The notes under the pieces were generated by a model. The model was not told the origin of the DNA. It was given only the letters and a program-made list of their open reading frames with translations, and did not search any database. The position numbers and the translations under genes were made by a program. Below, piece by piece: positions 1-64,000 of a stretch of 64,000 nucleotides of DNA (position 1 is its first letter; each line of letters begins with the position of its first letter). The stretch is taken from contig NC_017075.1 in NCBI RefSeq assembly GCF_000284255.1, forward strand, positions 3,162,001-3,226,000, given 5' to 3'. This DNA is from Rubrivivax gelatinosus IL144 (GTDB lineage: Bacteria; Pseudomonadota; Gammaproteobacteria; Burkholderiales; Burkholderiaceae_C).

Positions 1-24
1 TCCCCGGCCCAAGGGCGACGCCGC

Positions 25-3000
25 CTATTTGACCGGCTCGATCCTGGGCTGCTTCTGCTTGTCGAGCATGCGCACGTTGAACTTCATCGTCCGGACTTCC
101 TTGGCGCCCTGCATCACCGTCTTCTCTTCGGTCTTGGTGTACTTGTAGGAGCCCTCGCCTTCCAGCTCCACCACCTTGATCGTGCCGCCGGCCTTGACCG
201 ACGCGCCCCACTCGTCGGAGCTGGTCTTGGCGGTCGTGTTCTCGTCCTCGGTCTCCAGCGTCAGCTCGAGGTTCGCTTCCTTGGTCTGGCCGATGATGTT
301 GAAGCCGGTCACGCCGTCCATGCTGCCGAACTGGTCCGTGCGCTGGATCTCCAGCGACCAGCTGCGCGGCTCGATGCCCGAAGGCGCCTGGATCGTGCGC
401 GGCTTCACGGCGCCCTGCACGCGCACGACGACGCCCGCCTTGATGCTGGACGGCACGTCCATGTAGAGGATGTTGCTGCTCTGCTGGTTGCCGTCCGGGA
501 TGTAGCTTCGCATCGTCTGCGTGTCCTGCAGCTCGACCTGATAGTCGCCCCACATCTCCTGGCCGGTGTCGAACAGGAAGGTGAAGGTCAGGCGCCGTGT
601 CTTCGGGCTCAGGACGACGGGCTTCTTCGGCTCCAGCGGCTTGGGAACCCCCTTGATGACGGGCGGGGTCTCGGGCTTGGGTGGCGGCACCGTCTCGGGC
701 TTGGGCGCGGGCTCCGGCTTGGGGTCCGAAGCCGGTGGCGCCACGTTGTTCTTCACCTGCCCGGTGAGCAGTTCGCTCATCAGGTCGGCCCGTTGCTGCG
801 GTGACAGCTCCTTGGCATTGCGGATGGTGCTCACCAGGCCGCTGGTCTGGGCGTTCTTCAGCCCTTGCGAGGCCAGCTGCGTGGCGTTGTTGGACAGCGT
901 CGTGAGGTAGGGCCCCAGCTCCTTGATGCCGGACATGTCCCGGAACGGCCCCAGTGCCGCGAGCACGCCGGACGCCGCGTTGAAGCCGCCGGCGTCCGGG
1001 AGGCTCTGCGGATTGACGATGTTGACGATCGGCGTCGGGAACGCGGTGGGCGCCAGTCCCTTGGTCGGGTCCTGGTAGCGCGAGTCGGTGCTGGCGGGCG
1101 CGATGTCGGGCGCGTCGTCGGGAATGGGCGAGGTCTGCCAGTCCCAGAAGCGGTCGGGATCGATGATCTCCGAGGCGTTGCAGTGGCCGAGCTTGGCCTC
1201 GGCGAACACCCCTCGCGCCGGCACCGTCAGCAGCTGTTCGACGTACTCGAGGTACGGCGTCTTCGACACGCCCAGGTTCCGGGTCTCGAAGGCCTGGTCG
1301 AGCGCCCGCTGGGCGCCGGCCACCGTGGGCATGACCAGATACTCGCCGTCGACCTCGAGCAGGGTGTTGTCGACGAGGTCCAGCAGCGGGACGCCGGCCA
1401 CCCTCCAGCCGTCCAGACGGACGGCGCGGTCGGCCGCGGTCTCCGCCAGCCAGATCGCGCGCCAGTAGTGGCCGGCATGGGCGTTCAGGTGTTCGACCAG
1501 CCGGCGCAGGCAGCAGCGTTCGTCGTCGCTGAGCAGGTCGTCGACCGAGGTCAGCGGCGGCGTGAAGGCGAGCACGTTGGCGCGGGTGCTGCCGTCCCAC
1601 TTGACGGCCGCCGGCGTCGGGACGCCGTCGAACATCGTCCAGCGATCGCTGCCGGACTGCGTCACGAACTTCATGCGCGTCACCAGCCAGTCGGCCGGTG
1701 AGCCGCGGTTCGTGAACTCGATCCGGTTGCCGGGCGCGATCGTCTGTCCCACCTCGATGGCGGCGACGTTGCCCCAGCGGATCTTGCGCGTCGGCCGCAG
1801 CGAAGCGATGAACTCCTCGTTCGGCCGCACACGATGCGGTGCGAAGAAGTTGTCCAGCACCGTCGGCAGCGGGGTCGAGCCGCTCATGACGACCAGCGAC
1901 AGGTCGCTGAAGGCGCATTCGATCGGCGTGCCGCCGGCCTTGGGGATGACCGTCAGATACAGGTTCATCTGCGGGCCGTCGGCGCCCGTCGCGACGGTGA
2001 AGCTGAACTCCTCCAGTTCGTGGTCGTCGGAGGGAACGCCGAGCAGCGCACGCTTGTTCTTCTCGCGCTCGAAGTTGAAGGCCAGGCAGGCGCGCTTCTT
2101 GACGACCTCGAGGCAGCCGCGCACGGATTCGTCGAGCAACGCCGCGGCGATCTCGGCGCCGTAGCGCTCGATCAGCGAGTAGTCCGGTTCACCCGAGAGC
2201 GAGAAGTCGAATCGCGTCGATTCGTGCCGCAGGAACAGCACCGGCCGCACGTTGACCGGCTTGGTGAGCACGCGGTGGTGCTGCAGCACCTCGTAATACA
2301 GGATCGTCAGCGCGTGGCTGTGGTTGTAGTTCGCGACGACGCGCGTGCGGGCCTGCGCGTCTTCGCCTTGCTCGGCCTGCACGACGACGGTCGAGTTCAG
2401 CTCGCGCTGCACGCTCGAAGCCTGGTGGAACGCGTCGCTGATCTTCTGCGTGGTATCGCCGACGACCGAACGCATGCCTTCGGAGTCCGTCGAAGCGCCG
2501 CCGGCCCCGAACGCGCCGCCGACGCCCAGGCTGACCGGGCCGATCGGGATGCCCGCACCAGCGCTCAAGGCGCCGCCGGCCATGAACGAAGAGCCCGACT
2601 GGCTCTCGTGCACCACCATCTGCACGGCCTCCGTCAGGGTGCGGTCGCGCAGCGCGGCGTGCTGGAGGTCTTCCTTCTCGCTGGTCTGTTCGGAGCGCTT
2701 GGCCGCGTCGCGCCGGGTCCAGTCCACGACCGAGATCTTCATCTTCTCGCCCGGCGCCAGCGGCAGGCTGTAGCTGATCTGCCCCAGCGAATGGCCGACC
2801 GGGAACCACTCCGACTGGTAGTTGACCTGGTAGCCCAGCCGCAGACGGCCATTGAAGCCGGACACCGGCAGCCGGGCCGCGCCCTCGCCACGCGCCGCCT
2901 CGGTGCTGGACGGCGTGCGCACCAGCTGGCGGAACCGCACCATGCGCGTGGCCAGATTGGCCGGCAGCAGCGTCTCGCAGCCGTCCTCCCCGATGAGCAG

Positions 3001-3645
3001 GGCGCCGGACATCGAGAACGAGCCGGGCGACAGCCGCCAGTCGTCGATGCCGGGCGTCTGCATCGCCGGCATCGGCGGCCACGGCGGCCGGTTGGCCAGC
3101 ATCACCACGTCCATGTCGATGCGAAGGCACAGGAAGTCCGGCCCGACGTCGCCTTCGGCCAGCGCGTCGAAGGCGATGGCCGAGTCCTTGTACGGGAACA
3201 CGAGCAGGCGACCGAGCGTGATCGTCAGCCGGGGACGAGGGGCGCCCAGCAGGCCGGCGCTCTTCAGCGCCGCCTGCAGCGACTGCAGCACGTCGATGTT
3301 CCGCAAGGGCCAGAGGTCGAACGACCCGTAGCCGACGTGGTCGGTGCCGACGACGCCCAGCGGCAAGGACGGCCAGTCGATGGCGGCGACCGCGTCGGCG
3401 TCGTCCAGCGCCAGCTCGCTGGCGCGCGCCAGCGCGAACTCGGCCAGCGCGAACACCGGCATCCTGGAGACGGCCGCCGCCGTGTCGATGTGGCGGGCGA
3501 AGACGCTCAGGCGCTCCCAGGGAAGCTCGAGGTCGAAGCCCCAGTCGAAGCCCAGCTCCGCCTCCGGCGGACGCAGGTCGCTCAAGGCCGCCGTCGACGG
3601 GGTGTAGTACCTGAGGCTCGCAAAGGCGGCGGTGCGCAGCGGCAT
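25..3645 (-). CDS. Large protein of unknown function (about 1206 aa)
   Basis: I do not recognise a characterised family. The ATG at 3645 is chosen because GGAG lies 6 bases upstream; an in-frame TTG at 3678 would add 11 residues. There is no signal peptide. A glycine/alanine-rich hydrophobic stretch lies at about residues 348-385 (around GGALSAGAGIPIGPVSLGVG), next to a segment with SSVQREL and YNHSHALTILYYEVLQHHRV. A proline/lysine-rich linker at about 965-1005 (repeated PKPE/PPKPE) leads to a roughly 200-residue beta-rich C-terminal domain. The layout of a large body, a hydrophobic Gly-rich segment and a Pro-rich hinge could suit a membrane-inserting or surface-delivered protein, but that is inference. 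It stands alone, tail towards the window start. Confidence 0.8.
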   Translation of the reverse strand: MPLRTAAFASLRYYTPSTAALSDLRPPEAELGFDWGFDLELPWERLSVFARHIDTAAAVSRMPVFALAEFALARASELALDDADAVAAIDWPSLPLGVVGTDHVGYGSFDLWPLRNIDVLQSLQAALKSAGLLGAPRPRLTITLGRLLVFPYKDSAIAFDALAEGDVGPDFLCLRIDMDVVMLANRPPWPPMPAMQTPGIDDWRLSPGSFSMSGALLIGEDGCETLLPANLATRMVRFRQLVRTPSSTEAARGEGAARLPVSGFNGRLRLGYQVNYQSEWFPVGHSLGQISYSLPLAPGEKMKISVVDWTRRDAAKRSEQTSEKEDLQHAALRDRTLTEAVQMVVHESQSGSSFMAGGALSAGAGIPIGPVSLGVGGAFGAGGASTDSEGMRSVVGDTTQKISDAFHQASSVQRELNSTVVVQAEQGEDAQARTRVVANYNHSHALTILYYEVLQHHRVLTKPVNVRPVLFLRHESTRFDFSLSGEPDYSLIERYGAEIAAALLDESVRGCLEVVKKRACLAFNFEREKNKRALLGVPSDDHELEEFSFTVATGADGPQMNLYLTVIPKAGGTPIECAFSDLSLVVMSGSTPLPTVLDNFFAPHRVRPNEEFIASLRPTRKIRWGNVAAIEVGQTIAPGNRIEFTNRGSPADWLVTRMKFVTQSGSDRWTMFDGVPTPAAVKWDGSTRANVLAFTPPLTSVDDLLSDDERCCLRRLVEHLNAHAGHYWRAIWLAETAADRAVRLDGWRVAGVPLLDLVDNTLLEVDGEYLVMPTVAGAQRALDQAFETRNLGVSKTPYLEYVEQLLTVPARGVFAEAKLGHCNASEIIDPDRFWDWQTSPIPDDAPDIAPASTDSRYQDPTKGLAPTAFPTPIVNIVNPQSLPDAGGFNAASGVLAALGPFRDMSGIKELGPYLTTLSNNATQLASQGLKNAQTSGLVSTIRNAKELSPQQRADLMSELLTGQVKNNVAPPASDPKPEPAPKPETVPPPKPETPPVIKGVPKPLEPKKPVVLSPKTRRLTFTFLFDTGQEMWGDYQVELQDTQTMRSYIPDGNQQSSNILYMDVPSSIKAGVVVRVQGAVKPRTIQAPSGIEPRSWSLEIQRTDQFGSMDGVTGFNIIGQTKEANLELTLETEDENTTAKTSSDEWGASVKAGGTIKVVELEGEGSYKYTKTEEKTVMQGAKEVRTMKFNVRMLDKQKQPRIEPVK

Positions 3646-3857
3646 GTCGTGCTCCGGTGACGCATTCGGTGACGACAAAAAGCGCTGTCGTGAAAGCGTC
3701 CGCTGCCGAGACGATGTCCGGATCGAGGCGCAGGGGATGGGCGGAATCTAGGCGCGCGAAGCTGCGGGCAACACCCCCTAGCTCCGCCGGGAGGCAGCAG
3801 CGCAGGCGCGCGCTGCGTGCCGACCCCGGGCAGGCTGACGCCGAGCGGCCCCGCCGC

Positions 3858-4676
3858 TCAGGCGTAGCGCCCCACCAGCCCGCCGTCGACGACCAGCTCG
3901 GTGCCGGTGATGTAGGCCGCGGCGTCGCTGAGCAGGAAGGCGCAGGCATGCGCCACCTCCCAGGCGGTGCCCATGCGGCCCATCGGCACCTGGCGGTCGC
4001 GCGCGGCCCGGGCCTCGTCCAGGTCGGCGGCGAAGCGGTCGGCCACCGTCCTGGCGATGCGCGGCGTGTCGATCAGCCCCGGCACCACGCAGTTCGCGCG
4101 CACGCCGCGGCCGGCGTATTCGAGCGCGATCAGCTTCGTGAAGTGCGACAGCGCGGCCTTGGTCACGCCGTAGGCCAGGTGCGGATAGCCGAGGTAGCGC
4201 AGCCCGGCCACCGACGAGATCGTGACGATGGCCCCGCGCCCGCGCTCGGCCATGCCGGGCAGCACCTGCTGCGCCGCCGTCAGCAGGCTGCGCACGTTGA
4301 CGGCGTGGATGCGGTCGAGGTCGGCCGCGCTCGTCTCCATCGGCCCGCCGGTCTTGCCGATGCCGACGTTGTGATGCAGCGCATCGACCGGGCCGAAGTG
4401 CTCGGCGGCCTCGGCGAAGATGCGCACGATGTCGGCCTCCTGCGCCATGTCGCCGACGAAGGTCTCGGCGCTGCCGCCTTCGGCGCGGATCAGCGTGGTG
4501 GTCTCGTCGGCCGAGCCGCGGTCGCGGTCGGCGACGCAGACCTTCGCGCCCAGGCGCGCATAGGTGATGCAGGCCGCACGGCCGATGCTGAAGCCGGGCC
4601 CGGACGAACCGCCGCCGGCGACGAAGACGACGCGGTCTTGAAGGCTCAAAGGCAGAGCGGTCGGCGCCGGGCTCAT
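3858..4676 (-). CDS. Short-chain dehydrogenase/reductase (SDR)
   Basis: A 272-residue classical SDR, expected to be an NAD(P)-dependent oxidoreductase of a hydroxyacyl or alcohol intermediate. The Rossmann nucleotide loop is slightly unusual (VAGGGSSGPGFSIGRA near residues 18-33, longer than the usual TGxxxGIG). The catalytic Ser lies in TISSVAG and the Tyr/Lys pair in YGVTK; the C-terminus GTELVVDGG is typical. The ATG at 4676 overlaps the stop of the upstream SDR by 4 bases (ATGA), so the two are translationally coupled. It is the last gene of the ligase/lyase operon. The substrate cannot be read from sequence. Confidence 0.9.
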   Translation of the reverse strand: MSPAPTALPLSLQDRVVFVAGGGSSGPGFSIGRAACITYARLGAKVCVADRDRGSADETTTLIRAEGGSAETFVGDMAQEADIVRIFAEAAEHFGPVDALHHNVGIGKTGGPMETSAADLDRIHAVNVRSLLTAAQQVLPGMAERGRGAIVTISSVAGLRYLGYPHLAYGVTKAALSHFTKLIALEYAGRGVRANCVVPGLIDTPRIARTVADRFAADLDEARAARDRQVPMGRMGTAWEVAHACAFLLSDAAAYITGTELVVDGGLVGRYA

Positions 4677-5395
4677 GCCGCCAGCCCCACCGTCATGCCG
4701 CCGCAGACGTACAGCACCTGCCCGGTGACGAAGCCCGCGCGTGCGTCGAGCAACGAGGCGACCATATGCGCCACTTCGGCGGGCTGGCCCATGCGCCGCA
4801 GCGGGATCGCATCGACGATCTGCTGCGTGGCCGGCGCGCCCGGCGGGTTGACGCGGTCGAACAGCGGCGAGGCGATCGGGCCGGGGCCGATGGCGTTGAC
4901 GGTAACGCCGTAGGGCCCCAGTTCGAGCGCCATCGTCTTCGCCAGGCCGTGCAGCGCGGCCTTGCTGGCGGCATAGGCGCTGCGTGTGGCCTTGCCGATG
5001 GCGGCACGGCTGCTGATGTGCACGATGCGGCCGAAGCGCGCCGCTTTCATGCCCGGCAGCAGCGCCTGCGCGCAAACGATGGAGCCGCCGACGTTGAGCG
5101 CCATCACCGCCTGCAGGTCGGCCAGCTCGGTCTCTTCGAACGAGGCCGGGCGCACGATGCCGGCGTTGTTGACCAGGCGCGTGATCGGGCCTTCGCGTTC
5201 GATCACGGCCGCCAGCGCCGCCCGCAGGCCGGGCTCATCGGTCAGGTCGGCCTGCACGAAGACCTCGTCGGCGTGCGCCGCGGCGGCCGGCTGCAGGTCG
5301 AGGTTGACGACGCGGTAACCGTCGGCCCGCAGGCGCTCGACCATCGCCCGGCCCAGGCCGTGGCTGCCGCCGGTGACGAGCACCCGTTCAGCCAT
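4673..5395 (-). CDS. Short-chain dehydrogenase/reductase, FabG-like
   Basis: A 240-residue SDR of 3-oxoacyl reductase type. It has the NAD(P) loop VTGGSHGLG at the N-terminus, NNAG, the catalytic Ser in HISSRA and YAASK, and ends in a GQVLYVCGG segment. Start ATG at 5395, overlapping the end of the upstream lyase gene by 8 bases; its stop overlaps the next SDR start. Such enzymes reduce or oxidise a beta-hydroxy/keto group. With the neighbouring CoA ligase and CoA-dependent lyase, it probably acts on a CoA thioester or the released carbonyl product. Confidence 0.9.
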   Translation of the reverse strand: MAERVLVTGGSHGLGRAMVERLRADGYRVVNLDLQPAAAAHADEVFVQADLTDEPGLRAALAAVIEREGPITRLVNNAGIVRPASFEETELADLQAVMALNVGGSIVCAQALLPGMKAARFGRIVHISSRAAIGKATRSAYAASKAALHGLAKTMALELGPYGVTVNAIGPGPIASPLFDRVNPPGAPATQQIVDAIPLRRMGQPAEVAHMVASLLDARAGFVTGQVLYVCGGMTVGLAA

Positions 5396-6167
5396 GGTCG
5401 ATGACCGTCGGCATCGCGTGCTCCACGGTGTCCCAGATGAAGCGGCCCGAGGGGCTCTGCTGTTCCTCGACGATGTGCGCCACCAGCCCGGCGGCACGCG
5501 AGATCACCGCGAAGCCGCGCATCACGCCGGTGGGCACGCCGATCTCGCCCAGCAGCGCGGCCACGGCGCCGGTGGCGTTGATCGTGATCGCGCGGCCCGC
5601 CACCTCGTCGACCGCGGCCGACAGCGTCATCAGCGCGGCGATCTTGTCGCCCTTCAGGTCGGGCTCGGCGCGTGCCATCTCCAGCAGCTTGTAGGCGCGC
5701 GGGTCCACCGGCTTGTGCAAATGGTGGCCGAAACCCGGCACCGCGCTGCGTTCGGCCTTGTGCTGGCGCGCGATGGCCAGCGCCTCGGCCTTCTGCGCCT
5801 GCGCATCGCCCGCTGCCTGGATGCGGTCGAGCAGGCGCGAGCAGTTCTCCATCGTGCCGACGAAGCTGCTGCCCACCGCCAGCAGCCCGGCCGAGACGGC
5901 GCCCTGCAGGTTCTCGGGCGCGCTCATGTAGATCAGCCGCGTGGCGATGGCGCTGGGCGTCAGGCCGTGCTCCATCAGCACGATCAGCACCGCGTCGACG
6001 ATGCGCATGTCCACCGGCCGCGGCTCGCGCGCCAGGATCTGCATCACCATCACCTCGGTGAACGTGCGCCGGCCGAGCAGGTCGTCGACGAGGTTCTTGT
6101 CGCGGTAGTGCAGGCTGGTCAGCGTGTGGCTGCACAAGCGGGTCTCGGGCACCTTCTGGGTCGTCAT
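5388..6167 (-). CDS. Citryl-CoA lyase-like protein (citrate synthase superfamily)
   Basis: A 259-residue member of the short citrate-synthase-fold family usually annotated citryl-CoA lyase, about 60% the length of a full citrate synthase. Supporting motifs are GFGHHLHKPVDPRA (the active-site loop with conserved His and DPRA) and a helical N-terminus with RTFTEVMVMQILAREP. The family cleaves or forms a C-C bond between an acyl-CoA and a keto acid. The start ATG at 6167 overlaps the ligase stop (ATGA), so ligase and lyase are coupled: the ligase may activate a hydroxy acid that this enzyme splits. The real substrate is unknown. Confidence 0.8.
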   Translation of the reverse strand: MTTQKVPETRLCSHTLTSLHYRDKNLVDDLLGRRTFTEVMVMQILAREPRPVDMRIVDAVLIVLMEHGLTPSAIATRLIYMSAPENLQGAVSAGLLAVGSSFVGTMENCSRLLDRIQAAGDAQAQKAEALAIARQHKAERSAVPGFGHHLHKPVDPRAYKLLEMARAEPDLKGDKIAALMTLSAAVDEVAGRAITINATGAVAALLGEIGVPTGVMRGFAVISRAAGLVAHIVEEQQSPSGRFIWDTVEHAMPTVIDHG

Positions 6168-7702
6168 GTCGGGTCTCCGGATGTCGGTGCCGAAGACAGC
6201 GCCATCTCGCGCACCTCGGTCTTCAGCACCTTGCCCACCGGCGAGCGCGGCAGGCTGGCGTGGAAGTGGATCTGTTTGGGCGTCTGCACGGGCCCCAGCT
6301 TCTCGCGCACCCAGGCGATCAGCTCGGCGGCCGTCGCGCTGGCGCCGGCGCGCAGCTGCACCGCGGCCTGCACGGCCTCGCCCCACTTGTCGTCGGGGAT
6401 GCCGAAGACCGCGCACTCGTGCACCGCGGGGTGCTGGCCGAGCGCGTTCTCGACGTCGATCGGGTAGACGTTGAAACCGCCGGTGATGACCAGCTCCTTC
6501 AGCCGGTCCTTCAGGAAGAGATAGCCGCGCGCGTCGATGAGCCCGCGGTCGCCGGTGTGCAGCCAGCCGTCGACCAGCGTCTCGGCGGTCTTGTCAGGCA
6601 GACGCCAGTAGCCGCTCATCACCAGGTCGCCGCGCGCGACGACCTCGCCGATCTCGCCGGGCGGCAGCAGCCTGCCGTCGGGCGCCATGATCTCGACGTC
6701 GCTGAACCAGCTGCGCCGGCCGACGCTGGCCCAGTTGCCTTCGTCGTCGAAGTCATCGGGCCGCATCAGCGTCAGGATCTGCGGCGCTTCGGTCTGGCCG
6801 TAGGTGGTGCCCAGCACCGGGCCGAAGAAGGCGCGCACCTGGCGGATCTTCTCCGGCGGCATCGGCGCGCCGCCGTAGATCAGCCGGCGCAGCCGCGGGT
6901 AGTCGGCGCGGCTGCTGCCCGGCAGGGCCATCAGCATGTAGACCAGCGTCGGCGGCATGAAGCAGCAGGTGCCGGCACGGTCGCGAAAAGCCGCGCGCAC
7001 CGCCTCGGCACCGGCCTGGGCCAGCACGACGTGGCAGCCGCCCTGCGCCAGGATCGGCATCACGTAGGTGCCGGTGCCGTGCGTGATCGGCGCGGCCAGC
7101 ACGTAGCGCTCGTGCTCGTCGAAGCCCCAGCCGTGGATCTGGTTGGTGATGTTGGCCAGCCAGGCGCGATAGGGCTGCATCACGCCCTTGGGCGCGCCGG
7201 TGGTGCCGCCGGTGAACTTGATGGCCTGCGTGTCGCCGTCCTTCAGGCCCAGCGCGGCGAGGTCGATGCGCGGCGCGCCGGCGTGCTGCGCGATCAGCGT
7301 GGCCAGCGTCGGCTGCGCGTCGGCACCGACGGCGCCGGTCCAGATGCGCTGCGTGTTCGCCGTGGCGATCAGCGCCGCGCTGTCCGGATCGACGACGACG
7401 ATGCTGGGCTCGGTGATGTCGACGATGCGCTGGATCTCGGGCGCCGTGCTCTTGACGTTCAGCGGCACCCAGACCTTGCCGGCCGCCAGCGTGGCCAGGA
7501 ACGCGAGCAGGTGCTCGCGCGAGTTCCTGGCCAGGATGCCGACGCGGCTGCCGGCCGTGGCGTCGAGCGCGCACAAGCCCGCAGCCAGCGCCGCCACCTC
7601 GCCGGCCAGCACGGCGTAGCTCGTCAGGCCTTCGGGCGCGTCGATCGCGCTGCGTTCGGGCCAGCGCGCCGCGGCGCGCCAGAAGAAGTCGATCGGGAAC
7701 AT
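6164..7702 (-). CDS. AMP-dependent acyl-CoA synthetase/ligase
   Basis: A 512-residue ANL-superfamily adenylate-forming enzyme that activates a carboxylic acid via acyl-AMP to its CoA thioester. Visible core motifs are the P-loop FTGGTTGAPKGV, the TYGQTE motif, WLHTGDRG, and the C-terminal PRSPVGKVLKTEVRE with the catalytic Lys. Length is normal. It is the first enzyme gene after the Bug receptor gene (24-base gap) and overlaps the lyase gene downstream. Context suggests it activates an imported organic acid. Confidence 0.9.
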   Translation of the reverse strand: MFPIDFFWRAAARWPERSAIDAPEGLTSYAVLAGEVAALAAGLCALDATAGSRVGILARNSREHLLAFLATLAAGKVWVPLNVKSTAPEIQRIVDITEPSIVVVDPDSAALIATANTQRIWTGAVGADAQPTLATLIAQHAGAPRIDLAALGLKDGDTQAIKFTGGTTGAPKGVMQPYRAWLANITNQIHGWGFDEHERYVLAAPITHGTGTYVMPILAQGGCHVVLAQAGAEAVRAAFRDRAGTCCFMPPTLVYMLMALPGSSRADYPRLRRLIYGGAPMPPEKIRQVRAFFGPVLGTTYGQTEAPQILTLMRPDDFDDEGNWASVGRRSWFSDVEIMAPDGRLLPPGEIGEVVARGDLVMSGYWRLPDKTAETLVDGWLHTGDRGLIDARGYLFLKDRLKELVITGGFNVYPIDVENALGQHPAVHECAVFGIPDDKWGEAVQAAVQLRAGASATAAELIAWVREKLGPVQTPKQIHFHASLPRSPVGKVLKTEVREMALSSAPTSGDPT

Positions 7703-7726
7703 GCGGTCCTCGTGTCGGCGCGGCCG

Positions 7727-8707
7727 TCAGTCGGCCCGGGCGCCGGAGGCCTTGACCACGGCGTTCCAGCGCTTGATCTCGGCGGCGGCGAACTTGCGCA
7801 TGTCGGCCGGCGAGCCGCCCGCCGGCGTGGCGCCCATCTCGGCCAGGCGCTTCTTCACCTCGGGCAGCGCCAGCACCTTGGCGAGTTCGGCGTTGAGCTT
7901 GGTGACGATGGCCGCCGGCGTGCCCGCAGGTGCGGCCAGGCCGAACCAGCTCTGCACGTCGAAGTCGGCGTAGCCCGACTCGATGAAGGTCGGCACGTCG
8001 GGCAGCAGCGGCGAACGCTGCGGGCTGGTGATGGCGATCGGGCGCAGCCGGCCGCTCTGGATGTGCGGCATCGCCGACGGCGCGTTGTCGAACATGCTCT
8101 GCACCTGGCCGCCGAGCAGGTCGCTCACCGCCGGCGCGCTGCCGCGGTAAGGCACGTGCAGCATGTTCAGCTTGGTCATCATCTTGAACATCTCGCCCGA
8201 CAGGTGGATGGACGAGCCGCTGCCCGAGGACGCGAAGGTCACGCCCTGCGGCTGCGCCTTCGCGTAGGCCACGTACTCGGCCAGCGTCTTCACCGGCACG
8301 TCCTTGTTGACGACCAGGATGTTGGGCACCTTGGCGATCAGGCCGACGGGCTCGAAGTCCTTCTCGGGGTCGTAGCCGAGCTTGGGGTACAGCGTCGCGT
8401 TGATCGTGTTGGCGATCGTGTAGACGTAGAGCGTGTAGCCGTCGGCCGGAGAACGCGCCACGGCTTCGGCGCCGACGTTGCTGTTGGCACCGGCGCGGTT
8501 GTCGATGACCACCGTCTGGCCCAGGTTGTCGCCGAGCTTCTGGCCGACCAGGCGCGCGATGACGTCGGTGGCGCCGCCGGCGGCGTAGCCGACGACCAAC
8601 TTGATCGGCTTGTTCGGGTAGGCGCTCTGGGCCAGGGCGGGCAGCGCGGCGCTGGCCCCGGCCAGGGCAGCAGCGGCGATCCAGGTGCGGCGGGTGATCC
8701 GGTTCAT
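7727..8707 (-). CDS. Bug/TctC family tripartite tricarboxylate-type solute-binding protein
   Basis: A 326-residue periplasmic receptor. An N-terminal signal peptide (NRITRRTWIAAAALAGASAALPALAQS) precedes the family's typical start AYPNKPIKLVVGYAAGGATDV. Later segments VPYRGSAPAVSDLLGGQVQ and FGLAAPAGTP are also characteristic. The ATG at 8707 follows GAAGGAG with 7 bases spacing. These receptors deliver carboxylates to TctAB permeases, but no tctA/tctB gene is present here, which is common for the expanded Bug family in Burkholderiales. First gene of the operon and divergent from the IclR regulator. Confidence 0.93.
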   Translation of the reverse strand: MNRITRRTWIAAAALAGASAALPALAQSAYPNKPIKLVVGYAAGGATDVIARLVGQKLGDNLGQTVVIDNRAGANSNVGAEAVARSPADGYTLYVYTIANTINATLYPKLGYDPEKDFEPVGLIAKVPNILVVNKDVPVKTLAEYVAYAKAQPQGVTFASSGSGSSIHLSGEMFKMMTKLNMLHVPYRGSAPAVSDLLGGQVQSMFDNAPSAMPHIQSGRLRPIAITSPQRSPLLPDVPTFIESGYADFDVQSWFGLAAPAGTPAAIVTKLNAELAKVLALPEVKKRLAEMGATPAGGSPADMRKFAAAEIKRWNAVVKASGARAD

Positions 8708-8774
8708 GTCTGTCTCCTTCGTATGGCGGCGAGCCCACGTTGTGCGGCGCTGCGACCTGAGAAAATTCTTCGCG
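8708..8774. promoter_or_regulatory. Divergent promoter region between Bug operon and iclR-type gene
   Basis: A 67-base spacer between two divergently read genes, so it must hold the promoter of the catabolic operon and probably that of the regulator, with the IclR operator. The only AT-rich patch is GAAAATTCTT near 8761-8770. No specific box is assigned. Confidence 0.4.
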
Positions 8775-9575
8775 ATGGGGTCCGACAACACGCCTTCGAA
8801 CGTCCGCCTAGCGGACGAACTTCGGGATAGTCCCAGGCCGCCGGCCGACGGCGAAGGCCGCACGCTGCGCCGCGGCCTGCTGCTGCTGGACAGGCTGCAG
8901 CGCGCCGGCGACGTCGGCCTGCGCGTGGTGGAGTTGTGCCGCGCCAGCGGCCTGCAGCGCGCCACCGTGCACCGGCTGCTGGCGACGCTGCTGGACACAG
9001 GCCACGTGCAGCGCAGCGGGCGCTTCCACTACGTCGCCGCCGTGCGGCGCGAGCCGCAAGCGGCCGCGGCGTCGGACCTGGCGCGGCGCATCGCGCCGGT
9101 GCTGGCGCGCATCAGCAAGGCCTGCGGCGACGCGGCTTTCGCCGTCGTGCGCGAGGGGCACAGCTCCTGGTGCGTGGCGCGCCACGTCGGGACCTACCCG
9201 GTGCAGATCCTGTCGGTGCAGATCGGCGCGCGCCAGCCGCTGGGCGTGGGCGCCGCCGGGCTGGCGCTGCTGGCGGCCTTGAGCGACGACGAGGCCCAGG
9301 CCGCGATCCACGGCCACGGCGTGATGCTGGCGCGCTACGGCGGCATGACGCCCGAGCGCCTGGAACTGCTGGTGCGCAATACGCGCGAACGCGGCTGGTC
9401 GGTGGTCGGCAACCACGCGGTGCAAGGCGTGCTGGGCGTCGGCCGCGCCGTCTGCGACGCCGATGGCCAGCCGCTGGCCGGCATCAGCGTGGCCGCGAGC
9501 ACCGCGCGCATGACGAGCCACCGGCAGCGGTGGATCGCGGGGTTGATGAAGGAGGCGCTGGGGGATTGGGAGTGA
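8775..9575 (+). CDS. IclR family transcriptional regulator
   Basis: A 266-residue regulator. Its N-terminal winged helix-turn-helix contains LRRGLLLLDRL and LCRASGLQRATVHRLLATLL, and its C-terminal effector domain contains VQILSVQIGARQPLGVGAAGLALLAAL and AVCDADGQPLAGISVAAS, as in IclR proteins. The ATG at 8775 is preferred to upstream in-frame starts because those would run into the promoter of the divergent operon. It very likely controls the operon at 3858-8707 in response to its substrate or an intermediate. Confidence 0.92.
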   Translation: MGSDNTPSNVRLADELRDSPRPPADGEGRTLRRGLLLLDRLQRAGDVGLRVVELCRASGLQRATVHRLLATLLDTGHVQRSGRFHYVAAVRREPQAAAASDLARRIAPVLARISKACGDAAFAVVREGHSSWCVARHVGTYPVQILSVQIGARQPLGVGAAGLALLAALSDDEAQAAIHGHGVMLARYGGMTPERLELLVRNTRERGWSVVGNHAVQGVLGVGRAVCDADGQPLAGISVAASTARMTSHRQRWIAGLMKEALGDWE

Positions 9576-9659
9576 GGCGGTGGCCGGAGCGCCGGTCCAG
9601 CGGGTCGACCCAATACGTCGAGAATTCCATGCGACGCGCCGTCACAGGCTGAAGGGGCG

Positions 9660-10562
9660 ATGGAAGACACTGACCGAATCCCCACGGGGCCGGCCCGGCC
9701 GACCTGGCTTCAAACGTTCGCGCTGGCGATCGTGGTGGTGCTGTTGCTGCGGCTGGGGATCGCCAGATTCGTCCCGCCGGCCGACGTGCCAGCCGCCAAC
9801 GACCTCGCCTTCTGGGCCTTCCCCGCCTTGGTCGCGCTGCGCTGGATGGCATGGCTGCCCGAGGGCCGGCAGCGTGCGGCGCGAACCAAGCGCTCGCCGT
9901 GGGTGCGCATCGCCGTCCTGCTGATCCCCGGGGAGTTCGTCGGACTGTGCCGATGGCTGGCCGTGACCGCCGGGGGCTGTCTGAGCTGGATGCTGCGGCG
10001 TCCGCCGCCTCCGCGACCGCCGGGCCGCCCGATCGAGGATCGCCGCAAGGGCGTCTACGACGGCCTCATGGTGCTCAACCTCGTCTCGTTCGTTCCCGAG
10101 ATCCCCATCAGCCTGGTGCTGCTGTCATCGGTCCAGGGTCACCTGCTCGTGCACGTACTCGTGCATACGGCCGAAGTCCTCGCCATCGTCCTGCTGCTCG
10201 GTGACCGCTGGCTCGTGCGGGCCGGAGGGCACGTGCTGACCCGCACGCATCTGGACTTGCGCGTCGGCGCCCGTGCCGCCGCGCGCCTGCCCATCGAGGA
10301 CATCGCGCATGCCGAACGGCTCGACAAGAAGACCAGCTATCGCGCCTGGTGCCGCAGCCACGGCACCGTGCTGCGCGAGACAGGCGTCATCAGCGTCTTC
10401 GACGACCCGAACCTTGTCCTGTCGATGAGGCCGGGTGCCGCACTGTGCTGGACGCGCTTCCAGTTCGAGCGACCGCTGCCGCGGCACCTGTTCGTCTACG
10501 TCGACGATCCGGCGGCGCTCATCGGGGCGATCGAGGAAGCGAAACGCTCGACACTCGATTAA
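9660..10562 (+). CDS. Membrane protein of unknown function
   Basis: A 300-residue protein with about four to five hydrophobic segments: near residues 18-35 (FALAIVVVLLLRLGIARF), 48-62, 82-110, 135-160 and 165-180. A soluble C-terminal part of about 110 residues follows. No family is recognised. The C-terminal region with AHAERLDKKTSYRAW and FDDPNLVLSMRPG might be a PH-like fold, a weak guess only. Its stop lies 4 bases before the island's left direct repeat, so it is the last chromosomal gene before the island. Confidence 0.75.
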   Translation: MEDTDRIPTGPARPTWLQTFALAIVVVLLLRLGIARFVPPADVPAANDLAFWAFPALVALRWMAWLPEGRQRAARTKRSPWVRIAVLLIPGEFVGLCRWLAVTAGGCLSWMLRRPPPPRPPGRPIEDRRKGVYDGLMVLNLVSFVPEIPISLVLLSSVQGHLLVHVLVHTAEVLAIVLLLGDRWLVRAGGHVLTRTHLDLRVGARAAARLPIEDIAHAERLDKKTSYRAWCRSHGTVLRETGVISVFDDPNLVLSMRPGAALCWTRFQFERPLPRHLFVYVDDPAALIGAIEEAKRSTLD

Positions 10563-11551
10563 CTGCCCCGGAGGGACTCGAAGAGTTGCCTAAAGCGTTG
10601 TCGGCGCTTGGTTTTTTCCGCGGGCGGCCGGAAATTTGTTCCCCAGGGCGTTCCCCCGTCGGGAAAGTTACAACTCGGAGGACTCGAACTGGGGTCCGAG
10701 CGGGGCGAGGAGCGGAGGCTGGGCTCAGTCCCCGAGGCTTGCGACAGCGTCAACGAGACGGGCTTGGAAGTCGATCCGGATGGTACGCCGGAGCGGTGCT
10801 CCAGCGGGATCGCGGCCCGCGCGGCGTCACTGGTCATCTGCGCGGCCACGAGTCGCTCGGCGTAGCCGTCGGCCCGGTTGGCCTCGATATTGACCACCAG
10901 GCCGTGACGGTTGTCGGTCTTGACGTGGCCCATGTAACTCGGGAGCGCTGGCGCCGCATCGCCCTTGCGGTACAGCTTGGCCTGGGGGGCGGTGCGCGAT
11001 GCTTGGGTCTCGTTGCTGCGCGGCCCGCCGTGCCTGTTGTTTGGCGGCAGGCCGTCATCGCTGCCGTCCTTGCGCGGCACGCTCTTGTGGCTGGCCCAGG
11101 TCTGGAGCAGCGTGCCGTCGAGGCTGAAGCGCTCGCACGAGAGCAGCCCGCGCGAGCGCCCCATCTCCACCGTCGCGTTGAACTGTTCGGTCGCCACGTC
11201 GTGCTCGATGAGCCGGCCGCGGTTCTTGCTGAACACTGAATGGTTCCAGACCGCATCCTCGATGGACAGGCCAAACGGCAGGTTGCAGGAGATCTGCTCG
11301 ACGAGCTGTCGCGCGCTGCGGATGCTGTAGAGCACCTGCAGCAGCATCGAGCGCATCAACTTCTCCGGCGCGATGCTTGGGCGCCCGCCCTTGATGTCTG
11401 CCTCGTACATCGCCGAGAACCGCGAGTCCATCTTGGACAGGGCGTCGTTGATCCACAGCCTGATCGGGAGCAGCGGGTGGTTGGCCGGGACGAAGTCATC
11501 CAACTTCACCGTGCTGGACAGCGATTCGTTGTGGCCGCCGGCGCCTCGCAT
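10559..11551 (-). pseudogene. IS5-like (DUF772/DDE_Tnp_1) transposase, 3'-truncated
   Basis: Residues 1 to about 235 match the IS5-type transposase pattern: VKLDDFVPANHPLLPIR, RPSIAPEKLMRSMLLQVLY, IEDAVWNHSVFSKNRGRL and the first catalytic Asp region FSLDGTLLQTWASHKS. After about 10840 homology stops. The second catalytic motif (GADKAYD) and the Glu motif (EEAFGW) are absent in all three frames, and the remaining roughly 90 codons are unrelated sequence running to the island's left repeat. The element is therefore dead and was cut by a recombination or deletion. The upstream end probably lies near 11630. The reading frame is open to 10559 only by chance. Confidence 0.75.
10567..10582 (+). repeat. 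Left direct repeat, candidate att site
   Basis: CCCGGAGGGACTCGAA, identical to bases 30087-30102 within the tRNA-Arg gene and in the same orientation. Similarity extends leftwards as CTGC with one extra C. It lies 4 bases after the stop of the membrane-protein gene. Because this motif is the conserved tRNA T-arm sequence, chance origin from another tRNA cannot be excluded. Confidence 0.55.
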
Positions 11552-12249
11552 CGACCTCGTCCTCAGTTCTCAATGGCTGGATGCTCTACGCCGCGGGGCG
11601 GGGCGTCCAGAGGTTCTTCAACAGCGTGCTAGGCACAACGCCATGCAGGCCACGCCCGCAGCATCGTCACTGCATCGCTTCCGTGCTGAACAAGTTCCAT
11701 CGGGAGCGCCGTTCCCGACCTGCTCCTTGATTCATTGACTGGACTAATAGTTGATATAAGGCAAGCGCGCCGAGGTTGTTGCGCCTTTCAGGGTGCCATC
11801 AATCGGGCTGCAAGGCAGCTTGATATGCGCCATACAAAATCTGGTCGACGTCGGGAGTCTTCTGGCAGCCTCCTCCCCCCGCAAACACGTGGTTGACCAC
11901 ATTTCGCAGTCGTGCATCTAATTGCATAAGTATGGCTGATGTGTTACGGCCCTGTTGGGATAAATTTGGGTCGTTCGCTTACATGAGTGGCCGCCTAATT
12001 TGGTACGGCAATACAGCGTCTTTGCGAGGGCTGCATAGGTACGCCGGAATAGGGCGGCATCCTGGTTGAATGGGTTATGAAATCGACATATCAAATTGCA
12101 AGAGGCTCCGGTATTGCACTGATGCCGTCGTGGCGGAGTTTTTTCTGTCTCGCAAGGTTGGTAAATAAGGGATATTCTGTCTCGCCAGGCATTTTCGTGT
12201 CCTAAAGTGCTTCGCGACACCACTCAACTGCCTGAAGGCGCTCAATTCT
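11552..12249. other. Gene-poor stretch; switch to AT-rich DNA
   Basis: Bases 11552 to about 11640 are the presumed 5' end of the IS element. From about 11740 the sequence becomes markedly AT-richer than the chromosome. No convincing gene is seen; a minus-strand open frame at 11918-12223 lacks any recognisable feature. The promoter of the gene at 12250 should lie here. Confidence 0.5.
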
Positions 12250-12798
12250 ATGTTTGATTATTTTCGTGGCAAGAAACTGAGCCTCGGTGAACGATTTCGA
12301 TCATTTGTTGCTCCTGGGGCATGTTCGATTTCGGCGGTTGTTCTATTTCTCGCGATGATCTCTGGAGCGGCCTCGGCAGACCAATTGACCGACGCAAGCA
12401 GAGTATGGTCGGGGGACTATCGCTGCGCTAATACTCCGGGTAAAGCAGTTCTTGAGTTCAAGGAGCTCAGGCCAGAGGACGAGAGGCCGGATCGCTTGAT
12501 TGTGTCAGCCATCTTGTCTTTCGAGGAGGGTGGAAGCAAGGCGGTTGTCCATCTTGGCGGGAAGGTGACTGATAATAATAGACCGAGCGCGCTGACTGTT
12601 AGAGATTGGATTGAGCGACCCGTCGGGGTCAACCTAAACATGGTCAGAATGGCGGCAAATCGAGATACGGCGGGTGGGCTCCGAATGTGGGTGAATTTAA
12701 TGGGGCGCCCCGAATGCAAAATAACCGATATCGAAACGTCCGCATTCTTTATGTATCCGGGCAGAACTGCGCCCCCTGAAAAATCAAACAGGAAATAG
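12250..12798 (+). CDS. Putative exported protein of unknown function
   Basis: A 182-residue protein. A long basic N-terminus is followed by a hydrophobic stretch (SISAVVLFLAMISGAASA, about residues 27-44) that looks like a signal peptide with a cleavage site before DQLTDA. The mature part of about 138 residues starts with a WSGDYRC segment and has two Cys (RC, PEC) that could form a disulfide. No family is recognised. Codon use is clearly AT-richer than flanking genes, a sign of transfer. The start is uncertain: GAAGG is 12 or more bases upstream. Confidence 0.6.
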   Translation: MFDYFRGKKLSLGERFRSFVAPGACSISAVVLFLAMISGAASADQLTDASRVWSGDYRCANTPGKAVLEFKELRPEDERPDRLIVSAILSFEEGGSKAVVHLGGKVTDNNRPSALTVRDWIERPVGVNLNMVRMAANRDTAGGLRMWVNLMGRPECKITDIETSAFFMYPGRTAPPEKSNRK

Positions 12799-13411
12799 TG
12801 GTGGTGCAACGCTGCAGTTTTGCTGGTTCCGATTTTCGCGGCATGCCCGGGGTCGTTTGGTCTTGACGGTTTCGTATCTTCTATCCTTCCCGTCTCCCGT
12901 TTTTATCGCTGGCAAGCTGGATCAGCTTGCCTCCGGCGGCATTGCTTTCAATTTGCTATCACGTGCAGGCAGGTAAGCCCGTCCTTTACTGAGCCGCAGT
13001 CGAAAGTTCCCTGGGTTCACACTTGCACCTTAGTAGTCAGCGCTCCACTATGCGCTCAGGATGCTATGCCTCTGGCAAAGCAAACGAGCGTTCGGTCTAG
13101 CGGATTCTCGTGACACGAGCAGTGGGAGAGCATCTGCCTAATCACTTTGCTTTCTGGTGGTGGCGGGGGATTGGCTGTCCTCGGGGATTCGTTCGATCCC
13201 TTTCCTGTGATTTGGCGGCGCGTCCGCGCTCGCAGTTAGATAGGATGGCCTTTGCTGTGCAGTGCTATTGTGGCGAGTTGATCGCTTCGGTGGTATTCGG
13301 GTGTTGTCTTTGGCTCTTGTGTGTTGGCTGATTTTTAATAGGTTGCGGGCTATTCTGTTATCGTCGGATTCCGCTTTGTTGCGGCATCTCGGGCGTCTAC
13401 TGGAGGGTGTC
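12799..13411. other. Non-coding stretch in AT-rich block
   Basis: No credible gene is seen in these 613 bases. Short open frames have no family features. A segment at about 13115-13200 has tRNA-like words (AGTGGGAGAGC, then GGGATTCGTTCGATCCC), but no complete cloverleaf can be drawn. Confidence 0.4.
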
Positions 13412-15061
13412 GTGCAGGTGTCAGATGTTTTGTTAATGAACTCAAAGCTCCGACTGCTTATCGGTGCCGCTCTGTTGCTTCCAGTATTTGTATTTGCGCA
13501 GATACCCGACGGGTATGAGAGGGTCCGCGCGTTGCCGGCTCCACTGAATAAACCTCGCTTGGACAGCGATCCGTCGCCTCAATGTAAGTCGATGATTTTT
13601 GCGAAAAGCGCTGCGAGTTGGGAGAATACGCCCCTCAGAAGGCTGCTGAAGGAGTATGTGAGGTATTATGATAAGTTTCAGGCTGCTGCGGAGTGTAGGC
13701 TGTCCGATCGGAATGACCTAGTGTCTATTGATGGAAGGTTTGTTGCATCTAGAATTCAGCAGGCCTTGGGTGTACCTGTTACTGGTGCGCTGACTCTCAA
13801 TCAAGCGAAGCATTTGGCCGGACTGGCATTTCCCGAAGATAATCCGTATGTGGCATTGGATCGTGAGATTATTGCAGATGCCAATCAGGCTGATCTCGAT
13901 CGTAAAGTCGCGCCTAACAGCAGGAGGGTCTGGGGAGACCTAACACGGCCTCCCCATATTGTGGATTTTCTTCCTGCGCCGCGAAAGTTGCAGCCCTCTG
14001 ACTGCCAAAGGCTTGAAAAAGCGGAGGAGGCAACATTCATCGATATGGTTCAGAAGGGCGTCATTGCGCCAGGATATCTTCAGAGCAGGGAAAGACGCTT
14101 TAATTTGTTGCCGCGCTCTTGGAATAAACTCCGAGAGGACTATCCAGAGCTTGAGGCATGGCATGCCCGCTTTGGGTCGGAGGCATGCATTCGCATAGTC
14201 GCATGGAAGTACTTGCAAAGCGCACTAGGAAATCAGTCCAATTTCTTTAGCGATATCTCTGCGGGACAAGTCAGGCAACTACTTATGTCGGCAAAGTCCG
14301 ACCTGAACGCCGCACTTGAGGACTACCATAACCTGAGGATAGAACAAGAGAGAAATTGGCGAGCCGATGCTTCAAAATATGCTGCAGCCGAATCAATTTT
14401 GACACCTGCCAAGAGTGTAGAAATAGGTGGCTGGTTGAAGGGGGTTTCGTTCAGGGAGGCTCAAGCCGCGTTGCCGGCAGCGCTGTGTTCGATAAGTGGT
14501 TCGTCGTTCGAATGTGCGGCTGCATCGTTATGCAGAGCAGAAAGAAGTGCGATCAAAGAGACGGTTGAACCCAATCTCGCTTCCGCCGAGTCGCTTTGGA
14601 ATAGGCGCGCAGAGTTTGGGCCGCTTGGGAAGTTGATTGCACTGCAGGACGCATACCGTCAGTGTGAGCTTCGTGCGGAAGTTTCGCCTGCCGGTATGTC
14701 TGCTATCACATTATTTGGCCACAAGGTAGAAAAACTCACTGGAGTCCGCGCTGCCTCAGAGGGTAGTAAGTTAAATAGGTTGATCGCCGAGGTGGATGAC
14801 GAGGCGGGGGTGGTTTCGGCATTGACCGATACATTGGGTGAGCCTAGAAGGGAGATTCGGATTAGAAAGGGGATGGGTCTTGTTGGGATAGAGACGATTT
14901 CAACGGTGGATAAGTATGGGCTTACGGCGTCATCCTACAACAAGCCGGTGTATGGCGACACCGAGTATCACGACCAAGAATGGATCTGGCGAATTGAAAA
15001 GCTTGTCCGTGTCAATGTGCTTTTAGGTGTTGTGAAAGTTAATTTTTTGCCGACGCGCTGA
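13412..15061 (+). CDS. Putative exported protein with PG-binding-like segment
   Basis: About 549 residues. The GTG at 13412 is chosen because GGAGG lies 5 bases upstream; an ATG at 13436 is an alternative, and both give a signal peptide (KLRLLIGAALLLPVFVFAQ). Around residues 100-130 a stretch with VSIDGRFVASRIQQALGVPV and TGALTLNQAKHLAGL resembles a peptidoglycan-binding-1 type helix bundle, suggesting a periplasmic, wall-associated protein. Several Cys pairs occur. The rest is unrecognised. Codon use is AT-rich like the gene at 12250, so the two may have arrived together. Confidence 0.65.
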   Translation: MQVSDVLLMNSKLRLLIGAALLLPVFVFAQIPDGYERVRALPAPLNKPRLDSDPSPQCKSMIFAKSAASWENTPLRRLLKEYVRYYDKFQAAAECRLSDRNDLVSIDGRFVASRIQQALGVPVTGALTLNQAKHLAGLAFPEDNPYVALDREIIADANQADLDRKVAPNSRRVWGDLTRPPHIVDFLPAPRKLQPSDCQRLEKAEEATFIDMVQKGVIAPGYLQSRERRFNLLPRSWNKLREDYPELEAWHARFGSEACIRIVAWKYLQSALGNQSNFFSDISAGQVRQLLMSAKSDLNAALEDYHNLRIEQERNWRADASKYAAAESILTPAKSVEIGGWLKGVSFREAQAALPAALCSISGSSFECAAASLCRAERSAIKETVEPNLASAESLWNRRAEFGPLGKLIALQDAYRQCELRAEVSPAGMSAITLFGHKVEKLTGVRAASEGSKLNRLIAEVDDEAGVVSALTDTLGEPRREIRIRKGMGLVGIETISTVDKYGLTASSYNKPVYGDTEYHDQEWIWRIEKLVRVNVLLGVVKVNFLPTR

Positions 15062-15167
15062 ATCCATTGTTTTGCGTTTGTCTCGACCGATCAGGTGTCT
15101 GTTCGTCGACGAGGGCGCGCGGGGCGTATTATGCGAATCGCCAAGGAGTTCCAAGCGGTTCCATGGA

Positions 15168-16242
15168 CTAGGGTTTAGTGACGGAGGTCTTGCAGCGGTC
15201 AATGAACTGGGGCGCGGGCTGCGGCATGTCGGTTAGTAGTGCAGTTTCTGTCGCCTGAGCGAAAGTCTGCTCACCCATCAGCCTCCTGAAGCTCCGCCCA
15301 TCCGCGACCAGACGCTCCATGAGCACGACTTCCTGAACGTTCGCCACGGGGATCCATTCGGGGCTGCACGCCATCAGCGCCATATCGAGAACGGTGGCCG
15401 CTCCGATGTCGTCAAGCGCCACGGTGCCTGCCATCACCATGTGGAGCAACGGTGCGGCTTCCCACAACCCCAGCAAGGCCGCATAGCGGTACTCAGTGCG
15501 GCGGGCGAGTTCTCCGCCCAGCATCAACGGACGATCGGGCAGGTGCTTGAGCCGGGCGCGAGCCCGATGCTGGCCGATCTGCAGCGCCTTCAGTTCCCCG
15601 ACGATGAGCATCAGCGGTGATTCGCCAGCTCCAGTCGCGAGCAGCAACTGGCGCCAGACAGCCTCGCGCCGTTCGCGGATCTTCTCGGCACGCTCCACGC
15701 TGAAGACTTCCGGCACGAACAGATGTTCCGCCAGCGGGCCCGACGGTGTCGCCATGTTCCGGGCCGCCGCGAGCAGATGCCGGCGTACGACACCCCAGTG
15801 CCGCTTGCCGGCAAAGCCTGAATGCCAGCGCGTCAGTTCGGCGCGAACCCAAAGTTCATGCAGCATCCGGAGCAGCGAGAAGTCGTCACCGTCTGCTCTG
15901 CGCTGTGTGGCGTTTTCGGCTGTCTCCACAGTCGGAGTCGGTGTCTGTGCGGTGGGCGCGCGGCTTTCAGCCGTCTCGCGTGCCGCGGCAGGGCCTGCGG
16001 CATGACCGACGCGCTCTACCGGCGCCTTGTAATGCGGGCAACCCGGCGCATGGCGGTTTCCGCTCAGCGGCATGCGCTTGACCAAGTGCCGGGTGCCGAG
16101 CCGGGCGATGTACATCGGGCACGCCGCCGGACACGCACAGACACAGCGGCCGCATGCCACCGCTGTGACCGCTTCTCAGCGCTTCACCGATTCCGGCATA
16201 GCGAGGGCCGGTCGCGCGGTTGCCGCGGTGGTTAGCTTCCAT
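15168..16242 (-). pseudogene. DUF1173 family protein, frameshifted
   Basis: DUF1173 proteins are encoded on conjugative plasmids and ICEs; their function is unknown. The start ATG at 16242 follows GGTGAAG and lies 5 bases after the LPD7 gene's stop. The first frame reads RPLCLCVSGGVP, a Cys-rich family motif. The next frame continues with MYIARLGTRHLVKRMPLSG and HAPGCPHY. Joining them needs removal of one base near 16123-16130 (GTGCCCGATG). From there an intact frame runs about 315 residues to the stop at 15168. Either a genuine one-base insertion killed the gene, or this is a sequencing error. Confidence 0.75.
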
Positions 16243-16246
16243 CGCT

Positions 16247-16939
16247 TCACCGGGTATGTTGCGGCGATGGCTCTGGTCGGGTGCCCGCGGCGTTCCCCGG
16301 TGCAAGCGTGCGCTCCTGCGACCGCCCTCTGGTCCGTTCCTGCGGCTGCTGCTGCGTCGTGCGGGCCGATGGCGCCTCGGGATCAAAGACCTTGACCTTG
16401 TGCGTCTCGCCTTTGCGCAGGCGCTGGGCCAGCGTCTGCTCGGCGACGGCCATGACAGCGGCCCGCTGCTTGGCCGGTATCTTGCGCTCGACGAGCACCG
16501 CTTCCAGTGCCGCCAGGACGGCCTTGCGGCCGCCGCCGCGACCCGAAGTCCCCTTGGCCTTCAGCGCCTCCGCGGTCGTTGAGGAACTTGCGCTGGTGTC
16601 GCGTATCGGCTCGACGCGGTTGCGCTGTCGCGCGTCACGCTCCCGTTGCGCCAGCTGCTTGTCCGCGGGGTCGGGCTCGTAGCCCAGTACCCGCACATCC
16701 CGCACCGTGGCTTCGAGCCAGACCTGGCGCCGGAACTCTTGGCTGCCGTTCACGCGAAGCGCCCTCCAGTTGCGCATCTCGGCCACGTCCACCATCGAGC
16801 GCGCCACCGAGGGGTTGTCGCTCTCCGTGCTCAGCCTGAATGCCGTTGCCGTGAACGCCACTCGCTGGACGTCGCCGAGGTAGCGGTACTCTGTCGTGCC
16901 GATCGGCACGTTGTTGATGTGAACCGTCGAGCACTTCAC
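16247..16939 (-). CDS. LPD7 domain protein (conjugation-associated)
   Basis: About 230 residues from a GTG at 16939, whose GTGA overlaps the stop of the upstream gene. Residues 20-95 match the large polyvalent protein-associated domain 7 (LPD7), often fused to TraI-type relaxases. Motifs are YRYLGDVQRVAFTATAFRL, a segment with AEMRNWRALRVNGSQEF, and RRQVWLEATVRDVRVLGYEP. The C-terminal half is basic and low-complexity (Arg/Gln/Thr-rich), likely nucleic-acid binding. Here the domain stands alone without a relaxase, with DUF1173 downstream, as in some ICE modules. Confidence 0.75.
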   Translation of the reverse strand: MKCSTVHINNVPIGTTEYRYLGDVQRVAFTATAFRLSTESDNPSVARSMVDVAEMRNWRALRVNGSQEFRRQVWLEATVRDVRVLGYEPDPADKQLAQRERDARQRNRVEPIRDTSASSSTTAEALKAKGTSGRGGGRKAVLAALEAVLVERKIPAKQRAAVMAVAEQTLAQRLRKGETHKVKVFDPEAPSARTTQQQPQERTRGRSQERTLAPGNAAGTRPEPSPQHTR

Positions 16940-17388
16940 GGATAGCGCTCCTGCAGTGCGGCGTCGAGTTCGGCGACACGAGCCGCCAGAAGCCTCTCGG
17001 CTTGCTCGCGCGCGGCGGCGGCTTCGCTGCGGCCAGCGTCCTTCGCGCCCGCCTTGGGCGTCGGTTCATCGGCCACGGCGTGTTCGGGCGCCGGCGGTTG
17101 CGGTCGCAAGGTCGGCTGACGCTCCCAGCCGTTGCCCACCCGGTGGATCGGCGTGCTCGAGCCATCGGGCCCGATGGCGACGATGCGCGAGGCATCCAGC
17201 CGGTCGGCGTGCGCGACGATGGCCTTCATCGTCGGCTCGCGGTAGGTCACTTCGGCGACCGGGTCACGAAGTTCGTAGATCTCGCCGCGCTGCACGGGCG
17301 TCTGAGCGCGTGCCTTGGCGATGGACGCACGGTCCGCTGGCTCGACGCTGCCGCCGTGTTCGGATGCGGTTCCCGATTCGTTGTCCAT
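16936..17388 (-). CDS. Conjugation-module protein of unknown function
   Basis: 150 residues from the ATG at 17388, preceded by GAGG at 6 bases. A central region of about 65 residues (RGEIYELRDPVAEVTYREP through IVAIGPDGSSTPI and NGWERQP) resembles short regions found beside LPD7 domains in relaxase-associated proteins. A helical Ala/Glu-rich tail ends the protein. Its stop overlaps the GTG of the LPD7 gene, so the two act together. No function can be assigned. Confidence 0.65.
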   Translation of the reverse strand: MDNESGTASEHGGSVEPADRASIAKARAQTPVQRGEIYELRDPVAEVTYREPTMKAIVAHADRLDASRIVAIGPDGSSTPIHRVGNGWERQPTLRPQPPAPEHAVADEPTPKAGAKDAGRSEAAAAREQAERLLAARVAELDAALQERYP

Positions 17389-17413
17389 GGAGCACCTCGC
17401 GGTTTGCTGGCGT

Positions 17414-17602
17414 TCACGGGTTTGCCGGCGAGCCGGCGGCGACGAATCGCGGCGCGGTCCGGTAGATCTCGATCTCGACACGGCGGTTGAGCGTGCGGCC
17501 GGCCTCGGTCGTGTTGTCGGCCACTGCGTCGCCCACGGGCTGCCAGGTTGAACGGATGCGGGACGGGTCGACACCCGAGGCGATCAGCCAGGCCTGCACC
17601 GC
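17414..17602 (-). pseudogene. OmpA-family C-terminal fragment
   Basis: Only the last 60 or so codons of an OmpA-like peptidoglycan-binding domain remain: [15 protein letters not shown], then [14 protein letters not shown], the diagnostic end of the domain. Upstream homology breaks off at about 17602, where an unrelated integrase tail on the opposite strand begins. No start codon or signal peptide is left, so this is a broken gene. It lies 25 bases upstream of the conjugation-module gene. Confidence 0.75.
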
Positions 17603-17605
17603 AGC

Positions 17606-17721
17606 GGTCCGTGGCCACCACGATGATCTACACCCACGTGCTGAAGATGGGCGGCGGCGCCGTGCGCAGTCCTTTGGACGCGCTGCCCGCCGCCAGACCG
17701 CCACAAAGCGGACTTCGGTGA
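17606..17721 (+). pseudogene. Tyrosine recombinase (IntI-like) C-terminal remnant
   Basis: On the plus strand the frame reads [20 protein letters not shown] followed by SPLDAL, and stops at 17721. This is the C-terminal catalytic patch of integron-type integrases ([10 protein letters not shown] with the catalytic Tyr). Nothing upstream matches; the sequence switches to the OmpA fragment at about 17602. It is a relic of an integron integrase or close relative, joined by illegitimate recombination. Confidence 0.75.
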
Positions 17722-17818
17722 AGTTCTGCTCCTGGCCGGGTCCCGACATTGGCGCTCGGCAGTGGACAAGGCTCGCATGGCCTCGCTTTCATGAGCACAG
17801 CCAGGCATCAGGTTTACG

Positions 17819-18105
17819 TCACGGGCGGCCACCGGCCCTGGCCCGCTTTGCGCGCAGCCGCGCCACAACCTCCGCTGCAGGCTTCACTCCGCCAGCATCA
17901 ACGTCCTGGTGGCCAAGCGCCAGCATCGTCAACAAGGCCAGCGTCTCCTGCGTCTCCGGATAGGAGGCCATGTCCTGAAGAACGGCCTTGGGCTCTCCGT
18001 TTTCCGTGAGGACCAAGGGCTGACGCTGTTCCGCCACCTCGGCGAGCACCTCCGATGCATGGGCACGAAGTCGCTGAACGGCTTCGTTCGAGGCGGGTAA
18101 CGCAT
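17819..18105 (-). pseudogene. Phd/YefM-family antitoxin, start lost or frameshifted
   Basis: About 90 residues match the Phd/YefM antitoxin type: an AHASEVLAEVAE helix, PLVLTENGEPKAVLQDM, then YPETQETLALLTMLALG. The only ATG (18105) is in a different frame from the conserved part. In-frame upstream codons offer only a CTG, so the gene probably suffered an indel right after its start. No RelE/ParE toxin is adjacent. Without translation it would be inert. Confidence 0.65.
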
Positions 18106-18216
18106 GGCAGTCCTCCAGTTGGGGCGACGAAGCCGAGTTGTCGCCATCATCGTTCCACCTGGATGGCGGCGATCCGCAATCCTGCTGCCTGCAGCGACAC
18201 CGCGAGCCGCGCGACG

Positions 18217-19116
18217 TCACCCCATCCCCCGCGTCCCCTTGCACCCCGGATAGTCGACACAGCCCCAGAAAGCCGCCCCGGCGCTCGCACCGCGCTTGGC
18301 GACGCGCCGCACCATGCGCTTTCCGCAGACTGGGCAGTTCGGCCGCTCGTCGCCATCCCGCTGCACGGGCGCTGAAGCGACGGGAGTCACTGGCGTCTGC
18401 AGCGACGGCTCCTGCCTCGCAGTCTGCGCGCCCCCTCCCCTCGCCTTCTGGATCAGCTGCCGCAACCGCGGCCCGTCGACCAGTTCGACGTTGCGCCCGC
18501 TGGCGAAGCGCCGCGCCTCGTCGGTGAAACGCCCCGAAGTCACGACGAAGCCGCCGGCCGCGCCCCTGGCGGCCATGACGCCGTACAGCTCGCGCACCAC
18601 GTCGACGCCCACCTTGTAGGCACGCCACTGCTTGCACTGCACGAGGTACTTCTCGCTGCCGTTCTGGCCCGGCCGCGACAGCACGAGGTCGACCCCGCCG
18701 TCGGCACCACCGCCGCCGGTCTCGACGACGCGGAAGCCCTGCAGCCGGAAGCCCTCGCCGACCAGCATCTCGAACTCGCGCCAGCTCATGCCGTCGAGCG
18801 CATCGGCCGACGGGTTCTGCGCCACTTCCGCGGCCAGGCGGCTGCGCTGGCGGCGGCGCCATGCCGAGATCGCGGCGCCCATCAGGCTGAGGAACGGAAG
18901 AAGGTACTGCCCGAACCAGGCGAAGGTCTTCCACATCGTCCGGGTGGCCATGGCGCCGTATTGGCCCACCTCGGTGGCGACCGGCACGGCCTGCGTCGCA
19001 ACGGGATGCAGCAGCAGATAGAACAGCGGCGCCGCGATCACGCCCACCCACCAGGGCATGAGCGCGAACAACTCCATCACCGCCTCCGCGAGGCCTCCTT
19101 GGTTTCGCCTGGCCAT
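18217..19116 (-). CDS. Membrane-anchored Mrr-type restriction endonuclease with C4 zinc finger
   Basis: 299 residues. Two N-terminal hydrophobic segments (WWVGVIAAPLFYLLL; YLLPFLSLMGAAISAW) are followed by an Mrr-cat domain at about residues 110-220. It has MSWREFEMLVGEGFR, GGVDLVL with the catalytic Asp, and YLVQCKQW with the QxK motif. A basic linker leads to a C-terminal topoisomerase-type C4 zinc ribbon (CPVCGKRM ... CVDYPGC). The ATG at 19116 follows GGGAGAAAC. Such proteins cut DNA, often modified DNA. Membrane tethering suggests action on incoming DNA, an inference. It stands next to island defence-like cargo. Confidence 0.85.
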   Translation of the reverse strand: MARRNQGGLAEAVMELFALMPWWVGVIAAPLFYLLLHPVATQAVPVATEVGQYGAMATRTMWKTFAWFGQYLLPFLSLMGAAISAWRRRQRSRLAAEVAQNPSADALDGMSWREFEMLVGEGFRLQGFRVVETGGGGADGGVDLVLSRPGQNGSEKYLVQCKQWRAYKVGVDVVRELYGVMAARGAAGGFVVTSGRFTDEARRFASGRNVELVDGPRLRQLIQKARGGGAQTARQEPSLQTPVTPVASAPVQRDGDERPNCPVCGKRMVRRVAKRGASAGAAFWGCVDYPGCKGTRGMG

Positions 19117-19494
19117 TTCGTGTTTCTCCCTGCGCCGATTCTGGCGCGCGGAAACCGGCGCAAGCGCCTGCCGCACCTGCGGCCGTCGTCCCATCCGCCG
19201 AGGCGGATGGCAGCCATTTGCTGGCGCTCAGCCTATCCTGCCATCCAACTCTTTCGGCCTCTGTCTCCTCTCTGTGGACCGGCTCGCACATGCCGGTGCG
19301 GCCCCGCGTTCACACCCATCCACGGGGTCGGACAGTCCGACCCCGCCGCCTGAATCGACCACCCGCAGGCGGCGGCTGGCGACGCACAAGGCGTCGAGAA
19401 CGCTGGCGGAGCCGTCGCGCCGACGGCCGACCGGCTGCACCGTCGCCGCCCCAGACGCTGGCAAGATCGCCGCAAAGAACGAGGGAGGCTGCGC
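19117..19494. other. Divergent intergenic region with a perfect palindrome
   Basis: 378 bases between the divergent mrr-like gene and the MazG/PIN fusion gene. No gene is seen. It must contain promoters for both directions and includes the palindrome at 19323-19345. Confidence 0.5.
19323..19345. promoter_or_regulatory. Perfect 23-base palindrome, candidate operator
   Basis: CGGGGTCGGAC, one central A, then GTCCGACCCCG: an 11-base perfect inverted repeat. It lies between two divergent promoters, so a repressor site controlling both genes is plausible. A one-base centre makes it less likely to be a terminator. Confidence 0.4.
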
Positions 19495-20718
19495 ATGAAC
19501 GTGTCCGAGCTGCAGGCCGAGTTGCGCCACTTCGCCGCCGAGCGCGACTGGCAGCCGTTCCACACGCCGAAGAACCTGAGCACGGCGCTGTTGGTGGAGG
19601 CGGCGGAGCTGGCCGAGATCTTCCAGTGGATGACGCCCGAACAATCGGCCCGCGCCCACGAGGACCCCGCCGTCAAGCAGCGCATCGGCGAGGAGGTGGC
19701 CGACGTGCTGCTCTACCTGCTGCAGCTGGCCGACCACAGCCGCATCGACATCGCGCAGGCGGTGAAGGACAAGCTGGCGCTGAATGCGGCGAAGTACCCG
19801 CCCCGGCACACGATCGCGCGCATCCCGCCGGCACGGGCCGCGGCGCCCGGGCCGCACGTGCTGGTGGACTACGAGAACGTCCAACCGACCGAAGGCGAGC
19901 TTCGGGAACTGGTGCCGGGCGCCGGCCAGGTCTGGGTCTTCCACGGGCCCCATCAGCACGAGGTGGACCGCCGCTTCGCGTCCTTCGGCACGAACGCGAC
20001 CGCGGTGCCGATCAGCCGGCCCGGCAAGAACGCGCTGGACTTCCACCTGTCGTTCTACCTGGGCTACATCGCGTCGCGGAACCCCGGCGCGCCGATCGTC
20101 GTGGTGGCCAACGACAAGGGCTACGAGCCGATGATCGAGCACGCGCGGGGCATGGGCTTCGCGGTGCAGCGGCTGGCGTATGGCCAAGTCAAGCCGGCGG
20201 CGTCAAACGCGGAGCCACCAAGCCCCGCAGCCAAGCCCGCAGCGAAGAGCGCACCCGCGAAGAAGGCAGCGGCCAAGAAGGTGCCGGTGAAGAAAGCAGC
20301 ACCCAAGACGGCCGCTGCAAAAAAGGCTCCGGCCAAGAAGGTAGCGGCGAAGAAGGCCACGGCCGCGAAGAAGACCGCTGTCGCAACGGCGAGCGGAACG
20401 CCAGCGACTCAGAAGGCCGATTTGCCCGTCGGGGCGGAGTCAGCCAAGCGGGCCGGCGTTCCAGAAAAAAGGACGAAGCCCGCAAAGGCGTCGAGCAGCG
20501 CCCTGCAGACGATGGAAAGGCTGTCCAACAGCCTGCGCAAGATGGGCGACAAACGGCCCACCAAGCTGCCGTCGCTTCGGCGATCGCTGAAGTCGTTCTT
20601 GGGGGTCGACGCGACTGACGATGCGGTCAGTGCGGCGTTGAACGGCTTGGTGGCGGCCGGTGTGGTGCAGGTTGATGACGGTGGTCGCGCGTCGTATCCA
20701 AGCTTCGGCGGCGCGTGA
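19495..20718 (+). CDS. Fusion: MazG-like pyrophosphohydrolase + NYN/PIN-like nuclease + lysine-rich tail
   Basis: 407 residues. Residues 1-105 form an all-helical dNTP pyrophosphohydrolase domain of the MazG/dCTPase type, with acidic motifs EAAELAEIFQW (E35, E38, E41) and EEVADVLLYLL (E67, E68, D71). Residues 120-230 form a PIN-like NYN nuclease domain with the acidic triad in VLVDYENV (D125), ALDFHLSFYLG (D182) and VVVANDKGYEPM (D207). Residues 240-310 are a histone-H1-like tail of AAKK/PAKK repeats. Residues 335-407 form a small helical, winged-helix-like end. Such a fusion would combine nucleotide-pool cleansing with RNA or DNA cutting on a polynucleotide-binding tail. It heads the modification/defence block. 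Confidence 0.85.
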   Translation: MNVSELQAELRHFAAERDWQPFHTPKNLSTALLVEAAELAEIFQWMTPEQSARAHEDPAVKQRIGEEVADVLLYLLQLADHSRIDIAQAVKDKLALNAAKYPPRHTIARIPPARAAAPGPHVLVDYENVQPTEGELRELVPGAGQVWVFHGPHQHEVDRRFASFGTNATAVPISRPGKNALDFHLSFYLGYIASRNPGAPIVVVANDKGYEPMIEHARGMGFAVQRLAYGQVKPAASNAEPPSPAAKPAAKSAPAKKAAAKKVPVKKAAPKTAAAKKAPAKKVAAKKATAAKKTAVATASGTPATQKADLPVGAESAKRAGVPEKRTKPAKASSSALQTMERLSNSLRKMGDKRPTKLPSLRRSLKSFLGVDATDDAVSAALNGLVAAGVVQVDDGGRASYPSFGGA

Positions 20719-20972
20719 GATCGCCGTGTGACGAGCGACGCATCTGCCCTTACGGTTTCAGCGGCTTGGTCTGCACGGAAAGGCTGGTTTGCAGCGGGCG
20801 GCTATTAGCCTCAACTAACGCTACTGCCTGATGCTTGGGCCGACGCTCTCCTTCCCCCCGTGTTTACAGGTGCCCCTCATCGACGGACCGCAGATGACAG
20901 TCGCTGAGAATCCGTCGCTGACTTGTTCGCTTCACTTAGCAGCCGTGTTACATTCACCGCGAGGAGGGGAGA

Positions 20973-21269
20973 TTGGTATACATCGACGACGCCGAAGTGG
21001 CGAAGCACGGTCGAAACTGGTTCCACTTGACGGCGGACAGACTCGATGAGCTTCATTCTTTTGCGGCTTGCATAGGACTGCCCGCCAACGCCTTCCATCG
21101 CGGTGCACGCCATCCCCACTACGACGTCACTGCTGCTCAGCGGCTGCGCGCCCTTCGTGGTGGTGCACGTGCCGTTAGCTCCCGAGAGGTAGTCCGGATT
21201 GCAAGAATAGTTCGCGCATCCGCGCGTGCTGCCGCAACGAGCGACAAGCAACTTACCCTGTTTGAGTAA
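20973..21269 (+). CDS. DUF4031 family protein
   Basis: 98 residues from a TTG at 20973, supported by GAGGAGGGG just upstream. It fits DUF4031: VYIDDAEV at the start, WFHLTADRLDELHSFA in the middle, and HPHYDVTAAQRLRALRGGA. The biochemical role is unknown; the conserved Asp, His and Tyr hint at a small nucleotide- or metal-handling enzyme. It sits 14 bases before the thymidylate-synthase-like gene and likely shares its transcript. Codon use is AT-richer than the chromosome. Confidence 0.75.
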   Translation: MVYIDDAEVAKHGRNWFHLTADRLDELHSFAACIGLPANAFHRGARHPHYDVTAAQRLRALRGGARAVSSREVVRIARIVRASARAAATSDKQLTLFE

Positions 21270-21283
21270 AGCGTCTAGGCCAA

Positions 21284-22309
21284 GTGTACGTCTGCGCCGA
21301 CTCCCTAGACGACCTCTTGGCCAGGGTCTACCGACAGCTTCTGACCCGCGGCACTTCCATTGAGCCTACAAAGGGCTCGGCGCGCGAGATCTATGGGGCA
21401 TTGCTGAAGCTTTCGGCGCCGCGCCTGCGGCTTTCCCGCACCGAATCGCGCGGCCTACTTTTCAGCTGCCTCGGCGAACTTCTCTGGATACTAGCTGGAA
21501 GCAATGCGTTGGATTTCATCGCGTACTACATTCCCGAGTACGCAAAGTCCTCCGATGACGAGCAGACCGTCTTCGGAGCGTACGGCCCCAGAATGTTTGG
21601 CACCGGGCCAAACGAGCAGTTAGCGCGCGTAATCTCGTCCCTGAAGAGCAAACCGGATTCACGCCAGGCGGTGATCCAACTTTTCGATCGCCACGACATA
21701 CTAGAGTATCACCGCGACATCCCATGCACATGCACCCTGCAGTTCGTGATCCGAGATCGACGGCTGCATATGCTTACGTCAATGCGATCCAATGATGCCT
21801 GGCTCGGTTTGCCGCACGACGTATTTGCGTTCACTATGGTCCAAGAGCTTGTGGCGAGATCCCTGGGCGTCAAGTTAGGTGAATATCGGCACTTTGTCGG
21901 CAGCCTGCATCTCTATAAACGAGATGATAAGAAGGCTATTCGCTATCTCGATGAAGGTTGGCAGCCCCGGAAACCCATGCCACCGATGCCGCAGGGCGAC
22001 CCATGGCCCTCCGTTCGCACGCTTCTTGAAGTCGAGGAAGCAGTGAGGAATGGCGACGCAAGCCGCACGGATCGCTTCGATAGCATGGCTCCTTATTGGG
22101 CCGATCTCGCAACGCTTTTGGACATTCACAGAACCTTTAAGACAAACGGCAATCAAAACGACATTAGACGACTAAAAAGGCACTTGAAGCACGACGGTTA
22201 CGCCATGTACATCAACAAGCGCTACGGAATGGCGTCCTCAATCAAGGAGCAGGCGACGATCTTCGATCGCAGCAACGAAGCATCAAAGGCGCGACATGAA
22301 CGCACATGA
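21284..22309 (+). CDS. Thymidylate-synthase-family pyrimidine (hydroxy)methylase
   Basis: 341 residues from the GTG at 21284. The ThyA fold is clear: ELLWILAGS (residues 65-73), nucleophile Cys148 in DIPCTCTLQF, phosphate- and base-contact motif MRSNDAWLGLPHD (R168, S169, D171) and HLY (H209, Y211). At the position of E. coli ThyA Asn177, which recognises uracil, this protein has Asp179 (GLPHD instead of GLPFN). In T4 dCMP hydroxymethylase that position is Asp, so dCMP rather than dUMP may be the substrate. It could make 5-hydroxymethyl- or methyl-dCMP; hmdUMP is the alternative. Its end overlaps the next gene by 14 bases. It is not the housekeeping thyA. Confidence 0.85.
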   Translation: MYVCADSLDDLLARVYRQLLTRGTSIEPTKGSAREIYGALLKLSAPRLRLSRTESRGLLFSCLGELLWILAGSNALDFIAYYIPEYAKSSDDEQTVFGAYGPRMFGTGPNEQLARVISSLKSKPDSRQAVIQLFDRHDILEYHRDIPCTCTLQFVIRDRRLHMLTSMRSNDAWLGLPHDVFAFTMVQELVARSLGVKLGEYRHFVGSLHLYKRDDKKAIRYLDEGWQPRKPMPPMPQGDPWPSVRTLLEVEEAVRNGDASRTDRFDSMAPYWADLATLLDIHRTFKTNGNQNDIRRLKRHLKHDGYAMYINKRYGMASSIKEQATIFDRSNEASKARHERT

Positions 22310-23216
22310 AAAGGAACAGCGAGCTTTTGAACTGGAGGCTCAGCTTATCCAGTTCCACCGGCGCGCCATACCGCTGCCCGGCGTAGTCCCGCCGGAAAAC
22401 ATGCTTGCCTTTGTCGCCCAGCTTATCGACAGCATTCATCGTGTTGAGTTCGTTCGCACCGTCAGAGATCGCCACGTCAGTGTTGCGCGCGCGGACCCGA
22501 AAAGCCCGCTCTTTGACCCTATCAGGGCGGCCATCACTCTGTCTGCAAAACAGACGGAAGAGGCCTTCTGGCTCGTATTCTTGGCCACTCACTGCGGCCG
22601 CAACCTTCGGACCGCTTGGCAACTCGCAGCCGAGCTTTATGGATCCTCAGAACTTGTGCCGTGGACGTGGGCGCGTGTCTTGGTCGATCCCAAGTCCTAC
22701 ATAGACTGGATTGAGGGTCACTACGAGACGTTTGGAGGAAAATTCGGCAACCACCGTAAGTACGAATCGCTTAAGCCAGGCCCCAAGGGGACTGGCGCTA
22801 TCGTCCGAAGCTATGTCGACTGGATTGCCGGGTATGGGTCTCACGCCGCGATGGTGGGTCAGGCCCGGGCCCATGCTGACGGCAATGCGCGTCGCGCCTT
22901 CGGTGTGCTTTATGAGCAGATGCGTGCGGTTCTCCGCTTCGGCCGAACAGGCCGCTTTGACTACCTCACCATGCTTGGCAAGGTTGGGCTAGCTGATATT
23001 GAAGCGGATTCAACGTATATGAACGAAGCAACGGGGCCAAAACGCGGCGCAAAACTCCTGTTCGACGGCCAAATCGACTCCAAAACCCGAGCCAAGACCT
23101 TGGAGGCGCGCGTAGCCGTACTTGAGCGCCATCTCGGTGTTGGCATGCAGGTCATGGAAGACGCCTTGTGCAATTGGCAGAAGAGCCCGAATAGTTATCG
23201 GCCTTTCCGGGGCTAG
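22296..23216 (+). CDS. Alpha-glutamyl/putrescinyl thymine pyrophosphorylase clade 3 (aGPT-Pplase3) homologue
   Basis: 306 residues. Conserved patches that I associate with aGPT-Pplase3 are FVAQLIDSIHRVEFV (39-53), SPLFDPIRAA (70-79), EEAFWLVFLATHCGRN (88-103), KFGNHRKYESL (149-159), GTGA then YVDWI, and RFGRTGRFDYLTMLGKVGL (214-232) with STYMNEATGP. The family was predicted from comparative genomics to have a DNA-glycosylase-like helical fold. It is thought to replace a pyrophosphate on 5-hydroxymethylated pyrimidines in DNA by an amine. Translation overlap with the thymidylate-synthase-like gene couples base hydroxymethylation to this step. The family call is from memory of the motifs; activity is unproven. 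Confidence 0.78.
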   Translation: MNAHEKEQRAFELEAQLIQFHRRAIPLPGVVPPENMLAFVAQLIDSIHRVEFVRTVRDRHVSVARADPKSPLFDPIRAAITLSAKQTEEAFWLVFLATHCGRNLRTAWQLAAELYGSSELVPWTWARVLVDPKSYIDWIEGHYETFGGKFGNHRKYESLKPGPKGTGAIVRSYVDWIAGYGSHAAMVGQARAHADGNARRAFGVLYEQMRAVLRFGRTGRFDYLTMLGKVGLADIEADSTYMNEATGPKRGAKLLFDGQIDSKTRAKTLEARVAVLERHLGVGMQVMEDALCNWQKSPNSYRPFRG

Positions 23217-23219
23217 GAC

Positions 23220-24296
23220 CTACCAGGACCAAGAGTATCGCTTCTTTAGGAAGTTCAACTTATCTTGGCGCACCAACCCCCGGTACTGCAATTGCCCCAC
23301 TAGGATTCCGGGGGAGATAGACAAGTTCTTCGCAAATCTCATGATACTCCGGTAATCATGGGGCAGCGCTCGCAAGGCTGCCTCTTCGGATGCAGGAACA
23401 AGAACTTGGCCAGCGAATTGATTTGCCTCACGCTCCGCAAGATCATCAATATCAGGTCGATCAGAAGATTCAAGGAAGAGCCGATCTTCATGAAGAATCA
23501 AGTGACCCGCCTCGTGGAAGAAGGTGAACCAAAAGCTGTCGTCCCGTAGGTATCGGACGCTCAGTTGTATTATCGCCTTGCCATTACAAAAGCGGGCAGC
23601 GCCGCTGGCTGGGCAGCCCCTTGGCGCGCGGACGATGACAACCGCCACACCGCATGCGGCACATTGTTCCTGCAGCCGAGGCGTGAACTCAATTGGCTCT
23701 CGAACACGAGTTAATGGCTTCAATAAAGGCAGTAGACGCTCAAAATGGTGACGTGACCATGAACCCACGGGCAATTCGGCAGCCGTGAGTTCACCCTGTC
23801 GGAGCCACGCGGCAAGCGACGCCGATTGGGCGGCAAAGACCGGCGAGGTGCGATAGGCCGTAAGGCCGGCCCCATCCGAAAGCCATACGTCGCGCCACTC
23901 GTCAACGGTTTCGACCCCGAAAAACTCTAAGACGCGCCGAAGTCTTTCGCTAGGCGAAGTTGCGGCCTTCAGCCATCCATACGTGACCATGTCCGCGAAC
24001 GGAAGACTCGATAGCCATTGCCTGCCGTCGTCCTGCAGCGTTTGAAGATCGCGACGGTATTGAGCCTCGCGGGCCAGCCAAAAATGCACGCTTGCTCCAA
24101 CAACATCCGCCAGGCGCTTCGCGCGAGCGGCCGTGATGTGCACTTTTCCGTTGAAGAGCTGGGTGACGTCCTCTCGGGCCACCCCTAGCGCCTGCGCGAT
24201 GTCGTCGACTCGTAGGTTCTTCTTGGCGGCAAGCTGCCGCACCGTCTCACCCGGAGGCGACGCCCAGGCAGGGCGGAAGTCGCCGGACCGAGTCAT
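23220..24296 (-). CDS. XRE-type HTH / ImmA-IrrE metallopeptidase protein (HigA-like antitoxin)
   Basis: 358 residues. The N-terminal XRE helix-turn-helix (LRVDDIAQALGVAREDVTQL, about 28-47) has the HigA-like continuation. A C-terminal ImmA/IrrE zinc peptidase has FFHEAGHLILHEDR, with HEAGH at 261-265, followed by EREANQFAGQVLVP, which supplies the third ligand. ImmA proteases cleave repressors; XRE-ImmA proteins also act as antitoxins. Its ATG overlaps the stop of the HigB-like gene (ATGA), giving a toxin-antitoxin pair. It ends 3 bases from the convergent aGPT-Pplase3 stop. Confidence 0.88.
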   Translation of the reverse strand: MTRSGDFRPAWASPPGETVRQLAAKKNLRVDDIAQALGVAREDVTQLFNGKVHITAARAKRLADVVGASVHFWLAREAQYRRDLQTLQDDGRQWLSSLPFADMVTYGWLKAATSPSERLRRVLEFFGVETVDEWRDVWLSDGAGLTAYRTSPVFAAQSASLAAWLRQGELTAAELPVGSWSRHHFERLLPLLKPLTRVREPIEFTPRLQEQCAACGVAVVIVRAPRGCPASGAARFCNGKAIIQLSVRYLRDDSFWFTFFHEAGHLILHEDRLFLESSDRPDIDDLAEREANQFAGQVLVPASEEAALRALPHDYRSIMRFAKNLSISPGILVGQLQYRGLVRQDKLNFLKKRYSWSW

Positions 24297-24625
24297 AGGC
24301 CGCCTCCTATATGGATCACCTTTAGCCTAGTGACTCGGGCCCAGTCGACAGCTTCGCCGTTGATCGGGACTTGATGGTGATTCACCTCGCAGTAGAGGTG
24401 TTGCCCTTCGCTGAGGTGGAACCGTATCAGACCCACCTCCTGGTCGCAGTTCTCAATTTCCAAGCCCATCTCCACCACCTCTGCGACCGTTTCGGCAGCC
24501 TCCAGATCGGCGAGGTGCCTCCGCAAAGCAGCTGCGGCGCGATCCCCAAACTCACGCTTTGCCCTTGCGGGGCTCTCGCACGTGGAACGCAGCTCCTTGG
24601 ACCGAAAAGCGATCTCTAGCCCCAT
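24293..24625 (-). CDS. HigB/RelE-like toxin
   Basis: 110 residues from the ATG at 24625, chosen because the family begins with a short beta strand (here LEIAFRSKELRSTCES). An in-frame ATG at 24652 is possible. The pattern AKREFGDRAAAALRRHLADL, YCEVNHHQVP and WARVTRLKVIHI fits the HigB/RelE-like proteins often annotated as killer proteins, which are ribosome-dependent mRNA interferases. Catalytic residues are not clearly conserved by eye. It is coupled to the downstream XRE-ImmA gene, the expected toxin-first HigBA order. Confidence 0.7.
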   Translation of the reverse strand: MGLEIAFRSKELRSTCESPARAKREFGDRAAAALRRHLADLEAAETVAEVVEMGLEIENCDQEVGLIRFHLSEGQHLYCEVNHHQVPINGEAVDWARVTRLKVIHIGGGL

Positions 24626-24977
24626 TGGTCGATTGTCGGACAACAGCGCCATGCGCGTCGGGTGGTCGATCAAGAGGACTGACGGCAGGACCGGCGCGCC
24701 AGGAAGCTTGGAGCGGTGCCGCGGCCGACCGATGTCCCCTTCTGCCCTGGTAATGCCCGCTCCGGCCACGGGCGGTGGATCGTGCATTTCAGTGTGAAGT
24801 GAAGTTATTTCCTCGCCCGCCCCCGCCAGTCCAGGGCGGGCGCAGCCCGGCGCAGCGCACCCTTGACGGGCGGCGGCGTGCGCCCACGCTGGGCTCCGTG
24901 GGCAGGCGTGCGCGCCTGCCCACGAGCCCGTCCGGCGGCGAGGACCGCCCCGCCCTCGGGGCGGGGATGGGGGTGGG
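24626..24977. other. Intergenic region with strong hairpins between relaxase and toxin genes
   Basis: 352 bases. The half near 24780-24977 is very GC-rich with several inverted repeats: 24897-24924, and a CCCCGCCC/GGGCGGGG pair near 24948-24966 just after the relaxase stop. These may be terminators of the mobilisation operon or parts of a transfer origin. The promoter of the toxin-antitoxin pair should lie near 24640-24790. Confidence 0.45.
24897..24924. terminator. Perfect 12-bp stem, 4-base loop hairpin
   Basis: CGTGGGCAGGCG, loop TGCG, CGCCTGCCCACG. It lies 54 bases downstream of the relaxase stop on the minus strand. No T-run follows on either strand, so a classical intrinsic terminator is not certain; an oriT-type or regulatory hairpin is the alternative. 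Confidence 0.4.
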
Positions 24978-25988
24978 TCAACGCTCCCAGTCGATGTCCG
25001 GACGCGTGCGCGTCAGCTCCGGCTGCTGCGGCGTCCGGGTCGGCGCCCTGGCCTGCTCCCTCTGTCGGTCGGGCAACTGCTCCAGCCTCGGCAACAGCCG
25101 CCGGAACGCCTTCGAGTCCTTGAGGAAGCCCACGACCCCGTGGGCCAGCCGCCGGTCCTCGGCGGTGCCGGAAGAGCCGAGCGCCTGCGCAATGTGGATC
25201 CAGGCCTCCAGGGCGTCCCGGCGGCTGCTGTAGAAGCGCTCGCCACCAGGCTCGGCGATGTCGCGTCCAGGCAGGCGGCCGTCCTCGCGCATCTTCACGC
25301 GGCCGATCGGGCGGGCGCGGTGATGGGCGCCGCGCGTCGCCTGCCGTGTCGCCTCGGCCTCCACGCCGTAGCCGCGCAGCTTGTCGGCGAAGGTCTCGCG
25401 CCAGCGGTGCAGGTCGGCCTTGCGCGGGTTCAGCCGCCGGCCGTCGGCGGCCTGGGCGCGCACGCTCAGGTGCACATGCGGGTTGGCCTGGTGCTCGTGC
25501 AGCACCATCACGTAGCGGTGCCCGCGCAGTTCGGTCTGCGCGAACTCGCGCGCCGCGGCCTTGACGATGCGGGCGTCGGTGCCCTGCGGCATCGACAGCA
25601 TGAGGTTGAAGGCCTCGCGCCGGGGGCTCTCGTCGTCGATCTTCGCGCCGGCATGGCGCCACTGCTCGGCCAGGTCGTCCACGGCCTGGCGCCCGCGCCG
25701 CACGCTGCCGCGGTCGTCCTCGACGTCCAGCCGGCCGCCCTTGCTGATGTAGCGGAAGTGCGCCGCGATCGCGCGCATGCCGCGCCCGCCGCCCGTCACC
25801 TTGACCATGACCTGCGGCGCCCGGCGCAGCACCGTCGCCTCGATGCGCCGCCGGATGACGGCCGCCTTGCGCCGCGCCAGCGTGTCCAGCCGCGGCGTCG
25901 GCGGCACCTTGACGATGCGGTTGGGCGGGTAGAACAGCCGCTCGCCCCATTGCACCAGCGCGCCGTCGACGGTGGGGCCCGGGGTCAT
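24978..25988 (-). CDS. Relaxase/mobilisation nuclease (MobA/VirD2-like)
   Basis: 336 residues. It would nick oriT and lead the transferred strand. The N-terminal half carries VMVKVTGGGRGMRAIAAHFRY, a segment with ISKGGRLDVEDDRG, and the histidine motif HEHQANPHVHLSVRA (HxH metal ligands, about residues 160-175). The C-terminal third is basic and Pro/Arg-rich. The candidate nucleophilic Tyr is that of HFRYISKGG. Its ATG overlaps the MobC-like gene's stop by 4 bases. No VirB/Trb-type genes occur in the window, so transfer would need a helper element. Confidence 0.88.
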   Translation of the reverse strand: MTPGPTVDGALVQWGERLFYPPNRIVKVPPTPRLDTLARRKAAVIRRRIEATVLRRAPQVMVKVTGGGRGMRAIAAHFRYISKGGRLDVEDDRGSVRRGRQAVDDLAEQWRHAGAKIDDESPRREAFNLMLSMPQGTDARIVKAAAREFAQTELRGHRYVMVLHEHQANPHVHLSVRAQAADGRRLNPRKADLHRWRETFADKLRGYGVEAEATRQATRGAHHRARPIGRVKMREDGRLPGRDIAEPGGERFYSSRRDALEAWIHIAQALGSSGTAEDRRLAHGVVGFLKDSKAFRRLLPRLEQLPDRQREQARAPTRTPQQPELTRTRPDIDWER

Positions 25989-26560
25989 CGCCGCGCCCTC
26001 CGGCCCTGCAGGCGGGCGCTCAGTGCCGAGGCGATGGCCAGATGGCTCCGCACGTTGTGCGCCAGCACCGTCAGGTCCTCGCGATAGCGCTCCGCGGCCT
26101 CCGAGTCGGCCCGGGCCAGCGCGCGCAGGAAGGCGTTGAGGTCCACCGACATCGCGGCCAGGTTGTCGTTGGACGTGGCCAGTTCCAGCACGGCGATGCG
26201 GTCGTCGGCGGACAGCGACGTCGGGGCGCCGTCCAGCAGCGTCTCGACGTAGCGGCCTTGGGAAAGCTCCGCGGCCCGCGCGCGTTCGGCCAGCGCGGCG
26301 GCATAGGCGGGCGAGAGGCGCAGGGTCAGCTTGACGCTGCCGGCTCCGTGCGCCGTCTCGGCGGCACGTTCAGGCTCATGCGCACTTTCGGCGTCAGACA
26401 AGGCGTCGAGCACCGCACGCCGCACGATCGCCGCGGCACTCATCCCGCGCCGCGAAGCCTGCGCCTGCAGCCGTGGTCCCCAGCCGCGCAGGTCGACGGT
26501 GACGCGGTCCCGCGCTGGCGGCACGCGCTTCGCGGCGTCAAAGGGGCCGGCGCGCTTCAC
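25985..26560 (-). CDS. Mobilisation accessory protein (MobC/TraJ-like)
   Basis: 191 residues. The N-terminus (RDRVTVDLRGWGPRLQAQA, then RRGMSAAAIVRRAVLDAL) looks like a ribbon-helix-helix DNA-binding part. The middle segment SVKLTLRLSPAYAAALAERA resembles a second such unit, and the C-terminus (ATSNDNLAAMSVDLNAFLRA ... VLAHNVRSHLA) is helical as in relaxosome accessory proteins. Overlap with ParB upstream and relaxase downstream (both 4 bases) indicates one coupled operon. Confidence 0.75.
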   Translation of the reverse strand: MKRAGPFDAAKRVPPARDRVTVDLRGWGPRLQAQASRRGMSAAAIVRRAVLDALSDAESAHEPERAAETAHGAGSVKLTLRLSPAYAAALAERARAAELSQGRYVETLLDGAPTSLSADDRIAVLELATSNDNLAAMSVDLNAFLRALARADSEAAERYREDLTVLAHNVRSHLAIASALSARLQGRRARR

Positions 26561-27474
26561 GAGGAAGCTCCTCCGTCGTCGAGGCGTGCCGCCAGCTCAC
26601 CCAGCCGGCGCTTCAAGGCCCCGCGGGCTTCGGGCGACAGCGTCGAAGCATCGCCACTGGTCAGCCGCGAAAGTGCCTGATCCAGCCGCTCGCACAAGCG
26701 CTCTGCCCGGGACAGGAGCGGGCCGCCGTCATTCGAGCGCGACGGCCGGGCCGGCAGACGAGCAGACGCGGAAGGAACGGCGGCCCCCACCTCCCGCAAC
26801 TGCGCCACCGCCTCGCGCGTCACCGGCCCCGAACCTTCGAGTAATTGCGCCACCGCCTCCGGCCGCTGCGTGTGCAGCCTGCTCAGCTCGTACAGCGTGC
26901 GCGGCGAGGTGCAGCGGCCCGACTGCAGCGCCTCGTCCAGCGCGGGCGGCAGTTCCAGCAGGGCCAGGTGGTGCGCCACCGTCGTCAGGTCCATGCCCAG
27001 CCGCTGCGCCACCGTCGTGTTCGAGTCGCCGGCCTCGTTGCGCCCGCGGATGAAACGCGCCAGGTCCAGCGGCGTCAGGCCGTGGCGCTTCTGGTTCTCG
27101 GACACCTGGGCGTAGGGGTCGGCCGGTGCCGCGCGCACCACCACCGGCACCTGCGCCAGCCCGATGCGCTGCGCCGCGCGCCAGCGCTTGGCGCCGAAGT
27201 GGATCTTGTGGCGCCCCTGGTCATCGGCCGGGTGCACGACGATGGGTTGCAGCACGCCGTGGCGGCGGATGTCCTCGGCCAGCTCGTCCAGCTCGGCCGC
27301 CGGCAGCTCGGTGCGTGGGTTGTCCGGGTCCTCGACCAGGCAGTCGGTGGCGACGAAGGCCGGCCCGGCCGCACCCTTGCCCGGCACCGCCGGCTCAGCG
27401 GGCGCGACGGGCGCAGCCGGCGTGTCCAGCAAATCAAGCTGGACTTCGGCGGGTCGGGGCCAGCGCAGTCGCAT
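26557..27474 (-). CDS. ParB/RepB/Spo0J family partition protein
   Basis: 305 residues. The ParB/Srx nuclease-like domain has LVEDPDNPRTELPAAELDEL, a segment with IRRHGVLQPIVV, and a GAKRWRAAQRIGL box; ENQKRHGLTPLDLARFI and the HTH segment TVAQRLGMDLTTVAHHLALL follow. No ParA is adjacent. Single ParB-like proteins on mobile islands often act as regulators or stabilisation factors rather than true centromere partners. First gene of the parB-mobC-mobA operon. Confidence 0.88.
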   Translation of the reverse strand: MRLRWPRPAEVQLDLLDTPAAPVAPAEPAVPGKGAAGPAFVATDCLVEDPDNPRTELPAAELDELAEDIRRHGVLQPIVVHPADDQGRHKIHFGAKRWRAAQRIGLAQVPVVVRAAPADPYAQVSENQKRHGLTPLDLARFIRGRNEAGDSNTTVAQRLGMDLTTVAHHLALLELPPALDEALQSGRCTSPRTLYELSRLHTQRPEAVAQLLEGSGPVTREAVAQLREVGAAVPSASARLPARPSRSNDGGPLLSRAERLCERLDQALSRLTSGDASTLSPEARGALKRRLGELAARLDDGGASS

Positions 27475-27632
27475 GGGGCGATCGTGAACGGCGCGCGGGG
27501 CAGCACAAGCGGCGGCAGGTGTTCAGTTGCATCGTCCCGCCGGACGCCCTGGCGTCCCGCGACGGCCCGGTGGATGCCCCGGGCAAGGTGCCCGGCTGAC
27601 CGCCGGTTGCAACTTCGCCGACCGCTGAGGCG

Positions 27633-27848
27633 TCAGCGCGGCGCCATCGGCCGCTCGGCGCTCCAGCGCTCGACGTCGGCCGAGCGCCAGCCCACCGCAC
27701 GCTGGCCCAGTTGCACCGGCCGCGGGAACTCGTCGAGCGCGATCAGGCGGTAGATCGTGCTCTTGCCCAGGCCGGTGAGGTGGCGCACCCGCGGCAGGCG
27801 CAGGAAGACCGGGACATCGGCGGCATCGTGGTGGGGTCGGGCTGGCAT
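27633..27848 (-). CDS. AlpA-family excisionase/regulator
   Basis: 71 residues, typical AlpA/MerR-like DNA-binding protein: VFLRLPRVRHLTGLGKSTIY, IALDEFPRPVQLG and VGWRSADVERW. The ATG at 27848 follows AGGAGG at 8 bases. In P4-like elements AlpA activates the integrase or acts as excisionase, so this is the likely directionality control for the integrase at 28604. Confidence 0.9.
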   Translation of the reverse strand: MPARPHHDAADVPVFLRLPRVRHLTGLGKSTIYRLIALDEFPRPVQLGQRAVGWRSADVERWSAERPMAPR

Positions 27849-27966
27849 CGCAGAGTCCTCCTGGAGACGGTGCGAACCCAATCTAGCCCCGCGCGGGCCT
27901 CGCCAGCGCGCTGGAACGGCGCCTTTTTCCAGCGTGCGCCGACCAACGGCAAGCCGGCAGCCGCGC

Positions 27967-28476
27967 CTAGCGCCGGCGCTCGCGCAGCGCGTCCGGCAGC
28001 CCATCGTGCTCGCCCAGTTCCCGCTGCGGCACGTCGCTCCACCAGTACGCCTCGGGCATGTCCTGCCGGCGGGAAGGATTGACGGGATAGAAGATCCGGC
28101 TGCCCGCCTTGGGCGCCTCCCCGCCGACCAGCAGCACGGCCTCCTGCTCGGTGTTGTTGATGAAGCAGTGCGCGATGCCCGTGCCGGCCGGGAACGCCGC
28201 CAGGTCCCCGGCCGCCATTGGGTGGAGATGGCCGTCGATCCACGCGTCGACGTGGCCGGACACCACGTAGACGAACTCCTCCTCGTTCTCCTCGGCATGC
28301 GGCCACGACGAACGCGTGCCCGGCGGAAGGCGCTGGATGTTGATGCCCAGCCGCTCCAGCCCGGCCTCCTTGCCGATGCGGCGCACGGGGCCCATCGGCT
28401 CGTCGCTCTGCGGATAGACGTGCGTGTGTTCGGCGACCGCGCTCGTCGAACGGATGCAGGAGGGTCGATCGGGCAT
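27967..28476 (-). CDS. Cupin domain protein
   Basis: 169 residues forming one cupin barrel: LPPGTRSSWPHAEENEEEFVY (motif 1 with His and Glu), then VYVVSGHVDAWIDG, and LAAFPAGTGIAHCFINNTEQ (motif 2 with His). The metal-binding His/Glu/His set is largely present, so an enzyme or ligand-binding role is possible; the substrate is unknown. It lies between alpA and the integrase and has no obvious link to mobility, so it is probably cargo. Confidence 0.8.
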   Translation of the reverse strand: MPDRPSCIRSTSAVAEHTHVYPQSDEPMGPVRRIGKEAGLERLGINIQRLPPGTRSSWPHAEENEEEFVYVVSGHVDAWIDGHLHPMAAGDLAAFPAGTGIAHCFINNTEQEAVLLVGGEAPKAGSRIFYPVNPSRRQDMPEAYWWSDVPQRELGEHDGLPDALRERRR

Positions 28477-28603
28477 GGTCGTCCTTGGTTGCAGGATTGA
28501 ACCGGCACGGCGTGCCGTGGCACTGCCGATTCTGTGGACCGGCATCGCGCCGGCCAAGAACGTGTTTGCCCGGCTCCCCTCGCGGCACCCCGGCCGCCAC
28601 GGC

Positions 28604-29905
28604 TCAGGCGCCGCGGCCCGCCGCCTTCTTCTTGGGCCGCTTGCCCAGCGCCCGCCCGGCCGGATCCGGCTCGCCGCGGCGCAGGGCGTCCAGGTAGTCG
28701 GCCCACTGCACCATCATCGTCCGCCGCTGGTTCAGGAACTCGGCGCGGTCGTAGGCCGCGCCCAGCGGGCCGCTCTTCACGTGCGCGAGCTGGGCCTCGA
28801 TGACGTCGGGGTTCACGTTCAGCTGCTCGACGAGGATGGTGCGCGCCATCGCGCGGAAGCCGTGCGGCGTCATTTCGTCGTTGGTGTAGCCCATGCGGCG
28901 CAGCGCGGTGCGCAGCGTGTTCTCGCTCATGCAGCGCCGGTTGCTCAGCAGGCTGGGGAAGACGTAGACGCTGCACGCGCTGATCGGCTGCAGGTCCTGC
29001 AGGATCTCCAACGCCCTCGGCGCCAGCGGCACCAGGTGCGGCCGGCCGTTGAGCTTGCCGTGCACGGTGCGCTTCATCTTGGCCGCGGGGATGGTCCACA
29101 GCGCGCGCTCGAAGTCGATCTCGGCCCAGGCCATCTGGCGGATGTTGCCGGGCCGCTGGAACAGCAGCGCGGCCAGCTCCAGCGCGGCGCGCGTCAGCGG
29201 CTGGCCCTCGTAGGCGGCGATGGCGCGCATCAGCCGGGCGGCGCCGTCGGTCTCGATCACCGCGGCCATGTGCTTGACGATCACCGGCACCAGCGCGCCG
29301 TGCAGGTCGGGCGCCGGGTTGCGGTCGCAGCGCCCGGTGGCGATGCCGAAGCGGAACACCTGGCCGGAGGTCTGGCGCAGCGTGTGCGCGGTCTCGTGGG
29401 CGCCGCGTTTCTCGATGCGGCGCAGCGTGTACAGCAGCAGCGGCGCGGTCACGTCGCGCAGCGGCAGGCTGCCGATCCAGGGGAACAAGTCCTTCTCCAT
29501 GCGCTCCAGCCAGCGCGCGCCGTAGCGCGGGCTCCAGCCCGAGCGCTTGGTGGCGTGGAACTCGCGGGCCACGGCCTCGAAGGTGTCCTCGGCCGACACC
29601 TGCCGCGACAGCTTGTCGAGCCGGCGACGCTGCACGGGGTCGGTGCCGGCGCGCAGCAGCCGGCGGGCGTCGTCGCGCGCGTCGCGTGCCTCGCGCAGCG
29701 AGACCCTCACCTTCTTGGAGCCGACCTCGGTGTAGTGGCCCAGCGAGAGCCGCTTCTCCTTCTCCTGGAAGTGGTACTTCCAGAACCAGCGGCGCGAGCC
29801 GTTGGGCGTGACTTCGAGGTACAGGCCGCCGCTGTCGGAGAGGCGCACACGCGCCTTGTCGGGCGGGCAGGCCGCGTTGCGGCAGAGGGCGTCGGTGAGT
29901 GCCAT
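28604..29905 (-). CDS. P4-type tyrosine integrase (DUF4102 N-terminus)
   Basis: 433 residues from the ATG at 29905. N-terminal DUF4102 arm-binding domain (VRLSDSGGLYLEVTPNGSRR, WKYHFQEKEKRLSLGHY), core-binding domain, and a C-terminal catalytic domain. In the latter are the Arg near LLFQRPGNIRQMAW, the HGFRAMARTIL box (HxxR) and a later AQLAHVKSGPLGAAYDRAEF with the catalytic Tyr. The tail is basic (GKRPKKKAAGRG). It lies 174 bases from the tRNA-Arg 3' end, the classical arrangement for site-specific insertion into that tRNA. Confidence 0.93.
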   Translation of the reverse strand: MALTDALCRNAACPPDKARVRLSDSGGLYLEVTPNGSRRWFWKYHFQEKEKRLSLGHYTEVGSKKVRVSLREARDARDDARRLLRAGTDPVQRRRLDKLSRQVSAEDTFEAVAREFHATKRSGWSPRYGARWLERMEKDLFPWIGSLPLRDVTAPLLLYTLRRIEKRGAHETAHTLRQTSGQVFRFGIATGRCDRNPAPDLHGALVPVIVKHMAAVIETDGAARLMRAIAAYEGQPLTRAALELAALLFQRPGNIRQMAWAEIDFERALWTIPAAKMKRTVHGKLNGRPHLVPLAPRALEILQDLQPISACSVYVFPSLLSNRRCMSENTLRTALRRMGYTNDEMTPHGFRAMARTILVEQLNVNPDVIEAQLAHVKSGPLGAAYDRAEFLNQRRTMMVQWADYLDALRRGEPDPAGRALGKRPKKKAAGRGA

Positions 29906-30079
29906 GGGGGAACAAACTCCGCTTGGCGACACCCGATCATGCGCCTGTTCCCCCACTTGGACCCGGATAGGCCGCGGAATCAGTGAAACCATCCGCAACC
30001 GTTTTGGATCTCAAGTCCTTGTCCGGCGTGGACTTTTCGAACTTCCAGGGACTTCGCGGGACGCCCCGGAATCCTTGGG

Positions 30080-30156
30080 TGGCCTGCCCGGAGGGACTCG
30101 AACCCCCGACCTGTTGCTTAGAAGGCAACTGCTCTATCCAGTTGAGCTACGGGCAG
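30080..30156 (-). tRNA. tRNA-Arg (anticodon UCU)
   Basis: Read on the minus strand, acceptor CTGCCCG pairs with CGGGCAG, followed by discriminator G and an encoded CCA. D-arm GCTC...GAGC; anticodon stem TTGC/GCAA around CT-TCT-AA; T-arm with TTCGAGT. All stems pair well, so it is functional despite the island at its 3' side. Confidence 0.95.
30087..30102 (+). repeat. Right direct repeat within tRNA-Arg, candidate att site
   Basis: CCCGGAGGGACTCGAA, inside the T-arm/acceptor part of tRNA-Arg and identical to 10567-10582. Integration at this site would restore the tRNA 3' end on the integrase side and leave the other copy at the far end. Confidence 0.6.
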
Positions 30157-30231
30157 CCGGCCGCGATTCTACGGGGCGCGTCGGCGGCTTCCCCGGCCCG
30201 CGTCAAGCTCCAGCACTGCCGGCCACCGCCC

Positions 30232-30711
30232 TCACAGCGCGTACTTCAGCGGCAGCGCCGTCGTGTACTTCAGCTGCTCCATCGCGAAGCTGGAGCTGAC
30301 GTCGTGCAGGTTGGTGCCGGCGATCAGGCGCTTGTAGACGGCGTCGTAGGCCTTGATGTCGGGCACGACGACACGCAGCAGGTAGTCGACGTCGCCGCTC
30401 ATCCGGTAGAACTCGACGACCTCGGGGATCGCTTCGCAGGTCGCGCGGAAGCGCTCGAACCACTCCTCGGTGTGCACCGCCGTGCGCACGCTGACGATCA
30501 CCGTCACGCCGACGTTCACGCGCTCGGCGTCGACCAGCGCCACCTGCCGCGTGATGACGCCGGCCTCCTTCAGCCGCTGCAGCCGCCGCCAGCACGGCGT
30601 GCTGGACAAGCCCACGGCCTCGGCCAGCTGCGCCAGCGGCGTGGTCGCGTCTTCCTGCACCAGTTCCAGCAGGCGGCGGTCGATGGTGTCCAGCGAAATG
30701 GCGGCGCTCAC
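30232..30711 (-). CDS. Lrp/AsnC family transcriptional regulator
   Basis: 159 residues from a GTG at 30711 preceded by AAGGA. N-terminal HTH: LDTIDRRLLELVQEDATTPL, then AEAVGLSSTPCWRRLQRLKEAG. C-terminal RAM domain: VEFYRMSGDVDYLLRVVVPD, then an AYDAVYKRLIAG stretch. Such regulators sense amino acids. It is divergent from the amino-acid racemase gene at 30857 and probably controls it. Confidence 0.92.
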   Translation of the reverse strand: MSAAISLDTIDRRLLELVQEDATTPLAQLAEAVGLSSTPCWRRLQRLKEAGVITRQVALVDAERVNVGVTVIVSVRTAVHTEEWFERFRATCEAIPEVVEFYRMSGDVDYLLRVVVPDIKAYDAVYKRLIAGTNLHDVSSSFAMEQLKYTTALPLKYAL

Positions 30712-30721
30712 GGCGTCCTTG

Positions 30722-30746
30722 GAATCTGATTCCCGGGAACCGATTC
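30722..30746. promoter_or_regulatory. Dyad between lrp-like gene and racemase gene
   Basis: GAATC-TGA-TTCCCGGGAA-CC-GATTC: a 10-base palindrome flanked by inverted GAATC/GATTC arms, in the divergent promoter region just upstream of the regulator start. A candidate autoregulatory Lrp-type operator. Confidence 0.4.
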
Positions 30747-30856
30747 TACGGAGCACAGTTTTGCGCCGAGTGACGCCCAGACGCGAATTTCAGCAATCGC
30801 CTGCCCCGCCCCCGCGCGCACAGTGTCGCCATCGCCAACCTCTTTCGCTTCGCATC

Positions 30857-31573
30857 TTGAAGACCATCGGCCTGATCGGCGGCATGAGCTGGGAAAGCAC
30901 CCTGCTCTACTACCAGACCCTCAACCGCGAGGTCGCCCGCCGCCTCGGCGGCCTGCACTCGGCGCGTGTGCTGATGCACAGCCTCGACTTCGAGGAAGTC
31001 GTGCGCGGCCAGCGCGCCGGCGACTGGGACGCACTCGCCGCGCTGCTGCGCCAGGCCGCCGAAGGCCTGGCCGCGGCCGGTGCCGACTGCCTGCTGATCT
31101 GCACGAACACGATGCACAAGATCGCCGCCCAGGTGGCCGGCGAGGGCCTGCCGCCGCTGCTGCACATCGCCGACGTCACCGGCACCGCCATCCGCGCGCG
31201 CGGCCTGCGCCGCGTGGCGCTGCTGGGCACGCGCTACACGATGGAGCAGCCCTTCTACGCCGACCATCTGGCGCGCCTGGGCGTCGAGTGCATCGTGCCG
31301 CCCGAGGACGAACGCGCCGAGGTGCACCGCATCATCTTCGACGAGCTCTGCCGCGGCCAGGTGCTGCCGGCCTCGCGCCAGAAGCTGCAGCTCATCGTCG
31401 CCGGGCTCACGGCGCGCGGCGCCGAAGGCGTGGTGCTCGGCTGCACCGAGCTGCCGCTGATCCTGGCCGAGGACGACGTCGCGCTGCCGCTGTTCGACAC
31501 GACGACGCTGCATGCGCTGGCCGCGGTCGACTTCGCGCTGCACGGTGCGCAGCCGGCGCTGGCCGCCGCCTGA
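30857..31573 (+). CDS. Aspartate/glutamate racemase family protein
   Basis: 238 residues from a TTG at 30857, since the family starts KTIGLIGGMSWEST. It carries both catalytic Cys: CTNTMHK (ADCLLICTNTMHK) and VVLGCTELPLI. The family interconverts L- and D-aspartate or glutamate without a cofactor; YgeA-like members have broad specificity. Divergent from the Lrp-type regulator, consistent with amino-acid-responsive control. Confidence 0.9.
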   Translation: MKTIGLIGGMSWESTLLYYQTLNREVARRLGGLHSARVLMHSLDFEEVVRGQRAGDWDALAALLRQAAEGLAAAGADCLLICTNTMHKIAAQVAGEGLPPLLHIADVTGTAIRARGLRRVALLGTRYTMEQPFYADHLARLGVECIVPPEDERAEVHRIIFDELCRGQVLPASRQKLQLIVAGLTARGAEGVVLGCTELPLILAEDDVALPLFDTTTLHALAAVDFALHGAQPALAAA

Positions 31574-31579
31574 GCCGCG

Positions 31580-32605
31580 TCAGGCCGGGAAGTCGAACAA
31601 GCCCCGGCGCAGCAGCGCCGGCGTCGAGCCGGTCCAGCGCTTGAACGAGCGCCGGAAGTTGGCCGCGTCGTGGAAACCCAGGTGGCGCGCCGCGGCCTCG
31701 TTGTCCAGGCCGCCGAAGCGGAACAGCCGCAGGCACTCGTGGCGCCGCACCTGGTCCAGCTCGGCCTGGTAGTGCGTGCCCTCCAGCGCCAGCCGGCGCT
31801 TGAAGGTGGCGGGGCTGAAGCCGAAGGCGGCGGCAGCCTCCTCCAGCGCCGGCGGGTCGCCGACGCGGTCGAGCAGCAGGTCGTACAGCGCGGCCAGCAG
31901 CGCGCGCGGCATGGCCTCGGCGCCGGCCGCCTGCTCGGCAGCGCGGCTGGCGGCCACCGCACCGGGGTGCGCGGCGGCGGGCCAGGGCTCGTCCAGCCAG
32001 TGCGCGTCGATCAGCATCGCGTCGAGCTGGCAGCCGAAACGCAGCGCCGTGCCCAGGTGCACCTCGTGCTGCTCGGCGTGGCGCGCGGCGGCGCGGTCGA
32101 AGCAGAAGGTCCAGGGCAGCGCGCGGCCGGCCAGCCAGCGGCAGCACGAGGCGACCGCGCTCATCTGCATCTCCACCAGCGCCGGGCGCAGCGCGCCCAG
32201 GCGGCAGGCGTCGGTCCAGTACAGCACCGCCAGGCCGCCTTCGACGTGCAGCCGCGGCACCAGCAGCGGCGACAGCCTGGGCTGGAAGCGCACCAGGCGC
32301 TCCAGCGCGTCGCGCAGGCTGGCGGCTTCGCGCAGCGCGTGGCTGGCGGCACCGTAGTGGCCGGGCAGCAGGTGGCGGCCCAGAACGAACGGCGCTTCGG
32401 CCGAGCCGAAGGCGCGCAGCGTGGCGGCCAGCAGCTCGCGCCACTGCGCCAGCGTCAGCGCCGCTGGCATGTCGGCCAGGCCGGCGGTGGCGCGGATGTC
32501 CCCGACGTCCAGCTCCTGCGCACGCGCCAGCTCCAGCACCAGCGCCGGCTGGTGCGTGAACGGCACCGTGGCCGCGGAGTCGCCGGCGCTCGCGGCGGCG
32601 CGCAT
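31580..32605 (-). CDS. AraC family transcriptional regulator
   Basis: 341 residues from the ATG at 32605. The N-terminal part matches the arabinose-binding-like domain of OruR/ArgR-type AraC proteins (FVLGRHLLPGHYGAASHALR, a SLRDALERLVRFQPRLSPLL segment). The C-terminal double HTH contains AAAAFGFSPATFKRRLALEG, then HLGFHDAANFRRSFKRWTG and PALLRR. Convergent with the racemase gene (7 bases apart). The target is unknown; it may act on the GGDEF-like gene 9 bases upstream. Confidence 0.9.
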   Translation of the reverse strand: MRAAASAGDSAATVPFTHQPALVLELARAQELDVGDIRATAGLADMPAALTLAQWRELLAATLRAFGSAEAPFVLGRHLLPGHYGAASHALREAASLRDALERLVRFQPRLSPLLVPRLHVEGGLAVLYWTDACRLGALRPALVEMQMSAVASCCRWLAGRALPWTFCFDRAAARHAEQHEVHLGTALRFGCQLDAMLIDAHWLDEPWPAAAHPGAVAASRAAEQAAGAEAMPRALLAALYDLLLDRVGDPPALEEAAAAFGFSPATFKRRLALEGTHYQAELDQVRRHECLRLFRFGGLDNEAAARHLGFHDAANFRRSFKRWTGSTPALLRRGLFDFPA

Positions 32606-32613
32606 GGTGGCTC

Positions 32614-33522
32614 TCAGGACGCGGCCCGCGCCGTGCGGGCGCCGGCCAGGTCCAGCGCCTCTAGCTCGCGGTTCAGGCGCGTCAGCAGCGCCTGGGCGTC
32701 GTCGTCGCCCAGCGCGACGGCGCTGCGCATCGCCAGCGCCAGCGGGTGCTCGGCGTCGCGCGGGCTGAATCGCATCGCCTCGACCATGCCGACCAGGTGC
32801 TGGGCGCGCCGACGCGCCGTGCCCAGGTCGGCCTGCGGCATCAGCAGCACGAAGCGCGCGCCGGCGTAGCGGCACAGCAGCTCGCGCGGCGGCAGGTTCA
32901 GCAGCAGCTGGTAGGCCACGGCCTGCAGCACGCGGTCGGCCTCGGCGCGGCCGTGCGTGCGTTCGATCTCGGCCCAGTTGGCCAGCTCCAGCACCCCCAC
33001 GGCGCAGGGCCGGCCGGGGTGCGCGGCGCGCTCCAGCTCGATCTGGCGGCGCAGGTAGTCGGCGTCGGCGAGCTGGGTCACGCGGTCGTAGGCGCGGTGG
33101 TCGCGGAAGACACGCTCGCGGCGCTGCAACTGCTCGCTGAGCGCGGCCTGCTCCTGGCGCCACAGCAGCAGGCCCCAGGTCAGCGCCAGCATGCCCAGCG
33201 GCGAGAACACCGACTCGATCCAGCGCAGCGGCAGCGTCGCCGCCGACACGACGAAGAGCTCGTCCAGGCAGTCGGCGGTGGCGCCGAACATGATCGCCGC
33301 CAGCCCGCCGGCCAGCCACAGCGTCACGCGTCCGCCGGGGCGGCTGCCCAGCACCAGCCAGGCCCAGACGCCGGCCATCAGCGCGGTGCCGCCTTCGGCG
33401 GCGATGTCCAGCCACTGCCAGCTGGTCACCGGCTTGGCAGGCGCGAACGCGGCGAACAGCGCCAGCAGCAGCGTGGCCGCCAGCGGCAACAGCGGCTGGA
33501 AAGAACGGGGCGAGGTCGACAT
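32614..33522 (-). CDS. Membrane protein with degenerate GGDEF domain
   Basis: 302 residues. Five or so hydrophobic helices fill residues 10-125 (LLPLAATLLLALFAAFA; ALMAGVWAWLVLG; VTLWLAGGLAAIMFGA; LGMLALTWGLLLW). A coiled linker (EQLQRRERVFRDHRAYDRVT) leads to a GGDEF-fold domain. The signature GG(D/E)EF is replaced by YAGARF (within LCRYAGARFVLLMPQ), so cyclic-di-GMP synthesis is unlikely; it may sense a ligand or nucleotide. The substrate-binding DPLTGLANR motif is also altered (AYDRVTQLADADYL). Confidence 0.8.
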   Translation of the reverse strand: MSTSPRSFQPLLPLAATLLLALFAAFAPAKPVTSWQWLDIAAEGGTALMAGVWAWLVLGSRPGGRVTLWLAGGLAAIMFGATADCLDELFVVSAATLPLRWIESVFSPLGMLALTWGLLLWRQEQAALSEQLQRRERVFRDHRAYDRVTQLADADYLRRQIELERAAHPGRPCAVGVLELANWAEIERTHGRAEADRVLQAVAYQLLLNLPPRELLCRYAGARFVLLMPQADLGTARRRAQHLVGMVEAMRFSPRDAEHPLALAMRSAVALGDDDAQALLTRLNRELEALDLAGARTARAAS

Positions 33523-33663
33523 CGGAGGCAAGGTAGCGGCGGTGCGTGACAGCGCTGCGACAAGCTCGGCGCCGTTCGATCCCGCCGTCGACGGAGCCCG
33601 CTTGGCCGCCGGCGGAGCGGCGGGCCCCAGAATCGTCCACCGCCTCGGACCCGGAGCTCGTCG

Positions 33664-34311
33664 ATGATCCGCCCCATCCTGCTGTCGATGCTGATCTGCA
33701 GCCCGGCGCTGGCGCCGGCCCAGACCCTGCGCCTGCCCTTCGACGGCAGCGGCTTCGTCTGCCAGGGCGGCGACACGCTGAACGTCAACCACCACATGGC
33801 GGTGCGTGCGCAGTGGTTCGGCGTCGACTTCTGCCGGCTCGGCGGCCCGCAGGGCAACCTGATCGCGCCGGCCGGCGCGGCGCGCAACGAAGACTTCTTC
33901 TGCTGGGGCACGCCGGTGCTCGCACCGGCCGACGGCCGCGTGCACGTCGTCGTCGCCGACCAGCCCGACCAGCCGCTGGGCCGCAAGGATGCCGGCCACC
34001 CGGGCGGCAACCTCGTCGGCCTGGACCTGGGCGGCGGCCGCTGGGTCTTCGTCGCCCACCTGCAGGCCGGCAGCGTCGCCGTGCGTGAAGGCGAGCGCGT
34101 GCGCGCCGGGCAAGTACTGGGGCGCTGCGGCAACTCCGGCAACACCGACTTCCCGCACATCCACCTGCACGTGCAGGACGCACCCGAGTTCGGCGCCGGC
34201 ACCGGCCAGAACCCGATGTTCGAGGCCGTCGACCTCGTGCTCAACGGCAAACGTTTCGACAACGTCTCCTGGCCGCTGATCACCGGGCTGTTCGTCGCGC
34301 CGCATCGCTGA
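33664..34311 (+). CDS. M23 family metallopeptidase, exported
   Basis: 215 residues with a signal peptide (RPILLSMLICSPALAPAQ). The lysostaphin-type zinc-site motifs are present: NHHMAVRAQWFGVDF (H...D), GTPVLAPADGRVHVV, and HIHLHVQD (HxH). A GGNLVGLDLG strand replaces the usual GNxVxIxH, followed by VFVAHLQ. These enzymes cut peptidoglycan peptide cross-links in the periplasm. It stands alone; a 233-base gap without a gene separates it from the TonB receptor gene. Confidence 0.87.
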   Translation: MIRPILLSMLICSPALAPAQTLRLPFDGSGFVCQGGDTLNVNHHMAVRAQWFGVDFCRLGGPQGNLIAPAGAARNEDFFCWGTPVLAPADGRVHVVVADQPDQPLGRKDAGHPGGNLVGLDLGGGRWVFVAHLQAGSVAVREGERVRAGQVLGRCGNSGNTDFPHIHLHVQDAPEFGAGTGQNPMFEAVDLVLNGKRFDNVSWPLITGLFVAPHR

Positions 34312-34544
34312 AACGGGCCGGGGGTCCGATCGGCTCACCGGGCGCCCCGCGCGCCGGCGGGGCACGGCCGGGCGCGAGGCACAGCGGCGGGGCACACCGG
34401 CTCAGCAGGCGCCGGCGCGACGCGCCACGGCCGTCACGGCAGCTCCGCCGTCACCGGACCGACACGTGCGCTGCCTACCGTGCGCCGCCGAACGCCACCC
34501 CGCCACCGGCGCCGACAGAGCGCCGCGGCCCACAGGAGTCTTCC

Positions 34545-37019
34545 GTGCCCCAGTTCCCGAAGCGGCCGCGCACGCCGCACACGCTGATCGCGCTCGCCGC
34601 GGCCGCCGCCTTCCCGGCCTTCGCCCAGACGACGCCGGTCGAGACCATCGTCATCACCGGCCAGTCGCTGGCCACCGACCGCGCGCTGAAGGACCAGGCC
34701 GCGGCCGACAACGTCGTCAGCGTCGTGCGCGACGACGGTATCGGCCGCCTGCCCGACAAGAACACCGCCGAGGCCCTGCAGCGCCTGCCCGGCGTGTCGA
34801 TCGAGCGCGACCAGGGCGAAGGCCGCTACGTGCGCATCCGCGGCCTGGGGCCGGACCTCAACAGCGTCACCTTCGACGGCAGCCTGCTGCCTTCGCCCGA
34901 ACGCGACCGCCGCGCGGTGATGCTCGACGTGCTGCCCTCGGCGCTGGTGCGCTCGCTCACCGTCAGCAAGACGCTGCTGCCCGAGCAGGACGCCAACTCG
35001 ATCGGCGGCACGGTCGACGTGCAGACCGTCTCGGCCTTCGACCGGCCGGGGCGTTTCGTCGCCGCCGAGCTGGGTGCGTCCTACGAGACCAACACCGAAC
35101 GCTCCAGCCCCAACGGCTCGCTGCTGTGGAGCGATCGTTTCCTCGACGGCAAGTTCGGCCTGGCCGCCGGCTTCAGCCACGAGGTGCGCAAGTTCGGCTC
35201 GGACAACGTCGAGACCGGCGGCGCCTGGGACGGCGACGCGCTGGAGGAGTTCCAGCGCCGCGACTACCGCATTACGCGCGAGCGCAGCGGCCTGGCGCTG
35301 AACGCCGAGTACCGCCCCGAGGCGGGCACCGAGTACCACGCGCGCTACCTGCACAGCCGCTTCAGCGACGACGAGCAGCGCCAGGCGCACGTCATCGAGT
35401 TCGACGACGCGCAGACGCCCGGCACGCTGGGCGAAGCCGAGTCCACGCGCGAGCTGAAGGACCGCAAGGAGACGCAGACCATCCGCTCACTGGTGCTCGG
35501 CACGACGCAGGCGCTGGGCGACTGGAAGCTCAAGGCCGAGGCCGGCAGCAGCCGCTCGCAGGAAGACACGCCGCTGCACATCGCCAAGGCCAAGTTCGAA
35601 GCCGACGAGGCCTTCGACGGCGTCGGCTACAGCAGCCGCTCCCGGCCGCGGCTGGTGGCGCCGGCGGCCATCGACGACGCCTCGCTCTACGCCCTGGACA
35701 AGATCGAGTTCGAGAAGTCGCTGGTGCAGGACCGCGAGCACAACCTGCGCCTGGACCTGTCGCGCCCGTTCGAGCTGGCCGGCGTCGACGGCGAGCTGAA
35801 GTTCGGCGCCAAGACCAGCCGGCGCAAGAAGACCAGCGCGCAGACCACCTGGGTGGTCGACGACTTCGGCAGCGCCGACACCGGCCTGGCGGCCTACGCC
35901 TCGGGCAGCGTCGACTACCCCTGGGGCACGTTCGGGCCGCGTATCGCCGCCGGCCCGCTGAACGCGCTGGGGCGTTCGGTGAACCTGGGCGACTTCGTCG
36001 ACGACGAGGAGTCGACCGTCAACGACTACCGCATCGACGAACGTGTCGACGCCGCCTACCTGCAGAGCACTATCGACCTCGGCGCCACGCACCTGATCGC
36101 CGGCCTGCGCCACGAACGCACGCGTTTGGACGCCGCCGGCACCGGCGTCACCGACGGCGTGTTCGAGCCCATCCGCGCGCGCCGCGACGACCACCACTGG
36201 CTGCCCGGCCTGCACCTGCGCCACGATCTGGACGCGCGCACCACGCTGCGCGCCGCCTGGAGCAACTCGGTCGTGCGCCCGGCCTTCGGCCAGATCGCGC
36301 CGGGCTACGTCATCGACGGCGACGAAGCCAGCTTCGGCAACCCGCAGCTCAAGCCGCTGCGCTCGGCCAACCTCGACCTGGGCATCGAGCGCAGCCTGGG
36401 TTATGCCGGCGTCGCGTCGGCCTACGTCTTCCACAAGCGCATCCGCGACTTCTCGTACCAGACCGACGTCGCCGGCACCGGCGCCTGGGCCGACTTCGAC
36501 GAGGCCGTGACCTGGGCCAACGGCGACACGGCGCGCGTGAGCGGCATCGAGCTCGCCTACTCGAAGGCGCTGCGCGAGCTGCCGGCGCCGTGGAACGGGC
36601 TGGTCGTCGGCGCCAACGCCACGTTCTCGACGTCCAGCGCCAAGATCGCCGGCGCCGACGGCGGCACGACCGTGGCACGCGACATCCCGCTGCCCAGCCA
36701 GTCCAAGCGTGTCTTCAACTTCGTCGTCGGCTACGAGGCCGCCGACTGGAGCCTGCGCCTGGCGGCCAACTACAAGTCGCGCTACTTGCTGGAGGTGGGC
36801 AACGCCGCCGACGCCGGCCAGGACCTCTACGTGAAGGCCCAGACGCAGTGGGATCTGTCGGCCCGATACTCGCTGACCAAGCAGCTCTCGCTGGGCCTGG
36901 AGGCGCTGAACCTCAGCGACCAGCCCTACGAGGTGACGACCGGCCGCACCGACCGCAACGCGCAGTACGAGACCTACGGCCGCACCGTTCGAGTCAACCT
37001 GAAGTGGGCGATGCAATGA
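34545..37019 (+). CDS. TonB-dependent outer-membrane receptor, probably for phytate/inositol phosphates
   Basis: 824 residues from a GTG at 34545 with AGGAG 7 bases upstream. A signal peptide precedes a TonB-box-like ETIVITGQS. The plug domain has DGIGRLPDKNTAEALQRLPG, VSIERDQGEGRYVRIRGLGP and SIGGTVDVQT. A long 22-strand-type barrel follows, ending with an aromatic-terminated strand. Its stop overlaps the phytase ATG (ATGA), so receptor and enzyme are coupled. This suggests uptake of phytate-type compounds; the substrate is inferred only from this coupling. Confidence 0.9.
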   Translation: MPQFPKRPRTPHTLIALAAAAAFPAFAQTTPVETIVITGQSLATDRALKDQAAADNVVSVVRDDGIGRLPDKNTAEALQRLPGVSIERDQGEGRYVRIRGLGPDLNSVTFDGSLLPSPERDRRAVMLDVLPSALVRSLTVSKTLLPEQDANSIGGTVDVQTVSAFDRPGRFVAAELGASYETNTERSSPNGSLLWSDRFLDGKFGLAAGFSHEVRKFGSDNVETGGAWDGDALEEFQRRDYRITRERSGLALNAEYRPEAGTEYHARYLHSRFSDDEQRQAHVIEFDDAQTPGTLGEAESTRELKDRKETQTIRSLVLGTTQALGDWKLKAEAGSSRSQEDTPLHIAKAKFEADEAFDGVGYSSRSRPRLVAPAAIDDASLYALDKIEFEKSLVQDREHNLRLDLSRPFELAGVDGELKFGAKTSRRKKTSAQTTWVVDDFGSADTGLAAYASGSVDYPWGTFGPRIAAGPLNALGRSVNLGDFVDDEESTVNDYRIDERVDAAYLQSTIDLGATHLIAGLRHERTRLDAAGTGVTDGVFEPIRARRDDHHWLPGLHLRHDLDARTTLRAAWSNSVVRPAFGQIAPGYVIDGDEASFGNPQLKPLRSANLDLGIERSLGYAGVASAYVFHKRIRDFSYQTDVAGTGAWADFDEAVTWANGDTARVSGIELAYSKALRELPAPWNGLVVGANATFSTSSAKIAGADGGTTVARDIPLPSQSKRVFNFVVGYEAADWSLRLAANYKSRYLLEVGNAADAGQDLYVKAQTQWDLSARYSLTKQLSLGLEALNLSDQPYEVTTGRTDRNAQYETYGRTVRVNLKWAMQ

Positions 37020-38893
37020 CGCGAGCGAGGACGCTGAAGACGCTGGCCGGCGCGCTGGCACTGGCCGCCACCGCGGCCGTCCAGGCCGCACCCGCGGCAC
37101 CGCCGGCGGCCGTGGCCGGCGCGCGCGAGATCGCCGCCCTGCCCGACGGCGCCTGGCTGGCGCTGGACAAGAAGGCGCTGCGCCTGCTGGACGCCGACGG
37201 CCGTGAACGAGCCCGCCTGGCGCTGCGCGGCAAGCAGCTCGACACGCGCGCCGCGACGCACGGCGCGCTGGCCGTCGTGCTGGACGCCGACACCCAGCGC
37301 ACGCTGGCCGTCACCGTCGACACCCGGGCGATGACGCTGGCCGCGCAGCCGGCGGTCGAGTCGCCGGCCTTCCCGGTGGAGGCGAGCTGCCTGTTCCGCG
37401 ACGGCCAGGGGCTGGACCACCTGTTCGTCGTCGGCGACGACGGCCAGGCCGAGCAGTGGCTGCTGGGCGCCCAGGGCGCGCGCCTGGTGCGCCGGCTGGC
37501 GCTGCCGCCGCAGACCCAGGCCTGCCGCGTCGACGACGCCGCAGGCTGGCTGTACGCGCAGGAAGAGGACGCCGGCGTCTGGGCCTACCGCGCCGAGGCC
37601 GAAGGCGCGCCGCGCCGGCGTGCCGTGGCGCTGGCCGGGCCGCTGGGGCCGCTGCGCGGCGGCGTGCAGGCCATGGCCGTCGTGCCCGGCGGCCTGGCCA
37701 CCGTCGACGGCCGCGGCCGGCTGCAGCTCTGGCGCGAGGCCGACGGGCGCTGGCGCGCCGACGGCAAGGCCCGGCCGACGGGCGGAAAAGCCGTCGAGGC
37801 GCTGGCCGCCAAGGCCGACACCAGCGGCCTGCTGCTGGCCTGGCACGACGAGGCCGCCGGCCGCTGGGCCACACGCGCCCTGCCCTGGGCCGCGCCGGCA
37901 CCGCGCGCCGTGCTGCCGGTGGTGCGCGCCATCGCCCAGACCGACCCGGTGCCGCGTTTCGGCGACGCGGCCGACGACCCGGCGATCTGGGTGCACCCGG
38001 CCGACCCGGCACGGTCGCTGGTGCTGGGCACGAACAAGAAGCAGGGCCTGTTCGTCTACGGCCTGGACGGCCGCCAGCGCCAGGTGCTCGAAGCCGGCCG
38101 GCTGAACAACGTCGACGTGCGCCAGGGCCTGCGTTTCGGCACGCTGAGGCTGGACCTGGCGCTGGCCACGCAGCGCGACGAGAAGGCGCTGGCGGTGTTC
38201 ACCATCGCCGCCGACGGCACGCTGGCGGATGCCGGCCGCATCGCCACCGGGCTGGACGAGGTCTACGGCACCTGTCTGTACGCGGCGCCGGCCGGCGGGC
38301 TGGAGGCGCTGGTCAACGACAAGGACGGGCGCGTCGAGCGCATCCGCGTCGAAGCGGCGCCGGGCGCCGACGGCCGCCCGGTCTTCGCCGGCCGCGTCGT
38401 GCAGCGCTTTCGGCTGGCGACCCAACCCGAGGGCTGCGTCGCCGACGACGACAGCGGCCGGCTCTTCATCGGCGAGGAGGACCGCGGCGTCTGGGTGCTG
38501 GACCTGGGCGCGGCCGAGCCCCGACCGCAACTGGTGTTGAAGGTCGGCGGCCTGCTGCGCGCCGACGTCGAAGGCCTGGCGCTCTACCACGACCGCGAGG
38601 CCGGGCGCAGCTGGCTGGTCGTCAGCAGCCAGGGCAACGACAGCTACGTCGTCGCCGAGGCCGCGCCGCCGTGGCGCGTGAAGGGCGCATTCCGCATCGG
38701 CCTGAACGCCGCGGCCGGCATCGACGGCGCCTCCGAGACCGACGGCCTGGAGACGACCAGCACGCCGCTGGGCCCGGCGCTGCCGCGCGGCGCGCTGGTC
38801 GTGCAGGACGGCCACAAGCGCCTGCCCGACGGCGCGCAGAACTTCAAGATCGTCGACTGGCGAGAGGTGGAACGCGTGCTCGGGCTGCGCTGA
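37016..38893 (+). CDS. Beta-propeller phytase (3-phytase family), tandem-domain
   Basis: 625 residues with a signal peptide (TLKTLAGALALAATAAVQAA). Residues about 320-620 match the beta-propeller phytase domain: FGDAADDPAIWVHPADPARS, LGTNKKQGLFVYGLDG, LNNVDVR, QPEGCVADD and FIGEEDRGVWVLDL. These carry the Ca-binding acidic residues and phosphate-contact Lys/Arg. Residues 30-315 form a second, degenerate propeller (ACRVDDAAGWLYAQEEDAGV). It hydrolyses phytate to release phosphate in the periplasm or outside the cell. Probably supplied or assisted by the coupled TonB receptor. Confidence 0.92.
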   Translation: MTRARTLKTLAGALALAATAAVQAAPAAPPAAVAGAREIAALPDGAWLALDKKALRLLDADGRERARLALRGKQLDTRAATHGALAVVLDADTQRTLAVTVDTRAMTLAAQPAVESPAFPVEASCLFRDGQGLDHLFVVGDDGQAEQWLLGAQGARLVRRLALPPQTQACRVDDAAGWLYAQEEDAGVWAYRAEAEGAPRRRAVALAGPLGPLRGGVQAMAVVPGGLATVDGRGRLQLWREADGRWRADGKARPTGGKAVEALAAKADTSGLLLAWHDEAAGRWATRALPWAAPAPRAVLPVVRAIAQTDPVPRFGDAADDPAIWVHPADPARSLVLGTNKKQGLFVYGLDGRQRQVLEAGRLNNVDVRQGLRFGTLRLDLALATQRDEKALAVFTIAADGTLADAGRIATGLDEVYGTCLYAAPAGGLEALVNDKDGRVERIRVEAAPGADGRPVFAGRVVQRFRLATQPEGCVADDDSGRLFIGEEDRGVWVLDLGAAEPRPQLVLKVGGLLRADVEGLALYHDREAGRSWLVVSSQGNDSYVVAEAAPPWRVKGAFRIGLNAAAGIDGASETDGLETTSTPLGPALPRGALVVQDGHKRLPDGAQNFKIVDWREVERVLGLR

Positions 38894-38928
38894 ACGCGGG
38901 CGTGGTGCGGCCGATAATGGCCGCCGCC

Positions 38929-39606
38929 ATGCGACTGCTCATCGTCGAAGACGACCCCGACCTCGGCGACGCGCTGCGCGCCGGCCTGCGCCAGGCCGGC
39001 CACGCCGTCGACCTGTTCCCCGAAGGCAAGCTCGCCGACGCCGCGCTGCGCGACGCGCCCTACGACGCCATCGTGCTCGACCTGGGCCTACCCGGCACCG
39101 ACGGCGTGACCTGGCTGCAGCGCTGGCGCGAACGTGGCGTCGCCAGCCCGGTGCTGATCCTCACCGCACGCGACGGCATCGAGCAGCGCATCGAAGGCCT
39201 GGACAGCGGCGCCGACGACTACCTCGTCAAGCCGATCGCCATCGCCGAGCTGGCCGCGCGGCTGCGTGCGATGGCGCGGCGCAGCGCCGGGCGCTCGCAG
39301 TCGGTGTGGACCCACGGCGCGCTGCGCTACGACCCGGCCAGCAAGCAGGTGCACTGGCGCGGCCAGCCGGTGGAGCTGCGCGGCCGCGAGCTGGCGCTGC
39401 TGGAAGTGCTGCTGATGAACCCGCAGCGCGTGCTGAGCAAGGTGCAGCTGCAGGAGAAGCTCTACGACTGGGGCGGCGCCGAGCCCGAGAGCAACGCGCT
39501 GGAGGTGCACATCCACCACCTGCGCCGCAAGATCGACCCCGGCATCGTGCGCACCGTGCGCGGCGTCGGCTACGCGCTGGGTTCGGCCGAGGAGAGCGAG
39601 GCTTGA
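38929..39606 (+). CDS. OmpR/PhoB-type response regulator (QseB/TctD-like)
   Basis: 225 residues. Receiver domain: MRLLIVEDDPDLGDALRAGL, phospho-Asp in IVLDLGLPG, Thr in ILTARD, Lys in DDYLVKPI. Winged-helix output domain: LRGRELALLEVLLMNPQRVL, then HIHHLRRKI and TVRGVGYAL. An in-frame ATG at 38917 is possible. Its TGA overlaps the TTG start of the kinase gene. It lies 35 bases after the phytase gene, so it may control the phytase/receptor genes, though QseB-like regulators often have other targets. Confidence 0.92.
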   Translation: MRLLIVEDDPDLGDALRAGLRQAGHAVDLFPEGKLADAALRDAPYDAIVLDLGLPGTDGVTWLQRWRERGVASPVLILTARDGIEQRIEGLDSGADDYLVKPIAIAELAARLRAMARRSAGRSQSVWTHGALRYDPASKQVHWRGQPVELRGRELALLEVLLMNPQRVLSKVQLQEKLYDWGGAEPESNALEVHIHHLRRKIDPGIVRTVRGVGYALGSAEESEA

Positions 39607-40991
39607 GCTCCGGCGGCCGCCGGCCGCAAAGCCTGCAGCGCCGCCTGCTGCTGGCGCTGCTGGTGGCCGCGCCGCTGCTGTGGGCCATCACCGTCGGCGT
39701 GGCCACCGACAGCGCGCAGACCGAGGTCGACGAGATGTTCGACGGCGAGCTGATCCGCATGGCCGGCAGCGTGCACGGCGCGCTGTCGGGCATCGCCGCC
39801 AAGGGCGAGCTGACCGAGATCGAGCTGAAGCCGCCGGCCCTGGGCGGCACCGGCGCCGCCAAGATGGAGGACATGGCGCTGGCCGCCTGGGACGCCGACG
39901 GCAAGCCCTTGCTGTACGACCCGGAGGGCGCGCGCCTGCCCTGGCGGCGCGACGCCAGCGGCTTCGTCGACATGACGCTCGACGGCATCTCCTGGCGCGT
40001 GTACTACCAGCAGGCCGCCGACGGCCGCTGGTGCGTGGCCGCCGCCCAGCGCCACGAGGAGCGCGACGAGCTGATCTGGGGCCTGCTGTCGGGCCAGCTC
40101 GTGCCCTGGCTGCTGATGCTGCCGGCGCTGATGCTGGCGCTGGCCTGGGCCTCGCGGCGCGCGCTGGAGCCGGTGCGCCGCATCGCCGGCGAGCTGGAGG
40201 GCCGCGACGCCGAGAGCCTGCGCCCGCTGCCGCTGGGCGAAACGCCGGCCGAGCTGCTGCCCATCGTCGGCGCGATGAACGCGCTGTTCGAACGCATCGA
40301 GGCCACGCGCCAGCGCGAGCGGCGTTTCACCGCCGACGCCGCGCACGAGCTGCGCACGCCGCTGGCGCTGCTGCGCGCGCAGTGGGACGTGGCGCGCAAC
40401 ACCGCCGACCCGGCCGAACGTGCGCACGCCGAAGGCCGGCTGGAAGCCGGCATCGCGCGCATGGACCGGCTGGTGTCGCAGATGCTGGCGCTGTCGCGCG
40501 TCGAGGCCGCCGAAGGCCTGCCCCGCCACCGCCTGGTCGACTGGACGCCGATCGTCGGCCAGGTGATGAGCGACACCTTGCCGCTGGCCGAGCGCCGCCG
40601 CATCGAACTGGGCTGCGACTGGCCCGAGCCGCCGGCCCGGCCGCTGCCGCTGGACGGCGACCCGGCGCTGCTGGAGATCCTGCTGCGCAACCTGGTCGAC
40701 AACGCCACGCGCTACGCGCCCGAGGGCGGCAGCGTGACGGTCGTCTTCGAGCCCGACGCACTGCGTGTCGAGAACGACGGCCCGCCGCTGGCGCCCGAAC
40801 TGCTGCAGCGCCTGGGCGAACGTTTCCGCCGCCCCGAAGGCCAAGCCGAGACGGGGAGCGGGCTGGGTGTGTCCATCGTGCAGCGCATCGCGGTGCTGCA
40901 TGGGTTGCAGCTGAGCTACGGGGCGCGGGCGGATGGCACGGGCGTGGTGGCGCGGGTGGGGCGCGGCGGGCGGGTGGGCGCGGAGGGCTGA
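39603..40991 (+). CDS. Sensor histidine kinase (QseC/TctE-like)
   Basis: 462 residues from a TTG at 39603 overlapping the regulator stop. N-terminal TM (RRLLLALLVAAPLLWAIT), periplasmic domain of about 120 residues, second TM (LVPWLLMLPALMLALAWA), then HAMP. The H-box is RRFTADAAHELRTPLALLRA with the phospho-His, the N-box LLRNLVDNATRYAP, and the G-box GSGLGVSIVQRI. Partner of the adjacent response regulator; the signal is unknown. Confidence 0.92.
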   Translation: MSSGGRRPQSLQRRLLLALLVAAPLLWAITVGVATDSAQTEVDEMFDGELIRMAGSVHGALSGIAAKGELTEIELKPPALGGTGAAKMEDMALAAWDADGKPLLYDPEGARLPWRRDASGFVDMTLDGISWRVYYQQAADGRWCVAAAQRHEERDELIWGLLSGQLVPWLLMLPALMLALAWASRRALEPVRRIAGELEGRDAESLRPLPLGETPAELLPIVGAMNALFERIEATRQRERRFTADAAHELRTPLALLRAQWDVARNTADPAERAHAEGRLEAGIARMDRLVSQMLALSRVEAAEGLPRHRLVDWTPIVGQVMSDTLPLAERRRIELGCDWPEPPARPLPLDGDPALLEILLRNLVDNATRYAPEGGSVTVVFEPDALRVENDGPPLAPELLQRLGERFRRPEGQAETGSGLGVSIVQRIAVLHGLQLSYGARADGTGVVARVGRGGRVGAEG

Positions 40992-41060
40992 GTCCGGACG
41001 GCCTCCCGCGGCGGCAGGCGATACGGGCTCGTGCCCGTTTTCACTGCATGGAACGGAGAT

Positions 41061-41303
41061 ATGGCAAGGACAGAAGCTCTGACGCGAGACGAGGTATGCG
41101 CCATCCTTGAGTCGTGGAAAACCGGAGACATCTCAGACCATGAAATGCACCTCTGGGTCACGGCCAACTATTTCCCGGCACATCAACAGGTCGCCCCCGG
41201 CGAGCCGCCTCAGGTAGCGCGCGCAATCGGCGTGGTGCTCACTGAGTTCGAGTGCACCGAGCCGCCGTACAAATTCTCGCGCGCTGTCGCGACGTTGGCC
41301 TAG
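41061..41303 (+). CDS. Small protein of unknown function
   Basis: 80 residues from the ATG at 41061 with GGAG (AACGGAGAT) 5-8 bases upstream. Acidic, helical N-terminal part (ALTRDEVCAILESWKTGDIS), no signal or TM. No family recognised. Together with the following gene, also small and soluble, it might be an orphan immunity-type pair, a guess based on size and context only. Confidence 0.55.
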   Translation: MARTEALTRDEVCAILESWKTGDISDHEMHLWVTANYFPAHQQVAPGEPPQVARAIGVVLTEFECTEPPYKFSRAVATLA

Positions 41304-41382
41304 GCGTTCATCAACGCCCAGGAGCATGAATTATCGGCACGAGAGCGCGATTTCCATTTAGCCATTCGCACGGCAGAAGATT

Positions 41383-41835
41383 ATGTACCACGAAAGCCAT
41401 AACACAAGGCTCGAGCATGCGTTGGTCGAGGAAAAATGGCAGCACGCCAGCCTGATTTTCCAGATCGACCGCGATGCGTCATTTCAGTCGAGAACCTCTC
41501 TCGCGCTCGTATCGGACGGTAAAAGAATGATCGTGCGACGGTGCATCCGTCGGTACAACGACAGCCCCGACACCGACCAATTCGTGTATGCAGAGGGAGA
41601 AATCGAAAGACCCACAGCGAGTACCCTGATCGCCGAACTGGAACAGGTCGCGATCTGCCCTTTCGCACCGCGTGCTCTCGGGTTGGACGGAACCACCCAG
41701 GGCGTACGCACACCGGATCTGGAACTGTCCTGGTGGGGGTCGGAACCAGATTCTTGGAAGCCGCTCGCCGCGTGGTACGACAAGGCGTGGGGGCAGTTGC
41801 AACACGCGCTTCCTGGAGAAGACTGGTACTTCTGA
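41383..41835 (+). CDS. Small soluble protein of unknown function
   Basis: 150 residues, no signal peptide. Many aromatic and acidic residues, with a C-terminal LSWWGSEPDSWKPLAAWYD segment followed by AWGQLQHAL. Size and composition resemble immunity proteins of polymorphic toxins, but no toxin gene is adjacent. Codon use is less GC-biased than the neighbours. No family recognised. Confidence 0.6.
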   Translation: MYHESHNTRLEHALVEEKWQHASLIFQIDRDASFQSRTSLALVSDGKRMIVRRCIRRYNDSPDTDQFVYAEGEIERPTASTLIAELEQVAICPFAPRALGLDGTTQGVRTPDLELSWWGSEPDSWKPLAAWYDKAWGQLQHALPGEDWYF

Positions 41836-42100
41836 CGGCGTGTCGCAAGACGCCGCACAGGCCCCTTGTTTGCACATCGCCTTGAATGCCAACGCAGTCG
41901 GCCGAGCGCGCCGCCTTGTTCGAGGCGACCACCCGACTGCGGGGCAGTCGCCGCCAAGAACAGCCGGTCAGCGCAAAACCGCCTTGCAGCGAACTGGCCA
42001 CCATCCCGTCTCGCCGTATTCGCCCGCATCCGGGGTCAGCTCCGCCGCACCCTGCAAATGGCCTAGCCGTGCCGCCCCAACCTCCAGACCGGCCCGCCCC

Positions 42101-42871
42101 ATGCACGCACGCCTGTTCGCCCTCCTCGCGCTGCTCGCCGCCCTGCTCTCCGGCTGCGACCGAGACGCCGTCTTCGAACGCCTCATGCCCAAGGAAGAGG
42201 CTCGCAAGGCGCAGCTCTACGTGGCACAGATCGCGGCGCGCGACTACGCGGCCCTGACGGAGGCGATGGCCCCCGAACTGAAGACACCGGATCTCGATCA
42301 GCGCCTGCAGACGATGAGCCGGATGCTCCCGCCCGGCCCGCCGACCTCGGTGAAGACCGTCGGCGCCAACACGCTGAAGGCCGGTGCCGTCACGACCTAC
42401 ACCATCACGCTCGAGTACGAGTACCCGAACACCCACCTGCTCGCGGCGGTGACGCTCGAACGGCACGACGACCGGCTGGTGCTCAAGGGCATCACCTTCG
42501 TGCCGCGCACCCAGTCGCTGGAAGAGGAGAACCGCTTCAAGCTCGACGGCAAGGGGCCGCTGCACTATCTGGTGCTGGCTCTGGCGGTGGCGGTCCCGCT
42601 GTTCGTGCTGTACGCGCTGGTGCTCTGCGCGCGCACGAAGTTCCTCAGGCGCAAGTGGCTGTGGCTGCTGTTCGTGGCCGTCGGCTTCGTGCAGTTCCAG
42701 TTCAACTGGAGCACCGGCGACTGGGGCGTCATACCGCTGAGCGTCCTGCTGCTGGGTTCGGGTTTCGCGACGAGCGGGCCTTACGCGCCGTGGATCTTCA
42801 CGATCGCGCTGCCCGTCGGCGCCATCGTGTTTCTGCTGCGCCGCCCGTCGTTGCAGCGCCCCGCCGCCTGA
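42101..42871 (+). CDS. Putative lipoprotein with C-terminal membrane segments
   Basis: 256 residues. The lipoprotein signal LLALLAALLSGC (lipobox LLSGC) is followed by a periplasmic domain of about 130 residues resembling the small growth/stress-response DUFs with KAGAVTTYTITLEYEY. Four hydrophobic helices then follow (residues about 155-180, 188-203, 208-225, 230-247). The mix of lipid anchor and TM helices is unusual. Function unknown. Confidence 0.7.
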   Translation: MHARLFALLALLAALLSGCDRDAVFERLMPKEEARKAQLYVAQIAARDYAALTEAMAPELKTPDLDQRLQTMSRMLPPGPPTSVKTVGANTLKAGAVTTYTITLEYEYPNTHLLAAVTLERHDDRLVLKGITFVPRTQSLEEENRFKLDGKGPLHYLVLALAVAVPLFVLYALVLCARTKFLRRKWLWLLFVAVGFVQFQFNWSTGDWGVIPLSVLLLGSGFATSGPYAPWIFTIALPVGAIVFLLRRPSLQRPAA

Positions 42872-42972
42872 CGTCACAGGTGACGGCGGCCGGGAGGCCA
42901 GGGCAGGATGGCCCGCGCCAAGCCGGGCGGCCCGGTCATCAGGCAGACTGCCGCAACCTCGAGACTGCCGCC

Positions 42973-43368
42973 ATGCCCACCCGCCTCGCCTCCTGCTCCT
43001 GCGGCCGCCTCACCGCCACGGTGAGCGGCGAGCCGCTGCGCATCTCGATCTGCCACTGCCTGGCCTGCCAGCGCCGCACCGGCAGCGTGTTCGGGCAGCA
43101 GGCGCGTTTCCGGCGTGAGGACGTCGTGCTCGCCGGCGCTTCGACCGAGTTCGTGCGCGTCGGCGACGACGGTGGACCGGTGCGTTTCCACTTCTGCCCG
43201 GCCTGCGGCGCGACGGTCTGGTACGTCGTCGACGACATGCCGGAGTTCATCGCGATCCCCGTCGGCGCGTTTGCCGATCCCGGCTTCCCGGCTCCCACCG
43301 TTTCGGTCTACGAAGAGCGCAAGCACGGCTGGGTGCAGCCGCCGCCCGAGGCCGAGCACATTCCCTGA
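42973..43368 (+). CDS. GFA family protein (glutathione-dependent formaldehyde-activating-like)
   Basis: 131 residues. The zinc-site cysteines are all visible: CSCGRL near residue 10, ISICHCLACQRRTG, and FCPACGATVWY. The fold is the Mss4-like beta-tent. The family includes Gfa, but most members are of unknown substrate; the annotation as formaldehyde enzyme should be read loosely. Single gene. Confidence 0.88.
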   Translation: MPTRLASCSCGRLTATVSGEPLRISICHCLACQRRTGSVFGQQARFRREDVVLAGASTEFVRVGDDGGPVRFHFCPACGATVWYVVDDMPEFIAIPVGAFADPGFPAPTVSVYEERKHGWVQPPPEAEHIP

Positions 43369-43403
43369 AGCGGCGCGCCGGCAACGCCCGCTACAGTGGG
43401 CCG

Positions 43404-43976
43404 ATGTCGCCGCCGATCGAGATCCACCCGCTGGGCCCCGAGCGCCTGGCCGACTTTCTCGCCTTCTTCGAGGGCCCGGCTTTCGCCGACAACCCGCGCT
43501 GGCGCAGCTGCTACTGCCAGTTCCTCTACGTCGACCACCGGCGCGTTCACTGGCCCTCGCGCACCGGCGAGGAGAACCGCGCCGCCGCCTGCACACGCAT
43601 CGGCGCCGGCACGATGCGCGGCCTGCTCGCCTACCGCGGCGGCCAGGTCGTCGGCTGGTGCAACGCCGCCCCGCGCACGCTGCTCGACGCCTTCGCCGAC
43701 GAGCCCGACCCCGACGCCGAGCGCCTGGGCCAGATCACCTGCTTCGTCGTCGCCCCGGCGCATCGCCGCACGGGCGTCGCCACCGCGCTGCTGGACGCCG
43801 CCTGCGCAGCGCTGCGCCACCAGGGCATGGCGCTGGCCGAGGCCGCGCCCAAGCCGGACATCGCCGGCGACGCCGAGAACCACTACGGGCCGATGTCGAT
43901 GTTCCTGGCCGCCGGCTTCAGCGTGCACCGCCAGGGCGAGCACGGCAGCGTGCTCGTGCGAAAATCGCTGGCCTGA
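43404..43976 (+). CDS. GNAT family N-acetyltransferase
   Basis: 190 residues. Acetyl-CoA-binding region: ITCFVVAPAHRRTGVATALL (motif A, R/Q-x-x-G-x-G/A type), with the substrate part around WRSCYCQFLYVDHRRVHW. The C-terminus MFLAAGFSVHRQGEHGSVLV is the typical last strand. Transfers an acetyl group to an unknown amine. Confidence 0.85.
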   Translation: MSPPIEIHPLGPERLADFLAFFEGPAFADNPRWRSCYCQFLYVDHRRVHWPSRTGEENRAAACTRIGAGTMRGLLAYRGGQVVGWCNAAPRTLLDAFADEPDPDAERLGQITCFVVAPAHRRTGVATALLDAACAALRHQGMALAEAAPKPDIAGDAENHYGPMSMFLAAGFSVHRQGEHGSVLVRKSLA

Positions 43977-44146
43977 GCAAGGCGAGCGGGCCGCCTCGAT
44001 CGTCCGGAGGGCGAAGCGCAGGTTCGCGGGTCGGCATCGTCGCGGCGGCGCTTGAAGCCGCGCCGCCGAGGGCGACCAAGCCGGCGCAGGAGCAATCGGT
44101 GCCGGCCGAGGAAGAGAAGCTGCGGTCCTGAGGCCGGGGCGGCGCT

Positions 44147-44431
44147 TCAGCCCGCCGCGTCCCCGGCCTCGTAGGCCGCCGGCGTCACCCCGGCGCGGCC
44201 CAGGAAGGCGCGCACGTGCAGCACCGACTGCCGGTCGAGCTCGTCGCCGCCGTGCGGCCGGTGCAGCACGTCCTCCACCCGGCCCAGCGTGACGCGCGTG
44301 CGTGCGCCGGACAACGGCTCCAGCGTCGCCCCGACGTGCTTGAGCAGCGACTCGACGTCGCGCCAGTGCAGGTTGTGCGGCGGCGGATCGTGGAACAGCG
44401 AGCGGATCAGGTTCGTGTGATGGCGGCTCAT
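44147..44431 (-). CDS. HicA-like family protein, orphan
   Basis: 94 residues. HicA-type dsRBD-like fold: HNLHWRDVESLLKHVGATL, then SGARTRVTLGRVEDVLHRPH with the His expected in the mRNA-interferase site, and the tail VLHVRAFLGRAGVTP. No hicB antitoxin is next to it. In many proteobacteria this larger HicA-like family stands alone and may not be a toxin. Confidence 0.75.
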   Translation of the reverse strand: MSRHHTNLIRSLFHDPPPHNLHWRDVESLLKHVGATLEPLSGARTRVTLGRVEDVLHRPHGGDELDRQSVLHVRAFLGRAGVTPAAYEAGDAAG

Positions 44432-44770
44432 GCACGGCTCCTGGGGCTGAGGCACGAGGGTAGCCGATGGCGGCCGTGCGGGCGCCGAAGCATCAGCCCT
44501 CGCCCGGCTGGGGCCGGGCGCCCCGCGCCTGACGCTGCCCCGCCTGGCTCGCCGGCCGCTCGCCACGCCGACGACCGTTGAATCGAGGCGGATGGAAGCG
44601 GCAATATTTCATCGCGCCAACGATCGAAAAGACAGGCCGCCTGATCTTGCAGCGAGCGCAAACCGTCGATAGCCTGTTGCGCGCTGGGAAGCCATATTCT
44701 GCGCATGAAGTGGCAGCCCCGTGGTTTTGGCATCCGTTTTGGCGATTGTTTTTGTTTGGGAGAGAAGAAA
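44432..44770. other. Intergenic region between divergent genes
   Basis: 339 bases without a convincing gene. Promoters for the HicA-like gene (minus) and the exported protein (plus) must lie here. AT-richer from about 44700 (TTTTGG runs), consistent with a promoter for the gene at 44771. Confidence 0.4.
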
Positions 44771-45274
44771 TTGATTACTCGGTCTGCAAGACTGGTTTTC
44801 CGCCTGATGGCCGTTCCTGTCCTGATGATTGTTCCCGGGCTGGCAAGCAGCGAAGAGATCCCCGTCCTCCACCCCGCCCCCAATAAGCTCGCATGCAAGT
44901 CGGCAGCGATCCGGCTCGGCGAAGACGCGAACACGGTCGAACTCTGCGTCCTCCAGGGAAGTTTCTCTCATGACAAGTACCTCCTGAAGATTGGCGGCAG
45001 CGTCGTCATTCAAGGCATCGACGACCAGACGACGACCGGAATCCAGGCCAGTCACAAAGGCAAAACGGTCGCGCTGCGCTGCCCGCCCCAGAACGTATCG
45101 CCTCGCGCAACGGCCGCGGAAATTCAGCAAATCGTTCCCGGCTACACCGCCGAACAGGCGAAGGCCGCCGCCGATCTCATGGCCACGTCCAACCTGGGCA
45201 TGGAAGTCGGACGCCTGTGCCAGGTTTCCGTCGAGGGCGATGCCGTGATGACGGTCCAGGTGTTGTTCGATTAG
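44771..45274 (+). CDS. Exported protein of unknown function
   Basis: 167 residues from a TTG at 44771, chosen because GGGAGAGAAG lies just upstream and a signal peptide (RLVFRLMAVPVLMIVPGLAS) then starts correctly; an ATG at 44705 would add 22 unusual residues. The mature part has four Cys (LACKSA, LCVLQG, LRCPPQ, LCQVS), likely two disulfides. No family recognised. Confidence 0.65.
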   Translation: MITRSARLVFRLMAVPVLMIVPGLASSEEIPVLHPAPNKLACKSAAIRLGEDANTVELCVLQGSFSHDKYLLKIGGSVVIQGIDDQTTTGIQASHKGKTVALRCPPQNVSPRATAAEIQQIVPGYTAEQAKAAADLMATSNLGMEVGRLCQVSVEGDAVMTVQVLFD

Positions 45275-45411
45275 GCAGCCGAGCCCGGCCGGCCGCAGCC
45301 ACGAGATCGCCGCGGCCGGCCGGCACATCGACGGCACCGCACCGGCCCAAGCCGGGACGGTGGCCGATCCGGGGCGACCTCTGCTCGCCCGACTTCCAAC
45401 CCCCACCTGCC

Positions 45412-46269
45412 ATGTTCCGCAAACTGCTCACCCGACTCGCCCTGCTGGGGCTCGCCACCAGCGCCCTCGCGCAGCCGGTCCCGCCGGAAGACGAGGCCGC
45501 GTTCACGCGCCAGGCGGCCGAGACGCTGCAGCGCTCGCTATCGTCCGGCACGGTCACCGTGCAAGGCCCGCTGACGCTGCGCGTGGGCGACTCGCGGATC
45601 AACCTCGACCGCATCCACGACTTCTGCCGGCGCGACCGCGCGAACTGTGCCGATCACCTGAACGCCTTTCTCCAGGACATGGCCGTGTCGCTGCGCGAGC
45701 GCGACGACAAGCCCAAGGCCGACGCACTGCGCATCGTGCTGCGTCCCGCGGCCTACGTGGCCGCCGCCCGGGCGACGCTCGCCCGCGGCAACGCGGCGAA
45801 CTCGCTCGACGCCCGCCCGTTCTTCGGCGGCCTGCTGGCCGTGCCGGTGCTCGACGGCGAACGCTCGGTGAAGCTGCTCGGCAGCCAGCAGCGCGACGAA
45901 CTCGGGCTGGCCGACGACGAGGCCTTCGCGCGGGGCCTGAAGAACCTGCGCGACCGGCTCCCGCCGCTGGCCGTCGAGGCACCGCCGCTGCCGCCCGGGC
46001 GGCTGGGCACGATGAGCCCGGACTATTACCAGCCCAGTCGGCTGCTGCTGCACGACGACTGGGCCGGCCTGGCCGCGGCCCAGGGCGGCGTGCTGGTCGT
46101 CGCGGTGCCGACCACCGACCGGCTGCTGTACTCGGCCGACGACTCGCCAGCGGCGCTGGCCGCGCTGCAGGTGCTGGTGGGCGAGACGATGGCGCGTGCG
46201 CCCAACCCCTTGTCGCCGCAGCTGCTGCGCTGGCGGCACGAAGGCTGGGAACTCATCCCCGCCCCGTGA
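45412..46269 (+). CDS. Exported protein of unknown function
   Basis: 285 residues with a signal peptide (FRKLLTRLALLGLATSALAQ). The mature protein has an N-terminal domain with RRDRANCADHLNAFLQDMAV and a C-terminal part with LVVAVPTTDRLLYSADD, reminiscent of cytoplasmic DUF1444-like proteins but here periplasmic. No catalytic motif seen. Single gene. Confidence 0.7.
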   Translation: MFRKLLTRLALLGLATSALAQPVPPEDEAAFTRQAAETLQRSLSSGTVTVQGPLTLRVGDSRINLDRIHDFCRRDRANCADHLNAFLQDMAVSLRERDDKPKADALRIVLRPAAYVAAARATLARGNAANSLDARPFFGGLLAVPVLDGERSVKLLGSQQRDELGLADDEAFARGLKNLRDRLPPLAVEAPPLPPGRLGTMSPDYYQPSRLLLHDDWAGLAAAQGGVLVVAVPTTDRLLYSADDSPAALAALQVLVGETMARAPNPLSPQLLRWRHEGWELIPAP

Positions 46270-46308
46270 CATCGGCTCTCGGGCCCACCGGCCGACGCCG
46301 GCAGGCGC

Positions 46309-46956
46309 TCAGCGCTTGATCTTCGCCAGCAACTGCCGCGCCTCTTCGCGCCGCCCGGCATCGGCGATCTGGCGGCCCGGGCGCGGCGGGGCGTCGATGG
46401 CGCGCTGCAGATAGGTGACGGCGTCGGCCTTGTGGTCGGTCTCGACCAGGTACTCGCCGTAGAAGTAGTTGGCGTCGATGCCCTGCGGGTTCAGCGCCAG
46501 CGCCTTCTGCAGCAGCTCGCCGGCCTTGGCCCTGTCGCCGAAGCCCAGCGGCCAGCCCGGCACCTTGTAGTACAGCACGCCGAGGCTGTTGTAGGCCGAG
46601 CCCTCGAGCGTGTTGGCGTCGATCTGGATCGCGCGCTCGTACAGCGCCCGGGCCTGCTTGACCAGGCCCAGCGCGCCCAGCCCGCCCTTCTCGCCGGCCA
46701 GCGAGCTGACGATGATGCCTTCCCAGACCAGCGGCTCGGCGCGGCCGGGGAAGCTCTCGCTCGCCTTGTGCGCGTTGGCCGCCAGCGTCTCGAAACGCTT
46801 CTCGCGCTCGGCAGCCGGGGTCTGGTAGCGGATCACTTCCCAGTCGTGCTGCAGAGCGGCGACGGCGTCGTCCACCGGGGCGGCCTGGGCCGGCGGCAGA
46901 GCGGCCACCAGGGCGACGGCGGCGACGAGAGTGCCCAGGGTGCGGTGCATGTTCAT
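46309..46956 (-). CDS. Periplasmic TPR protein
   Basis: 215 residues with a signal peptide (LGTLVAAVALVAALPPAQA). Helical repeats follow, including ALYERAIQIDANTLEGSAYN, LLQKALALNPQGIDANYFYG and AVTYLQRAIDAPP, i.e. three or so TPR units. Its ATG overlaps the SDR stop by 4 bases, so it is the last gene of the hemolysin-family operon. Possibly an assembly or export factor; inferred from coupling only. Confidence 0.78.
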   Translation of the reverse strand: MNMHRTLGTLVAAVALVAALPPAQAAPVDDAVAALQHDWEVIRYQTPAAEREKRFETLAANAHKASESFPGRAEPLVWEGIIVSSLAGEKGGLGALGLVKQARALYERAIQIDANTLEGSAYNSLGVLYYKVPGWPLGFGDRAKAGELLQKALALNPQGIDANYFYGEYLVETDHKADAVTYLQRAIDAPPRPGRQIADAGRREEARQLLAKIKR

Positions 46957-47720
46957 CGGGTCTGTCCTTGCGTCGGGGCCGCGGGCAGGCTGCGGCGATG
47001 TTTGCTGAAGCCGGAATCCATCCACGCGCCGAGCAGGCCGTTCAGGCGGGCGAACACGCGCTCGCCGCCGCCCAGCGTGCGCTCGGGCGCCTCGCTCACG
47101 ATCAGCTGCAGCAGCGCCTGGGCGACGATCTCGGGCGTGTCGCTGGCGGTGCCGGTGGACACGTTGTAGGCCTGCGCCGCGGCGTCGTTGAAGCCGGTAC
47201 GCGTGCTGCGCGGGGCCAGCGTCTGCACGCGCACCGGGCCGTCGCCCAGCTCGCGGCGCAGCGCCTCGGCAAAACCGTGCAGCCCGGCCTTGCTGGCGCC
47301 GTAGACCGAGAAGCCCGGCAGGCCGATGCGCCCCAGCACCGAGCCGACGAAGACGATCTGCGCACGCGGCTGGCGCTGCAGCTGCGGCAGCAGCGCCTGC
47401 GTCAGCAGCATCGGAGCCAGCAGGTTGGTCTGCAGCACCTGCGCCACCTGCGCCGCCGGCACCTGGGCCAGCGCGCCGAAGGCCGGCAGGCCGGCGGCGT
47501 GCACGACGACGTTGGCGTTCCAGTCGGCTGCGGCCTGCACGACGGCCTGGCGGCCCTCGGGCGTCGCCAGGTCGGCACGCTGCCAGGCGGCGCCCGGGCC
47601 GTTGGCGCCGCGGCCGACACCCAGCACCGCGGCGCCGTGTTCGGCCAGCGCCTGCACCATCGCGCGGCCGATGCCGCCGGCCGCGCCGGTCAGCACGACA
47701 CGGGTCTGCTCGATCTTCAT
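46953..47720 (-). CDS. Short-chain dehydrogenase/reductase
   Basis: 255 residues. NAD(P) loop VVLTGAAGGIG, VHAAGLP in place of NNAG, catalytic Ser in FVGSVLG, YGASK with Tyr and Lys, and PRSTRTGF downstream. The C-terminal extension of about 45 residues (GGGERVFARLNGLLGAWMDS) resembles SDRs that act on long-chain or membrane-bound substrates. ATG overlaps the stop of the iron-enzyme gene. Probably reduces or oxidises the pathway product. Confidence 0.88.
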   Translation of the reverse strand: MKIEQTRVVLTGAAGGIGRAMVQALAEHGAAVLGVGRGANGPGAAWQRADLATPEGRQAVVQAAADWNANVVVHAAGLPAFGALAQVPAAQVAQVLQTNLLAPMLLTQALLPQLQRQPRAQIVFVGSVLGRIGLPGFSVYGASKAGLHGFAEALRRELGDGPVRVQTLAPRSTRTGFNDAAAQAYNVSTGTASDTPEIVAQALLQLIVSEAPERTLGGGERVFARLNGLLGAWMDSGFSKHRRSLPAAPTQGQTR

Positions 47721-48388
47721 GCGCTCTCCTTCTGCGGCAGCGGCAGCGGCAGGCTGCGGAAAACGTCGCCGTACAGGCGGTAGAACACGCGTGCGGCGTG
47801 CACGATGGCGGCTTGGTCGGCGGGGTCGTGGATCTGGTCCATCAGCAACTCGAAGTGCTGCACGTGCTCCTGGTCCAGCGTGCCGTGCGAGCGCAGGTAG
47901 CTGAAGGCCGAGTCGGGCAGCGCCAGCGCGTTCTGGATGGCGTCGGCGGCGTGCAGCGCCAGCGACACGCTGGTGCCTTCCAGCACCAGCACCATGCCGA
48001 AGAAGCCCAGCGCATTGCGCCGCGCGATCGTGTCGTAGGCATAGGCCACCATCACCTCGGTGGCGACGCCGGGTGCGCCGTGGCGCACGGCCTCGGCGTC
48101 GCCGCCGGCATGGGCGATGTCGTCGAGGATCCACTCGTCGTGGCCGGCTTCCTCCTCGATGTACTCGGCGAGCGCGGGCTCGAGCCAGGCCTGGTGCGGC
48201 GGCAACTGGTCGCGCAGCGCCTTCAGCAGCGGCACCGTGTGGCGCACGTGGTGGAAGGCTTCGCGCAGAAAGGCCAGGTAGCTGGGCCACGAGACCTCGC
48301 CGCGCAGCGCGCCCTGGATGATCGGCGTGGCGAGCAGGCCGTTGCGGGCCTCGGTGGTCTGTTCGAGCAGGGTGGCGTGGAATCCCAT
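47717..48388 (-). CDS. Iron-containing redox enzyme (haem-oxygenase-like/TenA fold)
   Basis: 223 residues, all-helical. Metal-ligand pattern of haem-oxygenase-like di-iron or non-haem iron enzymes: AFHHVRHTVPLLKAL, EYIEEEAGHDEWILDDI (ExxxH), MVLVLEGTSVSL, HGTLDQEHVQHFELLMDQI. Relatives such as UndA oxidise fatty acids, so an acyl substrate activated by the adjacent ligase is plausible. Gap of 4 bases to the ligase gene. Confidence 0.82.
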   Translation of the reverse strand: MGFHATLLEQTTEARNGLLATPIIQGALRGEVSWPSYLAFLREAFHHVRHTVPLLKALRDQLPPHQAWLEPALAEYIEEEAGHDEWILDDIAHAGGDAEAVRHGAPGVATEVMVAYAYDTIARRNALGFFGMVLVLEGTSVSLALHAADAIQNALALPDSAFSYLRSHGTLDQEHVQHFELLMDQIHDPADQAAIVHAARVFYRLYGDVFRSLPLPLPQKESA

Positions 48389-48392
48389 GGTG

Positions 48393-49838
48393 TCAGCGGT
48401 TGGCGAGATCGGAGGCCGCGCCGAGCCCCAGGGCTTCGGCATGGCGGGCGTGGATGGCGTCGCGGCGCGGGCGGCCGTTGGCGGTGGCCAGGCCCGAGGC
48501 GGCGTCGAAGGCGTCGGCGGCACGGGTCCAGCGCGCGACGCGCGCGTAGTCGGGCAGCGTGCTGTTGGCGGCCACCACCGCGGCGGCGAGTTCGAGGTCG
48601 CCGACCGCCGGCGAGGCCGGCCAGAGCACGGCCGACAGCGCCGGCTCGCCGTCGCCCAGCACCACGGCCTGGGCGATGGCCGGCTGGCAGCGCAGTGCGG
48701 TCTCGGGCCATTCGGGCGAGACGTTGCGGCCGTAGCCGGTGATCAGCAGGTTCTTCTTGCGGCCGACGACGTGCACGAAGCCGGCCTCGTCGATGCGGCC
48801 CAGGTCGCCGGTGGGCCACCAGTCGCCGGAGCGGCCGGCGGCGTCGCCAACGTAGCCGGCGAACAGGCTGCCGGCGACCTCCAGCTCGCCGTCGGCGGCG
48901 ACGCGCACGCGGGCGTGCGGCAGCGGCCGGCCGGCGCTGCCGGGGCAGTCGGCGCCGGGCAGGTTCAGCGTCTGCACCGAAGCGCCTTCCGAGAGGCCGT
49001 AGCCTTCGTAGGCCGGCAGGCCCAGCGCCTGCGCCGCCTGCAGCACCGGCGCGCCGACCGCGGCACCGCCGACGGCGACGAAGCGCAGCGAGGCCGGCGC
49101 GCGCCGGCCGCTGGCGGCGAGCCAGCCGCACCAGGCGCGCAGCATCTGCGGCAGCAGGATCAGGCTCTGCGCCTCGTGGCGTTCCACCGCGGCATGCAGC
49201 CGCGCCGGGTCGAAGCTCGACGAACCCGTCAGGCCGACCTCGGCCAGCGGCGGGCAGACGACGGTGCTGCCCTGGCGGCGCGGCGCCAACAGCCCGGCGA
49301 CGTTCTCCAGCAGCACCGCGTAAGGCAGCGCGGCGAGGTGGCGTTCGATCGCCAGCGGCGCCAGCGCCTGCACCAGGCCGTCGGCCACGGCGTCCATCGC
49401 CGCGGCCGTCAGGCACACGCCCTTGGGCGTGCCGGTGCTGCCCGAGGTGTAGGTGATCTTGGCGGTGCAGGCCGGCAGTGTCGGCCGCAGCGCCGGCAGG
49501 CGCGCGGCGCTCAGGGCGCCGGCAACGCTCGCCAGCGGCTGCCACGGCAGCCCGGGCCAGCGCGCGGCCAGCGGCACGGCGGCGACCAGCGTGTCGACGC
49601 CGGCCGAGGCCAGCACGTGGCCCAGCATCGTGGCGTCGAAGAACAGCGGCAGCGGCACGTGCACCACGCCGGCGGCGCGCGCAGCGTCGTCGAGCACGAC
49701 GAAGCCGGCGCCGTTGTCCAGCAGCGTGGCGAGCACGCGTGTGCCCTGCGCACGCAGCCAGCCGGCGGCGGCCTCGGTGGCGGCGGCGAGTTCGGCGGCG
49801 CTCCAGGCGCGGGTGCCGTCGATCAGCGCCGGCGTCAA
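48393..49838 (-). CDS. AMP-binding acyl-AMP/CoA ligase of the hemolysin-family cluster
   Basis: 481 residues from a TTG at 49838, supported by GGAGG at 6 bases. Adenylation motifs: TYTSGSTGTPKGV, GYGLSEGASV, DWWPTGDLGRID, GRKKNLLITGYGRNVSPEW. The C-terminal subdomain is short and ends GLATANGRPRRDAI, where Lys of the usual xGK motif is replaced by Arg (NGRPRR). CoA transfer may therefore be altered; an acyl-AMP or acyl-protein product is possible. Start overlaps the hemolysin-family stop. Confidence 0.87.
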   Translation of the reverse strand: MTPALIDGTRAWSAAELAAATEAAAGWLRAQGTRVLATLLDNGAGFVVLDDAARAAGVVHVPLPLFFDATMLGHVLASAGVDTLVAAVPLAARWPGLPWQPLASVAGALSAARLPALRPTLPACTAKITYTSGSTGTPKGVCLTAAAMDAVADGLVQALAPLAIERHLAALPYAVLLENVAGLLAPRRQGSTVVCPPLAEVGLTGSSSFDPARLHAAVERHEAQSLILLPQMLRAWCGWLAASGRRAPASLRFVAVGGAAVGAPVLQAAQALGLPAYEGYGLSEGASVQTLNLPGADCPGSAGRPLPHARVRVAADGELEVAGSLFAGYVGDAAGRSGDWWPTGDLGRIDEAGFVHVVGRKKNLLITGYGRNVSPEWPETALRCQPAIAQAVVLGDGEPALSAVLWPASPAVGDLELAAAVVAANSTLPDYARVARWTRAADAFDAASGLATANGRPRRDAIHARHAEALGLGAASDLANR

Positions 49839-50449
49839 ACCGTGCCTCCGCGGCGGCGGAAACGTGCGATCGCGGCGTCCAGCCGGCCGGCCAGCACCAG
49901 CGGCCGGTGGTCGTAGTACGTGCCCCAGCGCACGGCGTCGGCGCCCAGCACCGCCGGGTCGGCGACGCCCAGCGTCACCGGCGCAATGCCCAGGCGCACG
50001 AAGAGGTGGCGCAGTTCGACGGTCAGCGTGCAGACGACCCAGTCGTAGCCCTGCTCGGCCAGGTGCGGGCCGATGCGGGTGATGAGGCGGCGGCCTTCGC
50101 CGGCGCGGGCGGCGGCCAGGTGGCCGACTTCGACGATGCGCTCGCGCGCCACCGGTTCACCCAGCAGCTGTTCGACCGGCGCACCGAGGTAGCGTTCGAG
50201 GAACAGCGCGCCGTCGCGCGCCGGGCGGTAGCCGGCTGCGGCGACGAGTTCGCCGGCGCCGTCGTGCAGGCCGACCATGGCTGGCGCGAACTCGCGCAGC
50301 TCGGCCTCGTAACGTTCCCGGTAGACCCGGCGCACCAGCGCCTCGACTTCGGGCCGGCCCCCGGCGTCGCCCGGATAGACGCGCAGGCGCGACTCGGCGC
50401 CTGGACGCTGGACGAAGCTCATGACCGGCTCCCGCAGCATGCTCGGCAT
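49835..50449 (-). CDS. Thermostable hemolysin family protein (GNAT-like)
   Basis: 204 residues. Matches the delta-VPH/thermostable hemolysin family: VRRVYRERYEAELREFAPAM, AAAGYRPARDGALFLERYLG, VARERIVEVGHLAAA, LFVRLGIAPVTLG. The fold is related to acetyltransferases and acyl-homoserine-lactone synthases, so synthesis of an acyl amide rather than direct lysis is an attractive reading (inference). ATG at 50449 with AGGAG at 6 bases. First gene of the operon down to 46309. Confidence 0.83.
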   Translation of the reverse strand: MPSMLREPVMSFVQRPGAESRLRVYPGDAGGRPEVEALVRRVYRERYEAELREFAPAMVGLHDGAGELVAAAGYRPARDGALFLERYLGAPVEQLLGEPVARERIVEVGHLAAARAGEGRRLITRIGPHLAEQGYDWVVCTLTVELRHLFVRLGIAPVTLGVADPAVLGADAVRWGTYYDHRPLVLAGRLDAAIARFRRRGGTV

Positions 50450-50671
50450 GCAGACTCCTGTTCGGCGCTACCACGGAATGCGGCAGTCGACGCGGCAAAT
50501 CTTCGCGACCGGCGATTAGCGCGGCATTAACGCAACAGTCCCGTCACGCCTGCCGAACGTGCCACCCGTCACGCACCGGGCACCGAAAACTTTCGTCTTG
50601 GCAATGGTTTGGCGCGTACCCCACAGGGCCGGGCGGATACCGTCCCCGGTTCGTCGCGGAGCCTGACAAAA

Positions 50672-50687
50672 TCGAACGATCGTTCGA
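50672..50687. promoter_or_regulatory. Perfect palindrome, TetR-type operator candidate
   Basis: TCGAACGATCGTTCGA, a perfect 16-base palindrome 20 bases before the ATG of the acyl-CoA ligase, in the divergent region. The core GAACGATCGTTC resembles operators of TetR-family regulators of fatty-acid genes. No TetR gene is in the window. Confidence 0.5.
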
Positions 50688-50706
50688 AAAGACCGTCCAT
50701 TGCGGC

Positions 50707-52533
50707 ATGTCAACGCAAGCCACCACCTCCCTCGACCTGAGTTCCGTCCACACCCTGCCCGAGCTGCTGCGCTGGCGCGTCGCGCTGAGCCCCGATGCCG
50801 AGGCCTACCGTGAACACGAGGCCGAACGCGGCTGGGTGAGCTGGACCTGGCGCGACTTCGGCGAACGTGTCGAACGCTGCGCGGCGGCGCTGGACCTGCT
50901 GGCGCCGGCACCCGGCGCGCGCATCGCGATCCTGCTGCCCAACGGCCTGGACGCGGTGGCGCTGGACCAGGCGGCGCTCTCGCGCGGCTGCGTGCCGCTG
51001 CCGATGCACGCGCTCGACAACCCGCTGTCGATCGCCTACATCCTCGTCGACAGCGGTGCCGAGCTGCTGGTCGCGCAGACCGAGGCCCAGTGGCAGGCGA
51101 TCGCCGGCTGCGGCGCGCTGCCGGCGACGCTGCGCCAGGTGGTGATCCGCGAACGCGACGAAGCCGCGGCGCCGGGCGCCGCCGGCGGGCCCGAGCTGCT
51201 GTCGCTGGCCGAGTGGCTGGCGCGCGGCCAGGACCGGCCGGCCCCGCCGCCGCTGCCGGTCGGCGAAGAAGACCTGGCCGCGCTGGTCTACACCTCGGGC
51301 ACGACCGGCAAGCCCAAGGGCGTGATGCTCACGCACCGCAACGTGATGGCCAACGTGAAGGCGGTGCTGGCGCGCATCGCACCGCGGCCGGACGACGTCT
51401 TCCTGTCCTTCCTGCCGCTGTCGCACACCTTCGAGCGCACCGCCGGCTACTACCTGCCGATCGCCGCCGGTTCGACGGTGGCTTTCGCGCGCTCGACGCA
51501 GCACCTGCCGGAGGACATGAAGACGGTGCGGCCGACGGTGCTGATCTCGGTGCCGCGCATCTACGAGCGTGTGTTCGTCAAGCTGCAGACGATGCTCGAA
51601 GGCTCGGCGCTGAAAAAGCGCCTGTTCGATATGGCGCAGGCCGTCGGCTGGCGGCGTTTCTGCCGCGAGCAGAAGCTGCCCGTGCCCGGCTCGGTGCCGG
51701 CGGCCTGGGACGCGCTGGTCTGGCCGCTGCTGGCTAGCCGCGTCAGCGCGCCGCTGCAGGCGCAGTTCGGCGGCCGGCTGCGGCTGGCGGTGAGCGGCGG
51801 CGCGGCGCTGTCGGCGCCGATCGCGCGCTGCTTCCTCGGCCTGGGCCTGCCGATCGTGCAGGGCTACGGCATGACCGAGAGCACGCCGGTCATCAGCTGC
51901 AACACGCCCGAGGACAACGACCCGGCGACCGTCGGCCGGCCGCTGGACGGCGTGGAAGTGCGCATCGGCGACAACCGCGAGCTGCTGGTGCGCGGCGCCA
52001 ACGTCATGCGCGGCTACTGGAACCGCCCCGAGGACACGGCGCGGGCACTCGAAGGCGGCTGGCTGCACACCGGCGACCAGGCCAGCCTGGACGGCGGGCG
52101 CATCCGCATCGTCGGCCGCGTCAAGGAGATCATCGTCACCGCCACCGGCGAGAAGATCGCGCCGACCGACCTGGAGATGGCGATCGTCGCCGACCCGCTG
52201 TTCGAGTCGGCCTGGGCCTTCGGCGACAACCGGCCGTTCATCGCCTGCGTCGTCGTGCTGGCCGCCGGGCCCTGGGAGCGGCTGGCACGTTCGCTGGGGC
52301 TGGACCCGGCCGATCCGGCGTCGCTGCAGGCGCCGGCGGCACGCGAGGCGGCGCTGGCGCGCATCCGCGCCGCGACGGCGGCCTTCCCGCATTACGCCCA
52401 GCCGCGCGCGGTCTGCCTGACGACCGAGCCCTGGACCATCGAGAGCACGATGATCACGCCGACGCTCAAGTTGAAGCGCAACAACCTCCAGTCGCGCTAC
52501 GGCGAGCAGGTCGAGGCGCTGTACCGGCGCTGA
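50707..52533 (+). CDS. Long-chain fatty-acyl-CoA ligase (FadD15-like)
   Basis: 608 residues. Core motifs are YTSGTTGKPKGVMLTHRN, SFLPLSHTFERTAGYY, VPRIYERVFVKLQ, GYGMTESTPVISCN, WLHTGDQA and RVKEIIVTATGEKIAPTDLE, typical of bacterial/eukaryotic long-chain ligases. The C-terminal end TPTLKLKRNNLQSRYGE carries the catalytic Lys. It makes acyl-CoA for beta-oxidation or lipid synthesis. Regulated perhaps through the 50672 palindrome. Divergent from the hemolysin-family operon. Confidence 0.92.
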   Translation: MSTQATTSLDLSSVHTLPELLRWRVALSPDAEAYREHEAERGWVSWTWRDFGERVERCAAALDLLAPAPGARIAILLPNGLDAVALDQAALSRGCVPLPMHALDNPLSIAYILVDSGAELLVAQTEAQWQAIAGCGALPATLRQVVIRERDEAAAPGAAGGPELLSLAEWLARGQDRPAPPPLPVGEEDLAALVYTSGTTGKPKGVMLTHRNVMANVKAVLARIAPRPDDVFLSFLPLSHTFERTAGYYLPIAAGSTVAFARSTQHLPEDMKTVRPTVLISVPRIYERVFVKLQTMLEGSALKKRLFDMAQAVGWRRFCREQKLPVPGSVPAAWDALVWPLLASRVSAPLQAQFGGRLRLAVSGGAALSAPIARCFLGLGLPIVQGYGMTESTPVISCNTPEDNDPATVGRPLDGVEVRIGDNRELLVRGANVMRGYWNRPEDTARALEGGWLHTGDQASLDGGRIRIVGRVKEIIVTATGEKIAPTDLEMAIVADPLFESAWAFGDNRPFIACVVVLAAGPWERLARSLGLDPADPASLQAPAAREAALARIRAATAAFPHYAQPRAVCLTTEPWTIESTMITPTLKLKRNNLQSRYGEQVEALYRR

Positions 52534-52541
52534 ACCGGCCC

Positions 52542-54056
52542 TCAGCCGCCGACGCGGAACACCGCCACCGCCCGCGCCAGCGTCGCGGCGCGCGCCTGCA
52601 GCGCCTGTCCGGCGCCGGTGGACTGTTCGGCCAGCGCGGCGTTGCTGCAAGCCGCCTCGTCGATGCGCGCCATCGCCCGCGTGGCTTCGGCGACGCCGCG
52701 CGCCTGCTCGTCGGTGGCGGTGGCGATCTCGCGCAGCCGGTCGGCGACGCAGCCCACGGCCTCGACCGCGGCCTGGACGTCGGCCTGCGCCGCCCCGGCG
52801 CGGCGCGAGCCTTCGGCGACGTGTTCGCTGCAGGCCGAGACCAACTGCCGCACCTGCTGCGCCGACGAGCGGCTGCGGTGCGCCAGCGCCCCGATGCGCG
52901 AGGCGACGACGGCGTAGGCGATGCCTTCCTCGCCGGCGCGCGCCGCGGCGGCCGAGGCTTCGCGCGACAGCAGCTCGGTCTGGTCGGCGATGTCTTCCAT
53001 CAGCTCGATGGTCTCGGCGGCGGCCCGCGTCGCGCGTTCGATCGCGCTGACCGTCGTCAGCAGCTCGGCCACCGACTGGCCGCCGCGGCGCGCCGTCTGG
53101 CGGGCGCCGTCGGCGGCGCGGTCGACCTCGCGTGCGGTCTCGGCCACGGCCTCGGCCGAGCGCGTGATCTGCTCCATCGCCACCGCAGTCACCTGCACGT
53201 CGGCCGACTGCTGCTCGGCCAGCGCCGCCAGGCGGCGGCTGCCTTCGGCGATCTCGTCGGCGGCGCCGGCGATGCTGCGGATCTCGTGGCGCACGTCGTG
53301 CACGACGGCGCGCATGTTCAGGTTGGCGAGCCAGATCGCGTGGCGCAGCGTGCCCAGCGAGCGGGCGCGTTCGTCGTCGCAGCGCGCCGCGAGATCGCAG
53401 CCGGCCAGGCGCGCGGCGGCCTCGGAGACGCCGCGCACGCGCGCGGCGACGCGGTGCTGGAACCACAGCAGCACGCCGGTCGCGGCCGCCAGCACGAGCG
53501 CGGCCTGCGCCGGCGGCGCCAGCCCGCGGGGCAGCACGGCGAGCGCGACGACGGCCAGCAGCCCGGCCGCCAGCTCCAGCGTCAGCCGCTGGTGCATCGG
53601 CCTGGGCGCCAACGGCCGCGGCGGCGCGGCCTCGCGCTCGTGTTCACGCGAGCGCGCCAGTTCGGCGTACAGCGCCTCGGCCGCCGCCACCTGGGCCGCG
53701 GCGGGCCGGTGGCGCACCGACATGTAGGCGACGATGCGGCCGTCTTCGAAGACCGGCGTGACGTTGGCGACGACCCAGTAGTGGTCGCCGTTGCGGCAGC
53801 GGTTCTTGACCACGCCGCTCCAGGGCCGGCCGGCGGAGATCGTGGCCCACATCTCGGCGAAGAGTTCCGGCGGCGTGTCCGGGTGCCGCACGATGTTGTG
53901 GGCACGGCCCAGCAGCTCGTCGGCGGCGTAGCCGCTGAGCTCGGCGAAGGCGGCGTTGCAGTGCGTGATGCGCCCTTGCGCATCGGTCGTCGAGACCAGC
54001 GTCACGTCGTCGCCGTAGGTGTGTTCTACCTGGGTGACCGGCAAGTTGAGCTTCAT
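52542..54056 (-). CDS. Aer-like PAS chemoreceptor with altered signalling tip
   Basis: 504 residues. N-terminal PAS domain of the Aer type (HCNAAFAELSGYAADELLG, NIVRHPDTPPELFAEMW, KNRCRNGDHYWV), probably FAD-binding for redox/oxygen sensing. Two short hydrophobic segments (LAAGLLAVVALAVLP; AALVLAAATGVLLWF), HAMP-like part, then a methyl-accepting domain. The conserved hairpin tip is altered: IADQTELLSREASAAAARAG, then EEGIAYAVVA. The usual form is [20 protein letters not shown], then [10 protein letters not shown]. Coupling to CheA/CheW may be weakened. Confidence 0.9.
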   Translation of the reverse strand: MKLNLPVTQVEHTYGDDVTLVSTTDAQGRITHCNAAFAELSGYAADELLGRAHNIVRHPDTPPELFAEMWATISAGRPWSGVVKNRCRNGDHYWVVANVTPVFEDGRIVAYMSVRHRPAAAQVAAAEALYAELARSREHEREAAPPRPLAPRPMHQRLTLELAAGLLAVVALAVLPRGLAPPAQAALVLAAATGVLLWFQHRVAARVRGVSEAAARLAGCDLAARCDDERARSLGTLRHAIWLANLNMRAVVHDVRHEIRSIAGAADEIAEGSRRLAALAEQQSADVQVTAVAMEQITRSAEAVAETAREVDRAADGARQTARRGGQSVAELLTTVSAIERATRAAAETIELMEDIADQTELLSREASAAAARAGEEGIAYAVVASRIGALAHRSRSSAQQVRQLVSACSEHVAEGSRRAGAAQADVQAAVEAVGCVADRLREIATATDEQARGVAEATRAMARIDEAACSNAALAEQSTGAGQALQARAATLARAVAVFRVGG

Positions 54057-54188
54057 GGCGAAACGCGGCGCCCGGCAGAATGTCGCATTAGTAGCAATTT
54101 TGCCACTTCAGACCGACAATCCCCAGCGCACAAGCCCGGCGGCCGCGGAATTTCCGCACATCCGGCACGGCCTTTGCCCGCGAGCGGC

Positions 54189-54383
54189 ATGACACCCGAC
54201 ATCCCTCCGCCGGCCCCCGACGAAACGATCGACGTGCACGACGACGCCGCATTGCAGCGCTGGGCCGAGCACTTCGGCGTGACGCCGAGCCAGATCGAAG
54301 AAGCGGTGCAAGCGGCCGGCCCGCAGGTGCGCGACGTCCAGAGCCATCTGCTGGACCAGGGCGCCAGCGCCGGGGCCGGCTGA
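54189..54383 (+). CDS. DUF3606 family small protein
   Basis: 64 residues. Fits DUF3606: ETIDVHDDAALQRWAEHFGV, TPSQIEEAVQAAGPQVRDVQ. Highly charged, soluble, unknown function; common as single genes in Burkholderiales. It separates the chemoreceptor from the type VI locus. Confidence 0.8.
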   Translation: MTPDIPPPAPDETIDVHDDAALQRWAEHFGVTPSQIEEAVQAAGPQVRDVQSHLLDQGASAGAG

Positions 54384-54398
54384 CGCGGCGGCCGCGGC

Positions 54399-57158
54399 TC
54401 AGCCCAGGCGTTCGCGCAGCGCGTCGACGAGTTCGGCCAACGGCGGCCAGGGCGGCGCCGGCAGCGGCTCGCGCGCCTCGTAATCGACGCCTTCGGCGCG
54501 TTCGGGCACCTGCTCGTGGCGGGCGTGGCCTTGCGCGTCGAGCCGGCCTTCGATCGTGCTGCCGCCCTCGAAGCGGATGCGGTAGCGCTGGCCGGCGAAG
54601 GGCCGGCCCTCGGCGTCGTGGTGCTCGATCTCGATCCAGTTCGGCGGCGCCCCCGGCCGCCCCTGTGGCAGCGCCGGGCGCGGCGCCGGCACGCGCCCCG
54701 GCCCCGGGAAGCGGTGCGCTGCCGCGGCCACCGTCAGCACGCCGGGCGTCGTGAGGCGCAGATCGGCACCGTCGAGCACGATCTCCGAACCGGCGGCGCG
54801 CAGCACGAGGCGGTGGCGGGCGACGAGGCGCAACTCGCCGCCCTGGGCCGACACCTGCAACGGGCCGTCGGCGTGCAGCGCCAGACCGCCGGCGTGGGCG
54901 CGCAGCGCCGCCTCGCCGTGGCCGGCGACGAACGCAACACCGGCGCCGGTGCTGGCCAGGCGGACCGCGCCACCGGCGACGAAGGCGGCGTCCTGGCCGG
55001 CCGCTGCGTGCCAGGCCCCGCCGGCGACGGCCGCCACGTCGCGCGCCGCGGTGTGCACCCGTTCGCCGTCGCTCGCCACGGCCAGCGTCGCCTCGGCGGC
55101 GAGCACCAGCCAGGCGGTTTCCGGGGCGTGGCCTTCGGTGCTGGTGGAGCTGGTGGCACTGGTGCTGCTGTCGAGGCCGTCGGCGCGTGTGGCGGCCGCA
55201 GCCGGGCCGGCCGGCGGTGGCAGCGCCTGGGCCGCCCGCGCCGGGCCGTCGGCGAGTGCTGACGGCCAGCCCTCCCCCGCCGGGCGCAAGGCCGCCACCG
55301 TCGCGCGGGCACTCTCCAGCCGCCGGTGCACCTCCTGCACGTCCATCTGCTCACCGTCGCAGGAGCCCCCGTGGGCCGCCCGGGCGTGCGTCGTCAGCAG
55401 CAGGCCCTGGCCCGCGCGCAGCGACGCGGTGCCGGCAGTGACCGCCTCGAAACCCACGCCGCGCAGGCCGCCGCGGCCGGCACTGCCGGCCGGCTGCGCG
55501 ACCAGCCAGCCCAGGCCCAGTTCGGCCGCCATCGGCAGGCTCGCCAGGCGCGTGCGCAACTGGCCCGTGGTGTCGTCGAGCACCCATTCGCCGGCGCAGC
55601 CGCGCGTCGGCGGCTGGCAGGCGCTGACGATGCCGGCCAGCGGCGCACCGGCGTACGGCGGCGGGTCGCGGCCGTTGAACAGCGCCCCCAGCACCACCGG
55701 CCGGTCGAGCTCGCCGTCGACGAAACCGACCAGCACCTCGGCACCGACACGCGGCACGAAGACGCTGCCCCAGCCGGCGCCAGCCAGCGACTGCGCCACC
55801 CGCACCCAGGCGCTGCCGCGGCGCCCGGCGGCGCGGCGCAAGGGCCACGGGGTCTGGGCAAGGCCGTCGCCGCCGGGGTCGGCATCGCCCTGCCAGGCGT
55901 AGCGCAGCTTGACGCGCAGCGCGCCGTCGGCCATCGGCAGGCCGTGTTCGACGCCGACCACGGTGGCGGTCTGCCAGCCGGGCGCCGTCGGCCGCGGCGG
56001 CCGACGCGTGACGAGCGCACGTTCGGCCGGCACCGCCTCGAAGCGGTTGCGATAACGGCCGGCGGCGGGTTCGGCTGCCCCGGGGGCATGCGCCCGGTCC
56101 GGCTCCAGCGCGTTGGCGGCCTCGTGGTGCACCGCCAGCACCGTGAAACGTCGGCCGCCGGCCTCGTCGCCGGGCAGGCCTTGCACCACGACCACCGTGC
56201 CGGCGGCCAGATCGCGGGCGTTGCCTTCGCCGCGCACGCGTTGGCGCCCGAGCTCGAAGGCCCGCAGCAGGCGCTCGGCCTGCACGCCGGCGGCGCTGCG
56301 GTCGGCGAAGCGGTCGACGCCACGCCGTTCGTGGTGCTCGGGCCGCGGCCCGGCGCCAAGATCGGACTCGCTGGCAGCGGCCAGCGACCCACCGCTGCGG
56401 CTGCACCAGCTTCCGAGCAGCACACGGGCAGGGCCGCCGCCGTGGTGTTCGGCCAGGCGATCGACGCTGTCGTGCCGCGCGCCGGCAGTGGCGGTGGGCG
56501 GATCGGCAGCAAAGCGCAGCGGGCCGAGTTCGGCGCGAGCCGTGCCCTCGTCGGCGACGACGAGGCGGTGGCGCCAGCGGCCCGAGGCCGCGGCAGCCTC
56601 GGCGGCCTCGCCTTGCAGCGCCTCGAAGTGCCAGGCCAGGCCTTCCTCGGCCATCAGCCGGATGCAGAAGGCCCAGTCGGTCTCGGCGTACTGGGTGCAC
56701 AGCGGCCGCCGCGGCAGCTCGCGCGTCAGCGCCAGCACCCAATGCGCTTGCGGCAGGCCGGCGAACACCTGCTCGAGGATCGCGGCGACGCTGGCGTCCT
56801 CGTGCAGCGCACAGCCGACGCGCTGCTCCAGCAGCGTGCTCCAGGGGCCCAGTCTCAGCGTCCAGCGCTCGCCGCCGGCCGCCGCGCCGGCCCAGCGGCT
56901 CTCGACGACCAGGCCGTACCAGGCACGCTCGGAACCGTCGGCGCGCTGCAGGTGCACGCCGAGTTCCTCGCCGAGCAGCGCGTCGACGTCGGCGCCGGGT
57001 TCGGCCAGCACCTCCAGCTGCAGCTCGAAGCCGCGGCCCACGGCCTCGTCGGCCTCCAGCCGTCGGGCCAGCAGCGGCACCTGCCCCGGCGGCGTCTGCA
57101 CCCGCAGCAGACGCCCCTGCAGCGACCAGCCGCCGACGAGGCCCTCGCCCGGGCTCAT
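54399..57158 (-). CDS. vgrG: Type VI secretion spike protein VgrG (TssI) with C-terminal extension
   Basis: 919 residues from the ATG at 57158, which overlaps the tssL stop. N-terminal gp27-like part (LARRLEADEAVGRGFELQLE, segment with CTQYAETDWAFCIRLMAEEG), gp5 OB-fold (FVPRVGAEVLVGFVDGELDR, PVVLGALFNG), then a DUF2345-type beta-helix region. After about residue 835 a proline-rich linker leads to an 80-residue beta-sandwich-like domain with an IRFEGGSTIEGRLDAQGHAR segment. This terminal domain may carry or bind an effector. No effector or PAAR gene is adjacent. Confidence 0.92.
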   Translation of the reverse strand: MSPGEGLVGGWSLQGRLLRVQTPPGQVPLLARRLEADEAVGRGFELQLEVLAEPGADVDALLGEELGVHLQRADGSERAWYGLVVESRWAGAAAGGERWTLRLGPWSTLLEQRVGCALHEDASVAAILEQVFAGLPQAHWVLALTRELPRRPLCTQYAETDWAFCIRLMAEEGLAWHFEALQGEAAEAAAASGRWRHRLVVADEGTARAELGPLRFAADPPTATAGARHDSVDRLAEHHGGGPARVLLGSWCSRSGGSLAAASESDLGAGPRPEHHERRGVDRFADRSAAGVQAERLLRAFELGRQRVRGEGNARDLAAGTVVVVQGLPGDEAGGRRFTVLAVHHEAANALEPDRAHAPGAAEPAAGRYRNRFEAVPAERALVTRRPPRPTAPGWQTATVVGVEHGLPMADGALRVKLRYAWQGDADPGGDGLAQTPWPLRRAAGRRGSAWVRVAQSLAGAGWGSVFVPRVGAEVLVGFVDGELDRPVVLGALFNGRDPPPYAGAPLAGIVSACQPPTRGCAGEWVLDDTTGQLRTRLASLPMAAELGLGWLVAQPAGSAGRGGLRGVGFEAVTAGTASLRAGQGLLLTTHARAAHGGSCDGEQMDVQEVHRRLESARATVAALRPAGEGWPSALADGPARAAQALPPPAGPAAAATRADGLDSSTSATSSTSTEGHAPETAWLVLAAEATLAVASDGERVHTAARDVAAVAGGAWHAAAGQDAAFVAGGAVRLASTGAGVAFVAGHGEAALRAHAGGLALHADGPLQVSAQGGELRLVARHRLVLRAAGSEIVLDGADLRLTTPGVLTVAAAAHRFPGPGRVPAPRPALPQGRPGAPPNWIEIEHHDAEGRPFAGQRYRIRFEGGSTIEGRLDAQGHARHEQVPERAEGVDYEAREPLPAPPWPPLAELVDALRERLG

Positions 57159-57895
57159 GGCCAGCGGATGCTGAGCCGCGCCGGCTCGGCCAGCGGCTGC
57201 ACGGCAGGCGGCAGGCGCGCCAGTTCCTGCTCGGTCCAGCGGTCGAGTTGCAGGCGCAGGGCCGCCCAGGCCAGCAGCACGACGCCGGCGCAGACCGCGA
57301 CGACGGCCCAGGCCGGCACCTGGCGGCGCAGACGGTGCACCAGATGGTCCGGCGGCTGGGCACGCGGCGCGAACGGGGCCCGGCCGCCGCGCCAGCGCGT
57401 GATCTCGTCGTCCAGGCGCTGCACCAGCCAGGCACGCGACTCGGGCGCCTGGAAGGCGTAGCGGCCCTGGTAGCCCAGCAGCAGGCACAGGCGGAAGACC
57501 TCCAGCACCGCGAGCCGCCGCGGGCCCTGCTCGCGCAGCCGGTCCAGGTGCTCGAAGAAACGTTCGCCGGCCAGCGGCTCGTCGAACAGCTCGTGCTGCA
57601 GCGGCTGCTGGAGCCAGGCCTCGCGCAGCAGCCCCGGCGCACCGAGCGCCAGCTCGTCGCACAGCGCGGCGAAGGCGAAGCAGGCCAGGCGGGCGTCGTC
57701 GGCGTCCAGGCCCCGGCGGCGGGCTTCGGCCTCGACACCGCCCAGCCAGTCGCGCAGCGCCCGGCGGAAGGCACGCACGTCGTCGGGCCGTGCCCCGGCG
57801 CGCACCAGCATCAGGGCATAGAAACCTTCGTGCAGCAGGCCGAGCAGGTCGGCCCGGGCGGTGGAGTCGTTCGGGGGGGCGACGGCGGCGTCCAT
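57155..57895 (-). CDS. tssL: Type VI secretion protein TssL/DotU
   Basis: 246 residues. DotU cytoplasmic domain: LLGLLHEGFYALMLVRAG, FAFAALCDELALG, FFEHLDRL, CLLLGYQGRYAF. A single TM (VVAVCAGVVLLAWAALRLQL, about 205-224) ends it. It lacks the OmpA-like peptidoglycan-binding domain of fused TssLs, so wall anchoring must come from another protein. Anchors the baseplate to the inner-membrane complex with TssM. Confidence 0.9.
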   Translation of the reverse strand: MDAAVAPPNDSTARADLLGLLHEGFYALMLVRAGARPDDVRAFRRALRDWLGGVEAEARRRGLDADDARLACFAFAALCDELALGAPGLLREAWLQQPLQHELFDEPLAGERFFEHLDRLREQGPRRLAVLEVFRLCLLLGYQGRYAFQAPESRAWLVQRLDDEITRWRGGRAPFAPRAQPPDHLVHRLRRQVPAWAVVAVCAGVVLLAWAALRLQLDRWTEQELARLPPAVQPLAEPARLSIRWP

Positions 57896-57898
57896 CGC

Positions 57899-59218
57899 TC
57901 AGCCCAGCAAGGCGTGCAGGCCCAGGCGCAGGCCCGGCAGCCCGTCGGGCACGTGCACCGCGAGCGCACGCGCCTGGAGCAGGCGCTCGTACCAGGGCCC
58001 CTGTGGCTCGACGAGGAAGCAGCAGGCGCCCGGCGCCAGCGGCAGCGCCGCCGGCCACTGCGCCGCATGCACCAGACGCACGCCGGCCACGGCCGAGTGC
58101 ACCAGGCGATCGAGGTCGTCGGGCGCGCCCAGCTTCAGCCGCGCCGGCACGGCCTCGATCAGCGCGGCCAGCGGCATCTCGGCCCGCGCCGAGAGGTACA
58201 GCGCACCGCCCGGCCCGGGCACGGCAGCGTCCAGGCGTGCCACGCGCAGCGAGGGCCGCGTCTCGTCGAAAACGATGTCCACCCAGCGCGCCGAGGCCAC
58301 GGCCTCCAGCCGCTCGCGCAGCAGCGCCTCCAGCATCGCGAAACCCGGGCCGGCATCGGCATGCAGATAGGCCGGCAGTTCCTGCGACGGCTCGGCGGCG
58401 AAGGCGGTCAGCGCGCCGGCCAGCTCGAGCAGCGCACCGAAGAGCCGCTCGGGCGCGCTGTCAGGCCCCAGGCGAGCGAGGCGGGCGCAGGCACTGCCGG
58501 CGGCCTGCGCCAGGGCCAGGGCCGAGGCATCGGCAGTGCGACCGTCGGCGCCCAGGCCCGCCGTGCCCAGGCGCAGGCCCTGCAGCGTGGCCAGCCGGGC
58601 GCGCAGGCGTTCGTTCATGCGCCGCTGCAGCGCCAGCAGCGCCGGAGCGCCGGCGAGCACCAGCGCGGGCGGCACGAAGTCGCGGTCCAGGGCCCAGCCG
58701 GCCGGGCTGCGGCACAAGCGCAGGAGCGGCAGGCCCGCAACCGTGCCACTGGCCGGCTGCAAACGCGGACGCCGCCGCAGCACGACCAGATCGGCCTCGG
58801 GCGCGCCGGTGAACCAGTCGCGCGCCTCGGTGGTGTGCGCGGCGTAACGCGCCGCGAGCCGGCGGTCTTCGCCGGCGGCGTAGTTGGCGGCATCGGCACG
58901 CATCGGTTCGAGCACCAGCTCCCAGGTCATGGCCGCGGCCGGCGACGCTTCGAGCGGCACCGGCTCGGGCAGCTCGTCGTCGCGCGGCGCGCAGACGATC
59001 TCGCCGTCGGGCATCACCGCCTGCAGCGCCAGCACGCGCAACAGGCCGGTCGCCAGCGCGTCCTCGTCGAGCTCCAGCGCGGCCAACCCCCAGGCGTGCG
59101 GCCGCAGCCAGCGCATGGCCTGCGCCAGCCGCGCCTCGTGGTAAGCGTCCTGGCGCTGGAAGTGCTGCGGGCGCAGGAACAGGCCTTCGCCCCAGAGGAT
59201 CTTGGCGGACGGGATCAT
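57899..59218 (-). CDS. tssK: Type VI secretion baseplate protein TssK
   Basis: 439 residues. The start KILWGEGLFLRPQHFQRQD is diagnostic of TssK. Further matches are AYLHADAGPGFAMLEALLRE and the C-terminal QGPWYERLLQARALAVHV. It connects the baseplate wedge to TssL/TssM. ATG at 59218, 7 bases after tssJ; tssL follows after 3 bases. Confidence 0.93.
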   Translation of the reverse strand: MIPSAKILWGEGLFLRPQHFQRQDAYHEARLAQAMRWLRPHAWGLAALELDEDALATGLLRVLALQAVMPDGEIVCAPRDDELPEPVPLEASPAAAMTWELVLEPMRADAANYAAGEDRRLAARYAAHTTEARDWFTGAPEADLVVLRRRPRLQPASGTVAGLPLLRLCRSPAGWALDRDFVPPALVLAGAPALLALQRRMNERLRARLATLQGLRLGTAGLGADGRTADASALALAQAAGSACARLARLGPDSAPERLFGALLELAGALTAFAAEPSQELPAYLHADAGPGFAMLEALLRERLEAVASARWVDIVFDETRPSLRVARLDAAVPGPGGALYLSARAEMPLAALIEAVPARLKLGAPDDLDRLVHSAVAGVRLVHAAQWPAALPLAPGACCFLVEPQGPWYERLLQARALAVHVPDGLPGLRLGLHALLG

Positions 59219-59225
59219 GGCGGGC

Positions 59226-59798
59226 TCACTCCGAGGACGGGCATCGCAGGTCTCCCAGGCGGTCGGCGCCGGCCGGGGGCTCCCAGGCGGCACCGGAGAC
59301 GAGCACCAGCGCGCAGCGATGCAGCGCCAGGCGGATGGGCTGGGGCGCCGGCAGCGGGAACACGAGCTTCCAGCGCCCCGGCGCCGGCGAGCGGAACAAG
59401 GCGGCCACGCCGAGCGCCTGCGCGCCGACCGGCACACGTTCGCGCAGGCTGAGCGTGCGCCCGGGGGCCAGCACCAGCTCGCGGGCGCCGTCGCCGGCCG
59501 CCAGGCGCTCGTAGCCGGCGCGCTGGAAGGCCGCCGGGTCGTCGAGCCAGCGCAGCTGCACGACGGTGGGCAGGGCCACGCCGTCGCTCGCGGCGTTGAG
59601 CAGGCTGCTGGCGTGCAGCTCGATCAGCGCTTCGGGCGGCGGTGGCGGCGCCGGCGACTGGAGGCCGACCGCCACCAGCACCTGCGAAGCCCAGGGCGGG
59701 ACCGTGCCGGAGCCGGTGGCGCAGCCGCACAACAGGCCGCACGACACAGCGGCCAGCAGGCAGGACAGCGGGACGACAGGGCGGCAGATGCTGGGCAT
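59226..59798 (-). CDS. tssJ: Type VI secretion lipoprotein TssJ
   Basis: 190 residues. Lipoprotein signal with lipobox LLCGCA (Cys about residue 26). Beta-rich mature domain with ELHASSLLNAASDGVALPTV and VQLRWLDDPAAFQRAGYE, LSLRERVPVGAQALGVAALF, matching TssJ. Outer-membrane anchor of the TssJLM complex. First gene of the minus-strand operon. Confidence 0.9.
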   Translation of the reverse strand: MPSICRPVVPLSCLLAAVSCGLLCGCATGSGTVPPWASQVLVAVGLQSPAPPPPPEALIELHASSLLNAASDGVALPTVVQLRWLDDPAAFQRAGYERLAAGDGARELVLAPGRTLSLRERVPVGAQALGVAALFRSPAPGRWKLVFPLPAPQPIRLALHRCALVLVSGAAWEPPAGADRLGDLRCPSSE

Positions 59799-59949
59799 GG
59801 CAGGGACCTCGTGCCGGCGATTGCAGCGCGGCACCGTCGGCAGCGCACGCCCCCCGGGAGAGCGGCCCCAGAGGGGGAATCGCCGCCCGCGACGGACTCC
59901 TAGAGTGCCGGACACCGCCTCGCCCCGAGGCCTGCCGGAGGACCTCCGC
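59799..59949. promoter_or_regulatory. Divergent promoter region of the two type VI operons
   Basis: 151 bases between tssJ (minus) and the TPR lipoprotein gene (plus). It must carry both operon promoters; no clear -35/-10 or activator site is assigned by eye. Confidence 0.4.
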
Positions 59950-60669
59950 ATGCGCCCTGCCGCCTCGTCCGCCTCTTCTGCCTTGTGCGCCTCGTCCGCA
60001 CCACGGAGCAGCGCCGCCGGCCTGGCCGTCGCCGCGCTCTCCCTCTTGCTCGCCGCCTGTGCCGCGCCCCCCGCGGCAGCGCCGTCGCCGCCGCCCCTGG
60101 ACGAGCAGATGCGCCAGGCCGAACTCGCCCGCATCCAGGGTTCGCCGGGCCAGGCGCGTGCGCTGTGGCAGCAGGCCGCGCGCGACCATCCGACCAGCAA
60201 GCTGCCCTGGCTACAGCTCGCCGAGGACCACGCCCGGGCCGGCGAACACGGCAGTGCCATCGCCGCCGCCCAGGAAGCGGTGCAGCGCGACCCGGCCGAC
60301 CGCGACGCCCAGGGCCTGCTCGCGCTGAGCGGCCTGCGCATCGCCACGACGGCGCTGGCCGGTCTGCGCGAGCACCCCGAGGGCCTGCCCGGCACGACCC
60401 GCGGCGAGGCGACGTCGCTGACACGCCTGCTGCGCGACGCGCTGGGCGACGCAACGCCGCCACCGCCGCCGGCCCCGCCACCGAAACCCAAGCCCCGGGT
60501 CGCCCGCGCGCCGGCCGCTGCGGCGGTGCCCGCATCGCCCACGGCCCCCGCCACCGCGCCAGCCCCGGCCCCGGCACGCGCGGTCGTCGCGCCCCCGCCG
60601 TCCACGCCGGCCCGGGCGCCGGTCTCGGCCACCGTGCCGGCCGCCAACCCCTTCGACCGCCTGCGCTGA
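59950..60669 (+). CDS. T6SS-associated TPR lipoprotein
   Basis: 239 residues. Signal with lipobox LLLAACA (Cys about residue 37). TPR-like helices: SPGQARALWQQAARDHP, LPWLQLAEDHARAGEHG, AIAAAQEAVQRDPADRDAQG. A long Pro/Ala-rich tail ends the protein. Similar lipoproteins precede tssB in many type VI loci and may substitute as wall or outer-membrane linker. 23 bases before tssB. Confidence 0.8.
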   Translation: MRPAASSASSALCASSAPRSSAAGLAVAALSLLLAACAAPPAAAPSPPPLDEQMRQAELARIQGSPGQARALWQQAARDHPTSKLPWLQLAEDHARAGEHGSAIAAAQEAVQRDPADRDAQGLLALSGLRIATTALAGLREHPEGLPGTTRGEATSLTRLLRDALGDATPPPPPAPPPKPKPRVARAPAAAAVPASPTAPATAPAPAPARAVVAPPPSTPARAPVSATVPAANPFDRLR

Positions 60670-60692
60670 CGCGCCCCACCCGAGGAAACGCC

Positions 60693-61208
60693 ATGCCCCG
60701 CTACGACAGCATCCAGTCCCGGCTCGAGAAGGTGCGGCCACCACGCGTGCGCCTGACCTACGACGTGCAGGTCGGCGACGCGATCGAGCACAAGGAACTG
60801 CCTTTCGTCGTCGGCGTGCTCGGCGACTTCAGCGGTGCCGACGGCGCCGCCACGCCGCGCAGCAGGCTGAAGGACCGCCGCTTCGTGCCGGTCGACGTCG
60901 ACAGCTTCGACGACGTGCTGCGCGGCGTCGCGCCGGCGCTTCGGCTGCGTGTCGCCGACACCTTGTCGCCCGCGGGCGGCGAGTTGGGCGTCGAGCTGCA
61001 CTTCGAGCGTCTCGAAGACTTCCGCCCCGAGGCCGTCGTGCAGCAGGTCGAGCCACTGCGCCGGCTGCTCGAGGCGCGCGCGCGGCTGGCCGACCTGCGC
61101 AACAAGATGGCCGGCAACGAACGCCTCGAGGACCTGCTGCAGCAGGCGCTGCGCGAGCCGGCGGCACTGGCCGCGATCGGCCACGACGCCGCGCCCACCG
61201 GGGAGTGA
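60693..61208 (+). CDS. tssB: Type VI secretion contractile sheath small subunit TssB
   Basis: 171 residues. Typical pattern VRLTYDVQVGDAIEHKELPF, VVGVLGDFSG, KDRRFVPVDVDSFDDVLRG, with ARLADLRNKMAGNERLEDLL at the C-terminus. Partner of TssC in the contractile sheath (VipA). 4 bases upstream of tssC. Confidence 0.95.
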   Translation: MPRYDSIQSRLEKVRPPRVRLTYDVQVGDAIEHKELPFVVGVLGDFSGADGAATPRSRLKDRRFVPVDVDSFDDVLRGVAPALRLRVADTLSPAGGELGVELHFERLEDFRPEAVVQQVEPLRRLLEARARLADLRNKMAGNERLEDLLQQALREPAALAAIGHDAAPTGE

Positions 61209-61212
61209 CGCC

Positions 61213-62685
61213 ATGGACACCGCCGTCCTGACCCCGATCGCGCCGCCCGGGCGCGACCTGCTCGACAGCATCGTGCTCGACAGCCGCGTCGCGCGCGGCG
61301 AGGCCGAACACGGCCGCGCCCGCGAACTCATCGTGCACCTCGCGCACGAGGTGCGCGCCGGCACGGTGGCCGTCTCCGAGAACCTCGGCCTGGCGCTGGA
61401 CGCGCGCATCGCCGAACTCGACGAGCTGATCTCCGCCCAGCTCAGCGAGATCCTCCACCATCCGCGCTTCCAGCGCCTGGAAGCCGCGTGGACCGGGCTG
61501 CACTACCTCTGCCGCCATGCCGCCGGCGGGCCGCAGCAGCGCATCGCGATCTTCGACGCCACGCGCCAGGAGCTGGTGCGCGACTTCTCCACCGCCGTCG
61601 ACTTCGACCAGTCGGCGCTGTTCCGCAAGGTCTACGAGGAAGCCTTCGGAACCTTCGGCGGCGCGCCCTTCGGGGCGCTGGTCGGCGACTACGAGATCGG
61701 CCGCGGCGCCGAGGACCTCTACCTCGTCGAGCAGATGTCGCACGTCGCCGCCGCGGCGCACGCGCCCTTCCTGGCCGCGGCCTCGCCCGAGTTGCTGGGC
61801 CTGGACAGCTTCGCCGACATCGGCCGCCCGCGCGACCTGGCCAAGGTCTTCGACACCGCCGAGTACACGCGCTGGAAGAGCCTGCGCGCCAGCGAGGACG
61901 CGCGCTACGTCGGCCTGGTGCTGCCGCGTTTCCTCGGCCGCCTGCCCTACGACGCGCGCCACGGCAACGCCGTCGAAGGCTTCTGCTTCACCGAGCGGGT
62001 CGACGGCTCGGAGCACGGGCGCTACCTGTGGGTCAACGCGGCCTACGCGCTGGCGGCGCGGCTGAACGCGGCTTTCGCCTCCTACGGCTGGTGCGCGGCG
62101 ATCCGCGGCGTCGAAGGCGGCGGCCTGGTCGAGGGCCTGCCGGCGCACGCCTACCGCACCGACGACGGCGAACACGCGCTGAAGTGCCCGACCGAGGTCG
62201 CGATCACCGACCGGCGCGAGAAGGAACTGTCCGACCTGGGCTTCATCCCGCTGGTGCACTGCCGCAACACCGACTACGCCGCGTTCTTCGCGGTGCAGTC
62301 GGTGCACAAGCCGCGGCGCTACGACAGCGACGCGGCCAACGCCAACGCGGCGCTGGCGGCACAGCTGCAGTACGTCTTCAGCGTCTGCCGCATCGCGCAC
62401 TACCTGAAGGCCATGATGCGCGAGAAGGTCGGCAGCTTCGCCTCGGCGGCCAACGTCGAGGAGTTCCTCAACCGCTGGATCCGCCAGTACGTCGTCGAGG
62501 ACGACGGCGCGACGCAGGAGACCAAGGCCGCCTACCCGCTGCGCGAAGCCAGCGTCCAGGTCAGCGAGATCCCCGGGCGCGCCGGCGCCTACCGCGCGGT
62601 GGCCTTCGTGCGGCCGCACTTCCAGCTCGACGAACTGAGCGTCTCGCTGCGCCTGGTCGCCGACCTCGCGCCCCGCGGCGCCTGA
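61213..62685 (+). CDS. tssC: Type VI secretion contractile sheath large subunit TssC
   Basis: 490 residues. Diagnostic motifs are LSEILHHPRFQRLEAAWTGL, VYEEAFGTFGGAPFGALVGD, FLGRLPYDARHG, FCFTERVDG and AHYLKAMMREKVGSFASAAN. With TssB it forms the contractile sheath (VipB). Followed after 20 bases by hcp. Confidence 0.96.
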   Translation: MDTAVLTPIAPPGRDLLDSIVLDSRVARGEAEHGRARELIVHLAHEVRAGTVAVSENLGLALDARIAELDELISAQLSEILHHPRFQRLEAAWTGLHYLCRHAAGGPQQRIAIFDATRQELVRDFSTAVDFDQSALFRKVYEEAFGTFGGAPFGALVGDYEIGRGAEDLYLVEQMSHVAAAAHAPFLAAASPELLGLDSFADIGRPRDLAKVFDTAEYTRWKSLRASEDARYVGLVLPRFLGRLPYDARHGNAVEGFCFTERVDGSEHGRYLWVNAAYALAARLNAAFASYGWCAAIRGVEGGGLVEGLPAHAYRTDDGEHALKCPTEVAITDRREKELSDLGFIPLVHCRNTDYAAFFAVQSVHKPRRYDSDAANANAALAAQLQYVFSVCRIAHYLKAMMREKVGSFASAANVEEFLNRWIRQYVVEDDGATQETKAAYPLREASVQVSEIPGRAGAYRAVAFVRPHFQLDELSVSLRLVADLAPRGA

Positions 62686-62705
62686 CCCCCAACCTCGGAG
62701 CCCCC

Positions 62706-63224
62706 ATGAAGGACATCTACGTCAAGTTCGACGGCGCCAGCGAGCTGCTCGGCGACAGCAGCGACTCCAAGCACGCCAACGAGATCGAGGTCTCGGCCTT
62801 CCAGCACCGCGTCTTCCAGCCGCGCTCGTCGACCGCCTCGTCCTCCGGCGGCCACACCGCCGAGCGCACCGAGCACGGCGAGATGCTGTTCACCAAGCTG
62901 ATCGACCGCGCCACGCCCAAGCTGCTGCGCGCCGCTTCGGCCGGCACGCTCTACCCCAAGGTGCTGGTCACCTTCTACCGCGCCTACGGCGGCAAAAACG
63001 CGACCGCGACCTCGCAGTCGCGCATCGACTACTACCGCATCGTGCTCGAGGACGTCGTCGTGTCCTCGGTCGAAACGCGTGTCGACGAAGACGAGCTGCC
63101 CTGCGAGACCTTCGGCCTGCGCTACGGCAAGGTCACCTGGGAATACAAGCAGCACAAGCTCGACGGCTCGGCCACCAGCACCGGCGTCGCCGGCTGGGAC
63201 CTGCGGCGCAACGTCGCCGTCTGA
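62706..63224 (+). CDS. hcp: Hcp family type VI secretion tube protein (TssD)
   Basis: 172 residues. Begins KDIYVKFDGASELLGDSSDS; later EIEVSAFQHRVFQP, TKLIDRATPKLLRAASAGTL, ITY-like VLVTFYRAYGG and YYRIVLEDVVVSSVE. Matches the Hcp1 type that stacks as hexamers in the inner tube and is secreted. Seven bases before tssE. Confidence 0.95.
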   Translation: MKDIYVKFDGASELLGDSSDSKHANEIEVSAFQHRVFQPRSSTASSSGGHTAERTEHGEMLFTKLIDRATPKLLRAASAGTLYPKVLVTFYRAYGGKNATATSQSRIDYYRIVLEDVVVSSVETRVDEDELPCETFGLRYGKVTWEYKQHKLDGSATSTGVAGWDLRRNVAV

Positions 63225-63231
63225 GCCGGTG

Positions 63232-63681
63232 ATGGCTGGCGCTTCGCTGCTGGAGACGATGCTGGGCGAGCCCGTGCCCGACGCCGGCGCGGCGGCCCCG
63301 GCACGCCAGGACGCCCTGGGCCTCGCCCGTGACATCGAACGGCTGCTCAACACCCGCAGCGCCTGGCCGTCCGAGCGGCTGCCACGCTGGCCGCGTGTCG
63401 CGCGTTCGGTCTACGCCTTCGGCTTCGCCGACGCCGGGGCCGACGGCGACGGCACCGAGGCGCTGCACCGGCTGGCCGAACGCATCCGCCAGGCGCTCGC
63501 GGCGCACGAACCGCGGCTGGCCGATCTGCGCGTGAGCCCGCGGCCGGGTGCGAGGCGGCCGCCGGCGTTCACCATCGAAGCGACGCTGCGCCGCCCCGGC
63601 ACGCGGCTGAGCTTCGACGCCGAGATCGCGCCCGGCCGGCATCGCTGCGTCGTCGCTCCGGTCGCGGGGCCCGCCGCCTGA
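63232..63681 (+). CDS. tssE: Type VI secretion baseplate protein TssE
   Basis: 149 residues. GPW/gp25-type: DIERLLNTRSAWPSERLPRW, VARSVYAFGF, LAERIRQALAAHEPRLADLR and the strand FTIEATLRRPGT. The family is small, wedge-forming; in the usual EPR motif position it has EPRLADLRV. One base before tssF. Confidence 0.9.
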   Translation: MAGASLLETMLGEPVPDAGAAAPARQDALGLARDIERLLNTRSAWPSERLPRWPRVARSVYAFGFADAGADGDGTEALHRLAERIRQALAAHEPRLADLRVSPRPGARRPPAFTIEATLRRPGTRLSFDAEIAPGRHRCVVAPVAGPAA

Positions 63682-63682
63682 G

Positions 63683-64000
63683 ATGGACACGCTGCTGCCG
63701 CACTACGAGCGCGAGCTCGCCTGGTTCGACGAAGCCTCCAAGGCCTTCGCGCAGCGCTACCCGCGTGTCGCGGGCCGTCTTGCCGGCGGCGCCGAGCTGA
63801 TGGCCGATCCGCACGTCGAGCGGCTGATCCAGGCCGTCGCGCTGCTCGGCGCGCGGCTGCATCGCCGGCTGGACGTCGAGATGCCGCGCATCGCCGAAGC
63901 CCTGCTCGAAGTGCTGCACCCGGAGGCGCTGCGCCCTTTCCCGTCGTGCAGCGTCGTGCGCTTCACGGCCGAACGCAGCCTGGGCCAGATGAGCAGCGCA
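63683..64000 (+). CDS. tssF: Type VI secretion baseplate protein TssF (partial, runs off window)
   Basis: The first 106 codons are present: LPHYERELAWFDEASKAFAQ, RYPRVAGRL, DPHVERLIQAVALLGARLHR and LLEVLHPEALRPFPSCSVV, diagnostic of TssF. The window ends in frame. Start ATG at 63683, almost abutting tssE. Confidence 0.93.
   Translation, partial: MDTLLPHYERELAWFDEASKAFAQRYPRVAGRLAGGAELMADPHVERLIQAVALLGARLHRRLDVEMPRIAEALLEVLHPEALRPFPSCSVVRFTAERSLGQMSSA

Follow-up and report, generated by a model that had tools for sequence, protein, structure and literature searches.

A candidate cytosine-modifying, defence-like cassette on bacterial mobile elements

What would genes of a base-hypermodification pathway, known here from phages, do in a bacterium? 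The question is raised by a tight operon in the window, a 64,000-nucleotide stretch (NC_017075.1, positions 3,162,001 to 3,226,000) of the 5.04-Mb, single-contig genome of Rubrivivax gelatinosus IL144. As claimed by the original prediction, a gene for a 98-aa DUF4031 protein with a TTG start (20973..21269, + strand) is followed after a 14-base gap by that for a 341-aa ThyA-fold enzyme (21284..22309, +), which in turn overlaps by 14 bases the gene for a 306-aa aGPT-Pplase clade 3 protein (22296..23216, +). The three family assignments were borne out by Pfam profile matches far above chance: PF13223 for DUF4031 (E = 4.9e-27), PF00303 for the ThyA-like enzyme (E = 1.5e-23) and PF18746 aGPT-Pplase3 for the 306-residue protein (E = 8e-91; 304.7 bits versus a cut-off of 25). 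The last also matched ADDT, “Amino acid:DNA transferase” (PF18724; E = 1.5e-84; 283.8 bits versus a cut-off of 26.2); with its predicted helix-hairpin-helix (HhH) DNA-glycosylase-like fold, we refer to it as the predicted amino-acid (or amine) transferase. We propose that these genes belong to a mobile, defence-like unit that modifies cytosine, an explanation which, taken as a whole, we regard as evenly poised.

A recurring four-gene unit

A search with the 306-aa protein returned 3585 relatives at E <= 0.001. Relatives were found in 8 of 72,556 plasmid records, while no match was detected among 50,697 phage records. For comparison we used seven of the eight plasmid loci (the eighth, H6, being from a sister strain of H5), the best 80 of 206 relatives from genome contigs and 25 viral IMG/VR contig loci; all were picked by similarity to the transferase, and their parts were tallied with custom-built profiles. 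In 7/7 plasmid loci a ThyA-like gene precedes the transferase gene, and a convergent gene for an HTH-ImmA/IrrE protease stands tail to tail after it. Among the genome loci (best 80 of 206) the ThyA-like gene was present in 79, the protease in 79, a HigB-like gene in 78 and all four genes in 77, counts that ignore kinship and include near copies such as L094/L095, L101/L102 and L024/L092. The corresponding numbers were 25, 24, 22 and 22 of the 25 viral-contig loci, and 7, 7, 5 and 5 of the 7 plasmid loci. Among the genome misses, L042 and L086 lie where their contigs end, as do the viral misses; in L085 no ThyA-like gene could be recognized, and the HigB-like gene is absent from the two Rhizobiaceae plasmids. 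The stop codons of the convergent transferase and protease genes lie a median of 0 bp apart (-30 to +60 in 75/79 genome loci).

The original prediction had expected all three operon genes to recur together. The pairing of the ThyA-like and aGPT-Pplase3 genes does recur; DUF4031, considered as a core part, was rejected, since phmmer found it in only 27/80 genome loci (best 80 of 206), 3/25 viral-contig loci and 0/7 plasmid loci. The recurring unit is therefore composed of the ThyA-like enzyme, the aGPT-Pplase3 protein, the convergent HTH-ImmA/IrrE protease and the HigB-like protein, with DUF4031, a recurrent accessory gene, and a protein of uracil-DNA glycosylase (UDG) fold as optional members. 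The original prediction overlooked the neighbours that recur most faithfully, the convergent genes at 23220-24787 for the protease and the HigB-like protein.

The unit is widespread and diverged. In a tree of 105 transferases the terminal branches have a median length of 0.44 changes per site, and the titles of the genome loci name Pseudomonadota, Bacteroidota, Acidobacteriota, Chloroflexota, Planctomycetota, Gemmatimonadota and Verrucomicrobiota, to which plasmids add Actinomycetota and Spirochaetota, giving nine phyla. It is carried by islands, plasmids and viral contigs. PF18746 is rare in evenly drawn genomes (3/369 in the class and 4/398 in the phylum, R. gelatinosus itself included); of the five other genomes with this domain, three carry the cassette, in another the protease and HigB-like genes lie at the edge of a contig, and the last has a lone divergent gene. 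A lone divergent aGPT-Pplase3 relative, L140 of genome G451, has no other cassette gene in 12 kb.

Individual copies differ in setting and state. On a Pantoea plasmid (L005) the cassette lies amid phage genes (portal, head, tail fibre), and two near copies (L101/L102) occupy different places on one 118-kb IMG/VR contig, suggesting a phage-plasmid carrier. In L010 (a Leptospira plasmid), L020, L017 and L028 a single gene of the cassette is broken into two ORFs, and in L046 this holds for two genes; decayed copies are thus not rare.

Predicted chemistry of the base-modification pair

The nearest solved relative of the ThyA-like enzyme is MilA, a CMP 5-hydroxymethylase (E = 1e-51, versus 5e-19 for the best thymidylate synthase). 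According to passages of PMC5175136, Asp in place of Asn selects cytosine over uracil, and Ser plus Arg in place of Ala plus Lys select deoxyribose over ribose. Similarly, passages of PMC6400193 link hydroxymethylation to an acidic residue, Asp or Glu, at the third position ahead of the catalytic Cys, a position occupied by Leu in thymidylate synthases. The window enzyme carries Asp145, Cys148, Ser169, Asp179 and Arg127 (own numbering). Across 109 enzymes of the cassette (excluding six loci in which genes were split or missing), the Cys, the Ser and the Asp corresponding to T4 Asp179 are invariant; Arg is found in 103 and Lys in 6, and the position three before Cys is Asp in 68, as in the window enzyme, Glu in 30 and another residue in 11. 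Controls behaved as expected, with Leu and Asn in the host ThyA and Asp and Asn in gp51, the enzyme of phage PaMx11. Given these diagnostic residues, the window enzyme is very likely a dCMP 5-hydroxymethylase. It lacks the marks of a dTMP-forming thymidylate synthase, having Asp and Asp for Leu and Asn and scoring 76.8 bits versus the NCBIfam cut-off of 327. A role as the host thymidylate synthase was rejected, since a separate canonical ThyA is encoded elsewhere in the genome (E = 4.3e-125).

The cassette enzyme thus shares with T4 dCMP hydroxymethylase and MilA the Asp at the base-recognition position and the Asp/Glu three residues before the catalytic Cys. In contrast to both, it belongs to bacterial mobile elements rather than to a lytic phage or an antibiotic cluster, and where MilA has Ala and Lys it has Ser and Arg, the deoxyribose type rather than the ribose type. 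In the Bacteroidota loci L051 and L060, the ThyA-like gene is directly preceded, at a distance of 9 or 25 bp, by a gene whose product resembles a Nudix hydrolase on visual inspection; such an enzyme would be in keeping with chemistry on the nucleotide pool.

A PDB sequence search with the transferase alone gave nothing useful, and the same was true of profiles A2, A5 and A6. By predicted fold (VIA-align matches only), the closest solved structure appears to be that of PUGT (gp46), the DNA-acting 5-phosphomethyl-deoxyuridine glycinyltransferase of Pseudomonas phage PaMx11 (PDB 8z2n, 8z2m), which is of aGPT-Pplase clade 2 type. Because this apparently closest solved fold is a glycinyltransferase, the name “pyrophosphorylase”, used in the original prediction, fits less well than amino-acid transferase, and we consider an amino-acid or amine transferase the likely identity of the protein. 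Its predicted fold, shared with DNA glycosylases and the phage DNA glycinyltransferase, makes DNA its probable substrate.

PUGT itself is a phage protein without significant sequence similarity to the cassette transferase. It acts on a phospho-thymine base made by a kinase, whereas the cassette has no visible kinase and its first enzyme looks cytosine-specific. Four PaMx11 proteins used as phmmer queries had no match at E 0.01 among the ORFs of the loci compared, a weak, single-sequence search whose outcome agrees with the original prediction that no base kinase is visible; we take gp49/gp50 to be the kinase of the phage. The optional cassette protein with the predicted fold of the UDG superfamily is absent from the window, its gene is missing from 48/80 genome loci (best 80 of 206), and a search of the R. 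gelatinosus genome, run without a positive control, found no member of its family.

The protease/HigB-like pair and the role of the cassette

The gene convergent with that of the transferase, their stops 3 bp apart, encodes an XRE-type HTH fused to an ImmA/IrrE metallopeptidase (23220..24296, -; PF06114, E = 2.3e-10; HTH_31/HTH_3). It adjoins a gene for a small HigB/RelE-like protein (24293..24787, -; profile A6), whose homologues suggest a true start at an ATG around 24625 and a length of about 110 aa. The protease matches PADLOC PD-Lambda-2_B (E = 3.1e-27), and the HExxH motif is kept in 111/111 full-length cassette proteases. The HigB-like protein had no match in Pfam, PADLOC or NCBIfam (PADLOC, none in 15/15 copies); profile A6 retrieved five relatives outside the cassette at 61 to 34 bits, three of them annotated RelE/ParE and one as a killer suppression protein. 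The HigB-type CHxL motif is found in 2/107 cassette copies versus 4/5 of these outside relatives. In PD-lambda-2, an abortive defence system, the HigA-peptidase is described as toxic alone and as rescued by its HigB-like neighbour (passages of PMC9519451). The loss of CHxL from the HigB-like protein, the retention of HExxH in the protease and this toxicity pattern lead us to see the protease as the active component, with the HigB-like protein as its partner.

The likeness to PD-lambda-2 lies in the adjacent HigB-like (A) and HigA-ImmA/IrrE (B) genes. Among five window proteins scanned at E 0.1 only the model of component B was matched, by the protease, and those of A and C were not. In PD-lambda-2, C is a third component; in the cassette the partner is a base-modification pair in convergent orientation. 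Relatives of the protease occur in 56 plasmid records, eight of which are those with the transferase; six of the other 48 were examined for neighbours. Two of these loci lie by multi-ubiquitin/ThiF genes (one of them also near type I restriction-modification (R-M) genes), one, with the protease only, by a cyclase-E2-TIR operon, one by type I R-M, DUF262 and Fic genes, one by an R-M specificity subunit, and one has no obvious defence genes nearby. Since relatives of the pair stand beside such varied defence genes, the pair seems to be an interchangeable component of defence loci.

From the observed gene order and recurrence, active-site residues, predicted folds and mobile setting we propose a scheme that infers each catalytic step, whether DNA or a nucleotide is the substrate, what triggers the response and how the carrier benefits. 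The ThyA-fold enzyme would turn dCMP into 5-hydroxymethyl-dCMP, and the modified cytosine would go into DNA or remain in the nucleotide pool. The transferase would then add an amino acid or amine to the cytosine 5-methylene group, probably on DNA; the UDG-fold protein, where present, may handle the modified base, with DUF4031 assisting. The HTH-ImmA/IrrE protease, restrained by the HigB-like protein, could form an arm that responds to damage or infection, as in PD-lambda-2, and we see the case for and against such an abortive arm as balanced. The original prediction had offered self-marking DNA, a nucleotide poison or an anti-phage device; given the protease/HigB-like neighbours, the defence reading is the likeliest. 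The cassette would most likely protect its carrier from phages or rival elements, and we lean towards defence as its overall role. A more specific version, which we find unlikely, is a self-contained immunity that has cytosine in the DNA of the carrier hypermodified with an amino acid or amine, the protease and HigB-like protein reading the mark or its disturbance and being released upon replication of unmodified or damaged foreign DNA, and the UDG-fold protein editing the mark; such a protease system would sense base marks with no restriction nuclease involved.

The alternative that survives best, though still unlikely, is that a modified deoxycytidine nucleotide rather than a DNA mark blocks or corrupts phage replication, the UDG-fold protein, where present, converting incorporation of that nucleotide into strand damage and the protease/HigB pair controlling release. 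Consistent with this, the predicted first substrate, dCMP, is a free nucleotide, no kinase was seen for making a DNA-bound phosphorylated base, the UDG fold fits excision of an unusual base, and MilA feeds a nucleoside antibiotic (passages of PMC5175136); however, the predicted fold of the transferase is of DNA-glycosylase type, its top relative being a DNA-acting enzyme, and most genome loci do without the UDG-fold gene.

The toxin-antitoxin-like appearance of the protease/HigB-like pair and the carriage of the cassette on islands, plasmids and viral contigs would also suit an addiction module that mainly keeps the element in its host, with protective base modification and a harmful pair. We consider this quite improbable, as relatives of the pair adjoin several unrelated defence operons and toxin-antitoxin pairs are addictive without costly base chemistry.

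The phage-type thymine hypermodification of the original prediction, with dUMP hydroxymethylation and amine transfer to thymine, draws on the family name and the phage pathway, on PF18746 and on phrog_3271, which is matched by 18/48 relatives. The dCMP-hydroxymethylase residues make it very unlikely: Asp replaces the uracil-selecting Asn in 109/109 enzymes, whereas phage gp51 and host ThyA keep Asn, and the phage records, as noted above, gave no match.

A secondary-metabolite pathway for a nucleoside antibiotic, suggested by the MilA similarity and by a Geobacillus plasmid on which a ThyA-like relative has PqqD, phosphotransferase, Nudix and ABC-transporter genes as neighbours, is highly improbable, since the MilA-type ribose residues (Ala, Lys) are replaced by Ser in 109/109 and Arg in 103/109 and the recurring unit has no transporter. 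At that plasmid locus (L122) the gene row, which includes a pair of ThyA-fold genes of which one encodes the cytosine-type Asp, is perhaps a nucleoside pathway.

If the reading of a defensive, cytosine-modifying cassette is true, base hypermodification, known here from phages, would reach into nine phyla of bacteria on mobile cassettes and would be tied to an abortive-infection protease module, and an amino-acid transferase family named for thymine chemistry would gain a testable cytosine substrate. The DefensePredictor aGPT-Pplase system (PMC13092281, Fig. 6F) involves the same domain family and is predicted to be defensive, and its legend also lists HTH and UDG. Its authors state that it was not validated, and the passages give no mechanism; it may be the same cassette. 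Full-text searches of a limited literature collection turned up no description of the cassette or of chemistry on cytosine by it; the classical predictions made by Iyer 2013 and by Burroughs 2015 may well cover neighbourhoods of this kind.

The island carrying the cassette

The view that the operon lies on a mobile bacterial element held up. A tyrosine integrase gene (28604..29998, -; PF22022, PF13356, PF00589) stands by a tRNA-Arg (tct) gene, the probable attachment site (30080..30156, -; ARAGORN). An exact 16-nt copy of tRNA positions 30087-30102, part of its 3' half, is found at 10567..10582, directly behind an ORF ending at 10562; it is the probable left end, which would make the element about 19.5 kb long (10.57-30.1 kb). 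A mobilization/partition block (24978..27474, -) encodes a relaxase (24978-25988, -; PF03432, 4.7e-10), a NikA-like protein (25985-26560, -; PF21983, 1.7e-4, below the Pfam cut-off) and ParB (26557-27474, -; PF02195, 8.7e-19). G+C content is 0.61 and 0.56 in the two 2-kb bins with the cassette versus 0.70 in flanking bins. A search for the empty integration site with the 1601-base right flank against 21 relatives' genomes gave scattered tRNA/gene matches only.

MazG-PIN, Mrr, relaxase and ParB were rejected as cassette core, none having a blastp match (1e-8) in the ORFs of other loci; with the Mrr-type gene thus unmatched, no restriction-modification nuclease was found in the recurring unit. 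The integrase is the sole island gene among those compared with such a match. A weak scan of flanking genes (128 of 413 ORFs, longest-ORF rule, no control, top 25 families) gave an integrase domain five times, Mrr_cat three times and RT_UG17 twice, with AbiEii, SoFic, PD-T4-6, a methyltransferase and others once each among the 128. On the island itself, a Mrr-type restriction endonuclease with a zinc ribbon is encoded at 18217-19194 (-); Mrr-type enzymes can cut modified DNA. Directly upstream of the operon lies a gene for a MazG-like protein fused to PIN7 (19495-20718, +), and this MazG could supply dCMP to the cassette.
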